From NCBI GenBank assembly GCA_022508505.1, contig JAFLVC010000006.1:1-64000 (forward strand): a DNA stretch of 64,000 bases, given 5' to 3'. The notes under the pieces are model-generated. The model saw nothing but the letters and a program-made list of their open reading frames with translations. It did not search any database and had not been told where the DNA came from. Both the position numbers and the translations under genes were made by a program. Below, in pieces: positions 1 through 64,000 of the stretch. Positions within the stretch are counted from its first letter, which is position 1. Each line of letters begins with the position of its first letter. This DNA is from Clostridiales bacterium. GTDB taxonomy: Bacteria; Bacillota; Clostridia; Christensenellales; Pumilibacteraceae.

Positions 1-105
1 TAGTAGCTCGTAAGTAGCTGATGAATTTCGACAAACAGTCCATGATTCCTCCACAAATGTATAATTATCTATCTTACAGTATACCAGATTAGGGTACAAA
101 GTACC

Positions 106-127
106 TTACAATAACTATTAATTATTT
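106..127 (+). repeat. Left copy of 22-bp inverted repeat bounding the AT-rich island
   Basis: These 22 bases are identical to the reverse complement of 5253-5274. This copy ends 18 bases before the ATG of the STAND NTPase; the other ends 11 bases before the start of the GNAT-SHMT gene on the opposite strand. The sequence contains an imperfect dyad (AATAA, 7-base spacer, TTATT). The position suggests a shared operator or 5' leader element; a recombination end is the alternative. Confidence 0.75.
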
Positions 128-145
128 AGAGATACTCAAATTCAT

Positions 146-2593
146 ATGGATATAATATACTCACATAAGTTTTATGATAGAAAGGATATTCTTGATTTAC
201 TACTGAAAAATACCCAAAATTTAGTTACAACCAATGATTATAAGAAAATTGTTGCGCTATGTGGCGTTTCTGGAAGTGGAAAAACAAGCATCCTAGATGA
301 GTATTTTCAAAGGTTGTATTCTGAAAAGCATTTTAAATATAAGGATTTCAATAAGCTTAAATTTTTTAAGATAAATCTTGAAGATCGATTCACGCCCGCA
401 AAAATACTCTATCGAATTCGAGAAAAAATTGATTTCAATTGTATACAATTTGATTATGCATTTCTTATATGGTGGAACAAGACGTCAAATATGTCAGTAA
501 TTGATAATTCTTATTATAATCACACCCAAAATGCACTTTTTGATGTTTTAGCATCAGCAGGTATTCCATATATTTCATCATTTTTTGGTTTATTAGATGT
601 TTGGAAAAAGCATAAACCTAAAATAAAAAGCTCATTCTTACTAAATGAAGATGAATATAATTTTTTAATAGAACTTGATAAGAAATCAGAAATAGAAGTA
701 CTGTTTAGCTTGCCAACATTATTAGGACGCGATATCAATAAAAAAATAGGCAAAAAGAACAAACTCGTTTTTCTTATTGATTCGTTTATTGAAAATATGA
801 ATAGAGAAAATCGAAAATGGGTATTAAAGTTTTTTGATGAAATTCCTAATATATTAATGATTATCACAAGTAAAGAGCGATTATCATTTGGCAATAAAAC
901 CCCGACTATTTTTGAACAGCACCAAATTGAAGGTTTGCCTGAGTCTTTTTCTGATGAAATGCTTTTAGATAGGATTAATAACTTATCACCCGAATCACGA
1001 AAAAAAATATTTAGCTTTACTGACGGTTTACCTAGATGCCTTGAGCTTGTAGTATCAAGTATAGAAAATGGTACTATGCAATTAGGTGAACAAGATATTT
1101 TCTGTGTAGAAAATATGGATGAATTTATTATTGCGGTGTTTAACCATCTATCTATACAATTAATTTCAACAATTAAGGCGTTAGCTATTATTAATGTATT
1201 TGACGAAGATACCGTATCATATTTTGCATTTAAAAAAGTAGAGCAATTATCTTTAGAAGAACGAAAAATATTCATGCAATCTAGTTTATTAAAGCACTGT
1301 GGGGAAAATCTTGCTCAGCAACCCACCTTTAAATTATTCGATATAGTCGCAAAGACGCTACAATACCAAATGGATCAAGATGAATTTGTATTGAATTTGC
1401 AGCTTTGTCGTGATTATATCTATAGTAGCTTCTATCGGTTATCAGCTGACACTAAGTTATCTATATTGTTGAATTTAGAAAAAAGCATAGAATTAAAACA
1501 TGATTTAATATCAAACATCGAAGTCATTGAACTGTTAATTGACATCTTTCTATTGTTTGTTGAATTTGGATATTACTCGGAAATATATGATTTTCTTAAA
1601 AATTCACTATCTAAGACTGATGAAGATAATGAGTTTTACAGTCTAATTGAGGGATTTTGTGTTTCTAAGTTATTTGGAAGCAATAAAGCGCTTAAATGCT
1701 ATTCACGCATTAAGCAAGAACAGCGAAAAAAATTCAAACGACATAATAAGACATTGGAATTATTAGAATCGTATTCAAATTCTTTGTGTGGTAATTATAA
1801 TAAGGCTTTGGTGAATTTTGAATCAATATACAAATCTCTACGTAAAGATGAGTTTGATTTTTGGTTTTATGCTAAGGCTAAGATTTATTATGCAGATATG
1901 TTAATATTAAAAGGAGATTTCAAAAAAGCGATTTCAATTTTTAATGAAATAAAAAATGAATTATATAATGCCGGCAATAAGTATTATGACTATTATGAAA
2001 TTGAAAAACAAATTGGGCATTGTTATAGATTTAACTTTTTATTAGATAAAGCAGAAAGTATTTATGAGAGTGGATATTTTGATACAAATAATAATTGTAT
2101 TATATCTTTAAGAAATTACTTTTTAACTACACTATTAGAAACTACGTGTTATTTTAATTTAAAAAAGTTTAAGCATTATATGCGACCGGCTTACAAATAC
2201 AATAAAATATCTGGTCATAAAAATAATATGGCAAAAATTCTTTATGCTAAAGGTATTTATAATATACATTTAAAACAATTCAAACAAAGCAAACGCTATA
2301 TTGCGCAATCTATTAAACTAAATGCCAAATCGAAATATATATCAGGGCAATTGTTCGGATATATTTCACTAGCCTATTTAGAATATGCAGAAAACGGAAT
2401 TATATCAAATGATACATTTACTTCAATTTTAGATATAATTGAGAAAATTAATGTTTATCGTTTTCTACTACTACCAATTTACATTATAAAAAATGATCTA
2501 AATAAAATTGCAGAGTTAAAAAGTCAATTTGATTGGTTAGATTTTGATGCTACTGTTTCAGCTATAAGTAATTTTGTTAAAAGATTGCGATAA
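146..2593 (+). CDS. STAND-type P-loop NTPase with TPR-like C-terminal half
   Basis: An 815-residue protein. It starts almost directly with the ATPase: Walker A GVSGSGKTS at residues 40-48, Walker B LVFLID ending at D212, a sensor-like IITSKER stretch near 240, and a GLP motif at 294-296, the order seen in STAND/NB-ARC signalling ATPases. The second half (about 480-800) is helical with aromatic-rich TPR-like spacing. No HTH, nuclease, TIR or protease effector domain is visible, so it may act as a sensor or switch for partner proteins, or as a regulator whose output domain is unrecognised. The gene is very AT-rich, unlike the chromosome further right. Its last 17 bases overlap tail-to-tail with the convergent dehydrogenase gene. 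There is no strong Shine-Dalgarno sequence (weak GAGA upstream). The family is clear; the role is not. Confidence 0.75.
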   Translation: MDIIYSHKFYDRKDILDLLLKNTQNLVTTNDYKKIVALCGVSGSGKTSILDEYFQRLYSEKHFKYKDFNKLKFFKINLEDRFTPAKILYRIREKIDFNCIQFDYAFLIWWNKTSNMSVIDNSYYNHTQNALFDVLASAGIPYISSFFGLLDVWKKHKPKIKSSFLLNEDEYNFLIELDKKSEIEVLFSLPTLLGRDINKKIGKKNKLVFLIDSFIENMNRENRKWVLKFFDEIPNILMIITSKERLSFGNKTPTIFEQHQIEGLPESFSDEMLLDRINNLSPESRKKIFSFTDGLPRCLELVVSSIENGTMQLGEQDIFCVENMDEFIIAVFNHLSIQLISTIKALAIINVFDEDTVSYFAFKKVEQLSLEERKIFMQSSLLKHCGENLAQQPTFKLFDIVAKTLQYQMDQDEFVLNLQLCRDYIYSSFYRLSADTKLSILLNLEKSIELKHDLISNIEVIELLIDIFLLFVEFGYYSEIYDFLKNSLSKTDEDNEFYSLIEGFCVSKLFGSNKALKCYSRIKQEQRKKFKRHNKTLELLESYSNSLCGNYNKALVNFESIYKSLRKDEFDFWFYAKAKIYYADMLILKGDFKKAISIFNEIKNELYNAGNKYYDYYEIEKQIGHCYRFNFLLDKAESIYESGYFDTNNNCIISLRNYFLTTLLETTCYFNLKKFKHYMRPAYKYNKISGHKNNMAKILYAKGIYNIHLKQFKQSKRYIAQSIKLNAKSKYISGQLFGYISLAYLEYAENGIISNDTFTSILDIIEKINVYRFLLLPIYIIKNDLNKIAELKSQFDWLDFDATVSAISNFVKRLR

Positions 2594-3551
2594 TTTGCTT
2601 ATTCGAATGAATATCTATCTTACTTTTAAATGCGTTGTTGATTTCGTTGAAAGGATGTGTAGAAATAAGATTATCAAATGTAGGAATCCAATAATCATCT
2701 ATTATTTTGGAAGCCGACTTTAAATTAGTTTTTTTACCATTGCGAAGTGGAAATGAAATATGAAGTTCATTCTTTAAAATATACTCATATATTTGCGAAG
2801 TATTTTCCCCATATAAGTGTGACATCGAGCATATTTTTTGACCTTTTTTACAGTTCTGTAAAACGCTAAGAAAGCCTTCCGTTGTATTCGTTGCTTCTAT
2901 AATAATATCGTAATGCTTATTTAAAGAATATTTTCCAATTTTAAAATTATCACATAAATTCTTTACTTTTTCATCGATTATATCATACACATCTATGTTG
3001 CTGCATTTTTTATAAAACTTCAAATAGAATGCCATTAATGTGCCTATGTTGCCAACTCCAAAAATAAGGATAGAACTTTTTGTTTCAATAGGTATATTTT
3101 CTAGTGCATGTATACAACATGATAAAGGTTCCGCAAGTGTACCTAGTATCAAACTCTTTGGCTTAGAAATAACAGTCAAATAAGAGTAGTGTATATCAGA
3201 AAATAGAGCAAACATACGGTTTGAGAAAAGACCTATATCATTCTTGTCACACAGATGAGATAGATTATGTTTGCAGTAATAACAAAGTCCACATCTATAG
3301 TTAAAATCCGTAATTACATAATCTCCTATACCAATATGTTCATTTTTAGATTCAATTACTTCAGCTATTCCTTCGTGCCCAAGACTTAGAGGATAATGAT
3401 TTCGTCTCCCAATATAACACGAGTAATCACTCCCACATATGCCACAATACAGATTACGAACTCTTACATAATCATTTTTAAGCTTACTTAGTTTAACATC
3501 TTTAAATATAAAAGAGCCAGGATTATTGAGAAAAGCAATTCTATTTATCAT
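2577..3551 (-). CDS. Zinc-dependent MDR-family alcohol/polyol dehydrogenase
   Basis: A 324-residue medium-chain dehydrogenase. The GroES-like N-terminal half has the catalytic zinc motif CGICGSD (C39) and GHE (H59, E60), plus four structural-zinc cysteines C87, C90, C93 and C101. The Rossmann half starts with GVGNIG at 165-170. These residues are intact, so it should be an active NAD(P)-dependent oxidoreductase, of the threonine/sorbitol dehydrogenase type; the substrate cannot be read. It lies 3' of the GNAT-SHMT fusion with an 11-base overlap, so the two are one operon and probably act on the same metabolite. It converges on the STAND gene. At about 324 residues it is slightly short for the family. 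Confidence 0.85.
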   Translation of the reverse strand: MINRIAFLNNPGSFIFKDVKLSKLKNDYVRVRNLYCGICGSDYSCYIGRRNHYPLSLGHEGIAEVIESKNEHIGIGDYVITDFNYRCGLCYYCKHNLSHLCDKNDIGLFSNRMFALFSDIHYSYLTVISKPKSLILGTLAEPLSCCIHALENIPIETKSSILIFGVGNIGTLMAFYLKFYKKCSNIDVYDIIDEKVKNLCDNFKIGKYSLNKHYDIIIEATNTTEGFLSVLQNCKKGQKICSMSHLYGENTSQIYEYILKNELHISFPLRNGKKTNLKSASKIIDDYWIPTFDNLISTHPFNEINNAFKSKIDIHSNKQIIAIF

Positions 3552-5241
3552 TTTTCTTGATCCTTCTTATTATATGTTTAACATAATCACAAGCCACTGG
3601 AACATCCTTATAGCACTTTGCAATAATGTCAGCGATATCAACGATATCTTCATCATTATGTAATCCCATACGTGTTGCGCCGGATAATCCTAATCTCAGT
3701 CCATACCCTAAATTATATGGCAATAAGCGATAATTAACATTTATATTTAATTTTTCAAGATTTAAAAAACACGAGAACGATTTATCTTGTGATGGGGTAT
3801 TTATCCAAATGTGGTGAGTCATTGGCTCTGAAAATTGCATGGATCTTTGGACGACTGGTACATTTCTTTGTAATAGAGCCGTTTCCAATTTAAATGTGTT
3901 TTGCAACATCAGTTGAGAATGCTGAATAAGGTCATCATAATGATTAAGCATTAATCCCGCGGTATATATATTGAATACATGCATGTTGGAAACAAATGTA
4001 CTAATATGAGATTTTAACATAAACCAATTATCATTTGTTTCCTTTGTTGCAATTAAAGCCATTTGTGGTCCTGGCAGGTTTTTATGTGTTGTTGATAAAA
4101 TCAGATCGAACCCCATGTCAAATGGATTAACATAATCTCCCGCGATTATATTTGTTAGATATTGTGATGCATCAAAGATTTTATATATGTCATCAGTGTT
4201 TTCTTTAATCCAGCTAAAATCTTCAAATATAAGCCCTTCACTTCTATCAATAAAAATGAATTTGGGCTTAAATTCTTCTATTAATTTTAGAGATGTAATT
4301 TTATTAATTCTGCGATTAGGAATGTCAATAGGAAGACACTTTACTTCCAATCCTAATCGTTCTAATATTTTCAATGTAGAATAATGTCCACCTGCTTCTT
4401 CTGGAAGCAATAACACACGATCTCCAATTTTAGCAATTGACATGAATAGAATTATATGAGCGTGCAAACCCGAAAGCAGGCGCATCGTTACACCTTTTGC
4501 CTTCAATAATAAAGCCCAGGCATCGTAAATCATATTAACATCTTTATTAATAGTATCTCTTCCTGAAAACTGTATTTTTGTATTGTACTTCTGCGAAGAA
4601 GTGCGAAAGGTGTCTGTATTATATAATCCATGTAAGAAAGAAGTAGCAGGATATAATGTGTCATCAAATGGAATATTTTCAACAGGGTTAAGGATTAGAG
4701 AATCGTTAAAGTGTACTTCTTGTTGCATGAGTGAGTTTCTAATAATTGAGCCGACTTTATAACAATTATCTTTTATATTTTTCAAATCTTTTTCGTAGAA
4801 TAATTGTGCTTGACTTTCTCGATATTTTTTTGTTTTCACGAAGCCCTCTTTTTCAAGTAAATGTTGACATGCTAATGCGCTTTCTGAAATGGCTGCTCTT
4901 AATTTTGAATACATGTTTTTTTGGGCAAAACTAATAGCTAAATATAATAAATTTAAACCTATTCCATTTCCACGAGAATTTTCAACAACGTAAAAGCGTT
5001 TTAATTCAGCTACTGTCTCTTCATATGTACGCAGAGCAAGTGTTCCAACAATTTTATCTTCGCTCATAACACACCAGAATGCAGTATTTGGATGTAAATA
5101 TATGTTATCAAAATTACTTTTTTCTAGTTCACTAAGCTCTATGTTGTTAATAAATCCGTTCTTTTTAATAATTTGTTCTTTTAAGAAATTTGCAATTAGA
5201 CTTAGTAACTTCTCATTTCCATCGTACAGAACTAAATTCAT
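3541..5241 (-). CDS. GNAT acetyltransferase fused to an SHMT-fold PLP enzyme
   Basis: A 566-residue two-domain protein. Residues 1-153 are a GNAT acyltransferase with the acetyl-CoA motif RGNGIG at 90-95. Residues about 160-566 have the serine hydroxymethyltransferase fold: LNPVEN at 184-189 corresponds to the SHMT substrate-loop glutamate, D357 to the PLP-pyridine aspartate, and STTHKNLPGP places the Schiff-base lysine at K387. The histidine that stacks on PLP in classical SHMT (DxxH) is replaced by Q360, which points away from housekeeping GlyA and towards an aldolase or threonine-transaldolase-like reaction. Inference: it forms or cleaves a beta-hydroxy amino acid that is also N-acylated, while the downstream dehydrogenase handles an aldehyde or ketone. 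GGAG precedes the ATG on the minus strand. Confidence 0.8.
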   Translation of the reverse strand: MNLVLYDGNEKLLSLIANFLKEQIIKKNGFINNIELSELEKSNFDNIYLHPNTAFWCVMSEDKIVGTLALRTYEETVAELKRFYVVENSRGNGIGLNLLYLAISFAQKNMYSKLRAAISESALACQHLLEKEGFVKTKKYRESQAQLFYEKDLKNIKDNCYKVGSIIRNSLMQQEVHFNDSLILNPVENIPFDDTLYPATSFLHGLYNTDTFRTSSQKYNTKIQFSGRDTINKDVNMIYDAWALLLKAKGVTMRLLSGLHAHIILFMSIAKIGDRVLLLPEEAGGHYSTLKILERLGLEVKCLPIDIPNRRINKITSLKLIEEFKPKFIFIDRSEGLIFEDFSWIKENTDDIYKIFDASQYLTNIIAGDYVNPFDMGFDLILSTTHKNLPGPQMALIATKETNDNWFMLKSHISTFVSNMHVFNIYTAGLMLNHYDDLIQHSQLMLQNTFKLETALLQRNVPVVQRSMQFSEPMTHHIWINTPSQDKSFSCFLNLEKLNINVNYRLLPYNLGYGLRLGLSGATRMGLHNDEDIVDIADIIAKCYKDVPVACDYVKHIIRRIKKNDK

Positions 5242-5252
5242 TATATTTCTCC

Positions 5253-5274
5253 AAATAATTAATAGTTATTGTAA
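5253..5274 (-). repeat. Right copy of 22-bp inverted repeat bounding the AT-rich island
   Basis: On the minus strand this reads the same 22 bases as 106-127 and is followed directly by GGAGAAATATA and the ATG of the GNAT-SHMT gene. The flanks do not match beyond the core, so this is a short conserved element rather than a long duplication. A minus-strand TATAAT lies upstream (complement of 5316-5321) without a good -35. Confidence 0.75.
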
Positions 5275-5388
5275 TGAAAAAAGCATAAGGGTTTCCATAT
5301 GGCAGAAGGAGAGGCATTATATAGTTGTGATGATTTAAAAGTATAGTATTTTCTCCGTAGTACTATGAAATCATATTGCATTAGCACA

Positions 5389-5417
5389 TTGACATAGCTA
5401 ATTTTTTTGTGTATACT
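5389..5417 (+). promoter_or_regulatory. Consensus sigma-A promoter with start site at the start codon
   Basis: TTGACA (5389-5394) and TATACT (5412-5417) are separated by exactly 17 bases. The expected transcription start, about 7 bases after the -10, coincides with the ATG at 5424. The transcript of the sigma-factor gene would then be leaderless or nearly so. Confidence 0.8.
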
Positions 5418-5423
5418 TATTAA

Positions 5424-5951
5424 ATGGCATACGATCCGAAGAACTATAACAAATTGATTACTAAGATACTAAATAGAGTAAAACATGGCAACACGGCGGC
5501 AATGACTGAGTTGTTTGACAAAACATACAATCATTTTTGCGGCATCGCGTTAGTTAAAATATGGGATAAGTCTAAAGCTGAGGATGCGGTAATGTCTATG
5601 TATGAGAATATAATGAAATACATAGAGTCGTTTGACGCAAAGAAGGGCGGTGTCGGCTGGATGTTCACGATTCTAAGCAGAATAATATATAATCTTAATG
5701 CAGAAGAACAAGCAGTTAAGCAATATGAACAGCCTATTATTGACAATAACAGTTTAGATGACATAAACTTGATGTACGAAACAATTGGATTATCTGACTT
5801 TGTATCTGAATTGGACGATGAAGATAGAAAAATGGTCTTTATGCTTTATTTCGAGCGAAGAACGCTGAGTGAAATTGCGGATATTTTGCGCTTAAGTACT
5901 TCGGCGGTACACAAGCGCAAACAGCAAATATTAAAAAAATTGAAAAGTTAG
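5424..5951 (+). CDS. ECF-like RNA polymerase sigma factor
   Basis: A 175-residue two-domain sigma factor. Region 2 (about 21-97) has the helical AEDAVMSMYENIMKYI segment and the aromatic WMFTILSRI segment expected for -10 recognition. Region 4 (about 128-173) ends in a helix-turn-helix, LSEIADILRLSTSAVHKR. There is no Shine-Dalgarno sequence upstream because the -10 box ends 6 bases before the ATG; region 2 starts soon after this ATG, so a much later start would damage the domain. It heads a three-gene unit with a secreted protein and an anti-sigma-like membrane protein, which suggests signalling from the envelope. The cognate promoter cannot be determined here. Confidence 0.85.
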   Translation: MAYDPKNYNKLITKILNRVKHGNTAAMTELFDKTYNHFCGIALVKIWDKSKAEDAVMSMYENIMKYIESFDAKKGGVGWMFTILSRIIYNLNAEEQAVKQYEQPIIDNNSLDDINLMYETIGLSDFVSELDDEDRKMVFMLYFERRTLSEIADILRLSTSAVHKRKQQILKKLKS

Positions 5952-6008
5952 TGATTGAGGTGGAAAGAACGGCTCATACATTACTATTTATATTGTAGGA
6001 GGTTTAAT

Positions 6009-6815
6009 ATGAAAAAAATCAAAAGCTTCATTTATGTGACGTTGGCTGTTTTAAGCCTTAGCCTGCTCGGCGCGTGGATGCCGACAAATGTCGTATCTGT
6101 TGAGGAACGATACGCAGACGTGCAAGTATATTCGCGGTATGCAACAGAAACGATTGATTTTGATGAAAAAAAGACGGATGCGAATATAAACAGCGCGCCG
6201 ATGTATACGGCAGTATCCGGCTTGACAAACGCTTGCGGCGCTGTAGCCGGCACCGAAGTTGTAGCATATTACGATAAGTATTATCCGGACATGATACCCG
6301 ATTGGGAATCATTCTATGCGGCAAGTGGGAAATACAGACCGCAAGACAAGGTTTATATTCCGAGCGTTATGACTGAGCTTTATACGCTCATGCACACAAA
6401 CATAGGAGGCGATGGCGTAAGCGACAGCGATTTCGTCAATGGGCTGACTCAATACATAAATGGTCGAGGATATGGCGTAAGTATGCAGAATGTGGTTAGC
6501 GGCTCAAGCATCGATTTTGCAGCTTGCAAAACTGCGATAGACAACAGCAAAGTAATCGCGTTGTTATCTCGCGCTACGGATGTATATATTTTAAGTGAGG
6601 GGGCAACGCAAGACGTCATAGTCCCGTCCACAATATCCGGATTGCACATCATGATAGCGCGAGGGTATCAGGAAAATAAATATTATAAGAACGGTACACT
6701 ATTTAGAACAGATAGGTATTTAATAGTTTCGACCGGACTGCAGGGCATTGGCACTGCTTGTTATAAGTTGAACAACCACAAATTAAACTACGCATATATT
6801 GTAAACATTGTATAG
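6009..6815 (+). CDS. Secreted C39-like (papain-fold) cysteine peptidase homologue
   Basis: A 268-residue protein starting at the ATG with AGGAGG 6 bases upstream; an in-frame upstream start at 5955 lacks such a site. The N-terminus is a signal peptide (KKIK followed by a hydrophobic stretch to about residue 22). The mature part has TNACGAVAGTEVVAYY with the putative nucleophile C76, and GLHIMIARGYQ with putative H213, the arrangement of C39-like peptidases. No ABC transporter is adjacent, so it is not a typical bacteriocin-leader processing system. It sits between the sigma-factor and anti-sigma-like genes and could be the regulated product or a protease in the signalling cascade. Family call moderate; activity untested. 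Confidence 0.65.
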   Translation: MKKIKSFIYVTLAVLSLSLLGAWMPTNVVSVEERYADVQVYSRYATETIDFDEKKTDANINSAPMYTAVSGLTNACGAVAGTEVVAYYDKYYPDMIPDWESFYAASGKYRPQDKVYIPSVMTELYTLMHTNIGGDGVSDSDFVNGLTQYINGRGYGVSMQNVVSGSSIDFAACKTAIDNSKVIALLSRATDVYILSEGATQDVIVPSTISGLHIMIARGYQENKYYKNGTLFRTDRYLIVSTGLQGIGTACYKLNNHKLNYAYIVNIV

Positions 6816-6823
6816 GGGATTTT

Positions 6824-7504
6824 ATGAAAGACATCGATATAGACAACATTATTGAAAGCGTCAATAGCGAAAAAAAAGAGGAGATGCGCGCACAATTACA
6901 CGCTCGGCTTGGCATGTCACAGAATGAAGAACCTCGGAAGAAAGATCGCAAACGGTTTTTCTCTCCCAAGGTGATTTCGTTTGGGATAGCGGGTCTGTGC
7001 GCCGTTTGCCTTGCAATAGTGTTGCCTATATCATTGCATAAAAGCGCATCGTCGCCGTCGTCAGCCAAATATACCTACAACGCGTCGGATTTTTCCGATG
7101 CGGATTTAGGCTTCACTATTAAGGATTACGCCGAACAGACCGGTAAAAATATATTATATATAGATTGGTACGACATAGCAGATGATTATATGACCACAAA
7201 ATATTTTCTGCCTAACAAAGTAAACGATATTATATATTTGTCCGAGGAGTTATATAACGGCGAGACGGGCGATCATGTTTGCCTTAGTGTTGTAAATACG
7301 AATACGAATGTAGACACTCTTGATTCCATAGAAAAAGCGTGCAATTTTCACTACACATACAATGACACGAATATCGGTTGGTCATACAGTTTGTCATTGT
7401 CAACAGCATATTTTGAATACGACGCATATAAGTACTACATCTTATTGTATGATCCGATAACAGAACAATCGATATTGGATATAGTCAAAAGCATGTTTAA
7501 ATAA
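6824..7504 (+). CDS. Anti-sigma-factor-like single-pass membrane protein
   Basis: A 226-residue protein: a charged N-terminal segment of about 48 residues (IDNIIESVNSEKKEEMRAQL), one membrane helix at about 50-72 (SFGIAGLCAVCLAIVLPI), and an external domain of about 150 residues with no recognised fold. This cytoplasmic-helix / membrane / external topology and the position third in the sigma-factor unit fit an anti-sigma regulator. No zinc-binding HxxxCxxC motif is present, so it is not a ZAS-type anti-sigma factor. It begins 8 bases after the peptidase-like gene behind GGGGA. Function is inferred from context. Confidence 0.6.
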   Translation: MKDIDIDNIIESVNSEKKEEMRAQLHARLGMSQNEEPRKKDRKRFFSPKVISFGIAGLCAVCLAIVLPISLHKSASSPSSAKYTYNASDFSDADLGFTIKDYAEQTGKNILYIDWYDIADDYMTTKYFLPNKVNDIIYLSEELYNGETGDHVCLSVVNTNTNVDTLDSIEKACNFHYTYNDTNIGWSYSLSLSTAYFEYDAYKYYILLYDPITEQSILDIVKSMFK

Positions 7505-7533
7505 AATATATTGGGATTTTGTTTTCGGTGAAA

Positions 7534-7556
7534 AAATAGCGTGGAAATCGCTATTT
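7534..7556 (+). terminator. Hairpin after the sigma-factor cassette
   Basis: An 8-bp stem, AAATAGCG / CGCTATTT, with a 7-base loop, followed by ATTATT. The T-tract is weak, but it stands 30 bases after the last stop codon of the cassette. Confidence 0.5.
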
Positions 7557-7684
7557 ATTATTGGAAGTGCAGAAAAATGTCTTTTTGTAAGCCGCAGGCA
7601 AAGAAGAGACGTTTTTATCATACATAAAAGATAATTTTTCCCACTTTACACATATAAGCAAAGTAATAAATGAGGTGAACGCGC

Positions 7685-8857
7685 ATGACAAGCAAGGAAT
7701 TTGAAAGAAAGCGCAAAGAAGATAAGCCGGTCATTGCTATATGCTATGACTTTGATAGGACGTTATCGCCCGATGACATGCAGGCGCAAGGCTTTATTCA
7801 ATCTGTCGACTGCGACGTCGAAGAATTCTGGAAAGACTCGAATGGGCTTGCCGCAGATAACGACATGGATCAGAATTTGGCGTACATGTATCAAATGATT
7901 GAAAAATCGAGAGGCAAAGTTATTCTTAATAAAGACGCGCTGTTGCGATATGGCGCTAATATAAAGTTGTTTAACGGCGTAGACACTTGGTTTGACAGAA
8001 TTAAGGAGTACGGACATAAAAAAGGAGTTATTATAGAGCATTATATCATTTCATCGGGACTGAAAGAGATGATTGAGGGTACAGCCATAGCGAAGAACGG
8101 AGCAATCGAAAAGATTTATGCAAGTTCATTTTACTATGACAAAGACGGCGTGGCTGTTTGGCCTGCGCAGGTGGTCAACTTTACCAACAAGACGCAGTTT
8201 CTTTTCAGAATAGCCAAGGGCATTCTCGACATTAACGATCCCGGTGTCAACGACCATTTTGAACCGGAGGATATCAGAGTTCCGTTTCGCAATATGATAT
8301 ACATAGGCGACAGCGACACCGATATCCCGTGCATGCGGATGGTCAGCTCGCTCGGCGGGCATTCAATAGGCGTTTTTGACGCAAATTCTCACAACAAAAC
8401 CAAAGTGTACAAAATGATGAAAGACGGTCGCATTAAGTATTTTGCTCCAACCGATTATTCGGAAGGTTCGGAGTTGGAACATATTGTTCAAGTCATAATA
8501 GATAGGACGGTAGACAACGAAATCCTCGAAAGTATGTATTACCGCTATAAAAAAGAATGTTTCGATTTTTACGTTAGAAACGATGAGGATGAATTAAAGC
8601 GCAGGGAGGCTATAGTCGCAATTGCAGATAGCCGTAACTTTGCAAGCACTCATATTGCGATTAAAAAGCTAACTCAATATATAGGTAAATTCAGCGAGGA
8701 AGAAATGCGCGACTTGATCACGATAGCGATTAATAACGGTCAAGTGCGGTATATTCTGAAAGATTATGATGTGAAAGTCTTTTATACGGCTATTATCTCC
8801 AAGCAGACGAATCAAAGTGCCGAGTCCGCCTATCTCTTGGAGTTAATAAACGGATAA
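7685..8857 (+). CDS. HAD-superfamily phosphatase with helical C-terminal extension
   Basis: A 390-residue protein. HAD motif I is DFDRT with nucleophile D22 and general acid D24. Motif II is ISSG near 124, and motif IV is GDSDTD at 208-213. The core resembles phosphoserine-phosphatase-type HADs. After about residue 260 there is a helical extension of roughly 130 residues with no recognised function, including the NNGQVRYIL segment, beyond the usual HAD length. A GAGGTG Shine-Dalgarno precedes the ATG. The gene stands alone between the sigma cassette and the KptA operon; the substrate is unknown. Confidence 0.8.
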   Translation: MTSKEFERKRKEDKPVIAICYDFDRTLSPDDMQAQGFIQSVDCDVEEFWKDSNGLAADNDMDQNLAYMYQMIEKSRGKVILNKDALLRYGANIKLFNGVDTWFDRIKEYGHKKGVIIEHYIISSGLKEMIEGTAIAKNGAIEKIYASSFYYDKDGVAVWPAQVVNFTNKTQFLFRIAKGILDINDPGVNDHFEPEDIRVPFRNMIYIGDSDTDIPCMRMVSSLGGHSIGVFDANSHNKTKVYKMMKDGRIKYFAPTDYSEGSELEHIVQVIIDRTVDNEILESMYYRYKKECFDFYVRNDEDELKRREAIVAIADSRNFASTHIAIKKLTQYIGKFSEEEMRDLITIAINNGQVRYILKDYDVKVFYTAIISKQTNQSAESAYLLELING

Positions 8858-9017
8858 AGCCAATCACAAAATATGTAACTATGACGTATGAATGGGCGCG
8901 GTTATATGGCGAATGCAGTATACAGAAATGCTAAAATTGTGTCAAAAATCAGAAAATTGCGGGAAATTAGAAGGTTTTTTGCTTCGGACCCCCTCACACG
9001 GAGTGAATAAAAAATTA

Positions 9018-9037
9018 ATGTGCTATAATGTGTGCAC
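9018..9037 (+). promoter_or_regulatory. Promoter -10 box inside a GTGC/GCAC dyad
   Basis: TATAAT at 9024-9029 follows ATGTGC directly; GCAC at 9034-9037 closes a short dyad with GTGC at 9020-9023 (10-base spacer). The -35 is poor, as in activated promoters. The arrangement resembles the dyad around the -10 at 12128-12156, so a common regulator is possible. It would drive the LRR-kptA operon. The 8858-9017 stretch holds nothing else that I can support. Confidence 0.5.
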
Positions 9038-9114
9038 CGAACGCGGACCCGTTTGTGCAACATTATATTGTGGGCGACGGTTGAGCTTTGGCAGTAAGTA
9101 AATAAGGAAAAATC

Positions 9115-9324
9115 ATGACAATAAAAGAACTTATCGCCCTACCCGAAGAGGACAAGGAACTTCATCCTGTTGTGCGCCGTTTAGAGGGAAATACTGAAAA
9201 AGCCGCCGCCGATACGCGCGCGGACGACGGGGCGGACGGCGACGAACTCGCACAAAGTTTTTTAGAAATGCGAAGCGCAATCAAAAGAATGAATCACCGT
9301 CGCGACTCTTGGACGCGGAGGTAA
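9115..9324 (+). CDS. Small acidic hypothetical protein
   Basis: A 69-residue reading frame with an AAGGA site 7 bases upstream. Its stop codon overlaps the Shine-Dalgarno of the LRR gene, an arrangement typical of coupled genes. Composition is charged, with no motif. It might be a remnant of a longer N-terminus of the LRR protein in another frame. It is supported only by start, spacing and context. Confidence 0.4.
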   Translation: MTIKELIALPEEDKELHPVVRRLEGNTEKAAADTRADDGADGDELAQSFLEMRSAIKRMNHRRDSWTRR

Positions 9325-9329
9325 TCGCC

Positions 9330-9998
9330 GTGGTTGACGACAATTTGACGGAAGAGATAATTACCGAAGATAACGCAATTATTCAAGACGGCGTGGTGGT
9401 AAAATATGTCGCGCATAATTTGGTGGGCGTGCGTAAAAAGATAATCATTCCCGACGAAATACTCGGCATTGACTTTTCGGCGTTTGAAGGTCGCGGCGAG
9501 ATTGAAAGCGTCGTTATAGGAAAGAACGTGCAGTCTATTGCGTGTTCGGCGTTTTCGGGTTGCATCAATCTGCGCGAGCTTATCGTGTCGTCCGATAATC
9601 CGCATTTGTACAGCGACGGCAATTGCATTATTCGTCGCGACAATAAGCGAATGATAATCGGCTGTAAGGCGAGTGTTATACCTGCGGACGGCAGTGTGAC
9701 TACGGTGTGGAGCGCGTTCCACGCGTGTACGGGGCTAACCGAAATCGCAATCCCCGAAGGCGTGGAACGACTGAACGCTCTTGCGTTTTACGGCTGCGAA
9801 AACCTGCGCGAGGCGTCGCTTCCGTCTACGTTGAAATTTGTCGGGCATGAGGCGTATGCGGGCTGCAAAAGCCTTAAGAAGATTATATTTAATGGGAGTG
9901 CGGAGCGGTTTCTGACAATTGCCGACGACAATCAGTGCATTCCGAAGCGCGCGGTCATACAATGTCTCGACGGAAATTTCTTCGGAGCTGAAGGATAA
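9330..9998 (+). CDS. BspA-type leucine-rich repeat protein
   Basis: A 222-residue protein with tandem LRR_5 (BspA/TpLRR) units such as YGCENLREASLPSTLKFVG and AFSGCINLRELIV, about 22-24 residues each, from about residue 35 to the end. The GTG at 9330 has GGAGG 8 bases upstream and is preferred over the in-frame TTG at 9309, which has none. No signal peptide, wall anchor or membrane helix is present, so it is probably cytoplasmic, unlike many BspA proteins. It likely mediates protein-protein contact. It leads into the KptA operon. Confidence 0.75.
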   Translation: MVDDNLTEEIITEDNAIIQDGVVVKYVAHNLVGVRKKIIIPDEILGIDFSAFEGRGEIESVVIGKNVQSIACSAFSGCINLRELIVSSDNPHLYSDGNCIIRRDNKRMIIGCKASVIPADGSVTTVWSAFHACTGLTEIAIPEGVERLNALAFYGCENLREASLPSTLKFVGHEAYAGCKSLKKIIFNGSAERFLTIADDNQCIPKRAVIQCLDGNFFGAEG

Positions 9999-10014
9999 TC
10001 TTTTCGGAGGTAAA

Positions 10015-10083
10015 GTGTCGTTTGATAACCGTCAGGCCCGGCGCGAGGTTTTTGAATTAAATAAAGATTGGAAGCAAGAATGA
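10015..10083 (+). CDS. Possible 22-residue leader ORF before kptA
   Basis: A GTG-started frame with GGAGG 4 bases upstream, ending in a TGA that overlaps the kptA ATG as ATGA. kptA has only a weak site of its own, so translation of this mini-ORF would feed ribosomes into it. The peptide is charged and may be the remnant of a lost gene end. Weak support. Confidence 0.3.
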   Translation: MSFDNRQARREVFELNKDWKQE

Positions 10084-10616
10084 AGAATATAAGTAAGTTT
10101 ATCGCATATATTTTGCGGCATAATCCGTCTGCGGCAGGGCTTGAATTGGACGAGCATGGTTGGGCGGATGTCGGCGCGCTCATAGTCGGCATATGCAAAA
10201 CCGGCCGTTTTATCGATATTCGGATGTTGGAAGAAATTGTGCAAACAGACAATAAACATCGATTTGACTTCAATGCCGACCACACTGAAATCCGCGCAAA
10301 TCAAGGGCATTCCGTTAAAGTCAATGTGGAAATGAAAGTCTGCACTCCGCCCGACGTTCTCTACCACGGCACAGCGAAGAAATATATAGAAAGCATTAGA
10401 AGAGACGGGATTTTAAAGAAAAGCCGCAACTACGTTCATCTTTCAAAGGATACGGAAACGGCGATAAAAGTCGGTCGGCGGCACGGGGAAGCAGTTGTAC
10501 TTAAAATACATGCGCGGCAAATGTATGAGGACGGTTATATTTTCCTATGCTCCGCAAACGGTGTGTGGCAGACCGAGCAAGTGCCTTTCAAGTACGTAAT
10601 AGGGGAAAGCTTATGA
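10080..10616 (+). CDS. kptA: RNA 2'-phosphotransferase KptA/Tpt1
   Basis: A 178-residue protein of normal family length. It has the KptA signatures in order: ILRHNP at 11-16, HGWADV at 26-31, RANQGHS at 72-78, YHGT at 95-98 with H96, VHLS at 119-122, and R133 in VGRRHG. KptA/Tpt1 enzymes remove an internal 2'-phosphate from RNA using NAD+, releasing nicotinamide and ADP-ribose 1'',2''-cyclic phosphate; in bacteria the natural substrate is unsettled. The ATG at 10080 is chosen over an in-frame TTG at 10068 by family start. Its stop overlaps the next gene (ATGA), so it is tightly coupled to a SLOG-like protein that could bind a related nucleotide. Confidence 0.92.
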   Translation: MKNISKFIAYILRHNPSAAGLELDEHGWADVGALIVGICKTGRFIDIRMLEEIVQTDNKHRFDFNADHTEIRANQGHSVKVNVEMKVCTPPDVLYHGTAKKYIESIRRDGILKKSRNYVHLSKDTETAIKVGRRHGEAVVLKIHARQMYEDGYIFLCSANGVWQTEQVPFKYVIGESL

Positions 10617-11293
10617 AAGTTTTTGTGAGCGGTAGCAAGCGGATAGACCTGCCTAATTGCGCGTTTCGGACAATCGACGGGTATATCGAGCGCGGATACG
10701 ACTTTCTCGTCGGGGATTGTCACGGCGTCGACAAGGCTGTTCAACAATATCTGTCCGAGAGCGGCGTGCGCAACGTCACCGTTTATTTCAGCGGTATTTC
10801 TCCGAGAAGCAACATAGGGCAATGGAAGGTTGTTGCGCTCGGCAATACCGAGCTTACGGGCTATGATTTCTACAGATTAAAGGACGAGCGCATGGCGGCG
10901 GACGCGGACTGCGGGCTTATGATTTGGAACGGCGAGAGCAAGGGTACGGCAATGAATATCGACAGGCTGAAAAGTCTTAAGAAATCGGCGGAGGTGATTT
11001 TCGTGAAAAGCTATGAGGATGTTATCGCGACGTTTGTAACAAGGTCGGTCGCATACGGCGCCATGTACATATTGCCGGACGGCAGAATGTTGGATTTGAG
11101 CACGCTCGAATACGGACACGCCGAGTTTTGCGAGTTGTTGGGTAAATCCCCGCAGGAACTCAAAGAGTCGGGTTGGATTAGGTTAAATACTAAATTGAAA
11201 TACGTCGAAAAGCCCGGGAAAATAACGGACGCGCAAGCCGATCGGCTGGAAGAAACTTTTGCTTTTATGGGCGAAAGAGTGCCAATAAAATGA
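10613..11293 (+). CDS. SLOG-superfamily (DprA/YspA-like Rossmannoid) protein
   Basis: A 226-residue protein starting at the ATG that overlaps the kptA stop. Residues 1-150 have SLOG-like features: an initial beta strand with a glycine turn (KVFVSGSKRI), then GYDFLVGDCHGVDKAVQQYL, the nucleotide-binding glycine/aspartate loop of YspA/DUF2493-type proteins, and ADCGLMIWNGESKGT. Proteins of this superfamily bind or process nucleotides or NAD-derived ligands. The last 75 residues are an extra domain without recognised motif. Coupling to KptA suggests the ligand might be ADP-ribose 1'',2''-cyclic phosphate or another NAD product (inference). Confidence 0.7.
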   Translation: MKVFVSGSKRIDLPNCAFRTIDGYIERGYDFLVGDCHGVDKAVQQYLSESGVRNVTVYFSGISPRSNIGQWKVVALGNTELTGYDFYRLKDERMAADADCGLMIWNGESKGTAMNIDRLKSLKKSAEVIFVKSYEDVIATFVTRSVAYGAMYILPDGRMLDLSTLEYGHAEFCELLGKSPQELKESGWIRLNTKLKYVEKPGKITDAQADRLEETFAFMGERVPIK

Positions 11294-11685
11294 ACTTATG
11301 TAAAGGCGTGTTTTGGATTGCGGACAATGCGGAAAAGTATTTATTTCGCATACCGTGCGATATTGACGGAAATGTAATCGGAAAGACCGAATATCCGCTC
11401 AATTCAAAGGACGGAAGCAACTATAATCATAAAAAGCTTTGGGCGACTTTGCCGAAAGACGTAACATTCGGAAAACCGTTCGATTATTTTCCGCGCGGCA
11501 GGGTGGAGATAAGAAACGCCAAGGCAACGGTGTATCTCAATCCGAATATCAACAATCAAGATGTACAAGGTTTTATTGCAGGTCAATTCGGCTTGACGGA
11601 GGAAAACTTAATAAAGTCCGTCAGGTTTGTTTCGGACGGATCCAATCATTACAAATATTCTTATAATAAAGGAGAAATATTATGA
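11290..11685 (+). CDS. Conserved-looking hypothetical protein in kptA operon
   Basis: A 131-residue protein whose ATG overlaps the preceding TGA and whose own TGA overlaps the next ATG, so it is embedded in the operon. Beta-rich, with aromatic-charged strands (KGVFWIADNAEKYLFRIP, GRVEIRNAKATVYLNP). No signal peptide or membrane segment. I do not recognise the family. The operon position suggests a partner of KptA or the SLOG protein. Confidence 0.7.
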   Translation: MNLCKGVFWIADNAEKYLFRIPCDIDGNVIGKTEYPLNSKDGSNYNHKKLWATLPKDVTFGKPFDYFPRGRVEIRNAKATVYLNPNINNQDVQGFIAGQFGLTEENLIKSVRFVSDGSNHYKYSYNKGEIL

Positions 11686-11884
11686 ATCAACAATTACCTT
11701 CACACCGGAAAACTGCGCGACATGTGCAAGATGGGGCGGAAACAGACGGCCTGCCGATCCGTTTCTGAACTACGTCGAATTTGACGGCAATCAAAAAGGC
11801 AAGTGCTACGGCGGCGCATTCAATTTGGCGGAAATGTCACCCATGGCAACATGCTCAAAATGGGAACAGCAATACAAAAGGTGA
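11682..11884 (+). pseudogene. Small cysteine-rich protein, apparently frameshifted near its start
   Basis: The ATG at 11682 has GGAG 7 bases upstream and overlaps the previous stop, but its frame closes after 28 codons. The neighbouring frame continues into a convincing domain with paired cysteines: CATC, then KGKC, then TCSKW, ending at 11884. Adding one base after the fifth codon region would join the start to TFTPENCATC without a stop. Small CxxC...C...CxxW proteins of this kind are recurrent in Firmicutes and probably bind zinc. Either a single-base deletion, a sequencing error, or a non-standard start in the second frame. The next 380 bases (11885-12265) contain no gene I can support. 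Confidence 0.6.
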
Positions 11885-12113
11885 CGGCTCGGCGTAAAGA
11901 ATTTTCCGCATGCGCAGATACTTTGGCGTTCATCTATTTGCGGCGGTCTTTATGTTATGACGACATATAAAAAGGCACTTACGGCATCACTCAATCGGAA
12001 ATCAGTGTCACTCTTCATTTTCGCCATTTTTGCCGCCAAAGCAAGCAACACGTATTTCGTGTGCTATCGGCTTTTTCGTAGCTTCCGCTCTGCGGAGTTT
12101 TAATGCTACAATA

Positions 12114-12156
12114 TTGACATGAGATGACTTATGTGCTAAAATATAATGCACATAAG
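12114..12156 (+). promoter_or_regulatory. Promoter with 9-bp palindromic operator around the -10
   Basis: TTGACA (12114-12119), 17 bases, TAAAAT (12137-12142). A perfect 9-bp inverted repeat, CTTATGTGC (12128-12136) and GCACATAAG (12148-12156), brackets the -10 with an 11-base centre. A repressor bound there would block polymerase. A second box, TATAAT at 12142-12147, overlaps. Confidence 0.7.
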
Positions 12157-12301
12157 AGATTGTTCGGAATTCGGGTGTTGCCGAACATGTGCCTATAAAC
12201 CCGTTTGTTTCGGACAAACATCGGTTAGCGTGGTATGTGTCTTATGTAATAGCTTGGTAATCAATCAAGCGGGACACTTTCTGCCGAAAGTGTCTTTTTT
12301 T
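12149..12301 (+). ncRNA. Structured leader or small RNA ending in an intrinsic terminator
   Basis: The predicted transcript of about 150 bases folds into several perfect helices: an enclosing stem 12150-12157 / 12240-12247 (8 bp), 12161-12167 / 12181-12187 (7 bp), 12203-12208 / 12214-12219 (6 bp with a UUCGG loop), 12252-12256 / 12266-12270 (5 bp), then a 9-bp terminator. GTGTC at 12237-12241 could instead pair with GACAC at 12273-12277, opening both the enclosing stem and the terminator. It matches no riboswitch class that I know by sight. It may be an attenuating leader for the gene at 12311 or a free small RNA. Confidence 0.55.
12273..12301 (+). terminator. Perfect intrinsic terminator just before the 12311 gene
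   Basis: A 9-bp GACACTTTC / GAAAGTGTC stem with loop TGCC, followed by seven T. It ends 9 bases before the ATG at 12311, and the TGAGG ribosome site of that gene touches the T-tract, so read-through is required for expression from the upstream promoter. Confidence 0.9.
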
Positions 12302-12310
12302 GAGGCGTTT

Positions 12311-13381
12311 ATGAAAAGAGAAAGGAAAAGCAGGAATCTCAATTTAAAACTGTACGATGAGCTTGAGGCAAATTATGCGTACAGTGATTCTCGCTATTGG
12401 GGTTTGTTTTATTGCGGAAAAGACGGCAAAGTGAGAATAGACATCAAACGCTTTTTGAAAATGACGCACGCCGTTTTAACCGAAAAACAATTGCAGATAA
12501 TCAACAAGCGCAAAACGCACTATTTTTATCCTAAGAAAACAACTTGGGCTGAATACAGTTGCAATGTGTTTGAACGCACTATGACCGAAATCGAAGTGGA
12601 TTGGTTGGGGGATGCGGTTGATAAATTGCGCAGCATGACAGGGCCTCATTTCGATGCGGAACAATGGAATAAGGCAGTGGAAGAATTAAATTCCGGCAAG
12701 GGCGGATTTAAATGGTTCATAGCGCAGGCGGTACAAAGCATAGAAAAGCCCACCGAGTTGACGGTTGGCGACGACTATAATTTTCTAAGCGGGATATTAG
12801 ATTACGATGAAGCGGAATTGAACGTCGGAATGACTAATATGTTTAGGCGTAGTGCGTATTTGGCAAAATGCAACAAGTTCATAATCAGCATGTATGCACA
12901 ATTTTTTCATCAAATGATGTCTAAGATTGAAGCGGTGCAGATTGAGGTGTTGCAGAATAACAAAATAGACGTTAAAGACTTTAACAGGAACGTTCTAAAG
13001 AGCATAGGCGCAGAAAACAACGTTGATATTGAAAAGTTGGAGCATTACAAAGATTATGATCTCGGTTACTGCGTTTGGCATTTTTTAAAACACAACAGTC
13101 TTTCAACCTATCAAAAATTGAAAGAAAGATATCCGGAAGTTCTGTATGACGGATATTATCGTGGAGGGCAATTGGCTTATACCTATATAAAATTTGACGG
13201 CGGAAAACTTATCGAAAAAGTTTGCGTTGGGTGCGCTGAATTTTTCAGAGAGCTTTGTGCGGCAATCTGGGACGAGGACGAGGAGGAAGCTCGGTGGAAT
13301 TTCGACGATTATTTTGAAGCTATTGTAAATGATGAGATAGAAACAATAGACAACCCTTTGGGGCTGCCGCCCTGGATTTAA
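12311..13381 (+). CDS. Hypothetical protein behind an attenuator-like leader
   Basis: A 356-residue soluble protein. The ATG at 12311 follows TGAGG; the frame is open upstream to 12146, but that ATG lies before the predicted transcription start, so the shorter form is preferred. The basic N-terminus (KRERKSRN) is followed by a mostly helical protein, with an acidic stretch WDEDEEEARW near 325. No motif recognised. It lies between the leader RNA and the ADP-ribosylglycohydrolase gene; composition is moderately AT-rich like the rest of this island. Confidence 0.75.
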   Translation: MKRERKSRNLNLKLYDELEANYAYSDSRYWGLFYCGKDGKVRIDIKRFLKMTHAVLTEKQLQIINKRKTHYFYPKKTTWAEYSCNVFERTMTEIEVDWLGDAVDKLRSMTGPHFDAEQWNKAVEELNSGKGGFKWFIAQAVQSIEKPTELTVGDDYNFLSGILDYDEAELNVGMTNMFRRSAYLAKCNKFIISMYAQFFHQMMSKIEAVQIEVLQNNKIDVKDFNRNVLKSIGAENNVDIEKLEHYKDYDLGYCVWHFLKHNSLSTYQKLKERYPEVLYDGYYRGGQLAYTYIKFDGGKLIEKVCVGCAEFFRELCAAIWDEDEEEARWNFDDYFEAIVNDEIETIDNPLGLPPWI

Positions 13382-13504
13382 TCGGACGGGCGGCTTTCCG
13401 TTGTGCAAAAGCAAGAGCGTGCAAATTGAAGTCGGGGCGCAAAGGGCGCACGGCAGAGCAAATAAATCATCGGCTGCTATGAGATACGAGGAGGATGCGG
13501 TTTT

Positions 13505-14338
13505 ATGATAGGCGCAATTATCGGAGATATTGTCGGAAGCAGGTTTGAGTTCGTGGAGGATGTTTGCCGCGACAAAAACTTCGGGCTGTTCGTGAGCGGA
13601 TGCAGACCGACGGACGACACGTTTATGACGTTGGCGGTTGCGCATGCGCTGTTCATTGCAAAAGGCGATAAGGACAAGCTGAAGGAGGTCGTCGTGCGGT
13701 GCATGAGGGACGTCGCTCACGATCACCCCGATACGGGCTGGGGCGGCAGGTTTTACAAGTGGCTTTTCGAAGAGAAAAACCCACAGCCGTACAACAGCTA
13801 CGGGAACGGCGCGGGCATGAGAATTTCGCCCGTCGGTTGGGTGGCCGACAGCGAGGCGGAGGTTAAGGAGCTGTCGAAAATCATAACCGAGGTCTCGCAC
13901 AATCACCCCGAAGGAATGAAGGGTGCGGAAGCGGTTGCGACGGCTGTTTATCTTGCGCGGACAGGGAAAGGAAAGGAAGAAATAAGGGCGCGCATGCAGG
14001 AATACTATCCGCAGCTGAAAGACGAAAAGTTCACCATAGAAAACATTTACGGACATTACGGATATGATTATAGGGGGAATTGGGTGACCTGTCAGGGCAG
14101 CATTCCGCAGGCGCTCGTCGCGTTTTTGGACAGCGAGAGTTTCGAGGACGCCATAAGAAAGGCAGTATACATAGGCGGCGACAGCGACACCATAGGCGCA
14201 ATGGCAGGGAGCATCGCGGAAGCCTACTACGGCGTTCCGTTCGAAATGGAAGAAAAAGCCTTGTCGTACCTGTCGTCCGATTTGCTGGGAATATACTATG
14301 CGTTCGATACGATACGAAAAGCGCGGGTAAAAAAGTAA
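13505..14338 (+). CDS. ADP-ribosylglycohydrolase (DraG/ARH family)
   Basis: A 277-residue protein with all core motifs: GDIVGSRFEF at 7-16, PTDDTFMTLA with the metal-binding D37, D38 and T39, and GGDSDTIGAMAG with D226 and D228. These coordinate the two magnesium ions that position the ribose. The family removes ADP-ribose from arginine or other acceptors, or cleaves ADP-ribosyl small molecules. GAGGAGG precedes the ATG. It is close to KptA and a SLOG-like protein, which suggests a shared ADP-ribose theme. No ADP-ribosyltransferase was recognised in the window. Substrate unknown. Confidence 0.9.
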   Translation: MIGAIIGDIVGSRFEFVEDVCRDKNFGLFVSGCRPTDDTFMTLAVAHALFIAKGDKDKLKEVVVRCMRDVAHDHPDTGWGGRFYKWLFEEKNPQPYNSYGNGAGMRISPVGWVADSEAEVKELSKIITEVSHNHPEGMKGAEAVATAVYLARTGKGKEEIRARMQEYYPQLKDEKFTIENIYGHYGYDYRGNWVTCQGSIPQALVAFLDSESFEDAIRKAVYIGGDSDTIGAMAGSIAEAYYGVPFEMEEKALSYLSSDLLGIYYAFDTIRKARVKK

Positions 14339-14474
14339 TCGCCGGCATATTTTCGATTGCGAGATTTGTAGGCAAGAGAATTGCGGAACTGCAAGACGAA
14401 AAGGCTCGCATCAGTCAAGCCGGCGCGGCAGAAATGCGAGAGCTTGAAGTGCGGAGGAGTGGCAAGAACAGGGG

Positions 14475-14503
14475 TTGACAAGGCGGGGGCAAAGATATAT
14501 ACT
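14475..14503 (+). promoter_or_regulatory. Consensus sigma-A promoter
   Basis: TTGACA (14475-14480), 17-base spacer, TATACT (14498-14503); expected start near 14510, giving a leader of about 28 bases to the ATG at 14538. Confidence 0.8.
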
Positions 14504-14537
14504 GTATGTATTAAACCGCAGGGGAAGAGAGGGAATT

Positions 14538-14768
14538 ATGTCTAAAATAGTCAAAATCGAGCATGACGACGTGGCGCAGATCCGCCGCAAGGTGTCCAAG
14601 GTCAATTGCCTTTGGAAAATGGGCGAGCTGGACACGGGGGAGCCCTGTCTCATTTTGAGCACGTACAATCCCAAGTCCAAAAACGGCGACGTCAGCCAGT
14701 CGCTCCACATTACTGCCGAGACGGCAAAACAATTGATCGGTCTTTTTAAGTCCGAATTGCATATATAA
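14538..14768 (+). CDS. Small hypothetical protein
   Basis: A 76-residue protein expressed from its own consensus promoter with GAGAGGGA before the ATG. It has a basic, beta-rich N-terminal half (VKIEHDDVAQIRRKVSKVNC) and a helical end. No membrane segment or known motif. The promoter quality supports a real gene. The following 144 bases (to 14912) contain GC-rich hairpin-forming sequence only. Confidence 0.65.
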   Translation: MSKIVKIEHDDVAQIRRKVSKVNCLWKMGELDTGEPCLILSTYNPKSKNGDVSQSLHITAETAKQLIGLFKSELHI

Positions 14769-14912
14769 TAAGTTTCCATAGAAAGTGGTTTTACTTTTAC
14801 TCGCGTTAAAAGCGGGCGGTGCGAACGCGCGAAAACTGCGCTCGTACTTTTTGTGCGAGCTCGGCTTTTTCGCCGTTTATCGCAAAGCTTACTGACGATT
14901 AGGAGTAAGTAA

Positions 14913-15425
14913 ATGGAGCAGAAACAAACTTTTTCGCAGGACACGTTGCTTAAACTTCTCAAGCAGTCCGAGTTGACGATCATCGCGGGCGCGGACAAGC
15001 ACGTCGCGCCGTTTACCGAGTATTTGAAGAGCAAATACCGCACCGTTTGCCGAGAGATATGTTTGCCGCCCGTTGGCGGATGCACTGACGCAGCGGACGC
15101 CGAAAGCTCCGACGGCATTCGCTTATACACGCTTTTTCGGCGCGACGGCTACGAAAGCTCCGACGGCGCGGGCTTTATCGGCTCGCAGGCGCAAGCCGCT
15201 GCGGGCGAGCCTGTTGTCGTCATGTTTCCGTGCGAGAAGCACGCCGAGTGGCGGTCGCTGTATTTCCGTATCGACGGCGACGTCAAGGGAAAGACGCAGC
15301 TGTTGCTGTTAAACGTTCGCGACGCCGACCGCGTCGACCTTGTGATCGAGCGCGGAGAGCACGCGGGCGAGTGCATTCCGTTCCGCTTCGACGAAGCGGC
15401 AAAGCGATATTACGAAGCGGAGTAA
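14913..15425 (+). CDS. Hypothetical protein
   Basis: A 170-residue protein with TTAGGAG 7 bases before the ATG. Two near-identical short segments (ESSDGIRL and ESSDGAGF) occur at about 64 and 81, also repeated in the DNA. The second half is beta-rich (VVVMFPCEKHAEWRSLYFRI, KTQLLLLNVRDADRVDLV). No signal peptide or membrane segment. Family not recognised. Confidence 0.65.
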   Translation: MEQKQTFSQDTLLKLLKQSELTIIAGADKHVAPFTEYLKSKYRTVCREICLPPVGGCTDAADAESSDGIRLYTLFRRDGYESSDGAGFIGSQAQAAAGEPVVVMFPCEKHAEWRSLYFRIDGDVKGKTQLLLLNVRDADRVDLVIERGEHAGECIPFRFDEAAKRYYEAE

Positions 15426-15587
15426 ACTATCCGCGCGGCGATAAAGCCGAATACATAAGCTCTTATATTAGCGGCGGCGAATGGAAGCGGAGAGGGAAGG
15501 CCGCATATTATAAAAGAAGAGCGAAATGCGGCCGCTTTTCGAGAAGGCCAATTATTCGATATTATTTCGATATACACGGCATTTCGC

Positions 15588-15616
15588 TTGACAATACTGC
15601 GCATATACTGTATAAT
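15588..15616 (+). promoter_or_regulatory. Perfect consensus promoter of the large lipoprotein gene
   Basis: TTGACA (15588-15593), exactly 17 bases, TATAAT (15611-15616). It gives a leader of about 225 bases before the ATG at 15847, most of it hairpin-rich repeat. The remainder of the 15426-15587 stretch has no feature I can support. Confidence 0.85.
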
Positions 15617-15669
15617 GCAACAATATCAATAGTGTCGACAAGGGCGTCGGGGAAAAAACTTCGACTGCC

Positions 15670-15795
15670 TTTTTTATTCGAGGAGTAAATTTGCCCGCTT
15701 GCGGGAGCAAATTTGCGACGTCGACAAATTAGGTGTAATACACGCCGCCTTGCGGCGGAGGGGCGCGTTAGCGCCGCTACCCGGGGCTTGCCACG
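15670..15795 (+). repeat. Palindromic intergenic repeat element, copy 1
   Basis: A run of short GC-rich hairpins, several with TT loops (CCCGC TT GCGGG, CGCCGC CTT GCGGCG, GGGCGC GTTA GCGCC). Its first 24 bases (15670-15693) match the reverse complement of 33144-33167 at 22 positions, and AAATTAGGT occurs in both loci (15726, 33037). This is a dispersed REP-like element; here it forms most of the 5' leader of the lipoprotein gene. Confidence 0.6.
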
Positions 15796-15846
15796 GGGTA
15801 TAATACCGAATTTATTTTCGGCGCACTACGCGCTACGGAGGTTCAC

Positions 15847-18800
15847 ATGAAAGGAAAAGCAAAACGCACCCTATTAGTGCTGGCGGCGTGCCTCGCCTGC
15901 GTGTTCGGCTTGACCGCGTTCGGTCTTGCCGCATGCGAAGATGCCGAGCTGCCCGTCGGAGTCGTGACGCTCACGGCGCCCGACGTCAAGCTTGTTGACA
16001 ACGTCATCAGCTGGAAAGAGGTCAAGAACGCGACCTACTACATGGTTTACGAGGGCGAGGACGTCGCGGACGGCGAAGGCGAAATCGTAAGAGCGACGAC
16101 GTACACCATCGAAAAGACGGCGCCCGGCGACTACGTTTATACTGTTTCGGCTTACAACACTCTTGCAAGCCCCAAGTACGGCCCGCGCTCCGAGAAGGTC
16201 ACGTACACCGTCAAAAGCGGCAAACCGGACGTGCCCCCGGGCGGGGATGACGATCCCCCCGTCGGCGGTGACGACGAGCTCAGTTCTCCGCTTGCCGACA
16301 TAGAGGGCAACGCGCTCAACTGGCAGCCTGTTTTGAACGCAGCCTCTTACGACATCTACAAGAACGGCGAGAAGGTCGATTCGGTTGAGGGCTTTGAGTC
16401 TCTCGGCGACACCATTATACCCACGACCTACACGATAAAGGACGCGAAAAACGGCGACAAGTTCGCTGTCGTAGCGGTCAGCGGCAGCGACGACTACGAG
16501 GACAGCGAGCCTTGCGACGAACTTGAATACACCGCGCTCGGCACCACGCTTTCGCTCACGACGCCCGTCTACATAACCGACGCGACGAAAACCGTACCCG
16601 TAGCGGCAGCGGGCACCTACAAGGTTGTCGTCAAACCCAACAACAACCTTGCCGTTTCGGCAGGCGTTCATGGCACTTCTGCCATAAAAGTATCGGGCAG
16701 CCTTTCCGACAACAACCCGCCCTACGGCGCGGACGCCACTCTCGAAGAGGGCGTGTGGACGGCTACGGTTGTCGTCACGGGCGACCTTACGCTCACTTTC
16801 GGCGTAACGACGGTGTTCAAAGAAGTAACTCTCGGCTACACCGTGTCTTTGGAACAAGCCTACGAGTCGGGTGACGAGCCCAACGTCGTCAGGACGTACA
16901 ATCTCGGCGCGACCGATTCGGTCGACGTTACCATACCCTACACGGGCTATCGCATCAAAGTCGTGCTCGGCGACGACGTTCCCAATAGCGGCAACATACT
17001 GTACGTCGTTTTGGACGACGGCAGCACGAACAGCACCATAACCATAACTATCGGCAACAACAATACGCTACTGACGGCAAAGGACGGCTACTATGTATCC
17101 AACTCCTTCTCGTACGGCAGCGGCGCTATCTACCTCAGCTGCGATACGGTCGATTTGAAGGCGACGATTTCGCTCAAAGAGCCCGACGTGGTGTTTGAGA
17201 ACGCGCCCTTCCTCACCGTCGACAGCCCGGTATTCGATTACGATATCGGCGACGCGAAAGCCCCGTCGATGTTTAAGCTCGACGACGTCGAGACGGGCGA
17301 GTACCTCCTCGTTTTGGAGGCGTTCCTCACCGACCTCACTTTCTACGCAAAGCTCGGCGACGGCAATTACGCAAAGCTTGCTTCGACAGCAAACCAATAT
17401 CATCTCACGCTCAATGTAACCAACGAGACCATACTCTACGTTTACTGCACCGAAACGGACGGCATGCACGTAGACTCCGTATCGCTCTTTGAGACGGGCG
17501 TAGCGGAATACGACCTGTCCGCCGGAAAGACAGTTGTGGACGCGCTCATCGGAAGCGGCGCGGCAAACGCTACGGTGTTCACGCTGAAGGACGTGGAAGC
17601 GGGCAAGTACACGCTCACTGTTACCGGCGCGTCCGGTCTGACCTTCAAGGCTGTAGTGGGCGACGCCACCTACGATCTCGACTACAACAATGACGACGCG
17701 TACTCGAAGAAGATTGAGATTGCCGACCAGGCGAGCATAAAGGTTTATCTGACGAGCGGCCTCTATGTCGCCGACGTCACCATCGTCAAGAACCAAGTCC
17801 TCGAGCTCACGCACGGCCTCGCAAACGGCACGCAGTTCACAATCGAGCCCGGCACCGAGGTTGAGTTCGAGCTGAATGGCGTTCCCGACGGCACCTACCG
17901 CGTCGCTCTGTCCGGCTTCAACGAGGGCGACACGTACGACAACTGGATTTACATGACTGCAACCGTCGGCAACAACACGGTCGACCTTTGCGGCAGCAAC
18001 AACGGCTATCTCGGCGCGCAGTGGGTTGAAATCAAGGGCGAAACCACGCTCACCGTATTCGCCAACAACTTCGGCGGCAAAAAGACCTGGACAATTTACC
18101 TCCTCGACGACGGCGAGGCCGATCCCGGCATGCCCGAAGAGGCCGATTCTTCGACCTATTTGTATGTCGAAAACTTCATGTTGACCAAAAAGGGCGAGTA
18201 TTATGATATCGATATTTCGGGGCTTGCCGCAGGCGAATACACGCTTTCCGTCGACTTCAACTACAGCAACACCTGGCAAGACAGCAAGATGTACGATCCC
18301 GAATATGAGTACTATCTCGATTCGGACAGCGAAAACACCGAAACGATTATAGGCGACAGTATGCCTCAGCCGGCAGTCGGCAAACTGACCATCCCCGAGG
18401 GCGGAGCGCAGAAGCTCTATATCCGCTGCAACAACCTTGGAGAATACACCAAGGACGGTAAAACGTCGGGCAACGCGCAGAAGGTGCATATCACCATCGA
18501 GATAGTCGGCGGCGGCGACGGTCCCATCGAAGGCGGCGGTTCCGACACTTCGGCAGATATTCAAGCGTATGCCGCATGGATATCTTGGGTTGAGATCGAA
18601 GTCGGCAACCTCAAATACGGCGAATACACCGTAACGCTGGATGGTGCGGAGCAGGATATTCTCGGCAACTACGATTATTTTGCGCTCGGCAATTCTTCAA
18701 GCGGTGCAGATGAAGTCGGGTTCTACTTAACCGACGGCGTATTGACTGCTACTTTCACGGTAAAACAGGATAAAGTCTATCTTTATACAAACGGTTCCGG

Positions 18801-19479
18801 CGGCCCCGTAACGCTTCACTTCACTCTTAACGGCGGCGGCGGCAATGTGGCGGGCGGCTCTATGGACGACCCCATAATTTGCGAAGATTATACGGGCACA
18901 TTTACCGCATACGATTTGCAGGACGCTTGGTTCCAGCTCCCTGCCGTAGGCTTTATGAATATGGGTTCAATGTTCACCTTCGAATTTGAACTCGGCGTAA
19001 CTGTGAAAAAGTATGAAAGCGGTAGCGAGAATGCTCTTACGAGCGGCTCTGCGTACGAGCTTGATTGGATGAATCCCACATTTATACATGTAATAGCTCC
19101 CGAGGGAATGCTTTGCAGCTTCACCGTATCGGCAGGCGGCGCGGGCGAGGACGAAGAGGGAACGCTCGGCACTACCCGTTCCGTCACGGTCGATATCCCG
19201 AGCGGCACCGATTCGGTCACGGTCTTCTTGGGGGCAACCGTCAGCGAAGCCAAAACTTACATTATAAAAGCAAGCGGCGATATAGGCGACGATGTCGTAA
19301 TTTGGATTTTTTCAAGCTCGTGGGCGGCAGAGCAATCCGGCGAAGAAGACGAATACGCCATGGGTAAACTTACAAGCGCTACCGATTTCGGCGCTCAAGT
19401 CGAAGGGTTGTGGTTCAGCATTGCCATCAAGGCGTCTTCGGAGTTGACCAACATTACCATAACCCTCGAAGAAGCGTAA
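15847..19479 (+). CDS. Large secreted lipoprotein with FN3-like and beta-sandwich repeats
   Basis: A 1210-residue protein. The N-terminus is a lipoprotein signal peptide with lipobox LAAC (C30). Residues about 42-120 and 150-225 are FN3-like (ISWKEVKNATYYMVYEG; LNWQPVLNAASYDIYKNG) separated by a Pro/Gly/Asp linker. The rest is a series of acidic beta-sandwich modules of about 90-110 residues with a recurrent 'ydv..l.aGeYtltv' pattern, resembling PPC-type domains. No enzyme motif. GGAGG precedes the ATG. It lies upstream of the MoxR/vWA operon, separated by a hairpin, and may be a surface substrate or partner of that system (inference). Confidence 0.8.
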   Translation: MKGKAKRTLLVLAACLACVFGLTAFGLAACEDAELPVGVVTLTAPDVKLVDNVISWKEVKNATYYMVYEGEDVADGEGEIVRATTYTIEKTAPGDYVYTVSAYNTLASPKYGPRSEKVTYTVKSGKPDVPPGGDDDPPVGGDDELSSPLADIEGNALNWQPVLNAASYDIYKNGEKVDSVEGFESLGDTIIPTTYTIKDAKNGDKFAVVAVSGSDDYEDSEPCDELEYTALGTTLSLTTPVYITDATKTVPVAAAGTYKVVVKPNNNLAVSAGVHGTSAIKVSGSLSDNNPPYGADATLEEGVWTATVVVTGDLTLTFGVTTVFKEVTLGYTVSLEQAYESGDEPNVVRTYNLGATDSVDVTIPYTGYRIKVVLGDDVPNSGNILYVVLDDGSTNSTITITIGNNNTLLTAKDGYYVSNSFSYGSGAIYLSCDTVDLKATISLKEPDVVFENAPFLTVDSPVFDYDIGDAKAPSMFKLDDVETGEYLLVLEAFLTDLTFYAKLGDGNYAKLASTANQYHLTLNVTNETILYVYCTETDGMHVDSVSLFETGVAEYDLSAGKTVVDALIGSGAANATVFTLKDVEAGKYTLTVTGASGLTFKAVVGDATYDLDYNNDDAYSKKIEIADQASIKVYLTSGLYVADVTIVKNQVLELTHGLANGTQFTIEPGTEVEFELNGVPDGTYRVALSGFNEGDTYDNWIYMTATVGNNTVDLCGSNNGYLGAQWVEIKGETTLTVFANNFGGKKTWTIYLLDDGEADPGMPEEADSSTYLYVENFMLTKKGEYYDIDISGLAAGEYTLSVDFNYSNTWQDSKMYDPEYEYYLDSDSENTETIIGDSMPQPAVGKLTIPEGGAQKLYIRCNNLGEYTKDGKTSGNAQKVHITIEIVGGGDGPIEGGGSDTSADIQAYAAWISWVEIEVGNLKYGEYTVTLDGAEQDILGNYDYFALGNSSSGADEVGFYLTDGVLTATFTVKQDKVYLYTNGSGGPVTLHFTLNGGGGNVAGGSMDDPIICEDYTGTFTAYDLQDAWFQLPAVGFMNMGSMFTFEFELGVTVKKYESGSENALTSGSAYELDWMNPTFIHVIAPEGMLCSFTVSAGGAGEDEEGTLGTTRSVTVDIPSGTDSVTVFLGATVSEAKTYIIKASGDIGDDVVIWIFSSSWAAEQSGEEDEYAMGKLTSATDFGAQVEGLWFSIAIKASSELTNITITLEEA

Positions 19480-19529
19480 GGACAAAGCTCTAAGCTAAGT
19501 AAAAGCTTAAAAAACAACACAATAAGTTC

Positions 19530-19559
19530 GTGCGGAGGCGGGATTTCCCGCCCCCGCAC
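19530..19559 (+). terminator. Strong GC-rich hairpin between lipoprotein and MoxR operon
   Basis: GTGCGG-a-GGCGGG / CCCGCC-c-CCGCAC with loop ATTT and one mismatch. No T-tract follows (AAAACTATTTA), so it may protect the upstream 3' end or reduce, rather than stop, transcription. Confidence 0.5.
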
Positions 19560-19582
19560 AAAACTATTTAAACGAGTTTAAT

Positions 19583-21070
19583 ATGGGTGAAGGCTTTAAA
19601 AAACAAAAAACGAGATTTTTGCGGAACGCGATAATAAAAAGCGCGGTTTGTGCGGTTTCACTTGGGCTTTTTGCCTTTGGGATTGTCTTTCTTGCGACAA
19701 GGGTGTCCGGCATATCGCTTCACGCCGGTTACTATGCGCTTATTGCGGTTGTGGCGGCGCTGTCAAGCGGCGGCGTCACGTTCCTGTTGCTGTGGCCGAC
19801 CGAAAAGGCGATAGCAAAAGAGCTCGACAGCGAATACGGTCTCAACGAAAAGGTGCAGACGGCGCTCGCTTTTCGCGACGCCGAGGGCGAGGTCGTCGAT
19901 ATGCTGAAGTCCGATACCGAAAAGCGGCTTTTGAACCTTCCCAAGCGCAAGTTCGACGCGACCAAGATATGGCAATACGTGCTGATAGCGGCGATGTCGC
20001 TCGCCGTGTTCGTGCCGTCGCTGTTCGCGCCCGCAAGGACGGCGCTTGCGACTTCGATCCCGCAAAACCCGACCGAAAACCCGACCGCGCAGTACGTTTT
20101 TACCGAAGAACAAATGGCGGACTTGCAAGAGCTGATCGACAACGTGAGCATAACGCCGCTCGACGACGGCGTCAAGGCGGGTGCGGTCGACGCGCTCAAA
20201 AAGCTCAAAAACAACCTTCCGTTTGCGGAGACCAACGGCGACATGATCGGTTTTGTAAACGTCGCGCTGAAGAGCGTGAACGGCGCAATCAAGGATCCGC
20301 TCTCGTACAGGAGCATAGCCAACGCGCTCGGCGCGGTCGCGCAAAACGATTTGGCGAAGATGATAGCCGACGGTGTGCAGGTTTACAAGAACCGCATCAT
20401 AGTCGGTTACGCGGACGTCGTCGCGTTTTATGCGGAAAGGGTACAGGCGGTTACGCAAGTGACTGAAAAAGGGCTTACCGCGTTCTTTGACGCGCTCGCG
20501 GAAGGCAAGGAAGCGGGCGACGACGAAGTAGGGTTTGTCGAAAAGACGTACGGCGATATCTATACGGCGCTCAACCTTTCGGACGCCGACGACGCCGACG
20601 AGCTCCGAACTGTTCTGTACGACTTTGCCAAGGCGCTCGCGCAAAACGACAACACGCTCACCAACGACGCGGCGCTCACATTCGACATCAATTTCAACGC
20701 CGCGCTCGCAGAGCAGGCGTACAGGCTTGCCATGAACAAGTACGTCACCAACAGGCTGAGAGAGATTTTCGGACTGCCCGTTCCCGCGGACGAGAGCTTC
20801 GTCCCCAACTATTCGCAATCGTCCGATCCGTCCGACGGCACGGACAGCGATTTGCAGGGCGGCTACGGCAGGGGCGACATGCTTTACGGCAGCGACGACG
20901 AGGTGTACGACCCCGTCACCGGCGAGTACGTCAAGTACGGCGATATTTTCAACGACTATTACGCAATAATAGAGTCGTTGCTGAGAGACGGCACCTTGAC
21001 CGAGGAACAGCAGGCGGTCGTAAGGGCGTATCTCGAAATACTATTAAGCGGAATTAAGGATAAGGAGTAA
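19583..21070 (+). CDS. Membrane protein at head of MoxR/vWA operon
   Basis: A 495-residue protein with membrane helices at about 16-38, 48-70 and 132-150, then a long, mainly helical soluble part and an acidic Gly/Asp-rich tail. The segment AIAKELDSEYGLNEKVQTALAF after helix 2 resembles the 'LD...GL.+..TAL' region of large membrane proteins found next to MoxR and vWA genes. No enzyme motif. The next gene starts 2 bases after its stop. Probably a structural membrane component of the complex. Confidence 0.7.
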   Translation: MGEGFKKQKTRFLRNAIIKSAVCAVSLGLFAFGIVFLATRVSGISLHAGYYALIAVVAALSSGGVTFLLLWPTEKAIAKELDSEYGLNEKVQTALAFRDAEGEVVDMLKSDTEKRLLNLPKRKFDATKIWQYVLIAAMSLAVFVPSLFAPARTALATSIPQNPTENPTAQYVFTEEQMADLQELIDNVSITPLDDGVKAGAVDALKKLKNNLPFAETNGDMIGFVNVALKSVNGAIKDPLSYRSIANALGAVAQNDLAKMIADGVQVYKNRIIVGYADVVAFYAERVQAVTQVTEKGLTAFFDALAEGKEAGDDEVGFVEKTYGDIYTALNLSDADDADELRTVLYDFAKALAQNDNTLTNDAALTFDINFNAALAEQAYRLAMNKYVTNRLREIFGLPVPADESFVPNYSQSSDPSDGTDSDLQGGYGRGDMLYGSDDEVYDPVTGEYVKYGDIFNDYYAIIESLLRDGTLTEEQQAVVRAYLEILLSGIKDKE

Positions 21071-21072
21071 TC

Positions 21073-22206
21073 ATGAAAAAGGCCAACAAGAACGAACAGG
21101 TCAGCGAACAGGCGCTTGAAAAAGAAGAGCTCGCCGAGGAAGTCTCAGCGGACGGCGTTGACGGCGCCGAAGCGGCAACCGCCGAGCCTTCGCATGAGCC
21201 CGCGAAAAAGAGCGGCGCAGGCAAAGCCGATTCCGCAAACGCGGAAAGGGTAAAGCGCTTCAGCGAGTCGATAGCCAAGATCAAGGCGGAGCTCAAAAAG
21301 GACGTCGTCGGTCAAGAGGACATAATCGACAACGTCATTTGCGCCATAATCGCAGGCGGCAACGTCCTATTGGAAGGCGTGCCGGGCGTCGGCAAGACGA
21401 GGCTCGTCCGCTCCTTGGGTAAAACCTTGTCTCTGCCTTTTTCGCGCATTCAGTTTACGCCCGACTTGATGCCGTCCGACGTGACGGGCACCAACGTCAT
21501 CGAAAAGGACGACAAGGGCAAGATGAACACCGTCTTTCAGCGCGGTCCCATTTTTTCAAACCTCATTCTTGCGGACGAGATCAACCGCGCGACGCCTAAG
21601 ACGCAGTCGGCAATGCTCGAGGTCATGCAGGAGCACAAGGTTACAGTCGCAAAGCAGACCTACGTCCTCGCAGAGCCGTACTTCGTGCTCGCCACCGAAA
21701 ACCCCATAGAGCAGGACGGAACGTACCCCCTGCCCGAGGCGCAGATGGACCGCTTTATGTTTAAGCTCGTCGTCGGCTTCCCCTCGGAGGAGGAGCTCTC
21801 CGGCATAGTCACCATGACGCAAAAGACCATGGACGAAACGGCGACCGCCGTCGTCGACGGTCCGACCATTCTCGAAATGCGCGAGCTCGCCAAGGAAGTG
21901 CCCGTGCTCGACGACGTGCTGAAATACGCGGCGCGGCTCGTCGCAGGAACGCACCCCGAGCTACCTAACGCCACCGAAACCGCCAAAAAGTACATCAAGT
22001 ACGGCGCGTCGCCGCGTGCGGCGCAGGCGCTCATCACGTGCGCAAAGGTGCGCGCGCTTATGAACGGCAACTACAACGTTTCGTACGACGACATAAAGGC
22101 GCTCGCGTACCCCGTATTCAGGCACAGAGTCAAGACCAACTACAACGCGATAAGCGCGCACATGACCGTCGACGACGTAATTCACGAGCTGATAAAAGAG
22201 ATATAA
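21073..22206 (+). CDS. MoxR-family AAA+ ATPase
   Basis: A 377-residue protein. After an acidic Ala/Glu-rich N-terminal tail of about 65 residues, the AAA+ core has Walker A GVPGVGKT at 102-109, Walker B LILADEINRATPKTQ near 168-182, the sensor-like ATENPIEQDGTYPLPEAQMDRF, and a C-terminal helical lid with GASPRA. MoxR ATPases act as chaperone-like remodellers for vWA-domain partners. The extra N-terminal tail makes it longer than the usual 310-330 residues. It is followed 15 bases later by a DUF58 gene, the classical partner. Confidence 0.93.
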   Translation: MKKANKNEQVSEQALEKEELAEEVSADGVDGAEAATAEPSHEPAKKSGAGKADSANAERVKRFSESIAKIKAELKKDVVGQEDIIDNVICAIIAGGNVLLEGVPGVGKTRLVRSLGKTLSLPFSRIQFTPDLMPSDVTGTNVIEKDDKGKMNTVFQRGPIFSNLILADEINRATPKTQSAMLEVMQEHKVTVAKQTYVLAEPYFVLATENPIEQDGTYPLPEAQMDRFMFKLVVGFPSEEELSGIVTMTQKTMDETATAVVDGPTILEMRELAKEVPVLDDVLKYAARLVAGTHPELPNATETAKKYIKYGASPRAAQALITCAKVRALMNGNYNVSYDDIKALAYPVFRHRVKTNYNAISAHMTVDDVIHELIKEI

Positions 22207-22221
22207 TAAAAGAGATAACGG

Positions 22222-23106
22222 ATGGCTGCATTGGTGATAAACGAGGAGTTTTTGTCGCAGGTAGAGCTGCTGCAAATGCTCGTCAAAAACAACGTCGCGG
22301 GGCTTTTCGGCGGGAACCACTTGTCTAAGAACAACGGGTCCTCGTGCGATTTTTCGGACTACCGCGACTACATTCCGGGCGATGACATTACCAAAATCGA
22401 CTGGAACGCCTTTGCACGCTTTGAAAAGCTTTACCTCAAGCTCTACCTCGACGAGCGCCAACTCCACACCCGAATCTACATCGACGTCAGCAGTTCGATG
22501 ACCTTCGGCAAGGGCAAAAAGGACGAGCAGGCGATACGACTTGCCGCGGCGCTCGCGTACATTTCGGTTTGCGAGATGGACAAGGTGTCAATCTACACCA
22601 TTCGCGGCGACCGCGTCGAGGCCGTCATAGAAAATATGCTCGGCAGGGAAAACTACCTAAACAACATAGGCAAGCTCAACGACGTTCGGTTCGACGGCGA
22701 CTGCGCCATTTCGGAGGCCATTCTGCCCTCGACCGTCGGCTACGGCGACGGCATGTCGATAATCATTTCCGACTTTTTGACGGACAACAATTTCGAGACG
22801 GCGATAGAACATCTGACGAGCAAAAAGCGCGACATACTGTGCATTCAGGTTTTGTCGGAGGAAGAGCTTCACCCGACGTCGCGCGGCAAGATGCACTTTT
22901 TCGACAGCGAGGACACGCAAAAGTACTACCGCAGAAACATCAACAAAGAGATAATGCGCGCATATCAAGAGGCGCTTGACTATATCACGGGCAGGGTTGC
23001 CGACTGCTGCCGTTCGCGCGGGGCGGAGTATATGCTCGTTTCCGCCGACGATTCGATAGGCGGCGTGTTCTACGAAAAGCTGATGGCTTTGGGGGTGGTG
23101 AAATGA
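22222..23106 (+). CDS. DUF58-domain protein (vWA-like), MoxR partner
   Basis: A 294-residue protein with DFSDYRDYIPGDDITKIDWNAFAR near 47-70, the DUF58 signature, and a vWA-like MIDAS DVSSS (D88, S90, S92) in YIDVSSSMTFG. No membrane helix. DUF58 proteins are coupled to MoxR ATPases across bacteria. Its stop overlaps the start of the next vWA gene by 4 bases (ATGA). Confidence 0.92.
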   Translation: MAALVINEEFLSQVELLQMLVKNNVAGLFGGNHLSKNNGSSCDFSDYRDYIPGDDITKIDWNAFARFEKLYLKLYLDERQLHTRIYIDVSSSMTFGKGKKDEQAIRLAAALAYISVCEMDKVSIYTIRGDRVEAVIENMLGRENYLNNIGKLNDVRFDGDCAISEAILPSTVGYGDGMSIIISDFLTDNNFETAIEHLTSKKRDILCIQVLSEEELHPTSRGKMHFFDSEDTQKYYRRNINKEIMRAYQEALDYITGRVADCCRSRGAEYMLVSADDSIGGVFYEKLMALGVVK

Positions 23107-24971
23107 CGTTTGCATATCCCCTCGGCTTTTTGGGACTCATCGGCATTCCCGTCCTAATCCTAATCTATATAATAAAGAACAGGTACACCGAAAAGGTAAT
23201 CCCGTCGACCTACATCTGGACCATGAGCGAAAAGTTCTTGAAGCGCCGTGTGCCCATAAGCAAGATTGCCGGAATTATCAGCCTTATTCTGCAAATCCTG
23301 ATCGTCGTGTTTATCTCGTTTGCAATCGCGCAGCCCTCGATAGTCTTAAAGGGCGCGGCGCGTTCGTACTGCTTTGTCATCGACGCGTCGGGCAGCATGA
23401 ACGTCGAGCAAGACGGCAAAACCCGATTTGAAATCGCAAAGGACAAGATCGTCGAGATTATCGACGATTCGGCAATCGGCAGCGACTACACGTTGATTTA
23501 CTCGGGCAGCTCCGCAAAGTTCGTGTTTGAGGAAACGACGGACAAGGAAACGGCCATTCAGCTCGTCGGCGAGCTTTCGCCCGCGCACATAACCATGGAC
23601 GAGACCAAGGCGCTCGCCGCGGCGCAGGACTACTTCAACTACAACACCTCGGTCGACACCTATCTTTTGACCGACAAGGAGTATAAACAGACCGGAAATA
23701 TAAAGGTCATCGACGTGTCCAAGCCTGCCGACAACTGCGCAATCACAAACGTCGAGTTTGAGCTCGTCGGCGGCATGATAAGAATAACGGGCACCGCCGT
23801 TTCGTATTCGGGCGACAAGAGAGTCACTGTCAACCTGTATTTCGACGACGACGGCAGGCTGTATGCCACGCAGACCGTCGAGGCGACCGCAGAGGGCACC
23901 GAGTTCGAGTTTTACGGCGAAAAGTCGAGCTTCGGATTTTTCAGAGTGGCGCTCGCCGAAAAGGACGCCCTCCCGCTCGACGACGAGGTCGTAGTGTACG
24001 ACGTCGCGTATCAAAACATTTCGGACATTCTGCTCGTGAGCGACAGCCCCTTCTTTATGCGCGCGGCGCTCGCTTCCGCGGGCATAACCAAGCTCGACTA
24101 TATTCTGACCGACGAGTACGAAAACAACACCGGCTACGGCCTGTACATCTTCGATTCGTTCATGCCCGAAGTCTTGCCCGACGACGGCGCGGTGTGGTTT
24201 ATCAACCCCAAGGGCACGCTCGCGGGCGCCGACTTCAGCTTTCAGGGCGAGGTGACGCCGCGCGCGGACGCGAGATATTCGACTTCGACTTCCACCACCG
24301 TCAGAAAGCTTCTTAACGGCGTGGTCGACTCCACGGACAAGGTAAACGCCTACAAGACGTTTACGCTTAGAAACTACGTCAAGTGCCGCGTAAACAGCAG
24401 CAAGTTCTACGAGCTCGCTTACTGCGACGGCAACCCCGTTATTTTCGTAGGCAGCAACGTTTACGGCAACAGGGAAGCGGTGTTCTCGTTCGACGTCCAC
24501 GACAGCGCGCAGTTCGTGCTGTCCGGCGATCTTTCCATTCTCGTCAAAAACCTCATAGACTATTCCTTCCCGACGGTCATCGACGACACGACATATATTT
24601 GCGGGGAGGAAATCCAAATCAACATGCTCGCGGCGTGCGTCAACATACGCGTCGAAACGCCGTCGGGCAAAGTCGATTATCCGTACACGAGCACGACCAT
24701 TTGCGAATACACGCTTGAGGAAGTGGGCGTTTACAACATAGTTCTCGTCATGAAGGACAAGACCGAGCGCGTGGTCAACGTCTTTGCCGAGCTTCCCGAG
24801 GCCGAGCGCGCGCCGCTTGCCGAGGGGAACAGCTTTGTCATTTCGGGCACGGCGGGCAACAAGCGCACGGACAGCTTTTACGATATATTGATATATCTCA
24901 TCATCGCTATTACCGTCTTGGCGGTAGCAGACTACGGGTTGTACTGTTATGAACAATATCAGCTTAGATAA
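23103..24971 (+). CDS. BatA-like membrane protein with vWA domain
   Basis: A 622-residue protein: an N-terminal membrane region (about 5-24 and 55-78), a vWA domain with intact MIDAS DASGS (D94, S96, S98) starting at about 88, a beta-rich region, and a C-terminal membrane helix at about 592-614. This is the layout of Bat/aerotolerance-type vWA proteins with the vWA domain outside. The MIDAS suggests metal-dependent protein binding. It overlaps the next gene by 23 bases. Confidence 0.88.
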   Translation: MTFAYPLGFLGLIGIPVLILIYIIKNRYTEKVIPSTYIWTMSEKFLKRRVPISKIAGIISLILQILIVVFISFAIAQPSIVLKGAARSYCFVIDASGSMNVEQDGKTRFEIAKDKIVEIIDDSAIGSDYTLIYSGSSAKFVFEETTDKETAIQLVGELSPAHITMDETKALAAAQDYFNYNTSVDTYLLTDKEYKQTGNIKVIDVSKPADNCAITNVEFELVGGMIRITGTAVSYSGDKRVTVNLYFDDDGRLYATQTVEATAEGTEFEFYGEKSSFGFFRVALAEKDALPLDDEVVVYDVAYQNISDILLVSDSPFFMRAALASAGITKLDYILTDEYENNTGYGLYIFDSFMPEVLPDDGAVWFINPKGTLAGADFSFQGEVTPRADARYSTSTSTTVRKLLNGVVDSTDKVNAYKTFTLRNYVKCRVNSSKFYELAYCDGNPVIFVGSNVYGNREAVFSFDVHDSAQFVLSGDLSILVKNLIDYSFPTVIDDTTYICGEEIQINMLAACVNIRVETPSGKVDYPYTSTTICEYTLEEVGVYNIVLVMKDKTERVVNVFAELPEAERAPLAEGNSFVISGTAGNKRTDSFYDILIYLIIAITVLAVADYGLYCYEQYQLR

Positions 24972-27735
24972 TCCATACCTCTTGCTGATAGCGGTGCCGC
25001 TCATCGTGCTGTTTACGGTGGGGTTTGCGATAGCTGTCAGAAAGACCAACAGAAACGGACACAACATTGCGTCGTACGTCATGCACGTCGCAATGGCGAT
25101 TATCGTCGCCTTTGCGGCGGCAAGCCCTACCGTCGTCACCGTTTTGACGGAGACCGAGGTGTACGTCGTCGCGGACGTTTCGTATTCCGCAAACAGAAAT
25201 CTCGGCACGATAGACAGGTACATCAAAGACCTCACAGACTCGGACAATCTGCCCGGCAACACAAAGCTCGGGCTCGTGTGCTTCGGCAAAGAGCCGCAGC
25301 TCGTCAGCCCGCTCGGCGATCCCGACAAGGTGGCGAGCGTCAAAAAGGCGAGGGTGGACGATTCCGAAACGAACATCGCCGAAGCGCTCGAATTTACAGG
25401 CGGGCTTTTTGGAAACGGCACGATTAAGCGCGTCGTCCTGATAACCGACGGCAAGCAGTCCGACCTCAGCGACGACGACGCCATTCGCCGCGCCGTCGAC
25501 GGGCTTTTCGACAAGGGTATCAGGGTGGACGCAATCTTCCTCGACAACAACCCGAGCCCTAACAGCAAGGAAGTTCAGATATCGGGCGTGGACGTAACCG
25601 ACACCGTCTATCTCGACAGCGTGCAGACGGCGGTCTTGGAAGTGGAATCGAGCTACGACACGACGGCGACGGTGCACGTAAAGCGCAACGGCGTTTCGCT
25701 CCCCGCGGTCGCGGCGGAGCTTACCGTCGGTCGCAACGGCGTAAATCTTGCGCTCGACACGTCGGTTGCCGGCACGTTCGATTACGAGGTGTCGATTGTC
25801 GCCGAAAAAGACCTCAACCTCAAAAACAACACCTATTCGTTTACGCAGACGGTGTCCGACGAAATGAGGATGCTCGTAGTGACGCACAGCTTTGACGACG
25901 TCATGGCGGCGGTCACGCGCTACGGCGACAAGGGCGAGCTCGACATCTACGAAAACGACGCCGAGTTTTCACCTACGCTGAAAGACGTTTACGTCAGCCG
26001 CCAGGCGGGTAAGTCCAACATAAAGTTCCACCTCGCGACAAACGACGTTCCGTACACCATCGACGCGCTTTGCAAGTACGACCAAATCGTGCTCGCCGAC
26101 GTCGATATCGGCAAGCTGACAAACAGTACCGCGTTTATAAGCAACCTCGACACGGCGGTCGCCGTTCTCGGCAAGAGTCTTATCACATTCGGCAACCTTC
26201 ATATCCAAAACGTCGACGACGAGTCGGCGGGACGGCTCGAGGATATGCTGCCCGTCAAATTCGGCAACAACGATTCCAAGCTGTACACGTTTATCATAGA
26301 CACGTCGCGAAGCATGAATCAGCTCGATCACCTCAACCTGACCAAGCAGCTCGTAAAGCGCATGCTCAACACCCTTCCCGACAACACGTACGTCACTATC
26401 ATCACCTTTAACAGCGACGCCGAGGTCATTCAGCTCGTCGCGCCGCTGTCAAACCGCGAGGAGATGATTGAAAAGGTAGAAAACTTCGACGTCATACAGG
26501 GCACGGTGCTCGGCTCCGGTCTTGCGCGGACGCTCGAATATATCGCGCCGCTCAACTTCGACGACAAGCAGGTGCTGCTCATAACCGACGGTCTGTCGTA
26601 CTCGGTCAACGTCGAGGACGACCCCATCGACGTCGCCGAAAAGATGTACGCCGCAGGCATAGTTACGTCGGTTTTCGACGTCGGCAGACAGGGCGATCGG
26701 CCGGACGGCTCCAATCCGTACGACTCGAACTATGCGGCGGCTTACGAGCTTCTCACGCGCGTCGCACAAGCGGGGCACGGCCACCACTACTATTCCAACA
26801 ACCTCGAACGCCTCGACGAAGTAACCTTCGGCGAGATGGCGGACGATCTTACTTTGACCGTCGTAGAGCGCGAAACCACGGTGAGCGTACAGCGCTTGCA
26901 CCAAAAGGATCCCGTGCTCGACGGCTTAAGCGACGCCGACAAGCTCAACCTTCCGACGGTCATGGGCTACGTGTATTGCGGAAGCAAGCCGAGCGCCACC
27001 ACAGTATTGTCGGTAAACCACAAGCGCCACGAGGACAGCACGGCTACTACCGAGAAGCCGCTCTACGCCTACCAAAACTACGGCAAGGGCATGGTCTCAT
27101 CATTTACGAGCGCGCTCGGCGGAAGCTGGATAGGCGGCTGGAGCGGAGACGTCGGCGGGCTGTTCTTCGGCAATATGTTCGACGTCAGCATTCCAAAAGA
27201 GAAGGTAAGCGAGCCGTACTCCGTCGAGGTCATACGCGAGGGCACGGTCACGCGCATAGAGGTTTTACCCACTATGCTCCAAGCGGGCGCTAAGGCCAAA
27301 ATCGAAATAACTCCGCCGAACGGCGAGCCGACGAGCTACGATATGTTATACAACGGCGGGCTTTACTACTACGAGTTCGACACCGCGGCGGTCGGCAAGT
27401 ACGACGTCAACATCACGTACACCTATAGGGAAACGTGCAGCAGCAAAAAGACGGTGTACGTCTGCTACCTCGACGAGTACGACGCGTTCAGCGTGTACGA
27501 GCCGTCGGCGCTGTATAGGGCAATCGGCATGCGCGGCACGGTAAGCAAAAACGGCAGGCTCAAGATCGAAAACGACAAAAAAGACGTCGGCAGGTACGTC
27601 GTCGACCTGACCGTTCCGCTCATGATAGCCGCCGTGGCGCTGTTCGTAATAGATATAATCGTGCGCAAACTCAAGTGGGACGACGTAAAGAGCTTCTTTG
27701 GGTTCGGAAAGAAAAGGAGGGTAAAAAATGATTAA
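24949..27735 (+). CDS. Membrane protein with two vWA domains
   Basis: A 928-residue protein. Two N-terminal membrane helices (about 10-28 and 40-63) are followed by a first vWA-like domain with DVSYS (D76) and by a second vWA domain with DTSRS (D451) in FIIDTSRSMNQLD. After Ig-like beta modules there is a C-terminal membrane helix (about 888-908) and a short basic tail (GKKRRVK). Both MIDAS motifs are intact, unlike many single-vWA family members. It starts inside the previous gene and ends 8 bases into the next, so translation is coupled throughout. Probably the large external platform of the MoxR-associated complex. Confidence 0.87.
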   Translation: MNNISLDNPYLLLIAVPLIVLFTVGFAIAVRKTNRNGHNIASYVMHVAMAIIVAFAAASPTVVTVLTETEVYVVADVSYSANRNLGTIDRYIKDLTDSDNLPGNTKLGLVCFGKEPQLVSPLGDPDKVASVKKARVDDSETNIAEALEFTGGLFGNGTIKRVVLITDGKQSDLSDDDAIRRAVDGLFDKGIRVDAIFLDNNPSPNSKEVQISGVDVTDTVYLDSVQTAVLEVESSYDTTATVHVKRNGVSLPAVAAELTVGRNGVNLALDTSVAGTFDYEVSIVAEKDLNLKNNTYSFTQTVSDEMRMLVVTHSFDDVMAAVTRYGDKGELDIYENDAEFSPTLKDVYVSRQAGKSNIKFHLATNDVPYTIDALCKYDQIVLADVDIGKLTNSTAFISNLDTAVAVLGKSLITFGNLHIQNVDDESAGRLEDMLPVKFGNNDSKLYTFIIDTSRSMNQLDHLNLTKQLVKRMLNTLPDNTYVTIITFNSDAEVIQLVAPLSNREEMIEKVENFDVIQGTVLGSGLARTLEYIAPLNFDDKQVLLITDGLSYSVNVEDDPIDVAEKMYAAGIVTSVFDVGRQGDRPDGSNPYDSNYAAAYELLTRVAQAGHGHHYYSNNLERLDEVTFGEMADDLTLTVVERETTVSVQRLHQKDPVLDGLSDADKLNLPTVMGYVYCGSKPSATTVLSVNHKRHEDSTATTEKPLYAYQNYGKGMVSSFTSALGGSWIGGWSGDVGGLFFGNMFDVSIPKEKVSEPYSVEVIREGTVTRIEVLPTMLQAGAKAKIEITPPNGEPTSYDMLYNGGLYYYEFDTAAVGKYDVNITYTYRETCSSKKTVYVCYLDEYDAFSVYEPSALYRAIGMRGTVSKNGRLKIENDKKDVGRYVVDLTVPLMIAAVALFVIDIIVRKLKWDDVKSFFGFGKKRRVKND

Positions 27736-29140
27736 AAGAATCTTCATAGTCATTTTGACTCTTTTGATTGCCGTCGTTTTCGCGGGCTGCGGCTCGTATG
27801 CGCCCCCTGCGGTCGGCGGACGCCCGCCGTCGGGCTCGGGCGAAGAACCGCCGGGCGGGGTCGACCCGCCGATCGTCGAACCGCCCGTCGAGGAGACGTA
27901 CACCTTTACGGTAAAGCTCGCCGACGCGCCCGACACACTGCCCGAAAATATGCAGGCGATTTGGACGAAGAACAGCGAGGTGCACAGCGCGAAGTTCATA
28001 GACGGCGTGGCGTCGGTCGAGGGTCTTGACGGCGAGTACCGCGTCACCCTTTCAAATCTTCCGAGCGGCTACACCTACGATTGCAACGGCTACAACGCCG
28101 ACAATATCGACAGGGACGTCACGATTCCGCTTCTCAAGATTCTTTCGGTGCGCAACTATTTCAGGCTTCAGCCCAACAACGAGAAAAGCGTAATCTCTTG
28201 GTACACGATAAGCGAGTACGGCACCTACCGCGCCACAATACGAAACGCCGACGAGGCGGTGGGCTACGCGTTCGAGCCCAAGGAGAACGGTCGCTTTTCA
28301 ATCACATCCTGGTGCGACGCGACGGCAAACGAGATCAATCCTGCCATCAAGATTTACTACGGCACCGAACATTTCTGCCAATACATCGAAACGCTTGACG
28401 ACGGCGGCGCGGCGGGATATTTCACCAAAAACTTCAAGTACACCGCCGAATTCGGCGACGAGAACATAGGCGCCATGCAGCTTTTTGCAGTAAAGGCGGC
28501 GGTCAACGACATTTCATATCCCGTCACGGTCGATTTTACGATTAAGCGCGAATCGGAGTACGAGCTTCCGCCCACCGAGGGCGAGCCGTATTACGCGAAG
28601 GGTCCGTACTGCACCAAGCACGAAACGGGCGTATGGCGGTACATCTACGAGGACAACACCGCAACGAGCGGCTCGAACACCTTCTACATTCAGGACCAAA
28701 CCAAGGTCATGTTCAACAAGGCCGACGGCTACTACCACGTCGGCACCGCCGACGGACCGCTGCTGTACGCGCGGCTGACAAAGGACTGTCAGATATTTGT
28801 TACACGGACGCCGGGCGGCTCTTGGGTGAACCAAGGTTTTTCTTGGAACGAGTTCAAAGACGGGATGGTAAAACTTACTCTCGAGGACGGCTACAACTAC
28901 AGCTACATGATAAACAAAGGCTATGAGCCTTACTGCGACGCTAACGGCGCACACCCCGTCACCGAGGAGATAAAGACCTTCTTGCAAGGCTACGCGTCGA
29001 GGGAAAACCTGTTCAGAGACGGCGAGGGGCACGCCGAAGATCCCGCGCTAAACGTCGACGAGGACATGAATCCCGACGGCATACGCTTGCAGTCGGACGA
29101 GAACAGCATGTGGATGTTCGCCTGCGGATACTACAAGTAA
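27728..29140 (+). CDS. Lipoprotein at end of MoxR/vWA operon
   Basis: A 470-residue protein with a lipoprotein signal peptide, lipobox FAGC (C21), then a Pro/Gly-rich linker (about 25-55) and beta-rich modules with a 'GtYratI' pattern similar in style to the 1210-residue lipoprotein. No catalytic motif. It overlaps the vWA gene by 8 bases and is followed by a terminator. It probably works with the vWA proteins at the outer membrane face. Confidence 0.8.
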   Translation: MIKRIFIVILTLLIAVVFAGCGSYAPPAVGGRPPSGSGEEPPGGVDPPIVEPPVEETYTFTVKLADAPDTLPENMQAIWTKNSEVHSAKFIDGVASVEGLDGEYRVTLSNLPSGYTYDCNGYNADNIDRDVTIPLLKILSVRNYFRLQPNNEKSVISWYTISEYGTYRATIRNADEAVGYAFEPKENGRFSITSWCDATANEINPAIKIYYGTEHFCQYIETLDDGGAAGYFTKNFKYTAEFGDENIGAMQLFAVKAAVNDISYPVTVDFTIKRESEYELPPTEGEPYYAKGPYCTKHETGVWRYIYEDNTATSGSNTFYIQDQTKVMFNKADGYYHVGTADGPLLYARLTKDCQIFVTRTPGGSWVNQGFSWNEFKDGMVKLTLEDGYNYSYMINKGYEPYCDANGAHPVTEEIKTFLQGYASRENLFRDGEGHAEDPALNVDEDMNPDGIRLQSDENSMWMFACGYYK

Positions 29141-29175
29141 CAGCCGCCGATATGTTCCCCGCGATAAAAAACGAC

Positions 29176-29209
29176 AAGACGGACAGACCGAAAAGGCCTG
29201 TCCGTCTTT
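29176..29209 (+). terminator. Terminator of the MoxR/vWA operon
   Basis: An 11-bp stem, AAGACGGACAG / CTGTCCGTCTT, with an 11-base loop, 35 bases after the lipoprotein stop. The T-tract is short (TTTG). Confidence 0.7.
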
Positions 29210-29309
29210 GCATGCACGGCAAACGAGTACCGAAAACGGTACATCGGCGCGAAATCGGTCGGTTTTGCTCAAAAAATTATCTTCTCACAAAACTTTTTTT
29301 AAAACTTTG

Positions 29310-29318
29310 TGTTATAAT
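29310..29318 (+). promoter_or_regulatory. Extended -10 promoter for the nuclease operon
   Basis: TG-T-TATAAT at 29310-29318, with only an AT-rich -35 region. Expected start near 29325, giving a leader of about 45 bases before the ATG at 29371 (GGAGG upstream). Confidence 0.55.
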
Positions 29319-29370
29319 AGAGCACAACTTTTGATGTGAAAAAGCAGAGCAAAAAAGCGGAGGACAGTTT

Positions 29371-30849
29371 ATGTATTTCAGCAAATCAAAGTACACGTCG
29401 TTTTTAAAGTGCGACAAGCTGTGCTGGCTGCAAAAGCACAAGCCGGAGGAGCAAAAGTTCGACGATTCGACGGTTGCCCGCATGAAGGCGGGGAGTGACG
29501 TCGGCGAGCTCGCCAAACGGCTTTTCGGCGAGTACGCCGACGCTACGGTCGAAAAGGCGGACGGCGGGCTCGACTGTTCCGCAATGATTGAAAAGACGAA
29601 AAAGCTTTTGGCGGACGGCACAGCGACAATCTGCGAGGCGGCGTTTTCGTTTGACGGTCTGTACTGTGCCGTCGACATTCTGCACAGGGAGGGCGACGGG
29701 TACGCGATGTACGAGGTAAAGAGCACCGCCGCCGTCAAGGACTACCACTACAGCGACGTCGCGTATCAAAAATACGTTCTCGAAAATTGCGGGGTTAAGG
29801 TCACGGGCGCACACGTCGTCATTCTCAACAGCGGGTACGTAAGGCACGGCGAGCTCGACATAAAGCAGTTGTTTTCGGTGGACGGCGGGAGCGATATTTC
29901 CGCGCAAATCGCCGCCGAGTACGCCGCCGTTGCGGACAACCTCAAAAGGGCGGAAAAAATCATATCGCTCGCCGACGAGCCGAACGTCGGCATAGGCAGG
30001 CAGTGCGGTAACTGCGGGTATTGGAAGTACTGCTCGCGGCACCTGCCCGAACCGAGCGTGCTCGATCTGTACAGCTTTTCCAAGAAGTGGGATTGCTACG
30101 ACGCCGGTATAGTGTCGTTTGAGGACGTAGTAAAAAGCGGCGTTAAGCTCAACGACATACAGCGGCGGCAGATAGATTACGCGCTCCACGACCGCGGCGT
30201 ATATGTCGACAAGCAGGCTATACGTGCGTTTTTGCAAACGCTTTCCTATCCGCTGTGCTTTCTCGACTTCGAGACCATGCAGCAGTACGTTCCCGAATAC
30301 GACGGCGTCAGTCCGTTCGACCATATACCCTTTCAGTACTCTCTGCACACGGTAGAGCGCGAGGGCGGCGAGGTCAAGCACGCCGAGTTTTTGGCGGAGT
30401 GCGGCGTCGATCCCCGCCGCGCGCTCGCAGAAAAGCTGTGCGAGGATATCCCGCAAGACGCCTGCACTCTTGCGTACAACGCGAGCACCGAGCGCGGAAT
30501 AGTGGGAAGACTTGCCGAAATGTTCCCCGACCTTCGCGAAAGGCTTTTGAGCATTCAAAGCGGAATTGCCGACCTTCTTCCCGTGTTCAAAAAGGGCTAC
30601 TATTATAAGCGCGAAATGGGCGGCTCGTTCTCAATAAAGAGCGTTCTGCCCGCCGTTTTCCCCGAGCTGGACTACCACAACCTCGACGGCGTGCAGAACG
30701 GCACCGAGGCGATGAACGCCTTTCCCATACTCCAGGATTTGCCGCCCGACGAGGCGGAGATTTTGCGCGAACAGCTCCTAAAGTACTGCGAGCGCGACAC
30801 TTTCGCCATGGTCAAGCTGTGGCAGGAGCTTGTGAGGGTGAGCAAATAG
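29371..30849 (+). CDS. DUF2779 protein: Cas4/AddB-like nuclease fused to DEDD exonuclease
   Basis: A 492-residue protein. The N-terminal part is a PD-(D/E)xK nuclease of RecB/Cas4 type with D102 and E115-x-K117 (YEVKST), bracketed by cysteines C14/C18 and C212, C215, C221, the pattern of an iron-sulphur cluster. The C-terminal part is RNase H-like, with CFLDFET (D299, E301), AYNASTERGIV, and YCERDTFAM as exonuclease motifs of the DEDDy type. This is the DUF2779 arrangement; its role is unknown, but it combines two nuclease folds. It heads a set with an exonuclease-like and a UDG-fold protein, so DNA repair or defence is plausible. Confidence 0.85.
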   Translation: MYFSKSKYTSFLKCDKLCWLQKHKPEEQKFDDSTVARMKAGSDVGELAKRLFGEYADATVEKADGGLDCSAMIEKTKKLLADGTATICEAAFSFDGLYCAVDILHREGDGYAMYEVKSTAAVKDYHYSDVAYQKYVLENCGVKVTGAHVVILNSGYVRHGELDIKQLFSVDGGSDISAQIAAEYAAVADNLKRAEKIISLADEPNVGIGRQCGNCGYWKYCSRHLPEPSVLDLYSFSKKWDCYDAGIVSFEDVVKSGVKLNDIQRRQIDYALHDRGVYVDKQAIRAFLQTLSYPLCFLDFETMQQYVPEYDGVSPFDHIPFQYSLHTVEREGGEVKHAEFLAECGVDPRRALAEKLCEDIPQDACTLAYNASTERGIVGRLAEMFPDLRERLLSIQSGIADLLPVFKKGYYYKREMGGSFSIKSVLPAVFPELDYHNLDGVQNGTEAMNAFPILQDLPPDEAEILREQLLKYCERDTFAMVKLWQELVRVSK

Positions 30850-30931
30850 AAGGCGAAAAGCCGCACCGCGGCGGGAGATGCCGAGCTCAAAAAGAAAGGC
30901 GTATAGCCGAGAGAACAAAGGAGCGCGAGTT

Positions 30932-31573
30932 ATGAGCGAAAAAGCGACGGTAAAATTCGAGGAGTACGCGGTGTGCGAGCTTACGGCGGCGGGGCTTGCG
31001 CCGGACACGGTGTACAAAAACGACGTAGAGTTCGACCTGCCCGAGCCGACGATAATCGAGCTTGCGGCGGTCAAGGTTTGCGGCGACGAGATAGTCGGCA
31101 GCTTCCATACATTTGTGCAAATCGACGGCATAGACGCGGCGCGCGAGCTCGACTTTGACGAGTCCCCGACGCTCCGCGGCGTAACGCCCAAAATGCTCGT
31201 CGGCGCGCCGTCACTCGGGGAAGCGCTCAACAGGTTTAACGAGTTCACCAAGGGCTGCACGCTCATTTTGCGAAACGATTGGGACAATCGGCTCAAGGTT
31301 TTGCGCGACTGCGGCGCGCGGTTCGGGCTGCGGTTTGAGCGCGTAATCGACCTTTGCAATATCGTTGCGGCGGCGGACGCTCTTAGGCGGTATTTCGAGA
31401 CGCGCACGCCCGATTTACTCGACATCGCGGCGGCGATGTGCGACAGCTGCGAGTGGAAAGAGCTGTTTGCTTGGTACGAGGTGCCGTTCGGACGCGAGGA
31501 CTGTTTGGGCTATGCTCTCGCATTTGCCGAGCTCATAATCAAGCTGACGGACGAGTTTGACTTGCCGTTTTAA
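30932..31573 (+). CDS. Divergent DnaQ-like exonuclease-fold protein
   Basis: A 213-residue protein; the ATG at 30932 with AAGGAG upstream is preferred to an in-frame start at 30878. TIIELAAVKVCGDEIVGSFHTFVQID closely follows the strand after Exo I of DnaQ/RNase T proteins, and LRNDWDNRLKVL sits at Exo II. The Exo I DxE may be DVE, but is out of usual register, and the Exo III histidine region (usually HxxxxD) reads GREDCLGYA without His. It may be inactive or specialised. It follows the DUF2779 gene by 82 bases. Confidence 0.65.
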   Translation: MSEKATVKFEEYAVCELTAAGLAPDTVYKNDVEFDLPEPTIIELAAVKVCGDEIVGSFHTFVQIDGIDAARELDFDESPTLRGVTPKMLVGAPSLGEALNRFNEFTKGCTLILRNDWDNRLKVLRDCGARFGLRFERVIDLCNIVAAADALRRYFETRTPDLLDIAAAMCDSCEWKELFAWYEVPFGREDCLGYALAFAELIIKLTDEFDLPF

Positions 31574-31585
31574 TCGTGGTACAAT
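31557..31585 (+). promoter_or_regulatory. Internal promoter for the UDG-fold gene
   Basis: TTGACT (31557-31562), 17 bases, TACAAT (31580-31585). It overlaps the end of the exonuclease-like gene and would give a leader of about 12 bases before the ATG at 31604, with TAAGGAG in it. Confidence 0.6.
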
Positions 31586-31603
31586 TTGAATAAGGAGCGG
31601 TTT

Positions 31604-33037
31604 ATGGCGAATTTGGAATATTTGCACGCCGTGCGCAAAAAACTGCACGACATCAATTTCGGAAAGGACGGCATCGTAAGGCCGATAAAGGCGCAGGACA
31701 ATGCGCAAGACTACGGCTTTGAAATGCTCGAAAGGCCGCAGGCGCCTCAAAGCGGCAAAAAGTCCGAGTGGGTAAAACGCTGCCATAAATATCCCGAGAA
31801 CGAGGTCTGCTATTGCGTCGACTGCGACGGAATAACGGATAGGCCGTGCGGCGCCGACAATCCTAAAATGCGGTTTACGAGCATAACGCACGGCGCGCAC
31901 ACGCTCGACTTTTTGGACGCGCACGGAGTGGGATACGACACGGCTTCTAAGTGGTCTGACAAGCCGGTGCTTTTCGTGTTCGAAAATCCGGGCGCTTTCA
32001 ACTCCGTCAATTACGGGGCGGACGGCGTGAGCGAGCCGACCGAGCTTCCGCCTGCCAAGCGCAAGCCGTGTAATTGGTGGTATTGGATAAACGGGCAGGA
32101 CGACGAGAGCTATACAAACGCCGACTTTGTTTACCCCAACTGGTTTTCGCAAAAGGAATACGGCTGGATGGTGTACTCGGCGATAAACACGTTTAGGATT
32201 GCCAACGCCTACGTTACAAACCTTGTAAAGTGCGGCGTCGGAAGCACCGTCAAGGACTACGTCACCACCGACAAATACGATGCCAAGGTGGTCGATAATT
32301 GCGTGGGGAAGCACCTCTTAAAAGAGATTGCCGCACTGCGCGGCGGCAGAGAGAACGAAACGGTTACCGTCTTTGCCTTTGGCGAAAGGGTGTACAACAA
32401 GCTGACCGAAGAGGAGACGAAAAAGGCGCTCGGGCCTTGCGAAGTGCATCAGCTCCCGCACCCCGCAAACCGCCTGTCAAACGATTACCGCAAGTACGTG
32501 CTGCTGTCCAAAATACTGTGCGGGCTGTGGGACGTCGGTTTTTACAAGGGCGTTGCGCCCGTCACGTTTGACGAGCTGCTTTTGAGCGGCAAGCAAGAGG
32601 ACAGCTTTGCAATCACGCGCGAGCTGCTCGGCGAAAAGCTCGAAAAGTATTTTGAGGAGAAAAGGGAAGAGTTCGCTCGGGACGGCAAGAGCTTCGAGCC
32701 GAGCACGGGCTATCTCAAGGATAAGTTTACATATCAGGTCTGCGGCGGAAAAGAGGGCGCGCACGTCGTTTTCAGATATAAGCACAAGGACAATGACAAG
32801 GATTACTACGTCAGTTGGGTGAGCTATTATGCCGAAACGGGCGAGATATATCTGTACAAAGGCGCGGACAAAAAGGCGACGAGCGCCGAGGAGTTCGTCG
32901 ACCGCGACCACGACGACTACATAGTTTACGCCGAGCTTAATGCGTTCATAGATTATCTGTATGACAGCGTGCGAAAAGAGAACGCGCGAATAAGGCTAAA
33001 AGAAATCGTCGCCGCGACGAGCATAACGGAAGAATAA
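31604..33037 (+). CDS. Uracil-DNA-glycosylase-fold protein with C-terminal extension
   Basis: A 477-residue protein; ATG at 31604 behind AAGGAG. Residues about 100-310 have UDG-superfamily features: VLFVFENPGAFNS as motif A (usually GxxPG), AYVTNLVKC, VFAFGERVYNKL, and QLPHPANR as the C-terminal H-P loop. Upstream is a cysteine-containing segment (CHKYPENEVCYCVDCDG, with C72 region) that could bind a metal or iron-sulphur cluster. The last 150 residues are a separate domain (KDKFTYQVCGGKEGAHVVFRYKHKD region). The GxDPG-type aspartate is not evident, so the catalytic capacity is uncertain. A role in damaged or modified base handling is inferred. Confidence 0.65.
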   Translation: MANLEYLHAVRKKLHDINFGKDGIVRPIKAQDNAQDYGFEMLERPQAPQSGKKSEWVKRCHKYPENEVCYCVDCDGITDRPCGADNPKMRFTSITHGAHTLDFLDAHGVGYDTASKWSDKPVLFVFENPGAFNSVNYGADGVSEPTELPPAKRKPCNWWYWINGQDDESYTNADFVYPNWFSQKEYGWMVYSAINTFRIANAYVTNLVKCGVGSTVKDYVTTDKYDAKVVDNCVGKHLLKEIAALRGGRENETVTVFAFGERVYNKLTEEETKKALGPCEVHQLPHPANRLSNDYRKYVLLSKILCGLWDVGFYKGVAPVTFDELLLSGKQEDSFAITRELLGEKLEKYFEEKREEFARDGKSFEPSTGYLKDKFTYQVCGGKEGAHVVFRYKHKDNDKDYYVSWVSYYAETGEIYLYKGADKKATSAEEFVDRDHDDYIVYAELNAFIDYLYDSVRKENARIRLKEIVAATSITEE

Positions 33038-33167
33038 ATTAGGTTCACGCCTCGGGGCTCCCGAGCCGACGTGCTTGCACGTGTCCGCCGCAAGCAGCGA
33101 GACAAACGATTTGTCGTCGCCCCGCAAAGAAAGCCCTTGTAAGCTAATTTGCTCCTCGAATAAAAAA
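33037..33167 (+). repeat. Palindromic intergenic repeat element, copy 2
   Basis: Begins AAATTAGGT at the stop codon of the UDG-fold gene and ends with CTAATTT...CTCCTCGAATAAAAAA. The ends form a 7-bp inverted repeat (AAATTAG/CTAATTT). Internal hairpins include GACGTGC TT GCACGT. The right 24 bases match 15670-15693 in reverse complement at 22 positions. Confidence 0.6.
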
Positions 33168-33187
33168 TCGGGCGATTTTGTCGCCCG
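33162..33187 (-). terminator. Terminator for the convergent membrane-protein gene
   Basis: CGGGCGA / TCGCCCG with a 5-base loop. On the minus strand it is followed by six T (complement of AAAAAA at 33162-33167), a good intrinsic terminator 26 bases after the stop of the minus-strand gene; on the plus strand the tail is TTATTTG, so it may act both ways. Confidence 0.8.
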
Positions 33188-33212
33188 TTATTTGTTCGCT
33201 GTATTTTCGGTT

Positions 33213-33671
33213 TTACGCAAGCGGCGCGGTTTTGAGCGCGTGGAGCGCGACGATTTGCGCGAGTAGGCTCTCAACGTACGCGGCCAGAGTGAGTACGGCA
33301 TATATGGCGGGGAACGCGCCGAGCGTGGAGAAAAAAATCGGGCCGTAGTTGAGTATTATGCCGACGACGAGCACGGGCGAGAGTATAAAGTCGGCAATCA
33401 TCATGCGAGCAATCCAAGACGATAGGCGAGCGTCGTCACGCCGCAGAAGAATTTTAAGCCCGAAAACGAGGGCGACGAGCACGAACGGCACGCCGCTCGC
33501 ATATATCGCAGGCCAACCCCACGAGCCGAATATCACCAAGAAAAAAGCGGCGAATCCGTTTTCCGCGTCTATATTGGCAGGCAGTAAGGGCAACATTATC
33601 ATAAGCCCGACGAGAAGCGCCGCCGTCGCGAGCGTCGATATTGCCGCAATTTTTGTTTTTGTGTAGTTCAT
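33213..33671 (-). CDS. Four-helix integral membrane protein
   Basis: A 152-residue protein with four hydrophobic helices at about 9-29, 43-67, 88-108 and 114-138, separated by a basic loop (LLRRDDAR). The ATG at 33671 follows GGTGG; a GTG three codons earlier is possible but less well spaced. No conserved motif. It is the only minus-strand gene in this part of the window and stands alone with its own terminator. Function unknown. Confidence 0.7.
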   Translation of the reverse strand: MNYTKTKIAAISTLATAALLVGLMIMLPLLPANIDAENGFAAFFLVIFGSWGWPAIYASGVPFVLVALVFGLKILLRRDDARLSSWIARMMIADFILSPVLVVGIILNYGPIFFSTLGAFPAIYAVLTLAAYVESLLAQIVALHALKTAPLA

Positions 33672-33842
33672 ATTTTCCACCGATGGTTAGATTATACACC
33701 ATAGTTTGTTTTTATGCAAGCGGTTATTTCGCCTTAAATAGCAAGAATCGGGCGTCAGCGGGCAAAAAGTCTCTACTGACGAGCAGTTTTTGTGGCAAAA
33801 ATCGGGCGATTTGGGGTCAGCGGGGGCAGAAGCGATATCGGT

Positions 33843-33871
33843 TTGACAAAGGGGCGGAAATGTGTTAGACT
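33843..33871 (+). promoter_or_regulatory. Sigma-A promoter of the hybrid kinase gene
   Basis: TTGACA (33843-33848), 17 bases, TAGACT (33866-33871). Expected start near 33878, giving a 25-base leader containing GAGGGA before the ATG at 33903. Confidence 0.75.
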
Positions 33872-33902
33872 ATATTAAAATACTGTTTTCAGAGGGATTT
33901 TC

Positions 33903-35984
33903 ATGGGAGATACGGAGTATAAGCTTATAGAGGAGATGTTGCCCCTTCTCGTCGCGGACGAGGACGATGAGTTCACGCCCGAGCAGAGGGAATCGGCGCA
34001 CAAGTTCAAAAAGTTCCTCGACCATCTTCCCGGCGGATTTTTCATTTACCGTGCCGACAAAAGCGAAGAACTGTTGTACGCCAATATGGCGCTTGTCCGC
34101 ATGTTCGAGTGCGACAGCATCAAAGAGTTTGCCGAGTTTACGGGACGGTCGTTCAAGGGTATGGTGTACAGCGAGGACTACGACGCCGTCGAAAAGAGCA
34201 TCACGCAACAAATAATGGGCGATAACAGCGACAATCTCGATTACGTCGAATACCGCATTCTGACTAAAAAGGGCAATATGCGCTACGTCGAGGATTACGG
34301 GCATTTCGTCCAGACAAACGTCGGCGACATATACTACGTTTTTATCACCGACGCGACCGTTAAGACGACAATGCGGCAGCGCGACGTGTTGCAAAAGCTG
34401 GAAATCATAGAGGGGCTTAGCGACAACTACGATTCGATACTGTATGTCGATCTCGATACGGACAGCGTCGTGCCCTACCGAATGAGCAAGCGCCTCGTCA
34501 AACAGTTTGACGGCGAGGTAAAGGCGAAGCCGTTCAGCTGGGTTGCCGAGGATTTTGTCAATTCGTGGGTCCACCCCGACGATCAACAGACAATACGCGA
34601 GGCGCTTTCTCCCGAGTATATCAGGCGTATGCTCCAGGACGACCGATCGTTCTACGTCAACTTTAAGTGCCTGTATGAGAGCGAGCTTCAGTACATGCAG
34701 CTTCGCGTGGTCGACGTCAAAAACAACGGGCACGTTTCGCAGGTGGTCATCGGCTCGAGGAACATCGAGGACGAAATCAAGCAGGAGATGCAGCAGAAAA
34801 ACCTCGTCGAGCGCGCGCTGGAAGACGCAAGGATTGCCAATAATGCGAAAAACACTTTCCTTTCCAACATGTCGCACGACATGCGTACTCCTCTAAACGC
34901 GCTGTTCGGCTATCTCGGGCTTGCGAAAAAGAATATAGGCGACAGCGAAGCAATGTCGAAGTACCTCGACAGCATCAACAACGCGGGCAAGCAGCTCTTG
35001 GACCTTGTCGACAAGGTGCTCGAAATCTCGTATCTCGACTCCAAGGACTTCCACTTTACCGAGGAGCCTTGCAGTCTCATCGACATAATAAAAGAAACGT
35101 GCGACGAGCTCGCGCCCTTGGCAAAGAAAAAGAAAATCGACTTTACGCTCGATTGTCCGCCCGAGGCGCACCCCGAGGTCTACGCCGACAAAGAGCAGAT
35201 TAAAAACGTGCTCATGAACATTGCGAGCAACGCGGTCAAGTATACCGGAAAGGGCGGTAAGGTCAACTTCCTTGTGGAAGAAATCCCGTCCGCATCGTCC
35301 GAATTTGCCGCGTTCCGCTTTGTCGTAACCGACACCGGCATAGGCATTTCGCCGTCGGCGCTTGAAAAGATTTTCGATCCGTTCGAGCGCGAGCAGAACT
35401 CAACGCACAGCGGCGTGTTCGGCAGCGGGTTGGGACTTACAATCGCAAAGCAGATAGTGGAGAGCATGGGCGGAAGTATCACCGCGCAGAGCGAGCTCGG
35501 CGTCGGCAGTACGTTTACCGTCGTTCTCAGCTTCCGACTGTCCGAAAAGAAGGAGACGATCGAGGACACCGACGACGTCGAGGCGTTTGTCAAGGGCAAG
35601 AAGATACTCGTCGTCGAGGACAACGAGATAAACCTCGAAATAGAGACCGAGCTCTTGGAGGACTTAGGGATAATCGTCGAGCCTGCCGAAAACGGACAGA
35701 TAGCGGTCGACAAGATGAAGGTCGCAAAGCCGGGCGAATACCTGTTTATTCTCATGGATATTCAAATGCCTGTCATGGACGGCTGGGAGGCCACCGAGGC
35801 GATACGCTCGCTCGACAATCCCAAGCTCGCAAACATTCCTATTATTGCGCTGTCGGCAAACGCGTTCGAAAGCGACAAGCGCCAATCCGCCAAGACCGGC
35901 ATGAACGCTCACCTCAACAAGCCGATTGACATTCCCGTCCTGCTCGACTCTGTTCAAAATATAGTGATGAAAAAGAAAAAGTAA
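33903..35984 (+). CDS. Soluble hybrid sensor histidine kinase
   Basis: A 693-residue protein without membrane helices. PAS-like sensor regions lie at about 35-150 and 170-285. A HisKA domain has FLSNMSHDMRTPL with H325. The HATPase has DTGIGIS and FGSGLGLTIA glycine boxes (about 480-515). A C-terminal receiver (about 560-690) has the phospho-acceptor D619 in LMDIQMPVMDG and a KP loop. It should autophosphorylate on H325 in response to a cytoplasmic ligand or redox signal and pass phosphate to its own receiver. No separate response regulator or HPt protein is next to it, so the onward target is unknown. Confidence 0.92.
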   Translation: MGDTEYKLIEEMLPLLVADEDDEFTPEQRESAHKFKKFLDHLPGGFFIYRADKSEELLYANMALVRMFECDSIKEFAEFTGRSFKGMVYSEDYDAVEKSITQQIMGDNSDNLDYVEYRILTKKGNMRYVEDYGHFVQTNVGDIYYVFITDATVKTTMRQRDVLQKLEIIEGLSDNYDSILYVDLDTDSVVPYRMSKRLVKQFDGEVKAKPFSWVAEDFVNSWVHPDDQQTIREALSPEYIRRMLQDDRSFYVNFKCLYESELQYMQLRVVDVKNNGHVSQVVIGSRNIEDEIKQEMQQKNLVERALEDARIANNAKNTFLSNMSHDMRTPLNALFGYLGLAKKNIGDSEAMSKYLDSINNAGKQLLDLVDKVLEISYLDSKDFHFTEEPCSLIDIIKETCDELAPLAKKKKIDFTLDCPPEAHPEVYADKEQIKNVLMNIASNAVKYTGKGGKVNFLVEEIPSASSEFAAFRFVVTDTGIGISPSALEKIFDPFEREQNSTHSGVFGSGLGLTIAKQIVESMGGSITAQSELGVGSTFTVVLSFRLSEKKETIEDTDDVEAFVKGKKILVVEDNEINLEIETELLEDLGIIVEPAENGQIAVDKMKVAKPGEYLFILMDIQMPVMDGWEATEAIRSLDNPKLANIPIIALSANAFESDKRQSAKTGMNAHLNKPIDIPVLLDSVQNIVMKKKK

Positions 35985-36000
35985 ATCGATAATTAACATG

Positions 36001-36038
36001 CGGCGCCCTTGGATATCCCGAAGGCGCCGTTATTTTTT
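36001..36038 (+). terminator. Terminator of the hybrid kinase gene
   Basis: CGGCGCC (36001-36007) pairs with GGCGCCG (36023-36029), followed by TTATTTTTT. Confidence 0.85.
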
Positions 36039-36055
36039 GCGCCACTGCGTGGCTA

Positions 36056-36076
36056 AGATAAGAGATAAGAGATAAG
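36056..36076 (+). repeat. Three tandem copies of AGATAAG
   Basis: Perfect 7-base unit repeated three times, followed by an AT-rich tail. Similar short tandem stretches occur in intergenic regions of gut Firmicutes. A GCGCGGG / CCCGCGC hairpin with four T follows at 36101-36127 and could be a second terminator. Confidence 0.6.
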
Positions 36077-36127
36077 AAATAATAATGAATAATTAAGGAA
36101 GCGCGGGATTTATATGCCCGCGCTTTT

Positions 36128-36262
36128 CAGATCCCTCGACAAGCTCGGGATGACACCACAAAAACACTGCTCACTTCTTTACAACACGCCTATTTAATGA
36201 GGATATGCTTTTACGGTGTCATCCTGAGCGGAGCGCCGAATGGCGCGAAGTCGAAGGATCTG
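36128..36262 (+). repeat. Inverted pair of gut-Firmicutes palindromic repeats
   Basis: 36128-36157 (CAGATCC...GGATGACACC) and 36215-36262 (GGTGTCATCC...GGATCTG) are inverted copies of one element separated by 57 bases. Sequences of the type 'ATCCTTCGACT...CAGGATGACA' are widely dispersed between genes in gut clostridia. Transcribed, the pair would form a long hairpin. Confidence 0.75.
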
Positions 36263-36271
36263 TTTTCACAT

Positions 36272-36314
36272 CCCCTCAGTCGCCTTCGGCGACAGCTCCC
36301 ATAAATTCAAGGGG
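36272..36314 (+). repeat. Second palindromic repeat family
   Basis: CCCCTCAGTCGCC TTC GGCGACAGCT...AAGGGG: an inner 6-bp GTCGCC/GGCGAC hairpin enclosed by CCCCT/AGGGG. It belongs to a second dispersed class common in gut Firmicutes. The 36315-36500 remainder of this 680-base gap has no gene or other feature I can support. Confidence 0.6.
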
Positions 36315-36503
36315 CGCTTGGTTGAGGTAATAGTGAATAGTGAAGCAGTTTTTGCTCCGCAAAACGGGGGACCATATGTGAGTTTTGCGGCAAAACGGGC
36401 GACACGTGTGCGGAAAAACACAAATAAACCGCCGCATAAATCCCGAATGTGTGCCATAACCCGCAAAAAGTCTAAAAAACCCGCAAAAACGCTCTTCAAA
36501 CTA

Positions 36504-36532
36504 TTGACAGCCGTTGTATTGTGTCATATAAT
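36504..36532 (+). promoter_or_regulatory. Perfect consensus promoter of the giant surface-protein gene
   Basis: TTGACA (36504-36509), 17 bases, TATAAT (36527-36532). Expected start near 36539, giving a leader of about 127 bases. Confidence 0.9.
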
Positions 36533-36585
36533 ATATACCCGTACTTATTTATACTATAAGTGTGGGTATACGAAAAGGGAATGGT

Positions 36586-36615
36586 GAGCTAAGCACGCAG
36601 GCGTGTGTTTAGCTC
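36586..36615 (+). promoter_or_regulatory. Stable hairpin in the 5' leader of the giant gene
   Basis: GAGCTAA / TTAGCTC outer stem and CACGC / GCGTG inner stem around a 2-base tip region, about 50 bases before the ATG. A smaller hairpin, ACTTAT / ATAAGT, precedes it at 36543-36561. They may stabilise the 15-kb mRNA or control translation; no riboswitch class matched. Confidence 0.5.
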
Positions 36616-36665
36616 TTGCTGTCTACGGTTGCAGTACTATCGGGTTTACTGAGAGGAAAACGTTT

Positions 36666-39600
36666 ATGGCGAAATCGAGAACAAAAAAGAAATACCTGTT
36701 GACTATACTCATATGCGTAATTGCGCTGTGTGCTTGTGCTTTTGCTTTCTTTGGATTTAGCTCGGATCCGACCGAGCGGGCGGCGGGGACGACCAAGCTT
36801 CCGACGGCGTCCGATTCACATATAGCTACCGATAAAGGACCCGTAGTTTCCGAGGACGGGAGCACCGTTTATTATACGTTCGGAGAAACGTATCATCTCG
36901 GCGGCATCGATCGCACTATCGATTTCGGCGACGGAAAGGCCGACGATTATGTTCGTTTTGCCGAGGCATTCATACCGCTCGAAGGCGCAATTGAAGGGTT
37001 CCGCCTCGCCGATTACAGCTTAGCGTTTAAACAATGCATTCGCGCCGACGGGAGTGACGTTACAGGTCAGACCGGCGGCATTCGCAGGGCAGGCACATAT
37101 ACTTTCGAGCTTACTCCGATAGCCGGCGGCAGCCCTATTACAAAGAAGGTTATATGCCAACAGGCAAGAATTAACATCGACGTCAACAAGCTCGGTTACT
37201 TCGGCAATACAAGCGGTTATACTTCCACCGGCCATATTTGGGAAGCGCACGGCGATATCACCACCATATACCTTCTTGACACCGGCTGGTACGACGCACA
37301 GATATACGAAACAATCAACAATCAGCTCGTCGCAAAGACGGTTGTCGAAAAGCGCGTTATTTCAAATTCGTACTATGCCGCAGGCAACGATACCAAGCAC
37401 ATAATGATAGACGGCGAGTATGATTTTGACGGTGCCAAAGATACGGTGAGCAGCGCCGGATGCCATACTCCGGCGGAGGGCCATGAAGCGGCGTCTACGT
37501 CTAAATATGATTTTGAGGGCTTTACTCTTGAAATCACCGACAGAAAAGGCGTCGCATATAAAAATCCGGGACAATATGCCGCGTCGTTTACGTTTAACAT
37601 TCCCTCCGGCAAGCAAAACGACTACAAGTTCGATTACAGCGACGAATCGAGGATGACCGACTCGTACAAGGGATTGGAAATTAACAACGATACCAAAACC
37701 GATCATAAGTTTGAGCTTCATAAGGTTTGGTACGTAATCAATTCGGAAACGAAGCTCGGGCAGTTGGGATTGTTGAACGGCAGCGAGCCCTATGTTCCGT
37801 TTACGACAGAAGACGGCAAGGGCGCAGATACATTTACGTACGGTGATGAAATATACTTCAACGAACCCATGTCCTCTTTTTTGGGCAACCCGACGAAAGA
37901 AGATGACGAGAAGCTGAAGCGCGAAAACAACACGTTGTTGTTTACGATCGAATATATGCCGCTCGGCAGCAAGGTTAAGGAAAAAATCGTAACGGATAAG
38001 CAGTACGAATATTCCGAGATATGGTGGAATACCGGCGGCAATAACTGGAGCCACAAAAGCAATACAATCACCGACGCTAACAGAGAATATACTCTCGCAT
38101 ACTATTTCAATTCGTCAATGCCTACGGGCACGTACATCCTTACGATAACGTCGAGAGTATACGAAGACTCTGTGCTGAAAAAAGCCGTTACCGGCATATA
38201 CACGATGTACGTCGTGCCGGCGGAGATCAACGCGGGTGCAATCGCGAAATTGGGCAAGGCGCTCAACGGCGAATACGACGACGAGGGTAATTTCTTTACG
38301 ATAAGCGCGGAAACGAAAAGGGCGTCCGCTTTCCACGTCGATATAAGTGACGCGAAGAAAGAACTCGAAGGAACTCTCAACGACAACGTCTCCGGCACAA
38401 ACTACTGGTCGGCGATTGTATCGGCATATAATAACAATAAAGAGGACGCCGCCGCTTCGGAGGCATTCCACAAATACTACGGCGATACTGTCACCATAGA
38501 GTATAGACGTAGCACGGACGGCATAACGAGCTATACCGATTACGACAACATGCTGAACAATTACCTGACCTCTGCGGGAAAGTATACGTTGTATTTCAGT
38601 GTTGCCGCAAAAAATTATGCGACCGCCGGCGGTGCCGAGGACGAAAACCGCAACAGCTATTCGTTTACGACTTCGTTGTTCGAGGCTATCGACATATACG
38701 GCGCCATAAGGGCGAAGGCGGAGGCCTTCCATTCGGTGGAATACACCGGCTCTGCGGTCACGACGACCGTTCCCGGCAGCGCCCACTACTCAGTTACCGA
38801 CACAGGCAACTATATCAACGTCGGCTACGGATACGTGACGCTGACGCTTCACGAGGACGTCCAGCTCTACGGTTGGGGCGACATTCCGGAAGATTTGACG
38901 GATTGGGCGGAAATAATCGACGCCGATCGCCGTTCGCTCAGGGTCAAGTTCGAAATAACGCCCGCGACCAACTCGTGGACCGTTCCGCCGTCCATTACGT
39001 CCTGGCTGTATCAAAACTACAACAGCGAAGTCAACACCGTTTCCGGCACGCCTAAGTTTCAAGATGAGAATCTACTCATCTATTACCGCTTAGGCAAGGT
39101 GGGCGCGGTCAACGACAAAGAGACGGGCGAGTCCGCCGTTGCCGGTTACACCTATACGGACGACGACAATCTTACCTGGATATACGACGGCTCGAAGTAT
39201 TCCTGGCTCGACGTCGGCGGCTCACTCACTCCGCTCGGCGACAGCGGAATAGGCAATTCTGCGTTCTTTGCGGTGGGCGAAAACGGAGCGATTGCGGAGG
39301 ACGCCGGCAATAAAGAGGTCACTTCCAAGCTCAACCTTTTGCACGTCGGCGGTTACGCTTTGGACAGCTATATCGGCGTAAGCCGCTACGTCGATGACGA
39401 CGATGACGGCAACAAGATTTACAACGTCTTGGCTTATCACACCGCGGCGGCGATTGCCCAGGTCGAGGGCGGCTCGCTCAGTACGGTTACCGTTCTCAAG
39501 GGCTACAACAGCTGGGACACCGCGCCCGGCATGACGGGTTGGACGTATAACGACTTTTCCGACGGCTCCGACAACAGGGACAGCAACTTTGTTTACGGCG

Positions 39601-42600
39601 TTCCCACGTTTGCAAACACCGTAACCTACGAGCTGCACAAGGGCAACGCGACGGGCGACAAGCTCATCACGTTCGCTTCGCTCGAGGACGGCGCCGACGA
39701 GGTGACGGGGCTCGGCGATTACGAGACCGTCGCAGAATACCTCGACGGCTTGGGCGTCGGACAGTATACGATAATCGTAACGGTCGCAGGCTCGGACGAT
39801 TACTACGTGTTCGACACCACGCTTGTAACCTTCAGCGTTTCGCAAGCGGCCAACACCTGGAACGACGGCGGCTATCCGTCTATAACGAGCTGGGTTTACA
39901 ATCAGTTCAAAGCAAGCAATATCACGGTAGGCAGCACGCGTTTCGACGAAACCTGCGCCACCGCACAATACACCATTCAGTACATCACCGACGCAGACAG
40001 CGTGGCAACCGGTTCGGACGGCAAGCCCGTCGTTTGCGGCGAAGAAAATATGAGCTATGAAGCTCTCGTAGAAGCTCTCGAAACCTTGAGCGCCACACAC
40101 GAATACGGCAGTGTGGGCAGATATCGCATACTCGTCAACGTTCCGGCGGCGGATAACTACCTTGCGGCCTCGCAGCAGGAGCTCCGCTTTACCGTAAGCA
40201 AGGCCGATTACAGATGGAAGAACGACGTAACCCCCACGATCGAGCCCTGGGAATACGGCAAGCCTGCCAACGAGCCAAGCGAAACCGGCGTCGACGTCGT
40301 TTACTACGTGGGCGAGCAGGAGTACAGACTTGCCGACAAGCTCGCGTCCGACGAAAACCTCGGCGAGGACGAGAGAGAGTTCAAAATCGTCTATACATAT
40401 TATAATACGACATATTACAACAACAACTATACGCGCACTACCGTGGTAGACAACATTGCCGAAGCTACGGTCGGCACGTATATGCTTGTCGCCACCGTCA
40501 GCTACTACACCGATAATTATAACGTACTCGAAAGCGAGTACATCTTTGCCATCACCGTAGGTAAAAACGATTGGCTCGCCGACGAGAAATACCGCCCCGT
40601 AGAGAACGATACCGTCACTTGGACCTGGGGCTGGGCGGACGGAACGAGCCCCAAAGATACGGCACTCGTCAACGCTACCGCTATCGATATGATAGCCGGC
40701 ATTGTCTACAATATAACAAAAACCGACGGCACGTACACCGGCAGTGTTACCGTTAAAAACGGCGACACGGAAAGGACGGAGCTTCTTAAGGAGCTAAAGG
40801 GACTCGGCATCGGCAACTACTCGGTGCTCATCAATGTTCCGCAAACCCCCGACCACGATTCGATGCAGACCCAGATGTTTATCACGGTCAACCCTGCGGA
40901 TTTTGTCGTCAACACGCCGCCCGCTGTTAAAAACGGCGGCTGGACCTGGGGCGACGGCGCCGAGGCGAAGCAGTTTACCGCCGCGGTCGTCGATCCCGTC
41001 GAAGGCAAAGAGGACGACAAGGCCAAGATCAAGTATGTTTACAGCATAACGGTCGGGACGGGCACCGCCGCGGAAACATACGAAGACGACGCGGCAACCG
41101 TTCCCCAAGACCAATGGAAGAGCGGCTATGAAAAAATGGTCGCCGCCCTCATAGGCAGGGCCACGGGCACTTACACCGTAACCGTCTCGGTGTCCTGCGA
41201 AAACTACAATTCCAAGAGCTTTACATTTACGGTGAAGATCGCTAAAGCCGAGTTCACCGGCACGGACGGTCCCACCGACGACGTCACGCTCACCTGGGGC
41301 GACGATTTGACAACCGCGATTAAGGACGTAAAATACGACGCAATCCCGGAAAGCGACAGGACGACCTTGGTTGCCAAATACGTCGTATTCGACAGCGGCG
41401 CGGGAAACGAAGTAGACGATCACGGCAAGATGATCGACAAGCTCAAGGAATTGGGCGTCGGCACGTACACCGTTGCAATCACCGTTACTTGCGACAACTA
41501 CGAAACTTTGTATTATTCGATTGAGGTTACAATCGATCCAGCCGACTTCGAAATCACCGAGCCCGACAAAACCGAATGGACTTGGGGCGACGACGACAAG
41601 GACAAAACCGTCAACGACATAAAGGTCGGCGTCAAGTACGAAGAAGACGTCGTTACCAAGCGTTACCGCATAGGCGATACGGCGGGAACGAGCTGGTCTG
41701 ACACATATACCGGTTTCGGCGAGATGCGCGACGCCCTCAAGAAGTACGGCGCAGGCGAGTACAAGGTCGAAGTTTCTGTAAGCTGCGCCAACTACAACTC
41801 CGACATAGCCTACATTTACGTCACCGTAAATAAGGCGCACTTCGTCGTAACTTCCGCGCCGATTGCAGGCGGCGAAACGGAAACGTCGATCGGCTGGGCT
41901 TGGGGCGACGACATCGCAAGCCTTATTCCCGACCTTCTCTACACCGTTCCGACAGGCGAGTCGGCGACAAAGACGTACAGCTTGATATCCGGCACGACCA
42001 CCGATAACAGCGCGGCCTCTTACGGAGCGTTTATCGCTAAGCTCGCGGAGCTCGGCAGGGGCGAGTACACGGTTGAGTTTACGGTCGAGCTCAAAAACTA
42101 CGAGAGCCTGAAATACACGATCCACGTAACCGTCTCGGACGCGACGATTACGGTTTCTTCCGAGCACAAGTCCGCTACGTCTTGGACGTGGGGCGCGGGT
42201 AAGAGCGCGATTGAAGGCGAGATACCCGATATAAAGTATTCCGTCAAGTCTAACGACAGCGGAAAAGAAAAGGTTTCGTACTCCATAATAACGGACGGCA
42301 GCAGTACGGAAAACGTCGAAGAAGGCTATGACAAACTTATCGAGCTCCTTATGAAAAAGGGCGTCGGTCATACCTACACGGTCGTAATCACCGTCACGTG
42401 CGATCATTACGTAACCGTCACCAAGACGACTACCGTCACGGTCAATGCGGCGACCATTGCCGTAACGTCCGCTCCCAAGACGAGCCCCGACGAGTGGACG
42501 TGGGGCGCATACGACGTCATCGGTCAAAAGTTCCCCGAGGGCTTTTCGTACTCGGTGCTTGCGGGCGACACGGCGACAGCGGCATTCAACATCATTCCCG

Positions 42601-45600
42601 AAGTCGGGCTCACCAACGGCGCCGACAACTATGCGGACTTCATAACAAACCTCCGCAAAACGGGCGTGGGCAAATATACTATTGAAATAGTCATCACGTG
42701 CCCCAACTACACGCCCGTCGAGTACACGTTCGGCATTACGGTCAAGGAAGCGACATTCGGAATAACCGATCCCGGGGTTGACGGCGACGGCTGGACTTGG
42801 GGCGCAAAGGACAGGGACAAGAAGGTTCACGGCATAGGCGTTACTACCGTTGCGGGAACGGGCGATAAGGCGACGATTGTGTACAGCATAATCTCGGGCG
42901 GCGGCACGTACACGTACAGAGACGACGGCGAAGAAGTCGAGGGCGAAAAGAAAACCGCTTACGACAAGATGCTCGCCGACCTTATTATGAGGGGCGTCGG
43001 CACGTACACGGTGGAGGTTTCCGTAACCTGCGCCAACTATAAGCCCGTTACGCGCTCGGTTGTCGTAACCGTCACGCCCGCAAAGCTCATCGTCACCGAC
43101 GGCTCGTTTGACAACGACGGCTGGACCTGGGGCGATGCCGAAAACCTCAAGGCGTTTAACGACATAAAAGTCGAATTTGTCATAGCAAACGACGCAAACG
43201 ACACCGACTACGATTACCGCGTAATGCAGGGCACGAGCACGCTCGATTCGTTCGACACGGCGACGGCCATGATGGCGTGGCTCAAGAACCAAGGCGTCGG
43301 CTCGTATCAGATAGCAATTTACATCACAAGCCCCAACTACGGTGCGGAGATAAGCTACGCGTCGCTCACCATCAAGGCGGCGAAGTTTACCGACGTTACG
43401 GAAGGCTCGTGCGACGGCTGGACCTGGGGCGCCGGCGACAGCCTCAAGTCGTTTACCGATGTAACGGCAGAGACGAGGCTGTCCGGCGACACCGTCAAAA
43501 AGACGTACCGCATAAGCAGCAACGGCGGCGAAAGCTGGGCAGGTCCGTACGACTACAACACGATGTTCAATAATCTCAAGGGCTATCCCGCCGGCGAGCA
43601 CATTGTGGAAATAACGCTTTCTTGCGACAACTACGAGACCGAAATACACACCGTTACGGTCAATATTGCGTATGCAAAGTTTACCGTCATCAAGCACGGC
43701 GACGTAACCTGGAAGTGGGAGGACAAAGAGACCGACAAGACCTTTGCCGACATAGAGGTTACTCCCGCGGCAATCGCGAAAAAGTCGTACAGCGTCAGCA
43801 GCGACGACGGCGCCAACTGGACGAACGAGAGAGACTCGCTTTCCGCCTTCCTCGACGTGCTCCGCGGCTTCGACGCAGGCGAGTACATAATCAAGGTTAC
43901 CGTCAGCGGCGCCAACTACGAAACAACCGACACTACGTTTACTTTGACAATCTCGCGCGCGAAGTTCAGAGTATTCACGTACGGCGACGTGAGCTGGACG
44001 TGGGACGCCGACGAAAAAACATTCGACGACATTCGTGTCGAGCCTGCCGAGGCGGCGAACAAATCGTACCGCATAAGCGAAAACGGCGGGCTGAGCTGGA
44101 CCGATCCGTACACCGAGTTCAATGCGGTGCTCGCCGCCCTCAAGGACAAAAACGTGGGCGATTACAAGCTTGAAATCACAATCACCAACAAGAACTACGA
44201 TACCGAAACGAGGACGATCACCGTCTCCGTCAAAGAAGGCACGATAGAAGTAACAAACAAGAGCTCCTATAACAGCAATGTAAGCTGGAAGTGGGGCGCA
44301 GGAAAAACCGCGATAGAAGGTCTTATCCCCGAGCCTACCTACACGGTCAAGACTGCCGCGGACAGAGAAAAATCAAAGGTCTCGTACGCAATAAGGTACG
44401 GCGCGAGCACCGAATCGCCCGCCGATTACGACAAGCTCATTGCAAGACTTATCGAAATGGGCGTCGGCACGTTCACCGTGCAAATAACGATAACCTGCGA
44501 CAACTACAAGACGGAGACTGTTTCCGTCGACGTAGAGGTCAAGTCGGCTACGCTCACCGTTTCCGAGGGCTCGGTCGACGGCGGCGGCTGGACCTGGGGC
44601 GAAGCGAACAGAGCGAGTAAGTTCCACACGCCGACCGTTTCGGGCTACGACGCGTCGATCGACAAGCTCGTCGTAGAGTACCGCATAATAACGAAAACGG
44701 GCACCGAGTCCTTTGTGGACGACGGTGCGGAGGTCGCAGACGGCAAGAGCGCTTACGACAAGATGATTGCGGCGCTCATAGTAAAGCCCGTCGGAACCTA
44801 TCAGGTCGTAATCATCGTGTCGTGCGCCAACTACGAGTCGGTTACAAAATACGTCTCGGTCGCCGTTTCGGAAGCTCGGTTCGTAAATCCCGCGGGCCCC
44901 GGCAAAACGGCAAAGTGGACTTGGGGTGCGGGCAAAACCGTTATCGAAGGTCAAATCCCCGCCGTCAAATACGGCGTGGTTTTGGAGGGCGACGCGAGTG
45001 ACGTATCCGTTTCGTACGGCATCAGCACGGGCGCGAGCTTCGGAGACTACCCTGCGTTTACCGGCAGGCTCGCGGAGCTCAACGCCGGATCTTACACCGT
45101 CACCATCACCATATCTCACGCCTACTATATAACCGAAACCTTTGTAGTCGCGCTCACTATTGACAAAGCAAGCTTTACGGTTACCGGTCCCTCGGGCTCC
45201 GTCGAGTGGACGACGGGCGCGTCCGAAAACGATATAAAGGCGTTGATTCCCGACATCGACGGCGACAAGCCGAGCGACACGACTGTTACATATTATATAT
45301 ACGAGGGCGACAGCGGCTCGCCCGCAGGCGGCTACGACGGCATGATATCCCGCCTGTACTCTTCCAAGGTGGGCACGTTCACCGTCGTGATTACGCTGTC
45401 GCGCGCCAACTACAACGACAAGGAATTCACCGTCGCGGTGGAAATCAAGCGCATTGCAAACGCTTGGGACAGCAACAAGCTTGAAGACCTCGGCGGCGTC
45501 GAGAGCGTCGACACTTCTTCCTTTAAGGTTCCGTCGGCGACTATCACGTCGATAAGAGTGGGCGGAGAGGAAGTCGAGATTTTGCGCTTCGACATCATTG

Positions 45601-48600
45601 CGTTCAGCGGTCAGTCGAGTTACAATCTCACGCGCACCGAGTTTACCGAAGCGCTCGGCACTCTCGCCAACGGCACTTTCACCGTTTACGCACGCCTCGG
45701 CGGCACGGGCTACTACAACCCCGACGAAAAGCTTTCGGCGGCGCTCGCTATTTACAACGAGAGCTACACCATTCTCGAACCGCAGTCCTGCATAATCGCA
45801 CTCAGCGTCAAAGGCAATAGCTGGACGAGGCGGTTTACGGGCGGCGTTGAGTGGACGTGGGGCGTCGAAAACGAAAGAATTCTCGCCCTCACCGACAACA
45901 GGCCGATTGCCGCCGACAACGACGAGATGGCGGAGTATTCGATAAGACAGGGCGGAGATACCCTCAGAACCTTCCGCGCCGCAGACCCTGCCTACGAAGC
46001 GGACGAGAAAGGAACGGCAGCCGAAAAGGCGTGGGCGGCGCTCCTTGCCTATGTCGTCGGAATCGACGCAGGCGCGTACAGCATAACCGCTTACGTTCCG
46101 CCGAGCGGCGAGTACGGCATGGCGCCCATGATCTCCGAAACCTTCACCATCAAAAAGCTTACCACCGTGTGGGATACGGCGACGACAGAGCGCAATAACA
46201 CAAAGACTTACAAATGGGACTACGAGGGCCGCGCGGCGGGCGCTCAAAAGGTGGACGCAGATAAGCCCGTTATCGGCACCGCGGACAACTTGCGCGGCAC
46301 TTGGGGCAAGACTGTAAACTACACGCTCGCCAAGGTCGGCGGAAGTCAGGTCTACGGCGGCACCGATTGGGATTCCGTCATAGACGCGCTCAAAGACGAG
46401 AACCGCACGGAGGGCTCCTACACCCTGACGGCGTTTATCGCCGAGGGCAACAGCCACACCTCGCTCACGTACACGGTTACGATTACGGTTACGCTTACCG
46501 AAAACAAGTGGGAGACCGACAGCACGAACGGCGAACGCACCTTCTCTTGGGTTTACGGCGACGACAACAAAAAGGACGGCAAGAACATAATCGACCTCGT
46601 TCCCAAGTACAACGGCGATAAGCTCAAGCTTTCGGTCAGCGGCACCGCCGTCGTTCTCGGCAGTCAGACCGTCGCGGAATACCTCGCAACCCTCGGCGCG
46701 GGCGAGTACAAAATTACGGTGTCGGTCGACGCCGACGATAAGTACGACTCGCTCTCCGTCGAGCTCACGCTCACCGTCAAGAAGGCGGCCAACCGCTGGG
46801 TGGGCGAGGACACCGTCACCAAGTCGATTACTTGGGTTTACAACTCGAATGCAAACGCGAGCATATCGCTTTCCAACGAGCAGGACTTTGCTTTGACCTA
46901 CACGGTAAACGGCGCGCCCGTCGTACTCGGCAGGGACGAGACGATCACCGCATATCTCGCAAAGCTCGCGCCCAACGACGAAACGCCGTACACCGTGATT
47001 GCGACGGCGGCCGATCCGCAGGGCAACTACGAGACAATCACGTTTACGATTACGCTCCTGTATCAAAAGGCGGAAAACACCTGGTCGTACAGCAACATTT
47101 CGGAAAACAAAATAGATTGGACGTACAACGAGGCAAAGACGGTAACGCTCGTTCCCGCGCACGGCGACAAGGTTACTTATTCCGTCGGTAATACGGCAAT
47201 CGACGTAAGCGATTGGCAGGGCGACATAAACAACTACTTCAAGACGCTCGGCTTTGGCACGCACAGCGTGCGCGTCACAGTCGAGGATTCCGAAGGCAAG
47301 TACAGGACGTTTACGTACGACTTTACCATTACCGTTGCGAGGGCGCAAAACAAGTGGGCGAGCAGCAGCACCGTTTCCGCAAGCATCACTTGGATTTACG
47401 GTTCATCCGACAACACGCAAATCAAGTTCATGCCCGAATACACCGGCTCCAAGCTGACGTACTCGATTAACGGCACTGATATCGATCTTAACGGTTACAC
47501 CGATATCAACGACTACCTCAGCCGCAACATTTCGCTCGGCACCGCCGAATACACGATTAAGGTCACGGTTGAGCGCGACGATTACTACGAGGAGCTGACG
47601 CACACGTTTACCTTTGTGTACAACTTCTCGGTGAACGAATGGACGGAAGACAGCACGGTTTCCAAGACGGACTACGAGTGGGTTTACGGCGAAGATCACG
47701 AGGAGATTATACTCAAGGCCAAGTTCCTCAACGACCGCCTCACCGTTTCGCACGGCACTCAGTCCGTAGTTTTGGGCAACCTCAAGACGATAAACGCCTA
47801 CCTCGACGAGCTGCCCGTCGGCGATTACAGGATCACGGTAACCGTCGAGGACGTTCAGCACCACTACAATACGCTCACCTTTGAGTTCACCGTCAAAATC
47901 ACCAAAAAGACGAACGCGTGGGAGGGCAATGTTTCGGACAGCCAAGAAATCGTGTGGCGGTTCGGCGAAGAGCACGGCGACGTAGTTCTTTCGCCCAAGT
48001 ATATCAAAAACAATCTCATCGTCACGAGCAACGGCGACACCGTCTCGCTCAGCGACGGCTACACACTCAACGATTACCTCAAGTCGCTGCCGTACGGCGA
48101 TACCGTATATACGATACACGCGCGCGTCGACGACGACGGCAACCACACTGCGATATCTCTGACCTTCACGTTCAAAAAGCTCAAGGCCGCCAACTCTTGG
48201 ATAAAGGGCGGTTCGACCGACAAGGAAATTACCTGGACGTTCGAGGATTGGACTTACGGCGAGGACGGCGCGAAAAAGGCGAAGGACATAGATTTCGAGG
48301 CGAAAGAGCTCAACGGCAACCTCGTCTTTACCCGCGACGGCAGAGAGATAAGCATGAGCGGCTACGACACGCTCGGCGCGTATCTCATGACGCTCGGCGA
48401 GGGCACGTACACCATTACGGCGGAGGTCGTCGACAAGGCGGGGCAGTACGAAAACATTTCGTTCACCTTTACGCTCACCGTAAAGAAGGCGAAAAACGTG
48501 TGGGATAAGGGCAGCGGTCTCGCCGGCCGCACGGTCGAATGGAAGTTCGACGGCGACAACGAAACGGTGGAAATCGAGCCGCTGTACAAGAAGGGCGATC

Positions 48601-51600
48601 TCGTAATCAAGTTCAACGGCGCGACGGTTGGAACAAGCCTTGCGACGTACCTTGCTTCGCTGCCGTACGGCGACACTTCTTACGCCGTCGAGGCGACGGT
48701 AGCTGAGGACGAAGGCCACACCGGACTGTCTCTGACGTTCACCTTCAAAAAGCTGAGAGCGGACAACTATTGGATCAAAAACGTCAACGACGGCGAGACG
48801 ATAAGTAATTGGGTGTACGGCGAAGAGCACGAGAGCATCAGCCTTGAGCCCAAGTACTGCGCGAGCGACCTCGTTCTTACCGTCGGCGGCAAAGCGGTCA
48901 GCCTCGGCAGAATGACGGTAGGCGAGTATCTCGACACCCTCGGCGCCGGCACGCACGCCGTCGTCGCGGAGGTTGTCGACAGCCAAGGCCACTATGCCGA
49001 CATCAGAATAAGCTTTACGCTGATCATAGAAAAAGCTGCCAACTCGCTCGGCGCCGGCTATTCCTTTAAGGACAGCTTCGAGTTTGCCGGCAAGGACGGC
49101 GAAAACGTCTGGCACTGGGGCACCTCGGTAAGCTGGAAAAAGGCGACGCCCAAGTACGGCGAAAACATTCAAATCTTTGTTACCAACACCAAGACGGGCG
49201 GCATGCGAAGCTTCTCGAGCGAGCTCGCCGATACTGACAAGTACAACGCCATGATAGGTCGTCTCAACGACTACTTCTCTGGCGTCGGCGACGGCGCGCT
49301 CGGCGTGGGCAAGTACACGATGCGCATACTCATCATCAGCGGCGACAATTGGAAGGAGCTCGATTTGACCGAGGCGTTCGAAATCATCCCCGCCAAAAAC
49401 GGCTGGACGGACGAACACCCCGAGTTTATAAGCTTAACCCCGGGCGAAGGTCTCGGATCGACGCAGGGCGGCAAAAACGAAACGGTCTACAAGTGGACGT
49501 ACGGCAAAGCGGTGGGCATTCGCGCTCCGTCGATATACGGCACGTACAAGGTTGTGTATTGGAACACCGACACCAATAAGACGATAGCAGAGCTCCCGAC
49601 CGACGCGGGCAACTACAAGGCGGTGTTCACAGTCGACGCCGACGAGACCAAGTACGAGGGAATAGACGCATACACGCTGATATTCACCATCGAAAAGGCG
49701 TCCGGCTTCGAGTACGGCTTTGACAAGACGCCGAGCGTTTCGGGCTGGGCATGGAACGGCTACGACGTCAACTCCAACCTGTTCACGGGCAGGCCCAAGT
49801 CGGGCGGCGAGATTTCGTTTGTTATTCTCGACGAAAACGGCGATACTGTCGTCGTTCCCGAGTTCAACCTCGTAAACGCCAACAATTCAAACGGCACGCA
49901 CACAGGCAGCTACGACGCCGATATCTACGCGCCGATTGAAAAGGAGTTCGAGCTCAACGGCAAGCGCGCGAAGCTCAGCGCATTCTTGAACGCGCTCACC
50001 GAAGGCGATTACACATTGCGCATGATTGTCGGCGCGACCGCAAACTACGACGGCTTTACCGTAGACGAGACCTTCTCGGTAAGAAAAGCTACCAACGCCT
50101 GGCTCGAAACGCCCAAGATCGCGTCCTGGCACGCGGGCGGCTTCGATCCGAAGAATAATGCGCCTAAGGCGGAGGTTCTGTACGGCGACTACACCGTCAT
50201 TATCGCCGCAAAGACGGGCGAGAACACGACGGGTGCGGAATGGTACAACGTTCGCTACACCTACGACGAGACCACAGGCAAGCACACGGGTGTCGGCACG
50301 CCGCTCTCCAACCTCAACGCCGCCGAAATCGGCTGGTATGTTTTGACCGTTACGGTCGAGGGCAGGGAAGGCAAGTTCGACGGAATGAAGGAAACGGTTG
50401 ACTTCCAGGTCTTTGCAAAGGGCACGGACAGCGTCAGCAACTATTGGGTTGAAACGCCGGGCATTTCCAACTGGACGGCCAACGTAGAGGGCAAAGTCAA
50501 CTTCCCGACGGGCGAGCCCGCTCGCGGCAAGACGTACTTCGTGTTCTACAGGGCGGTATGGAACGGAAACGGCTACACGCAGGACGAAAACCCGATTGGC
50601 AAAGACGACGAATCGGTCATGGTCGAGGACTACGGCAAGCATTCACGCCCGTACTACATTCCTCAGGCGCCGGGCACGTACCTCATGTACGCATACGCGG
50701 TCAACGAGTCCGTTCCGTCCGGCGAGGACGATTTGGCGTCCGACGACTTCATCGTCCTCACCATTTACGAGCGCGAGATCAAGTGGGAGCAGTCGGTCTC
50801 GATTGCTAAGACGATGTATCTCGGTCAGCAGAACATTTGGGACGAGCCGACGTCGGCGACCAACATCGACGATGACGAAACGCTCGAAGTCGAGTACGTC
50901 TACTACGACGCCGACGACTACGACCACAACGCCAACCCCACGCCGCTCGGCAAGATGCCGACGACCGCGGGCACCTATTACGTAAAGGCGACGGCGTACG
51001 CCAAGTTCACCAACGTCATAACGAGTACGGCAAGATTTACCATCGAGCGCTCGCGCGCAACCTGGGAGACGGCGGTAACAATAGCGCCGGTGCTGTACCT
51101 CGGCGTGCGCGATACCTGGGTATATCCCACGGCGACGGTCAGCAAGGCGGGCATAACTATCGAAAACGCCGAAATAAGCGTGACGTACGAGTTCTTCGAC
51201 GCCGCGACGGGCAAGAGCCTCGGCACCGAAATCCCCGCCGTCGTCGGAAGCTATTACGTCGTTGCTACGGCTACCGCCGACTTTATGGAAACCATCACGA
51301 GCTCGATGGACTTCTCGGTTGAAAAGTCCAAGAACTTCTGGGTAGGCGCTTCGCCCGACATCGACGACTGGAAGGAGGACACAAGCTCCAAGAATCCCAC
51401 CGGCGAGGCGTTTGCGGGCAAGATCACCTACAAGTACATAGACAAAAAGACCGGCAAGGTTTACGACAAAAAGCCTACCAAGGCCGGCACCTACATTCTC
51501 GTCGCCACGGTCGAGGAAGAGGGATACGAAACGCTCGAAGCGCGTTCGGAATTCACCATCGAGCCGGCGTACGACATGACGTTCCTCACGATAGACGTCA

Positions 51601-51674
51601 TTCTCGGAACAATCGCCTGCGCATTCGCAGTCGTTGTAATAATCTTTGCCGTTAGGAGGTATAAGGAGAACTAA
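36666..51674 (+). CDS. Giant 5002-residue surface protein with about 40 Ig-like modules
   Basis: The ATG at 36666 with GAGAGG upstream is preferred to an in-frame GTG at 36603 because it gives a proper signal sequence (basic MAKSRTKKKY, then a hydrophobic stretch to about residue 30). Residues about 40-770 are non-repetitive beta domains. From about 770 to 4960 there are roughly 40 modules of about 85-110 residues. Group A (about 1426-2925) starts with W-T-W-G and ends GVGTYTVxVTVxCxNY; group B (about 3280-4125) starts NxW...ITWVYG and has LGAGxYxITV; later modules (to 4960) diverge. One membrane helix at about 4975-4995 and tail RRYKEN anchor it with the bulk outside. No LPXTG, peptidase or dockerin motif. 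Probable adhesin, stalk or S-layer-like cell-surface fibre; function unknown. Confidence 0.85.
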   Translation: MAKSRTKKKYLLTILICVIALCACAFAFFGFSSDPTERAAGTTKLPTASDSHIATDKGPVVSEDGSTVYYTFGETYHLGGIDRTIDFGDGKADDYVRFAEAFIPLEGAIEGFRLADYSLAFKQCIRADGSDVTGQTGGIRRAGTYTFELTPIAGGSPITKKVICQQARINIDVNKLGYFGNTSGYTSTGHIWEAHGDITTIYLLDTGWYDAQIYETINNQLVAKTVVEKRVISNSYYAAGNDTKHIMIDGEYDFDGAKDTVSSAGCHTPAEGHEAASTSKYDFEGFTLEITDRKGVAYKNPGQYAASFTFNIPSGKQNDYKFDYSDESRMTDSYKGLEINNDTKTDHKFELHKVWYVINSETKLGQLGLLNGSEPYVPFTTEDGKGADTFTYGDEIYFNEPMSSFLGNPTKEDDEKLKRENNTLLFTIEYMPLGSKVKEKIVTDKQYEYSEIWWNTGGNNWSHKSNTITDANREYTLAYYFNSSMPTGTYILTITSRVYEDSVLKKAVTGIYTMYVVPAEINAGAIAKLGKALNGEYDDEGNFFTISAETKRASAFHVDISDAKKELEGTLNDNVSGTNYWSAIVSAYNNNKEDAAASEAFHKYYGDTVTIEYRRSTDGITSYTDYDNMLNNYLTSAGKYTLYFSVAAKNYATAGGAEDENRNSYSFTTSLFEAIDIYGAIRAKAEAFHSVEYTGSAVTTTVPGSAHYSVTDTGNYINVGYGYVTLTLHEDVQLYGWGDIPEDLTDWAEIIDADRRSLRVKFEITPATNSWTVPPSITSWLYQNYNSEVNTVSGTPKFQDENLLIYYRLGKVGAVNDKETGESAVAGYTYTDDDNLTWIYDGSKYSWLDVGGSLTPLGDSGIGNSAFFAVGENGAIAEDAGNKEVTSKLNLLHVGGYALDSYIGVSRYVDDDDDGNKIYNVLAYHTAAAIAQVEGGSLSTVTVLKGYNSWDTAPGMTGWTYNDFSDGSDNRDSNFVYGVPTFANTVTYELHKGNATGDKLITFASLEDGADEVTGLGDYETVAEYLDGLGVGQYTIIVTVAGSDDYYVFDTTLVTFSVSQAANTWNDGGYPSITSWVYNQFKASNITVGSTRFDETCATAQYTIQYITDADSVATGSDGKPVVCGEENMSYEALVEALETLSATHEYGSVGRYRILVNVPAADNYLAASQQELRFTVSKADYRWKNDVTPTIEPWEYGKPANEPSETGVDVVYYVGEQEYRLADKLASDENLGEDEREFKIVYTYYNTTYYNNNYTRTTVVDNIAEATVGTYMLVATVSYYTDNYNVLESEYIFAITVGKNDWLADEKYRPVENDTVTWTWGWADGTSPKDTALVNATAIDMIAGIVYNITKTDGTYTGSVTVKNGDTERTELLKELKGLGIGNYSVLINVPQTPDHDSMQTQMFITVNPADFVVNTPPAVKNGGWTWGDGAEAKQFTAAVVDPVEGKEDDKAKIKYVYSITVGTGTAAETYEDDAATVPQDQWKSGYEKMVAALIGRATGTYTVTVSVSCENYNSKSFTFTVKIAKAEFTGTDGPTDDVTLTWGDDLTTAIKDVKYDAIPESDRTTLVAKYVVFDSGAGNEVDDHGKMIDKLKELGVGTYTVAITVTCDNYETLYYSIEVTIDPADFEITEPDKTEWTWGDDDKDKTVNDIKVGVKYEEDVVTKRYRIGDTAGTSWSDTYTGFGEMRDALKKYGAGEYKVEVSVSCANYNSDIAYIYVTVNKAHFVVTSAPIAGGETETSIGWAWGDDIASLIPDLLYTVPTGESATKTYSLISGTTTDNSAASYGAFIAKLAELGRGEYTVEFTVELKNYESLKYTIHVTVSDATITVSSEHKSATSWTWGAGKSAIEGEIPDIKYSVKSNDSGKEKVSYSIITDGSSTENVEEGYDKLIELLMKKGVGHTYTVVITVTCDHYVTVTKTTTVTVNAATIAVTSAPKTSPDEWTWGAYDVIGQKFPEGFSYSVLAGDTATAAFNIIPEVGLTNGADNYADFITNLRKTGVGKYTIEIVITCPNYTPVEYTFGITVKEATFGITDPGVDGDGWTWGAKDRDKKVHGIGVTTVAGTGDKATIVYSIISGGGTYTYRDDGEEVEGEKKTAYDKMLADLIMRGVGTYTVEVSVTCANYKPVTRSVVVTVTPAKLIVTDGSFDNDGWTWGDAENLKAFNDIKVEFVIANDANDTDYDYRVMQGTSTLDSFDTATAMMAWLKNQGVGSYQIAIYITSPNYGAEISYASLTIKAAKFTDVTEGSCDGWTWGAGDSLKSFTDVTAETRLSGDTVKKTYRISSNGGESWAGPYDYNTMFNNLKGYPAGEHIVEITLSCDNYETEIHTVTVNIAYAKFTVIKHGDVTWKWEDKETDKTFADIEVTPAAIAKKSYSVSSDDGANWTNERDSLSAFLDVLRGFDAGEYIIKVTVSGANYETTDTTFTLTISRAKFRVFTYGDVSWTWDADEKTFDDIRVEPAEAANKSYRISENGGLSWTDPYTEFNAVLAALKDKNVGDYKLEITITNKNYDTETRTITVSVKEGTIEVTNKSSYNSNVSWKWGAGKTAIEGLIPEPTYTVKTAADREKSKVSYAIRYGASTESPADYDKLIARLIEMGVGTFTVQITITCDNYKTETVSVDVEVKSATLTVSEGSVDGGGWTWGEANRASKFHTPTVSGYDASIDKLVVEYRIITKTGTESFVDDGAEVADGKSAYDKMIAALIVKPVGTYQVVIIVSCANYESVTKYVSVAVSEARFVNPAGPGKTAKWTWGAGKTVIEGQIPAVKYGVVLEGDASDVSVSYGISTGASFGDYPAFTGRLAELNAGSYTVTITISHAYYITETFVVALTIDKASFTVTGPSGSVEWTTGASENDIKALIPDIDGDKPSDTTVTYYIYEGDSGSPAGGYDGMISRLYSSKVGTFTVVITLSRANYNDKEFTVAVEIKRIANAWDSNKLEDLGGVESVDTSSFKVPSATITSIRVGGEEVEILRFDIIAFSGQSSYNLTRTEFTEALGTLANGTFTVYARLGGTGYYNPDEKLSAALAIYNESYTILEPQSCIIALSVKGNSWTRRFTGGVEWTWGVENERILALTDNRPIAADNDEMAEYSIRQGGDTLRTFRAADPAYEADEKGTAAEKAWAALLAYVVGIDAGAYSITAYVPPSGEYGMAPMISETFTIKKLTTVWDTATTERNNTKTYKWDYEGRAAGAQKVDADKPVIGTADNLRGTWGKTVNYTLAKVGGSQVYGGTDWDSVIDALKDENRTEGSYTLTAFIAEGNSHTSLTYTVTITVTLTENKWETDSTNGERTFSWVYGDDNKKDGKNIIDLVPKYNGDKLKLSVSGTAVVLGSQTVAEYLATLGAGEYKITVSVDADDKYDSLSVELTLTVKKAANRWVGEDTVTKSITWVYNSNANASISLSNEQDFALTYTVNGAPVVLGRDETITAYLAKLAPNDETPYTVIATAADPQGNYETITFTITLLYQKAENTWSYSNISENKIDWTYNEAKTVTLVPAHGDKVTYSVGNTAIDVSDWQGDINNYFKTLGFGTHSVRVTVEDSEGKYRTFTYDFTITVARAQNKWASSSTVSASITWIYGSSDNTQIKFMPEYTGSKLTYSINGTDIDLNGYTDINDYLSRNISLGTAEYTIKVTVERDDYYEELTHTFTFVYNFSVNEWTEDSTVSKTDYEWVYGEDHEEIILKAKFLNDRLTVSHGTQSVVLGNLKTINAYLDELPVGDYRITVTVEDVQHHYNTLTFEFTVKITKKTNAWEGNVSDSQEIVWRFGEEHGDVVLSPKYIKNNLIVTSNGDTVSLSDGYTLNDYLKSLPYGDTVYTIHARVDDDGNHTAISLTFTFKKLKAANSWIKGGSTDKEITWTFEDWTYGEDGAKKAKDIDFEAKELNGNLVFTRDGREISMSGYDTLGAYLMTLGEGTYTITAEVVDKAGQYENISFTFTLTVKKAKNVWDKGSGLAGRTVEWKFDGDNETVEIEPLYKKGDLVIKFNGATVGTSLATYLASLPYGDTSYAVEATVAEDEGHTGLSLTFTFKKLRADNYWIKNVNDGETISNWVYGEEHESISLEPKYCASDLVLTVGGKAVSLGRMTVGEYLDTLGAGTHAVVAEVVDSQGHYADIRISFTLIIEKAANSLGAGYSFKDSFEFAGKDGENVWHWGTSVSWKKATPKYGENIQIFVTNTKTGGMRSFSSELADTDKYNAMIGRLNDYFSGVGDGALGVGKYTMRILIISGDNWKELDLTEAFEIIPAKNGWTDEHPEFISLTPGEGLGSTQGGKNETVYKWTYGKAVGIRAPSIYGTYKVVYWNTDTNKTIAELPTDAGNYKAVFTVDADETKYEGIDAYTLIFTIEKASGFEYGFDKTPSVSGWAWNGYDVNSNLFTGRPKSGGEISFVILDENGDTVVVPEFNLVNANNSNGTHTGSYDADIYAPIEKEFELNGKRAKLSAFLNALTEGDYTLRMIVGATANYDGFTVDETFSVRKATNAWLETPKIASWHAGGFDPKNNAPKAEVLYGDYTVIIAAKTGENTTGAEWYNVRYTYDETTGKHTGVGTPLSNLNAAEIGWYVLTVTVEGREGKFDGMKETVDFQVFAKGTDSVSNYWVETPGISNWTANVEGKVNFPTGEPARGKTYFVFYRAVWNGNGYTQDENPIGKDDESVMVEDYGKHSRPYYIPQAPGTYLMYAYAVNESVPSGEDDLASDDFIVLTIYEREIKWEQSVSIAKTMYLGQQNIWDEPTSATNIDDDETLEVEYVYYDADDYDHNANPTPLGKMPTTAGTYYVKATAYAKFTNVITSTARFTIERSRATWETAVTIAPVLYLGVRDTWVYPTATVSKAGITIENAEISVTYEFFDAATGKSLGTEIPAVVGSYYVVATATADFMETITSSMDFSVEKSKNFWVGASPDIDDWKEDTSSKNPTGEAFAGKITYKYIDKKTGKVYDKKPTKAGTYILVATVEEEGYETLEARSEFTIEPAYDMTFLTIDVILGTIACAFAVVVIIFAVRRYKEN
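40920..45445 (+). repeat. Group A tandem modules within the giant gene (15 units)
   Basis: Fifteen units of about 290-350 bases, recognisable in DNA by recurrent GGCTGGACCTGGGGCG-like segments (40938, 43118, 43418, 44582) and GGCGTCGGCACGT (41457, 42994, 44461). Units vary, so they are old duplications rather than recent slippage. Confidence 0.8.
46490..49050 (+). repeat. Group B tandem modules within the giant gene (about 9 units)
   Basis: About nine units of roughly 250-300 bases coding NxW...W-(V/I/T/R)-(Y/F)-G and a YLxxL-G-(A/V)G-xYxIxV ending. They are shorter than group A and lack its cysteine, so the two groups expanded separately. Confidence 0.7.
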
Positions 51675-52543
51675 TGGATACCAAAGTAATGCTCGTAACT
51701 TTAATGGTCGTTTTGATCGTTTTCATAGTGCTTTTGGCAGTGCTCGGCATTATCTTTATCGTAGCGCTCAGAAAACGCACACCCGTCGTCAAGGTCGTCA
51801 TGGCGCCGCAGGTCAAGGCCGACGAGCCGGAACCCGAGCAAAAGCCCGCCGTTTCCGCCGACGCTACGTCTGTAGCGGCCGAAGAAAGCAGCGTTCCGCC
51901 CGTCGCGGCGGCGCCTGCGCCCGAGCCCGAACCCGAGCCCGAGCCGGAGGAGGAAGAGGACGACGAGGCGCCTACATTCGTCACCGAAGGTCAGGAGCGC
52001 GTCAGCTACAACCGCAGCCTCACCGCCAAGATTTGTCAGCTTCCCGAAGCGTCCAAGGAGTGGTATTCGGGACTTAAGAACGAACTTTTGTCGTACGAAA
52101 AGGCAAAGGCGCGTATGAGCTGGCGGCACGAAACCTTCCGCTTGGGCCGCATGGTCGCAGCGAGGTTTGTCGTGCGCGGCAAGACGCTCTGTTTGCTGCT
52201 TGCCGTCGAGCCCGCAGGCTACAACGGCACGAAGTTCGCTGTCGACGATGTTTCCAATGTCGCAAGCCTTGCCGACACTCCCACGATGTACCGCATAAAG
52301 AGCGCGCGTCGGTTCAAGTACGCAAAAGAGATGATTACCGGCATCATGAAGGAGCTCAAGGTATACAAGGATCCGCGCTATGAGGCGAAGGACTTCTTCC
52401 TGCCGTACGAGGGCGACATGTCGCTCATGCAAAAAGGGCTTGTCAAGCGCGTCGTTTCGGGCACTACCCGCACCTTCAAGATAGAAGAGGTGGACGGGAA
52501 CGCAATCAAGGAAGCGGCGGCGACCGACGACGAGAACAAATAG
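51674..52543 (+). CDS. Membrane-anchored partner of the giant protein
   Basis: A 289-residue protein: an N-terminal membrane helix at about 7-33, basic RKR, an acidic Pro/Glu linker (about 48-100, with repeated PEPE), and a C-terminal soluble domain from about 105 (SLTAKICQLPEASKEWYSGLKNELLSY; WRHETFRLGR; GKTLCLLLAVEP; YRIKSARRFKYAKEMI). I have seen similar C-terminal domains repeatedly in Clostridia, without known function. With positive charges after the helix, the soluble part is predicted cytoplasmic. The ATG overlaps the giant gene's TAA by one base and its AGGAGG lies inside that gene, so translation is coupled. Confidence 0.75.
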   Translation: MDTKVMLVTLMVVLIVFIVLLAVLGIIFIVALRKRTPVVKVVMAPQVKADEPEPEQKPAVSADATSVAAEESSVPPVAAAPAPEPEPEPEPEEEEDDEAPTFVTEGQERVSYNRSLTAKICQLPEASKEWYSGLKNELLSYEKAKARMSWRHETFRLGRMVAARFVVRGKTLCLLLAVEPAGYNGTKFAVDDVSNVASLADTPTMYRIKSARRFKYAKEMITGIMKELKVYKDPRYEAKDFFLPYEGDMSLMQKGLVKRVVSGTTRTFKIEEVDGNAIKEAAATDDENK

Positions 52544-52558
52544 CGAGGAGGAAGAGAC

Positions 52559-52789
52559 GTGTCTAAAAAGAGTCAATTGAAAAGAGCGATAAACGATTGC
52601 GAGCTCGAAATTCGAGCGTACGAGCGCAAGCGCGAGCGGTCGCAGACGGCGCTCATGCGCGCAATGCTGTCCGGCACAAAGCCGTCGCCCGAGGACGAAC
52701 AGTACTTCAACGTGTTCTCAAACCTCATCGACGAAACGCGCGAAAAATTGCGCGGGCTTTACGCCGAGCTCGAAGAACTCAAGAAGTAA
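52559..52789 (+). CDS. Small coiled-coil protein
   Basis: A 76-residue protein from a GTG start with GAGGAGG upstream. Two helices with heptad-like spacing (KSQLKRAINDCELEIRAYERKR and NLIDETREKLRGLYAELEELKK) predict a coiled-coil hairpin. It follows the partner gene by 15 bases and ends before a terminator. It probably belongs to the surface-protein operon; exact role unknown. Confidence 0.75.
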   Translation: MSKKSQLKRAINDCELEIRAYERKRERSQTALMRAMLSGTKPSPEDEQYFNVFSNLIDETREKLRGLYAELEELKK

Positions 52790-52815
52790 CGGTTGGCAGC
52801 GAAAACCGCAGTATA

Positions 52816-52843
52816 AAAACACCTCGAACTTTCGAGGTGTTTT
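52816..52843 (+). terminator. Terminator of the giant-protein operon
   Basis: A 12-bp stem, AAAACACCTCGA / TCGAGGTGTTTT, with loop ACTT; the A- and T-tracts make it effective in both directions. The rest of the 52844-53111 stretch is AT-rich with one small stem (53052-53057 / 53069-53074) and no gene. Confidence 0.9.
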
Positions 52844-53111
52844 AGCTTGACTGTATTTTAATCGACAACGCTTTAAGAAAAAAGTTTTCCGCACGGCTAT
52901 ATATAATAAACTCAAAATATCACAACAAGTCAAGGGCGGCAGTCAGCCGTCTTTTTGATTTTGGGGCGGGGCAAAATGATTTACAGAGTCATATGTAAGA
53001 TTGATATGAGTCCGTTGCATTTCTATATGTCGTTTTGTGTAGATATAACGCGGACAAATTGTAACCGATTGTCCCTATAATGATAATTCGGCTTAATTGC
53101 GGCGCTCCGAT

Positions 53112-53140
53112 TTGACAATTGCATATTTTAGTGGTATTAT
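53112..53140 (+). promoter_or_regulatory. Sigma-A promoter of the M60 peptidase gene
   Basis: TTGACA (53112-53117), 17 bases, TATTAT (53135-53140). A second -10-like TATACT lies at 53150-53155. The leader is about 80 bases long. Confidence 0.75.
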
Positions 53141-53229
53141 AGCTGTGCTATACTAATAGTACATAGATATATGTAAATCAGGAACGCAACGCCTTCGCAT
53201 ACGGCGGCACGTTCGATCAAGGAGAGTTT

Positions 53230-56200
53230 ATGGCAGACGTAAAAGACAACAAAGGGCCCGTAAAGCCGACTTCGACATCGGCTTCACACCCGACGACGAA
53301 GCATCCTACCGCGCGCACTGCAACGCCGTCGGGTACGACGGCGAGGCCGACGACTTCGGCGACGAAACCCGCGACGACTTCGACGGCACGCTCTACGGTC
53401 GATCCTGCGGCACGCACTGCGGCTCAGGCGGCGGACGATAAGCAGGCGACGGCAAAGCCTGCGGCTTCTTCGTCGAGTTCGGCAAAGCCCGTTTCCGCGA
53501 CGAGCGCGACTAAGGCAACTTCTGCGACGAACGCCACAAAACCCGCGTCTGCGACGAGCTCGATCAAAACAACCTCGTCAAAGACTTCCAAGAGCGCCGC
53601 AGATGAGCTTGCGGCTACGCGGATTGCCGCTTCCAAGACGACGGGCAAACCGAAAGCGAATGCGTCGAAGAGCAGCGGAAAGTCGTCAAGCAAGAATAGC
53701 GGCGGCGCTCGCGCAGTTGCTTCCGACAACAACAAAAAGAAGATTATCATTATTTCCATTGTGGCGGCAATTGCCGTGCTGTCGCTCATTCTCGGTATCG
53801 TGCTCGGAGCGCGTTCATGCTCTTCTCCCGGCGGTAAGGCCAAGAGAGTGGGATATTTGAGCGATATAACGATTGAGGCGCCCGCCAACGGCAATTATCT
53901 TGCAGGCAGCAAAATCAAGCCGAGCGCCGCATACGACAAGGTGAGCCCCGGCAAAGAGCAGCTTTACGCCGAGCCGGACAACTCTAAAAACAGCTACAAC
54001 AATTCATACAAGACAAACACGACAGTCGGGTATTCGAGCTCTGTTATCGGTACTGTGGAGCGGAATATCCCTAAGCGCACGAGAGACGAGGGACTCGGCG
54101 TATATCCCATGTACGGAGCTACGCTTTCCTCCGTCATCGGCGGCGACGAGAAAGCGGTGGCGGCGCGGAACGCGCTCATAACCGAGTCGAGCTATTTGAC
54201 GGCAGCGGGCACCTGGAACGGCGGCGGCGGCGGATATACCTGGATGGACAAGGACGGGTATTTGTACAGCGGTTCTACCGCCGAGCCCGTCAAGGTTCTC
54301 GACAAGAGCGGACACCACAGGAGGCTTTACAAGCACACGACGGCAATCGGACTTTACGGCGGCAACGTGTCGGACAGCGAGCCCGGTATAATCAAGTCGG
54401 TCACAGTGCGTCCTCGCGGCTACAACAGTTACAGCGTGACGGGCGTGTACGCGCCTGCAGGCGAGGTAATAACGATACGCATAAGCGAGCAAGACATGAA
54501 CGCGACCGGAGGTATTACCATACATATCGGTCAAGCGCTCTACAACGGCAAGGCCAACAACATTTGGGCGGCAAAAAACCAAATGCAGCGCACGCCCATA
54601 CTACTCAACACGATGAGCGTCAATAAAACCACGTCGGTTTACGACGAGGCTACTAAAACGTACACGGCGTACGTAGGTTCGTTTATCGGCGGTCCGCTGT
54701 ATATAAGGAACACAGGGGCACAGTTCACCGCTACGATTTCGGGCGGCGTTGCGTATAGGCACTTCATTCTCGGCTACACGACCGAGGACGAATACGCTTC
54801 GTACGCAAGCTGCTCCGCGCCGTACTTCGATTTGGAGGTGTGGAACTACGGCGTTCTCCACTCGGGACCCGCAAGGCAGGCCGCAGGGCTTACCTATGAC
54901 GACTGCTACAAGGCGGCGGTGCTTTGGGACAAGGTGGCGTCGGTCAGCACGACCAACTCACAGCAGGGCATTGTCTTGTTGTACGATCCGTTCGTAGCGG
55001 CAGGCGCGGCGGTCGCATTCCCCGGACAGCAGTCGGTTAACTGCCCCGAGGGTTGGATGCGCAACTCGCTCAATTACAACTCGCTTGTTACTGCCGGAGC
55101 GTGGGGCAACTTCCACGAGTATCACCACAATTTCCAAGGCTACGGCGTCGGCGGCGGCGGCGAGGTCACCAACAACGGCATGACGCTCGTGTCGTATGCG
55201 GAGTTTACCAAGATCTCGGCTAACCGCGGCGCGACCAACTTCGGCGGCCAGGGTCTTAGCGGTTGGAACCTCTATACGAGCGCGCCGTGGGCTTTGGAGC
55301 AAACGCTCAAAATTGCGCGCGACGGCGAAAATCCCGACAACGGAAAACAGGGCTTGGCGCTGTACGCTACGCTCCTTCACAATTTCGGCTCCGACAATTA
55401 CATCAAAGCGAAGGTCACGCAGCAGCGAACTTCAGCTTACGGCGAGAACTACGAAGGCTATCTGCGCGCATGGCAGGACGTGACGCATTACGACATGACC
55501 TATTTCTTTAATGATATTCTCAAAGGAATAGACGACGCCAAAGCAAAAGCCATATCCGCCGAAAACGCCGAAAAAGGCTATCCCATGTTTGTTCCCGTTG
55601 CGTCTACGTATCAGACCGGCAGAAGCTACACGTTCGACGGACAAAGAAAGTATTTCACGACCATGCAACCGTACGTCATACTCGCAGGCGAGCCGTTTAC
55701 GGTAGACCTTCGCAAGTACACGCAAGAAGGCGGGCAATACCGCTACGGCAGTGTGATCGTGCCCGACGGTTTCGATTTCGAGATCAAAAACGTCGCTCCG
55801 CTCAACGGAACGCTCAACGGCACAATCGCGCCGACGGGCGAGGCGGGTGTTTACACTTTTACGCCGACGTTAGGCAGCAAGCGTTCGGGCGCGATAGTCG
55901 TAACGATAGGTTTGACAAAGCGTGACGGTGGGTTTGCCGTCGCCGATGCGGAGCTCATTATCGAGTTCGAGCAGTCCAGCGAGCCTACAAAGATGACGCT
56001 CAAAAGAACTACGTACAGCTACGACGGCAATGTGTACGAAAGCGCGACCGCCGCGTACGAAAACGGCTTTGACGGATATTCGTCGGTGGAAACGATAAAC
56101 CACAGCAACCCCACTCAAAACTGCAACACCGACATTTGGTACTATGCCGACACGCCCGAAAATCATCAAAAATATCCCAATGCGCCTGCTTGGTATTTCA

Positions 56201-57609
56201 TAAAAGAAAACACCGTCGCAGTCGTTGAAGGTAAGCTGTATGTCGAAGAAGAAGGCACTTACCGCATGTTTCTCCGCGGAAGGCATAACTGCGCAATGTA
56301 CTATTCGCTCGACGGCGGTAAGACGTACACGCTCGGCGCGACGATAACGGACGGTACGAGCGCGTATTTCCGCCCCGACGATGCAAATACGTACGTCGAC
56401 CTCGAAAATTTGCCTGCCAAAAGCTGGGTTTACTTTAAAGAGGTGCTCATTTGCGAGACCAAGGGCGGTTCTGTAAGCTATATCGGCTTAGGCTTTAAGC
56501 AGTGGGCTCAGCCGCTGTTTACTGTTGTTGAAAAGCATTACGATAAAAACGGCAAAGAAGTTGAAGGCCCCGATGCCGCAGGCTATGACCACACGAAAAC
56601 CGTGTACTACGACGAGCTCGGTATCGAGGTGGACGAGGACACGGTAAATAATGCGACAATCCAAGCGCCTAAGATTACCAACAACACTCAGCCGTATGTA
56701 AACGCTTACAGAGCTACGTACGAATTCCCCGATAACGACACTTTCGAAACCGACTATTTCTACCGTCGGTCTTACAACTACAACTACCAAGACAACGTTC
56801 AGCTCGGCGTCGGCAAACAGCGCGTGGTAGAAGAACAGTGCGCAAACCTCAAGCTCAGCGGCAATTACGGCGGAAACGACTTGTCCGTCGTAGTAGACGG
56901 AATTAAAGATTCCGGCGGAAAATTGCAGCTTCACACCAATGATAACGGCAGACCAAATGCGGACAATCCGTTTACGATGGTGATAGACCTCGGCGACGTT
57001 TATACGGCAAACCGTTTTGTGCTTTACAGTCAGGGCGGCAGAAGCGATCCGCAGTTCCCTGCGGCGATGAATCTTTACGCGAGCCTCGACGGATATAAGT
57101 ACGACCTAATCGGCAATTTTTCGAATTTGACTTTTTCCGGAAACATGCAGACAATCAATTTCCAAAATACGCAAATGCGCTATTACAAAATGGAAATTAC
57201 GGAAACATTGCGCAACTTCGTTATCATTCGCGAGCTCGAAATGTGGAATATTTGCGAGGTCAACGGCGGCACGGTTTGTGCGCCCGACGACGATATGTTT
57301 GCGTACAGCGGCAGTTGGAGCGAGGTGCAGGAGTACTCGACGTACGGACACGTGTACGTAGGCAAATCGAATGCAACCGTTTCGTTCAGCTTTACAGGCA
57401 CGCGCATAGGCATTGTGTCGTCGGCGGTGTACGGCAAGAACTTCGAGGTGTATATCGACGGTCAAAAGGTTGAGTCGATGTCGCTTAAAGCCGACAGCGC
57501 GGCGTACCTCATGACTTACCTGTGCAATGCGCTCGACAAAAAAGAGCATACCGTAACGATTAAATGTCTGGGCGAGGCGAGCATAGATTCGATAGTCGTG
57601 TTCCCGTAA
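53230..57609 (+). CDS. M60-family (enhancin-like) mucinase, type II membrane protein
   Basis: A 1459-residue protein with AAGGAG before the ATG. Residues 1-165 are a disordered Ala/Thr/Ser/Lys/Pro-rich tail. DNNKKK precedes a single membrane helix (about 171-192), so the tail is cytoplasmic and the rest external. The peptidase core has zinc motif HEYHH at 629-633, with the third ligand E645 in GGGGEVTNN, the HExxH-x(8+)-E pattern of M60 enzymes that cleave mucin-type glycoproteins. C-terminal parts: a PA14-like region (about 930-1090, MYYSLDGGKTYT), an F5/8-type or CBM32-like domain (about 1214-1337), and a terminal beta domain (about 1345-1459). Expected to act on host or microbial glycoproteins. 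The basic tail is unusual. Confidence 0.88.
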   Translation: MADVKDNKGPVKPTSTSASHPTTKHPTARTATPSGTTARPTTSATKPATTSTARSTVDPAARTAAQAADDKQATAKPAASSSSSAKPVSATSATKATSATNATKPASATSSIKTTSSKTSKSAADELAATRIAASKTTGKPKANASKSSGKSSSKNSGGARAVASDNNKKKIIIISIVAAIAVLSLILGIVLGARSCSSPGGKAKRVGYLSDITIEAPANGNYLAGSKIKPSAAYDKVSPGKEQLYAEPDNSKNSYNNSYKTNTTVGYSSSVIGTVERNIPKRTRDEGLGVYPMYGATLSSVIGGDEKAVAARNALITESSYLTAAGTWNGGGGGYTWMDKDGYLYSGSTAEPVKVLDKSGHHRRLYKHTTAIGLYGGNVSDSEPGIIKSVTVRPRGYNSYSVTGVYAPAGEVITIRISEQDMNATGGITIHIGQALYNGKANNIWAAKNQMQRTPILLNTMSVNKTTSVYDEATKTYTAYVGSFIGGPLYIRNTGAQFTATISGGVAYRHFILGYTTEDEYASYASCSAPYFDLEVWNYGVLHSGPARQAAGLTYDDCYKAAVLWDKVASVSTTNSQQGIVLLYDPFVAAGAAVAFPGQQSVNCPEGWMRNSLNYNSLVTAGAWGNFHEYHHNFQGYGVGGGGEVTNNGMTLVSYAEFTKISANRGATNFGGQGLSGWNLYTSAPWALEQTLKIARDGENPDNGKQGLALYATLLHNFGSDNYIKAKVTQQRTSAYGENYEGYLRAWQDVTHYDMTYFFNDILKGIDDAKAKAISAENAEKGYPMFVPVASTYQTGRSYTFDGQRKYFTTMQPYVILAGEPFTVDLRKYTQEGGQYRYGSVIVPDGFDFEIKNVAPLNGTLNGTIAPTGEAGVYTFTPTLGSKRSGAIVVTIGLTKRDGGFAVADAELIIEFEQSSEPTKMTLKRTTYSYDGNVYESATAAYENGFDGYSSVETINHSNPTQNCNTDIWYYADTPENHQKYPNAPAWYFIKENTVAVVEGKLYVEEEGTYRMFLRGRHNCAMYYSLDGGKTYTLGATITDGTSAYFRPDDANTYVDLENLPAKSWVYFKEVLICETKGGSVSYIGLGFKQWAQPLFTVVEKHYDKNGKEVEGPDAAGYDHTKTVYYDELGIEVDEDTVNNATIQAPKITNNTQPYVNAYRATYEFPDNDTFETDYFYRRSYNYNYQDNVQLGVGKQRVVEEQCANLKLSGNYGGNDLSVVVDGIKDSGGKLQLHTNDNGRPNADNPFTMVIDLGDVYTANRFVLYSQGGRSDPQFPAAMNLYASLDGYKYDLIGNFSNLTFSGNMQTINFQNTQMRYYKMEITETLRNFVIIRELEMWNICEVNGGTVCAPDDDMFAYSGSWSEVQEYSTYGHVYVGKSNATVSFSFTGTRIGIVSSAVYGKNFEVYIDGQKVESMSLKADSAAYLMTYLCNALDKKEHTVTIKCLGEASIDSIVVFP

Positions 57610-57722
57610 CGACGCAAAAAGTAAGCGCAAAGCTAAATTCGGCGTTCAAACGCTTGCTATATATGATGAAAAGTGATATAGTTAAAGTGTAACTTCGATT
57701 GGAACGGAGTTGCAACAAAAAA

Positions 57723-57835
57723 ATCTTTGGGGCGGGGTGAAATTCCCCACCGGTGGTGACAGTCCACGAAGACCGCAAGGTCCCGAGCGGGTGAAATTCC
57801 CGCACCGACGGTATAAAGTCCGGATGGAAAAAGAT
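57723..57835 (+). ncRNA. FMN riboswitch (RFN element)
   Basis: All RFN landmarks are present: GGGGCGGGGTGAAATTCCCC, ACCGGTGGT, AGTCCACGA, GGGTGAAATTCCCG, ACCGACGGT and AGTCCGGATGG, closed by ATCTTT (57723-57728) / AAAGAT (57830-57835). FMN binding should favour the terminator downstream and lower ribU expression. A weak promoter (TTGCTA at 57655, TATAGT at 57677) lies ahead. Confidence 0.97.
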
Positions 57836-57858
57836 AAAATCGGTTTTACTGTATTTTG

Positions 57859-57894
57859 CGCCCTCTTGTATTTTACGAGAGGGCGATTTTTATT
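57859..57894 (+). terminator. Expression-platform terminator of the FMN riboswitch
   Basis: CGCCCTCT (57859-57866) / AGAGGGCG (57878-57885), then ATTTTTATT. It ends 24 bases before the ribU start, so the riboswitch probably works by transcription termination. Confidence 0.9.
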
Positions 57895-57918
57895 CCCCGA
57901 AACCGAAAAGGAGTAAAA

Positions 57919-58695
57919 ATGGAAGAGCAAGAAGCAAGTATGTACGCCGATACCGAAGTGCAAGAAGCATTCGCGGCGGAAACACAGACCGAAGCGGCGG
58001 AAGCGCATGTCGTACCGTCCGAAGAGCCGACAAAGAAATCGGAAAAAGTCAAAGACGCATTCAAGCAGTTTTTTACCGCGCGCCGCATGGTGTATATAGC
58101 GACGTTTATCGCGCTGTCGGTCGCGCTGAGGTTTCTTTCCTTTCCGATACTTCCGATCGTGCCGTTCTTAAAGTTCGACTTTTCGGACGTGCTCGTGCTT
58201 ATATGCGCGTATGCGCTCGGTCCGGTTTCGGGAATTATAACCTGCGTCATAAAAGAGATGCTCGCAGGTATCGACGGCGGCACGGCGTTTATAGGCGAGC
58301 TCGCCAATATCATAACAATGCTGCCGTTTGTGCTTATCCCTTCTATTATATACAAAAAGCACAAGGGCAGGAAATCGGTCATTATATGGCTTTCGGTCGC
58401 CTGCGTAATTCGCACGGCATGGTCGTTCCCCGTCAACTGGCTGTTGACATTCCCCATATTTTTCAGTAAATTTATCGTCCCCGGCAGCGACTGGGCGGCA
58501 GGAATGCAGTTTTTCATCGGCGAGTTTGAAGGTATGCCCATGTGGTTTTGGGCTACGCTGTTCAACTTGATCAAGGGCGTCATGCTCGTCGTGTCAATCC
58601 TGCTTTTGTATAAGCCTGTTTCGCGACTTATCGGGATTATAAACAGAAAGTTCGACGACAGAAAACGGCAGCCTGCGCAGGACGCCGCACAGTAA
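57919..58695 (+). CDS. ribU: Riboflavin ECF transporter S component RibU
   Basis: A 258-residue membrane protein. The start with AAAGGAG upstream is preferred to one at 57856, which lies in the terminator. After a hydrophilic, acidic tail of about 50 residues there are six membrane helices, with ARRMVYIATFIALSVALRFL, KFDFSDVLVLICAYALGPVSGIITCVIKEML and the FxGEF/GMPMWFW region typical of RibU. It binds riboflavin and works with the ECF energising module (EcfA, EcfA', EcfT), which is not in this window. The N-terminal tail is longer than in most RibU proteins. Control by the FMN riboswitch supports the substrate. Confidence 0.93.
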   Translation: MEEQEASMYADTEVQEAFAAETQTEAAEAHVVPSEEPTKKSEKVKDAFKQFFTARRMVYIATFIALSVALRFLSFPILPIVPFLKFDFSDVLVLICAYALGPVSGIITCVIKEMLAGIDGGTAFIGELANIITMLPFVLIPSIIYKKHKGRKSVIIWLSVACVIRTAWSFPVNWLLTFPIFFSKFIVPGSDWAAGMQFFIGEFEGMPMWFWATLFNLIKGVMLVVSILLLYKPVSRLIGIINRKFDDRKRQPAQDAAQ

Positions 58696-58704
58696 AATAG
58701 ATTT

Positions 58705-59409
58705 ATGGAAACGTATAGGCAATTTCTTGACAGAATAAACGCTTTTCAAAAGAAAGAACTGCGTTTTTGCGGCAAGTTCGCGTGCAACCCGTCGCTCGCG
58801 TTAAAGGTAAACGACGACAACACGTTTAAAGCGTTTTACGGCGATACCGTTGTTTTTGCGTTGGACAAAGCGACGAAGCGGCGACTGACCGAGTATGTCG
58901 ATTTGCTGTACCGCGCCGCGCCGCAATGCTTTTGCGAACGGCTTGTCGAGGATACATTCCACATGACTTTGCACGATTTGAACAGCGCGCCGAGCTTGCG
59001 CGACGTCGAGTCGCTATTTGTCGGGCAAAAAATAAAAGAAAAAGCGGAAGATATGCGCGAGTGCGGCGACGCTGTAATTAAAATGAAAAGCACGTACGTT
59101 TTCAATATGGTAAACACGAGCTTGGTTTTGGGCTTGCGCCCGATAGGCGAGGGCGATTACATAAAGCTTATGAAGCTGTATTCCGCGTTTGACGAGGTGA
59201 AGAAGTTGAATTATCCGTTCACGCCGCACATAACGTTGGCGTATTACGGCGTCGGCGGCTTCGACGAGCAAGCCGCGCGAAAGCTGGAAGAGGCGGTCAA
59301 TCGTATTAACGACCGAATAGATTTGACAATCGAGCTTCGCGCAGGCGATCTGTATTATCAGACATTCGAGAGCATGAACGACTATAGGGACGAGCTGAAA
59401 TTGTTTTAG
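58705..59409 (+). CDS. 2H-phosphoesterase-like protein
   Basis: A 234-residue soluble protein with two H-x-T motifs: HMT at 86-88 (FHMTLHDL) and HIT at 175-177 (FTPHITLAYYG). The two histidines are the catalytic pair in 2H phosphoesterases (LigT/CPDase), which open 2',3'-cyclic phosphates or related cyclic nucleotides. It starts 9 bases after ribU with no evident ribosome site, so it is probably cotranscribed under FMN control. A link with flavin metabolism, such as cyclic FMN-type products, is speculative; a tRNA-splicing or RNA-end role is the alternative. Confidence 0.75.
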   Translation: METYRQFLDRINAFQKKELRFCGKFACNPSLALKVNDDNTFKAFYGDTVVFALDKATKRRLTEYVDLLYRAAPQCFCERLVEDTFHMTLHDLNSAPSLRDVESLFVGQKIKEKAEDMRECGDAVIKMKSTYVFNMVNTSLVLGLRPIGEGDYIKLMKLYSAFDEVKKLNYPFTPHITLAYYGVGGFDEQAARKLEEAVNRINDRIDLTIELRAGDLYYQTFESMNDYRDELKLF

Positions 59410-59480
59410 CCGCCCCTTGTCGCTCTTGCGCAAAATGACAAAAATCTTATAAAATAGTTTGTAAAACTGCGTAAAAACGT

Positions 59481-59509
59481 TTGACAAAAGGTGGGCAAGC
59501 CTTTATAAT
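59481..59509 (+). promoter_or_regulatory. Perfect consensus promoter of the S10 operon
   Basis: TTGACA (59481-59486), 17 bases, TATAAT (59504-59509). Transcription should start near 59516, about 150 bases before rpsJ. Confidence 0.92.
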
Positions 59510-59533
59510 AGATAAGCTACATGTGATATGCGG

Positions 59534-59643
59534 CGGTTTTGGTATCGAGTGAGGGGCGGCTAAGCCCCTTAAAAAACCGACCGAAACGGCACGCCCGTAA
59601 GCGTGAAAGCGCTATGTACGACAAAAGCGGAGGGCTTCCTCCG
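59534..59643 (+). promoter_or_regulatory. Structured leader of the S10 operon
   Basis: Outer stem CGGTTTT (59534-59540) / AAAACCG (59573-59579) encloses AGGGGC / GCCCCT (59552-59557 / 59564-59569). A second hairpin, CGGAGG / CCTCCG with loop GCTT, is at 59628-59643, 10 bases before the rpsJ ribosome site. These could mediate ribosomal-protein autoregulation; the binding protein is not evident. Confidence 0.5.
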
Positions 59644-59666
59644 ATAACGGCTAAAGGAGAAATTTT

Positions 59667-59975
59667 ATGGCCAGCCAAAAGATCAGAATCAAGTTGAGGG
59701 CATACGACCATGAGTTGGTCGACAGTTCCGCACAACGCATTGTCGACGCCGCAAAGCAGACAGGCTCCAAGGTGTGCGGTCCCATTCCTCTGCCCATGCA
59801 GAAGGAAGTTGTCACCATACTGCGCTCCGTCCATAAGCACAAGGACAGCAGAGAGCAGTTTGAGCTCAGGACGTACTCCCGTCTCATAGATATCTACAGC
59901 CCGTCCGGCAAGACGGTCGACTCGCTCATGCGTCTCGATTTGCCGGCCGGCGTTGACATCAAGATCAAGCTGTAA
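59667..59975 (+). CDS. rpsJ: 30S ribosomal protein S10
   Basis: A 102-residue protein with [29 protein letters not shown] at the N-terminus and [17 protein letters not shown], then [16 protein letters not shown], diagnostic of S10. It joins the 30S head and, in other bacteria, also serves as NusE in antitermination. First gene of the S10 operon, behind AAAGGAG. Confidence 0.98.
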
Positions 59976-59992
59976 CGCAAGGAGAGCAAGTC

Positions 59993-60622
59993 ATGAAGAA
60001 GGCAATACTCGGCAAAAAATTAGGCATGACGCGCATATTCGGCGAGAACGACGTTTCCATTCCGGTAACCGTCGTTCAGTGCGGACCGATGACCGTAGTC
60101 GACCGCCGCACCCTTGACCGCAACGGTTACAGTGCGGTAGTTTGCGCGTTCGAAGAGATTAAAGAGGGCAAGCTCAACAAGCCCGAAGCGGGGCTTTTCA
60201 AAAAGGCCAAGGCTAAGCCCTGCCGCTATCTTCGCGAGTTCCGCTATGAAAACGCGGATTCGTACGAAGTGGGCAACGTAATCGACTGCACGATGTTCGA
60301 GGACGGCGACATGGTCGACGTTTCGGGCGTGACTAAGGGCCGCGGCTTTACGGGCGTCATCAAGCGCTGGAACCATCACCGTCTCAAAATGACGCACGGT
60401 ACCGGCCCCGTTCACAGGGAAGTGGGCTCCACCGGCGCCAACTCCAATCCGTCCCGCCGCATCAAGAACCTCAAGATGGCCGGTCAGTACGGACACGAGA
60501 ACGTAACCATTCAAAACCTCAAAGTCGTCAAGGTCGACAAGGCGCGCGGCGTGCTTTTGATACGCGGCGCAGTCCCCGGCCCCAAGGGCGGGCTTGTAAC
60601 CGTTCGCGAGACGGTCAAATAA
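59993..60622 (+). CDS. rplC: 50S ribosomal protein L3
   Basis: A 209-residue protein of normal length: GKKLGMTRIF near the start, KGRGFTGVIKRWNHHR in the middle, and the signature GSTGANSNPSRRIKNLKMAGQYG; the loop inserts near the peptidyl-transferase centre. Follows rpsJ by 17 bases. Confidence 0.98.
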   Translation: MKKAILGKKLGMTRIFGENDVSIPVTVVQCGPMTVVDRRTLDRNGYSAVVCAFEEIKEGKLNKPEAGLFKKAKAKPCRYLREFRYENADSYEVGNVIDCTMFEDGDMVDVSGVTKGRGFTGVIKRWNHHRLKMTHGTGPVHREVGSTGANSNPSRRIKNLKMAGQYGHENVTIQNLKVVKVDKARGVLLIRGAVPGPKGGLVTVRETVK

Positions 60623-60641
60623 GCGGAGTTAAGGAGATATT

Positions 60642-61280
60642 ATGCCTACCATTAAGATATATAAACAGGACGGCTCTTCCGCCGGAACGATGGAGCTTGA
60701 CGACAGCGTTTTCGGTGCGGAGTACAACGAGCCGCTCATTCATCAGGTCGTAGTAGCGCAGATGGCGAACGCCCGTCAAGGCACCAAGAGCACGCTCACC
60801 CGCACCGAAGTGCGCGGCGGCGGAAAAAAGCCTTGGAGACAGAAGGGCACGGGCAACGCGCGTCAGGGCTCCATTCGTGCGCCGCAGTGGAAGGGCGGCG
60901 GCGTGGTGTTCGCGCCCAAGCCCCGTTGCTTCCGCCAAAAGATAAACAAGCTCGTTCGCATCAACGCGATAAGGAGCGCACTTTCGGCAAAGCTCGCAGA
61001 CGGCAACCTCATCGTTCTCGACAAGCTCGATATCGAGCCCAAGACCAAGAACATGGCCGCCGTTTTGAAAGCGCTTAAGATAGACAGCCGCGTGCTTCTC
61101 GTTCTTCCCGAGGGAAGCGAAAACGCAATCCGCGCGGCGCGCAACATCGAAAAGGCGAGGACGGCGGCGAGCGAGCAGCTCAATGTTTACGACATCGTCG
61201 CAAACGCCGTAATGCTCACGACGGTCGACTCGATCAAGGCGATCGAACAAAAATACACCGAAAAGGAGATAGCGCAATAA
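60642..61280 (+). CDS. rplD: 50S ribosomal protein L4
   Basis: A 212-residue protein with VVAQMANARQGTKSTLTRTEVRGGGKKPWRQKGTGNARQGS, the long internal loop that lines the exit tunnel, and APKPRCFRQKINK. Its TAA overlaps the rplW ATG by one base. L4 is the autoregulator of the S10 operon in enterobacteria; whether it binds the leader here is unknown. Confidence 0.98.
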   Translation: MPTIKIYKQDGSSAGTMELDDSVFGAEYNEPLIHQVVVAQMANARQGTKSTLTRTEVRGGGKKPWRQKGTGNARQGSIRAPQWKGGGVVFAPKPRCFRQKINKLVRINAIRSALSAKLADGNLIVLDKLDIEPKTKNMAAVLKALKIDSRVLLVLPEGSENAIRAARNIEKARTAASEQLNVYDIVANAVMLTTVDSIKAIEQKYTEKEIAQ

Positions 61281-61570
61281 TGACGGCGGAAGACATCATC
61301 ATCAGCCCGGTCCTTACCGAAAAGTCAAACGACAACATTCACGCCAAGCGCTATGCGTTCATCGTGGACGTTCGGGCGGACAAGAAGCAGATCAAAGCGG
61401 CGGTCGAACACATTTTCGACGTAAAGGTCGAAAGAGTCAACGTGGTTACCGTTCGCGGCAAGCTCAAGAGACAGGGCAGGACGCAGGGCTACACCCCCGA
61501 GCGCAAAAAGGCGTACGTCACGCTCTCCGACAGTTCGAAGGCGATTCCGTTCTTCGAGACCTTGTCTTAA
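61280..61570 (+). CDS. rplW: 50S ribosomal protein L23
   Basis: A 96-residue protein with IISPVLTEKSNDNI and YAFIVDVRADKKQIKAAVEHIFDVKVERVNVVTVRGK, the L23 core. L23 sits at the exit of the peptide tunnel and docks trigger factor and SRP. Translationally coupled to rplD. Confidence 0.98.
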   Translation: MTAEDIIISPVLTEKSNDNIHAKRYAFIVDVRADKKQIKAAVEHIFDVKVERVNVVTVRGKLKRQGRTQGYTPERKKAYVTLSDSSKAIPFFETLS

Positions 61571-61585
61571 TAAGGAGACGACAAA

Positions 61586-62413
61586 ATGGCTATCAAGAGA
61601 TATAAACCGATCACACCCGGCACGCGGTTCAAAACCGTCATAGACGCGCCGGAGCTTACCGGCGACAAGCCGTACAAACCCCTTCTGCGCGAACAGAGCA
61701 GAAAGGGCGGCAGGAACTTCACCGGCAAGATAACAGTTCGCCACATCGGCGGCGGCAACCGTCAAAAGTACCGCGTAATCGACTTCAAGCGCAACAAGGA
61801 CAACATCCCCGCCAAGGTCGAGACCGTCGAGTACGATCCCAACCGCACGGCATTCATAGCGCTTCTGTGCTACGCCGACGGTGAGAGACGGTACATCCTC
61901 GCGCCGCTCGGACTGCAAAAGGGCGATCAAGTAATATCGGGCGAAACCGCAGACATCAAGGCGGGCAACTGCTTGCCGCTGTCGGCGATACCCGTAGGTA
62001 CGCTCGTCCACAATATCGAGATGCTACCCGGGCGCGGCGGCCAGCTCGCGAGGACTGCGGGCGCGGCGGCACAGCTCATGGCAAAGGAAGGCAAGTACGC
62101 GACTCTCAGGCTCCCTTCGGGCGAAATGCGCATGGTGCTTCAGCGCTGCAAGGCGACGATCGGTCAGGTCGGAAACCTCGACCACGAGCTCGTTTCCTTG
62201 GGTAAGGCGGGCCGCAAGCGCCACATGGGCGTCAAGCCGACAGTTCGCGGTGTAGTTATGAACCCTTGCGATCACCCGCACGGCGGCGGCGAAGGCAAGA
62301 GCCCGATAGGCAGACCGAGTCCGGTATCGCCTTGGGGCAAGCCGACGCTCGGCAAGAAGACGAGGGCAAAGCACAAGGCGTCCGACAAGTTCATTGTCAA
62401 GCGCATCAACTAA
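61586..62413 (+). CDS. rplB: 50S ribosomal protein L2
   Basis: A 275-residue protein with [14 protein letters not shown], the [22 protein letters not shown] region and the C-terminal [35 protein letters not shown], including the conserved histidine needed near the peptidyl-transferase centre. Normal length. Confidence 0.98.
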
Positions 62414-62425
62414 GGGAGTTCGGAT

Positions 62426-62704
62426 ATGTCAAGATCGACAAAAAAAGGTTATTATGTAGACGCCAAGCTGATGAAAAAGGCAGAGGCGATGCAAGAGACG
62501 GCGGACAAGCGCCCCATAAAGACTTGGTCGCGCGCCTCTACGATATTCCCGGAATTCGTGGGCCTCACGTTTGCCGTGCATAACGGCAAAAAGTTCGTGC
62601 CCGTGTACGTCACGGCCGATATGGTCGGACACAAGCTCGGCGAGTTCGCCCCCACGCGCACCTTCCTCGGGCACGCCGGCGACAAGACGACTAAGGGTAG
62701 ATAA
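62426..62704 (+). CDS. rpsS: 30S ribosomal protein S19
   Basis: A 92-residue protein with [62 protein letters not shown], the full S19 signature. 12 bases after rplB. Confidence 0.98.
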
Positions 62705-62715
62705 GAGGAGCTATT

Positions 62716-63108
62716 ATGGCGAAAAGGATTAAAGAAAAAGCGGCAAAGGTTGCCGAAACGCGCGAAAAGCGCCCTCATGCGACTGCAAAGTACGTTCGCA
62801 TCTCGCCCGACAAGGTGAGAATCGTTCTCGCACTCATTCGCGGAAGGTCTGTTACGGAAGCCATGGCTATACTCCAAGCTACGCCCAAGGCGGCAAGCGA
62901 GCAGGTTTTCAAAGTGCTCAATTCCGCCGCGGCAAACGCCGAGCATAATCAGGACATGTCGGTTGCGGATTTGTTCGTTGCCGAAGCGTACGCCGATCCC
63001 GGCCCTACGCTCAAGCGCTATCAACCGGTCAGCAAGGGCAGGGCGCACCACATCTTGAAGCGCACCAGCCACATCACCGTCATTCTCGACACCAAGGAGG
63101 AGCTGTAA
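62716..63108 (+). CDS. rplV: 50S ribosomal protein L22
   Basis: A 130-residue protein. After a charged start it shows [32 protein letters not shown] and the tunnel-loop end [18 protein letters not shown]. The N-terminal extension of about 16 residues beyond the usual start is modest. Confidence 0.97.
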
Positions 63109-63110
63109 TC

Positions 63111-63791
63111 ATGGGACAGAAAGTTAACCCTCACGGTTTGCGCGTCGGCATTATCGAAAAATGGAATTCGCAATGGTTTGCGAGCAAGCAGGAGTTTGCG
63201 GCGTTCGTTCTCGAGGACCACAAGATCCGCGAGTTTATCGAGACCAAGTACAAGTCGTGCGGAATCAGCAAGGTAGTCATCGAGCGTCCGCAGGGCAAGG
63301 TGCAGATTTCCATTCACGCACAGTTCCCCGGCAAGATCATAGGTCAGAAGCACGTCGGCATCGACGAGCTCAAAAAGCACCTCGAAAAGCTTACCGACGG
63401 CAAAAAGATTTACGTCAACATCATCGAGGTTAAGCACCCCGACCTCAACGCCAAGCTTCTCGCCGAGTCGATTGCGGCGCAGCTCGAAAAGCGCGCGTTC
63501 TTCCGCAGGACGATGAAGCAGGCTATGAGCAAAGCCATGCACGCTGGCGCCAAGGGCGTCAAGGTCATGGTCGGCGGTCGCCTCGACGGCGCGGAAATCG
63601 CTCGCGCCGAGCATTATCAGGAAGGCTCCATTCCGCTCCAAACGCTTCGCGCCGACATTGACTACGGCTATTGCATTGCAAAGACGACGTTCGGCGTTCT
63701 CGGCGTCAAGGTGTGGATTTACAAGGGCGACGTTCTCGGAGCAGCGCCGCACAAAGTATCCGGACCGGATACCGCAAAGGAGGGCGAATAA
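63111..63791 (+). CDS. rpsC: 30S ribosomal protein S3
   Basis: A 226-residue protein: [14 protein letters not shown] at the N-terminus, a KH domain around residues 50-110 ([16 protein letters not shown]), and a C-terminal domain with [22 protein letters not shown]. It starts 2 bases after the rplV stop. Confidence 0.98.
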
Positions 63792-63793
63792 TT

Positions 63794-64000
63794 ATGTTAA
63801 TGCCCAAAAAGGTTAAACACCGTCGCGTTCAGCGCGGCAGAATGAAGGGCAAGGCGACGCGCGGCAACACCGTAGCTTACGGCGAGTACGCGATAGTCAG
63901 CCTCGATCCCGGCAGGATCACGTCCAATCAGATAGAGGCCGCCCGTGTCGCGATGACTCGTCACACAAAGCGCGGCGGCAAGGTATGGATATGCATATTC
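63794..64000 (+). CDS. rplP: 50S ribosomal protein L16, partial at window end
   Basis: 69 residues are visible before the edge: [19 protein letters not shown], then [28 protein letters not shown] and GGKVWICIF, all typical of L16, which is about 140 residues in full. It starts 2 bases after the rpsC stop. Confidence 0.97.

Follow-up and report, generated by a model that had tools for sequence, protein, structure and literature searches.

In the invertible segments of Moraxella pilin genes, phage Mu and P1, inversion determines which of two genes or sets of genes follows a fixed start; these systems use other recombinase families and exchange variants of one function, not two different proteins. 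Surface antigens and restriction specificity are the best-known targets of phase variation by inversion (in part after PMC11868660, which also lists Moraxella pilin inversion), and PMC12529663 cites work on the P1 segment. Two further inversion systems, mba/UU376 and UU172/UU171, are described for Ureaplasma (PMC3047005; see also PMC3599477). Gene-swapping inversion is already known. Thoeris, according to the pertinent part of PMC7272460, requires both ThsA and ThsB. Among the literature matches listed, with most subscription journals outside coverage, no paper dealt with an invertible Thoeris or with one-promoter inversion of two-part defence pairs.

We analysed a 64,000-nucleotide stretch of bacterial DNA (the window), the left end of which carries two convergent gene arms between two copies of a short repeat (Table 1). 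The repeats most likely are the crossover sites of an invertible segment, with a fixed promoter and with the gene of an Xer-like tyrosine recombinase adjoining the left site on its outer side, such that inversion would swap the two arms. The initial annotation had reported the repeats as perfect reverse complements lying 11–18 bases before inward-facing start codons in an AT-rich island, and on re-checking the 22-bp match is exact, with 18 nt to the ATG at 146, 11 nt to the ATG at 5241, and a GC content of 0.25–0.33 over positions 1–6000 versus 0.48–0.59 beyond 15 kb. The repeat extends to 27 nt at 96% identity (106–132 and 5248–5274). Allowing up to three mismatches, the window holds these two copies of the 22-mer only, and 0 of 100 dinucleotide shuffles gave any; the inverted pair is real and far beyond chance. 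As in invertible elements generally, it flanks the segment.

Table 1 Features of the module at the left end of the window
Feature	Position	Strand	Remarks
Xer-like tyrosine recombinase, first 14 codons	1..43	-	Start codon 43-41; contig start cuts off the remainder
Divergent promoter region, recombinase to left site	44..105	.	Candidate weak cargo promoter and candidate recombinase -10
Left crossover site (proposed)	106..127	+	Arms AATAACT / ATTATT, 4-nt core ATTA at 117-120
Leader remainder	128..145	+	Weak ribosome-binding site AGAGA before ATG 146
Left arm: STAND-type NTPase, 815 aa	146..2593	+	Walker A GVSGSGKT; weak AAA_22/AAA_14 matches; C-terminal TPR-like
Right arm, second gene: zinc-dependent medium-chain dehydrogenase, 324 aa	2577..3551	-	ADH_N E 7.7e-14
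Right arm, first gene: GNAT acetyltransferase-SHMT-like PLP enzyme fusion, 566 aa	3541..5241	-	Acetyltransf_1 E 4.9e-11, SHMT E 1.3e-9
Right crossover site (proposed)	5253..5274	-	Core ATTA as in left site; GGAGA ribosome-binding site gene-ward
Right flank	5275..5423	.	DNA homology to module-less relatives starts beyond the repeat

The gene calls made at the outset likewise hold: the left arm encodes an AAA/TPR STAND-like protein, with matches to AAA_22 (E = 1.3e-4) and TPR_2 (E = 0.003) that both fall below the Pfam cut-offs, and the right arm encodes the GNAT–SHMT fusion, whose TTHKNLPGP we take to be the PLP-lysine motif, and the zinc dehydrogenase.

The contig opens inside the recombinase gene. 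Window positions 1–35 are identical to 4712–4746 of recombinase locus L006, which is the start of a recombinase gene at 121866–122753 of contig C22, and positions 1–127 are 94% identical to C22:122711–122836. The full recombinase copy at C22 adjoins a second module of the same genome. Residues R148, K172, H240, R243, H266 and Y275, presumably those with catalytic roles in a tyrosine recombinase, are invariant in all eight recombinases compared; a cognate enzyme with these predicted catalytic residues intact is present in the sister module and in relatives, and the window holds the first 43 nt of its gene. This recombinase would catalyse the exchange. Assignment as chromosomal XerC or XerD was rejected, with scores of 226.2 of the 335.15 bits (XerC) and 208.6 of the 329.6 bits (XerD) of the NCBIfam equivalog cut-offs. 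Relatives of the recombinase occur in 10 of 74 family genomes, its own included (E <= 1e-40), and 80 of 126 loci were kept in our survey of recombinase loci.

In the own genome, three further copies of the 22-mer (up to three mismatches) lie at C22:122815, C22:127746 and C12:42 and share two identical substitutions at the centre. The five places in the genome comprise the four ends of two modules and one extra junction, and the element is not spread over unrelated promoters. At the start of contig C12, the beginning of the Mrr-STAND gene of module 2 is followed by the site and then by the right flank of module 2; on C22, the start of a carbamoyltransferase gene is joined to the same 121 nt of that flank. 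Both junction types of module 2 are therefore present in one assembly; the inverted junction of the window module was not found there. One could read the C12/C22 alternative as an assembly artefact and the repeats as merely conserved leaders: the draft genome consists of 25 contigs, and short repeats can mislead assemblers, that of module 2 being 38 nt long. Across the surveyed loci, however, contigs break mainly on the side of the recombinase where the site lies, ending within 350 nt upstream in 31 of 80 and downstream in 5 of 80. Homologous cargo pairs also occur both ways round in separate genomes (Thoeris 4 versus 1, SHMT/AAA-membrane 2 versus 1, ATP-grasp/560-aa 2 versus 2), and a conserved leader needs no core private to each pair. 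We give an artefact very little credence.

Such private cores are what the relatives display. Because core identity is partly built into the 22 modules chosen by exact repeats, the fair test is one in which the 4-nt core was hidden. With the core masked, 31 of 77 regions yielded a right-hand match, and the best or tied-best partner carried the identical core in 24 of these 31, including 20 of 20 at no more than one mismatch, the window among them; in this count, as in the promoter and overlap counts below, related modules are counted separately and shared ancestry is uncorrected. The seven matches with a different core all had two or three mismatches. L110 is ambiguous, its left site having two mismatches as well, and in L052 a chance match with another core tied for best. 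Altogether 21 different cores were found among 28 modules. The core and promoter tests covered 75 of the 80 loci, excluding L038, L064, L087, L105 and L111, which have less than 65 nt upstream; in 22 of the 75 upstream regions no site within limits was found, which counts against the reading as crossover sites.

The initial annotation had proposed that the element, which contains a small dyad and seemed kept by selection, ties the convergent genes into one co-regulated module. Selection and the linkage into one module look right; for co-regulation the evidence favours recombinase crossover sites and alternating arms over an operator. An operator, at which one regulator would act on two separate promoters, would explain why each gene has an exact copy shortly before it and why the element shows dyad symmetry. 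Yet modules differ in the centre of the element while the two copies of a pair agree there, a requirement of strand exchange and not of an operator, and the repeat takes in the ribosome-binding site and in some cases the start codon as well. With a recombinase adjoining the repeat and both junction types seen for module 2, we consider an operator very unlikely.

Searching the order with the site pattern (up to three mismatches) matched 34 of 396 genomes. Since the reversed control also matched 20 genomes, single matches are mostly not evidence, and only opposed pairs were counted as modules (G001, G413, G214 and G259). In G001 the module lies at 243021–244764 of contig C3 and a recombinase gene at 116915–117796 of that contig; G259, as a point against the switch, has a module and no recombinase at E <= 1e-25 in its genome. 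The only other GNAT–SHMT homologue in the 396 genomes (E <= 1e-30), in G211, was found without using site or recombinase and lies in a module with its own site pair, the recombinase being encoded elsewhere in that genome. Loss of the element from a homologous locus, set at the outset as a refuting condition, was not seen for GNAT–SHMT, though the opposing gene of G211 has no similarity to the window STAND gene, and none beyond chance to the dehydrogenase.

Mobility was the other possibility raised at first, with the repeats marking the ends of a mobile cassette. Relatives without the module share the right flank, and G014 carries cargo different from that of the window near the same sigma-factor operon, as terminal inverted repeats of a cassette or transposon would allow. 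The recombinase, however, lies outside the repeats, the window insert encodes no transposase, and the position of the repeat is that of a 5' leader. Homology to module-less relatives starts at 5389 (L170), 5404 (L169) and 5507 (L171), leaving 115, 130 and 233 nt between it and the edge of the repeat, and no clean empty site was found among relatives with the right-hand sigma-factor operon. Relatives of the recombinase show 25–36% identity on viral contigs (7 loci) and up to about 42% on plasmids (8 records, E <= 1e-40). With neither an enzyme inside the repeats nor an empty-site edge at the repeat, a transposon or mobile cassette was rejected as a class; self-mobility by way of these repeats is highly improbable.

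The alternative junction, the pair-specific cores, the two cargo orientations and the frequent contig ends at the site, as read from assembled sequence, speak for inversion. What inversion would do is suggested by the promoters. Of 55 recombinase-side (left) sites, 29 have a strong sigma-A promoter in front, compared with 2.9 in shuffles, and 23 of these 29 promoters have their -10 at 13–15 nt; none was recognised at the other 26, the window among them. Within 200 nt and at a score of at least 10, promoters were found on the left in 9 of 24 modules and on the right in 2 of 24 (expected 1.8 and 2.0). In the window, the cargo promoter candidate on the plus strand is CTTACA (73–78), 16 nt and TACAAA (95–100), weak at 4/6 and 4/6 matches and not listed by a simple promoter scan; on the minus strand, TATACT at 83–78 with TG in front, read by eye, is a candidate recombinase -10. 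Because strong promoters precede about half of the recombinase-side sites, inversion should choose which of the two tail-to-tail genes is transcribed.

In the mechanism we propose, a fixed promoter, set between the recombinase gene and the nearby left site, would read into the segment, and the repeat would serve as 5' leader, supplying the crossover core followed by the ribosome-binding site and, in certain modules, also by the start codon. The arm placed on the left would be transcribed and translated; the arm on the right, which points inward from the opposite end and has no promoter recognisable above chance, would be off until inversion exchanged the two. As assembled, the window would have the STAND NTPase on the left and on, with GNAT–SHMT and dehydrogenase on the right, and this copy, too, would presumably switch. 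The dehydrogenase and STAND genes overlap tail-to-tail by 17 nt, and such an overlap of arm ends is present in 27 of 29 modules (26 of 28 plus G211; for the right arm of L144 the stop position alone was used), compared with 7 of 119 in the control. With overlapping tail-to-tail arms, the active transcript should therefore also be antisense to the silent arm.

Alternatively, the segment may invert with both arms transcribed in either orientation, so that inversion would change level or pairing and not choice. The window right flank contains a 9/12 promoter match that uses TACAAT of the repeat, and at the laxer score of at least 9, right-flank promoters appear in 7 of 24 modules, which differs little from the 10 of 24 on the left. 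These right-hand counts equal those of shuffles, however (7 versus 6.5, with 4.7 expected on the left; 2 versus 2.0 at the stricter score), and tail-to-tail overlap with no terminator-like site at window positions 1–6000 predicts interference. A further point in favour of transcription of both arms, and against the switch, comes from Thoeris: ThsA and ThsB are both needed (PMC7272460, in the part cited above), yet the genomes of L066 and L070 each have a single match to ThsA and a single match to TIR_2, every one of them inside the module, and strict alternation would forbid both proteins in one cell. Even so, we regard expression of both arms as unlikely, and alternation as the better reading.

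The usual cargo of these modules is an enzyme (ATP-grasp, SHMT-like, carbamoyltransferase or TIR) opposite a STAND, SIR2 or uncharacterised protein, enzyme and answering arms being assigned by us from Pfam matches and similarity clusters; L047 and L089 have extra genes or fragments inside the module. Five recombinase-adjacent modules other than that of the window (L066, L070, L084, L047 and L052) carry thsA and TIR on opposed arms. ThsA with SIR2 and STALD domains and a TIR partner are present in L066, L070 and L084 (PADLOC E down to 1.4e-142); the ThsA proteins of L047 and L052 match at E = 2.3e-59 and 8.3e-58, with TIR over the Pfam cut-off in L052 and below it in L047. In the remaining 24 of 29 modules the pair is not ThsA with TIR, though that of L145 is Thoeris-like. 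The five Thoeris modules of the invertible type were all met in the survey of recombinase loci. In the window's order, ThsA occurs in 5 of 396 genomes (E <= 1e-40), with no site pair around it at any of the five loci; in G108, G236 and G255 an ORF reading places a TIR-like gene colinear with and upstream of thsA. G255 has one site outside its Thoeris operon, and G236 one palindromic chance match inside ThsA.

A possible, if rather doubtful, extension is that Clostridia hold two-part conflict systems with a signal-making enzyme and an answering protein on opposite arms behind one promoter, only one being expressed per chromosome, so that the full system would exist only in just-flipped cells, with mixed-orientation chromosome copies, or between maker and responder cells. 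TIR, ATP-grasp, SHMT-like, carbamoyltransferase and spermine synthase-like proteins might then be makers, and SIR2-STALD, STAND and TIR-STAND proteins responders. If the halves really alternate, immunity may be a transient or shared state set by the recombinase, and inversion a new way of controlling costly abortive defences. The shared leader repeat with opposed, overlapping genes could also serve as a search key for unknown two-part systems.

Compared with described systems, the module resembles those of Ureaplasma in its opposed gene pair, short inverted repeats, one potential promoter and, as proposed here, alternating expression, tyrosine recombinases having been proposed there too (PMC3047005, in the passages concerned). 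It differs in that one of the Ureaplasma repeats is located within the 5' part of a gene, so that surface-protein fusions result, according to the same passages, whereas here the repeat is a leader, whole genes would swap, and the cargo consists of STAND/SIR2/TIR and enzyme pairs. The invertons of PhaseFinder-type gut surveys, which occur in Clostridia and Bacteroidia, likewise have inverted repeats linked to a recombinase, but the passages concerned of PMC11892184 deal with cell-surface and hsdS genes, and the terms "defense", "phage" and "Thoeris" have 0 occurrences in that text. As in Moraxella pilin, Mu and P1, the proposed inversion puts one of two genes behind a fixed start. With Thoeris, five recombinase-adjacent modules, though not the window, share the SIR2-STALD ThsA and TIR protein; unlike the colinear order of TIR-like gene and thsA in G108, G236 and G255, these five place the genes on opposed arms of an invertible segment. 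The same inversion trick seems to act on gene pairs that resemble the two halves of immune or conflict systems, Thoeris included.

The initial annotation had placed an exact 22-bp inverted pair in the window just ahead of two inward-facing genes. Both the repeat and its placement hold: the pair can be read from the sequence, the start codons lie 18 and 11 nt past the two copies, the repeat extends to 27 nt (96%), and the pair was absent from all 100 shuffles of the window. Its reading as an operator shared by convergent genes, or as the ends of a mobile cassette, gives way to a two-gene switch driven by a recombinase. We conclude with high confidence that the purpose of the repeats is inversion, likely with one arm expressed at a time in alternation, and the window's own copy may be active as such a switch.

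Coordinates and contents of the modules and adjoining features
Feature	Location	Length	Content
Recombinase start, truncated by contig start	window 1-43		near-identical to the recombinase of module 2
Left repeat copy	window 106-127	22 bp	
Left arm of window		815 aa	STAND-like NTPase
Right arm of window			GNAT-SHMT, then zinc dehydrogenase
Right repeat copy	window 5253-5274	22 bp	
Operon	window 5424-7504		ECF-type sigma factor plus two proteins lacking Pfam hits
Module 2 arm (locus L006)	contig C22	1076 aa	Mrr-STAND protein, faces carbamoyltransferase
Module 2 arm (locus L006)	contig C22	556 aa	carbamoyltransferase, faces Mrr-STAND
Gene in right flank of module 2, reading away from right site	L007 (contig C12) 177-2105	642 aa	TIR + SLOG protein
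Small module (locus L142)	G001:C3:243021-244764		spermine-synthase-like protein against a 283-aa unknown protein

The sigma-factor operon is found whole or in part in same-genus relatives (L146, L149, L169-L173), and apparently similar operons adjoin sites in G010:C30 and G015:C56. At window 15000-64000, a stretch of nearly 50 kb, GC content jumps sharply to about 0.55 and AT skew frequently exceeds 0.15.

The genome contains a further module, module 2. Beside its left repeat a 296-aa tyrosine recombinase (Phage_integrase, E 1.4e-35) reads outward; this enzyme is Xer-like yet falls under the XerC and XerD equivalog cut-offs. R148, K172, H240, R243, H266 and Y275, which we take to be the catalytic residues, are invariant in an alignment (A1) of eight recombinases, 72-84% identical to the first. 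The recombinase occurs in 10 of 74 family genomes, its own included (E <= 1e-40). Scanning one genome per species yielded 126 relatives, from which 80 loci were kept; going by record titles, these are mostly from uncultured Clostridia or Clostridiales, with some from Bacilli, Erysipelotrichales or Acholeplasmatales. An exact inverted pair lies beside the recombinase at 22 of the 80; adding the window, module 2, four opposed pairs found by site pattern and one module in genome G211 gives 29 modules. The G211 module provided an independent check, as it was reached with the window's GNAT-SHMT protein alone, which among 396 genomes of the order matched one other genome (40%; E <= 1e-30). There, too, the homologue sits in a module, with a site pair of identical core (ATTG) and arms overlapping by 17 nt at their tails; the opposing protein (790 aa, hydrophobic start) is not similar to the STAND protein of the window. 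The G211 recombinase is encoded away from its module (C15:6861, E 8e-152), as are those of G413, G214 and G140, so that the enzyme probably also works on distant sites, judging from gene positions; a recombinase search of genome G259 gave none.

The usual site has the form AATAACT-4 nt-ATTATT; in some loci, L106 among them (CTTACAATAA-7 nt-TTATTGTAAG), it is embedded in a palindrome. A left site was present in 53 of 75 upstream regions of relatives (55 with the window and module 2 added). When the right partner was searched for after masking the 4-nt core, 31 regions gave some match; the best or tied-best partner had an identical core in 24 of these, and in 20 of 20 where it had at most one mismatch. 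The seven regions with differing cores had partners at 2-3 mismatches, and one of them (L110) is ambiguous, as its left site itself has 2. Between modules the core varies (21 kinds among 28), and constancy within pairs with variability between modules is expected of strand-exchange cores.

Module 2 was assembled with two junctions. Genome-wide, five repeat copies occur at up to 3 mismatches: the window pair and three of one variant, all with the same two central changes. Two variant copies flank module 2, at the opposite end of the window's own contig (C22), as a 38-nt repeat, and the third forms the start of C12. The first 65 nt of C12 are the reversed Mrr-STAND start with the repeat, and C12 then continues into the right flank that in C22 abuts the carbamoyltransferase; 121 nt are common to both contigs. 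This double junction is the expected product of inversion between the repeats. The flanking 642-aa protein is a further defence-type gene adjoining module 2, its SLOG domain (LD_cluster2) being weakly ThsB-like. At 31 of 80 loci a contig ends no more than 350 nt upstream of the recombinase, against 5 of 80 downstream, a clustering expected where assemblers meet a fork.

Both orientations were also seen among related modules. The left, recombinase-side arm is ThsA in L047, L052, L066 and L084 and TIR in L070; an AAA-membrane protein in L040 and L100 and its SHMT partner in L106; and a 560-aa protein in L045 and L089 and its ATP-grasp partner in L086 and L091. By our own assignment of the enzyme arm, it lies left in 9, right in 14 and is unassigned in 1 (L094) of 24 recombinase-adjacent modules.

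A strong sigma-A promoter, such as TTGAAA-17-TATAAT with a TG ahead of its -10, precedes the left site in 29 of 55 loci (2.9 in shuffles). The -10 starts 13-15 nt before the core in 23 of these loci, 24-26 nt in 5 and 81 nt in L053. In 24 paired modules, promoters scoring at least 10 within 200 nt outside the site numbered 9 left and 2 right (expected 1.8 and 2.0), and at a score of at least 9, 10 and 7 (expected 4.7 and 6.5); the mean best match within 60 nt was 9.4 left versus 8.3 right (one-sided P 0.006). The window and module 2 retain the promoter position with weak candidate hexamers (4/6 and 4/6, spacing 16). The ribosome-binding site often falls inside the exact repeat, which in L039, L040 and L066 reaches into the start codon, so the leader is mostly repeat and near-equal for both arms. 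In one subgroup (L086, L089, L091, L096, L100), leaders are mostly longer (about 65-90 nt), and the stretch from the start of the recombinase to the site contains an inverted repeat of the form CTCCTCGAAATT ... AATTTCGGGGAG, which might serve as an operator or a terminator.

The opposing frames overlap by 4-33 nt at their ends in 26 of 28 modules, the remaining ones being 9 nt apart, whereas convergent pairs outside modules overlap by 1-40 nt in 7 of 119 cases and at all in 13 (Fisher 2.7e-20). Given these overlaps, and with no terminator-like site found in window 1-6000, transcription of one arm would run antisense into the other.

We infer an immune function for the modules. Their cargo includes an ATP-grasp type protein in 12 (a single-linkage cluster of 11 plus L036, E 4e-6; of two cluster members scanned, L143 matched Dala_Dala_lig_C at E 4e-31 and L045 ATP-grasp_3 at E 0.005), an SHMT-type enzyme in 7 (a cluster of six, with the window and L144 members scanned, plus G211), and ThsA (SIR2-STALD) with TIR in 5 (L066, L070, L084, L047, L052). 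Carbamoyltransferase, spermine synthase-like and glycosyltransferase proteins occur in one module each; L094 pairs a small P-loop protein with TIR, and L145 TIR + PNP-STALD with SLOG-TIR. The opposite arm, among the partners scanned, is often STAND, TPR or TIR-STAND, with several matches under the Pfam cut-off; scans of the partners in L039, L051, L077 and L142 gave no Pfam hit. A 560-568 aa family (L045, L086, L089, L091), partnered by an ATP-grasp type protein in all four, has no firm Pfam match and one weak TnsA-like one (E 0.007), and is a candidate unknown effector. In genome G015, the arms of a spermine-synthase-like module lie on separate contigs (L022, L150), each beside a site with core TAGG.

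The most interesting consequence would be a Thoeris system split across alternating arms. Protection requires ThsA as well as ThsB (PMC7272460). In the genomes of L066 and L070 a single ThsA and a single TIR_2 match each were found, and these lie in the module, although further copies may be missing from such draft assemblies. Strict alternation is therefore hard to reconcile with a working system, unless there is some expression of both arms, the complete system exists only in cells of mixed orientation or shortly after a flip, or its halves cooperate from different cells. The ordinary layout exists as well, since a TIR-like gene precedes thsA colinearly in 3 of 5 order genomes with ThsA (G108, G236, G255). 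L047 (G437:C92) has ThsA-like fragments next to its Thoeris arms, one of them containing stop codons, which suggests that a duplicate has decayed there; a further opposed ThsA/TIR pair is present in this genome (G437:C233).

Among the open-literature matches listed, none described such a two-gene switch. In mechanics, the modules resemble gene-swapping inversions such as those of Ureaplasma UU172/UU171 and mba/UU376 (PMC3047005). They depart from these in that the site is embedded in the leader, the arms are whole genes unrelated to each other, the tails overlap, and the cargo is of another kind.
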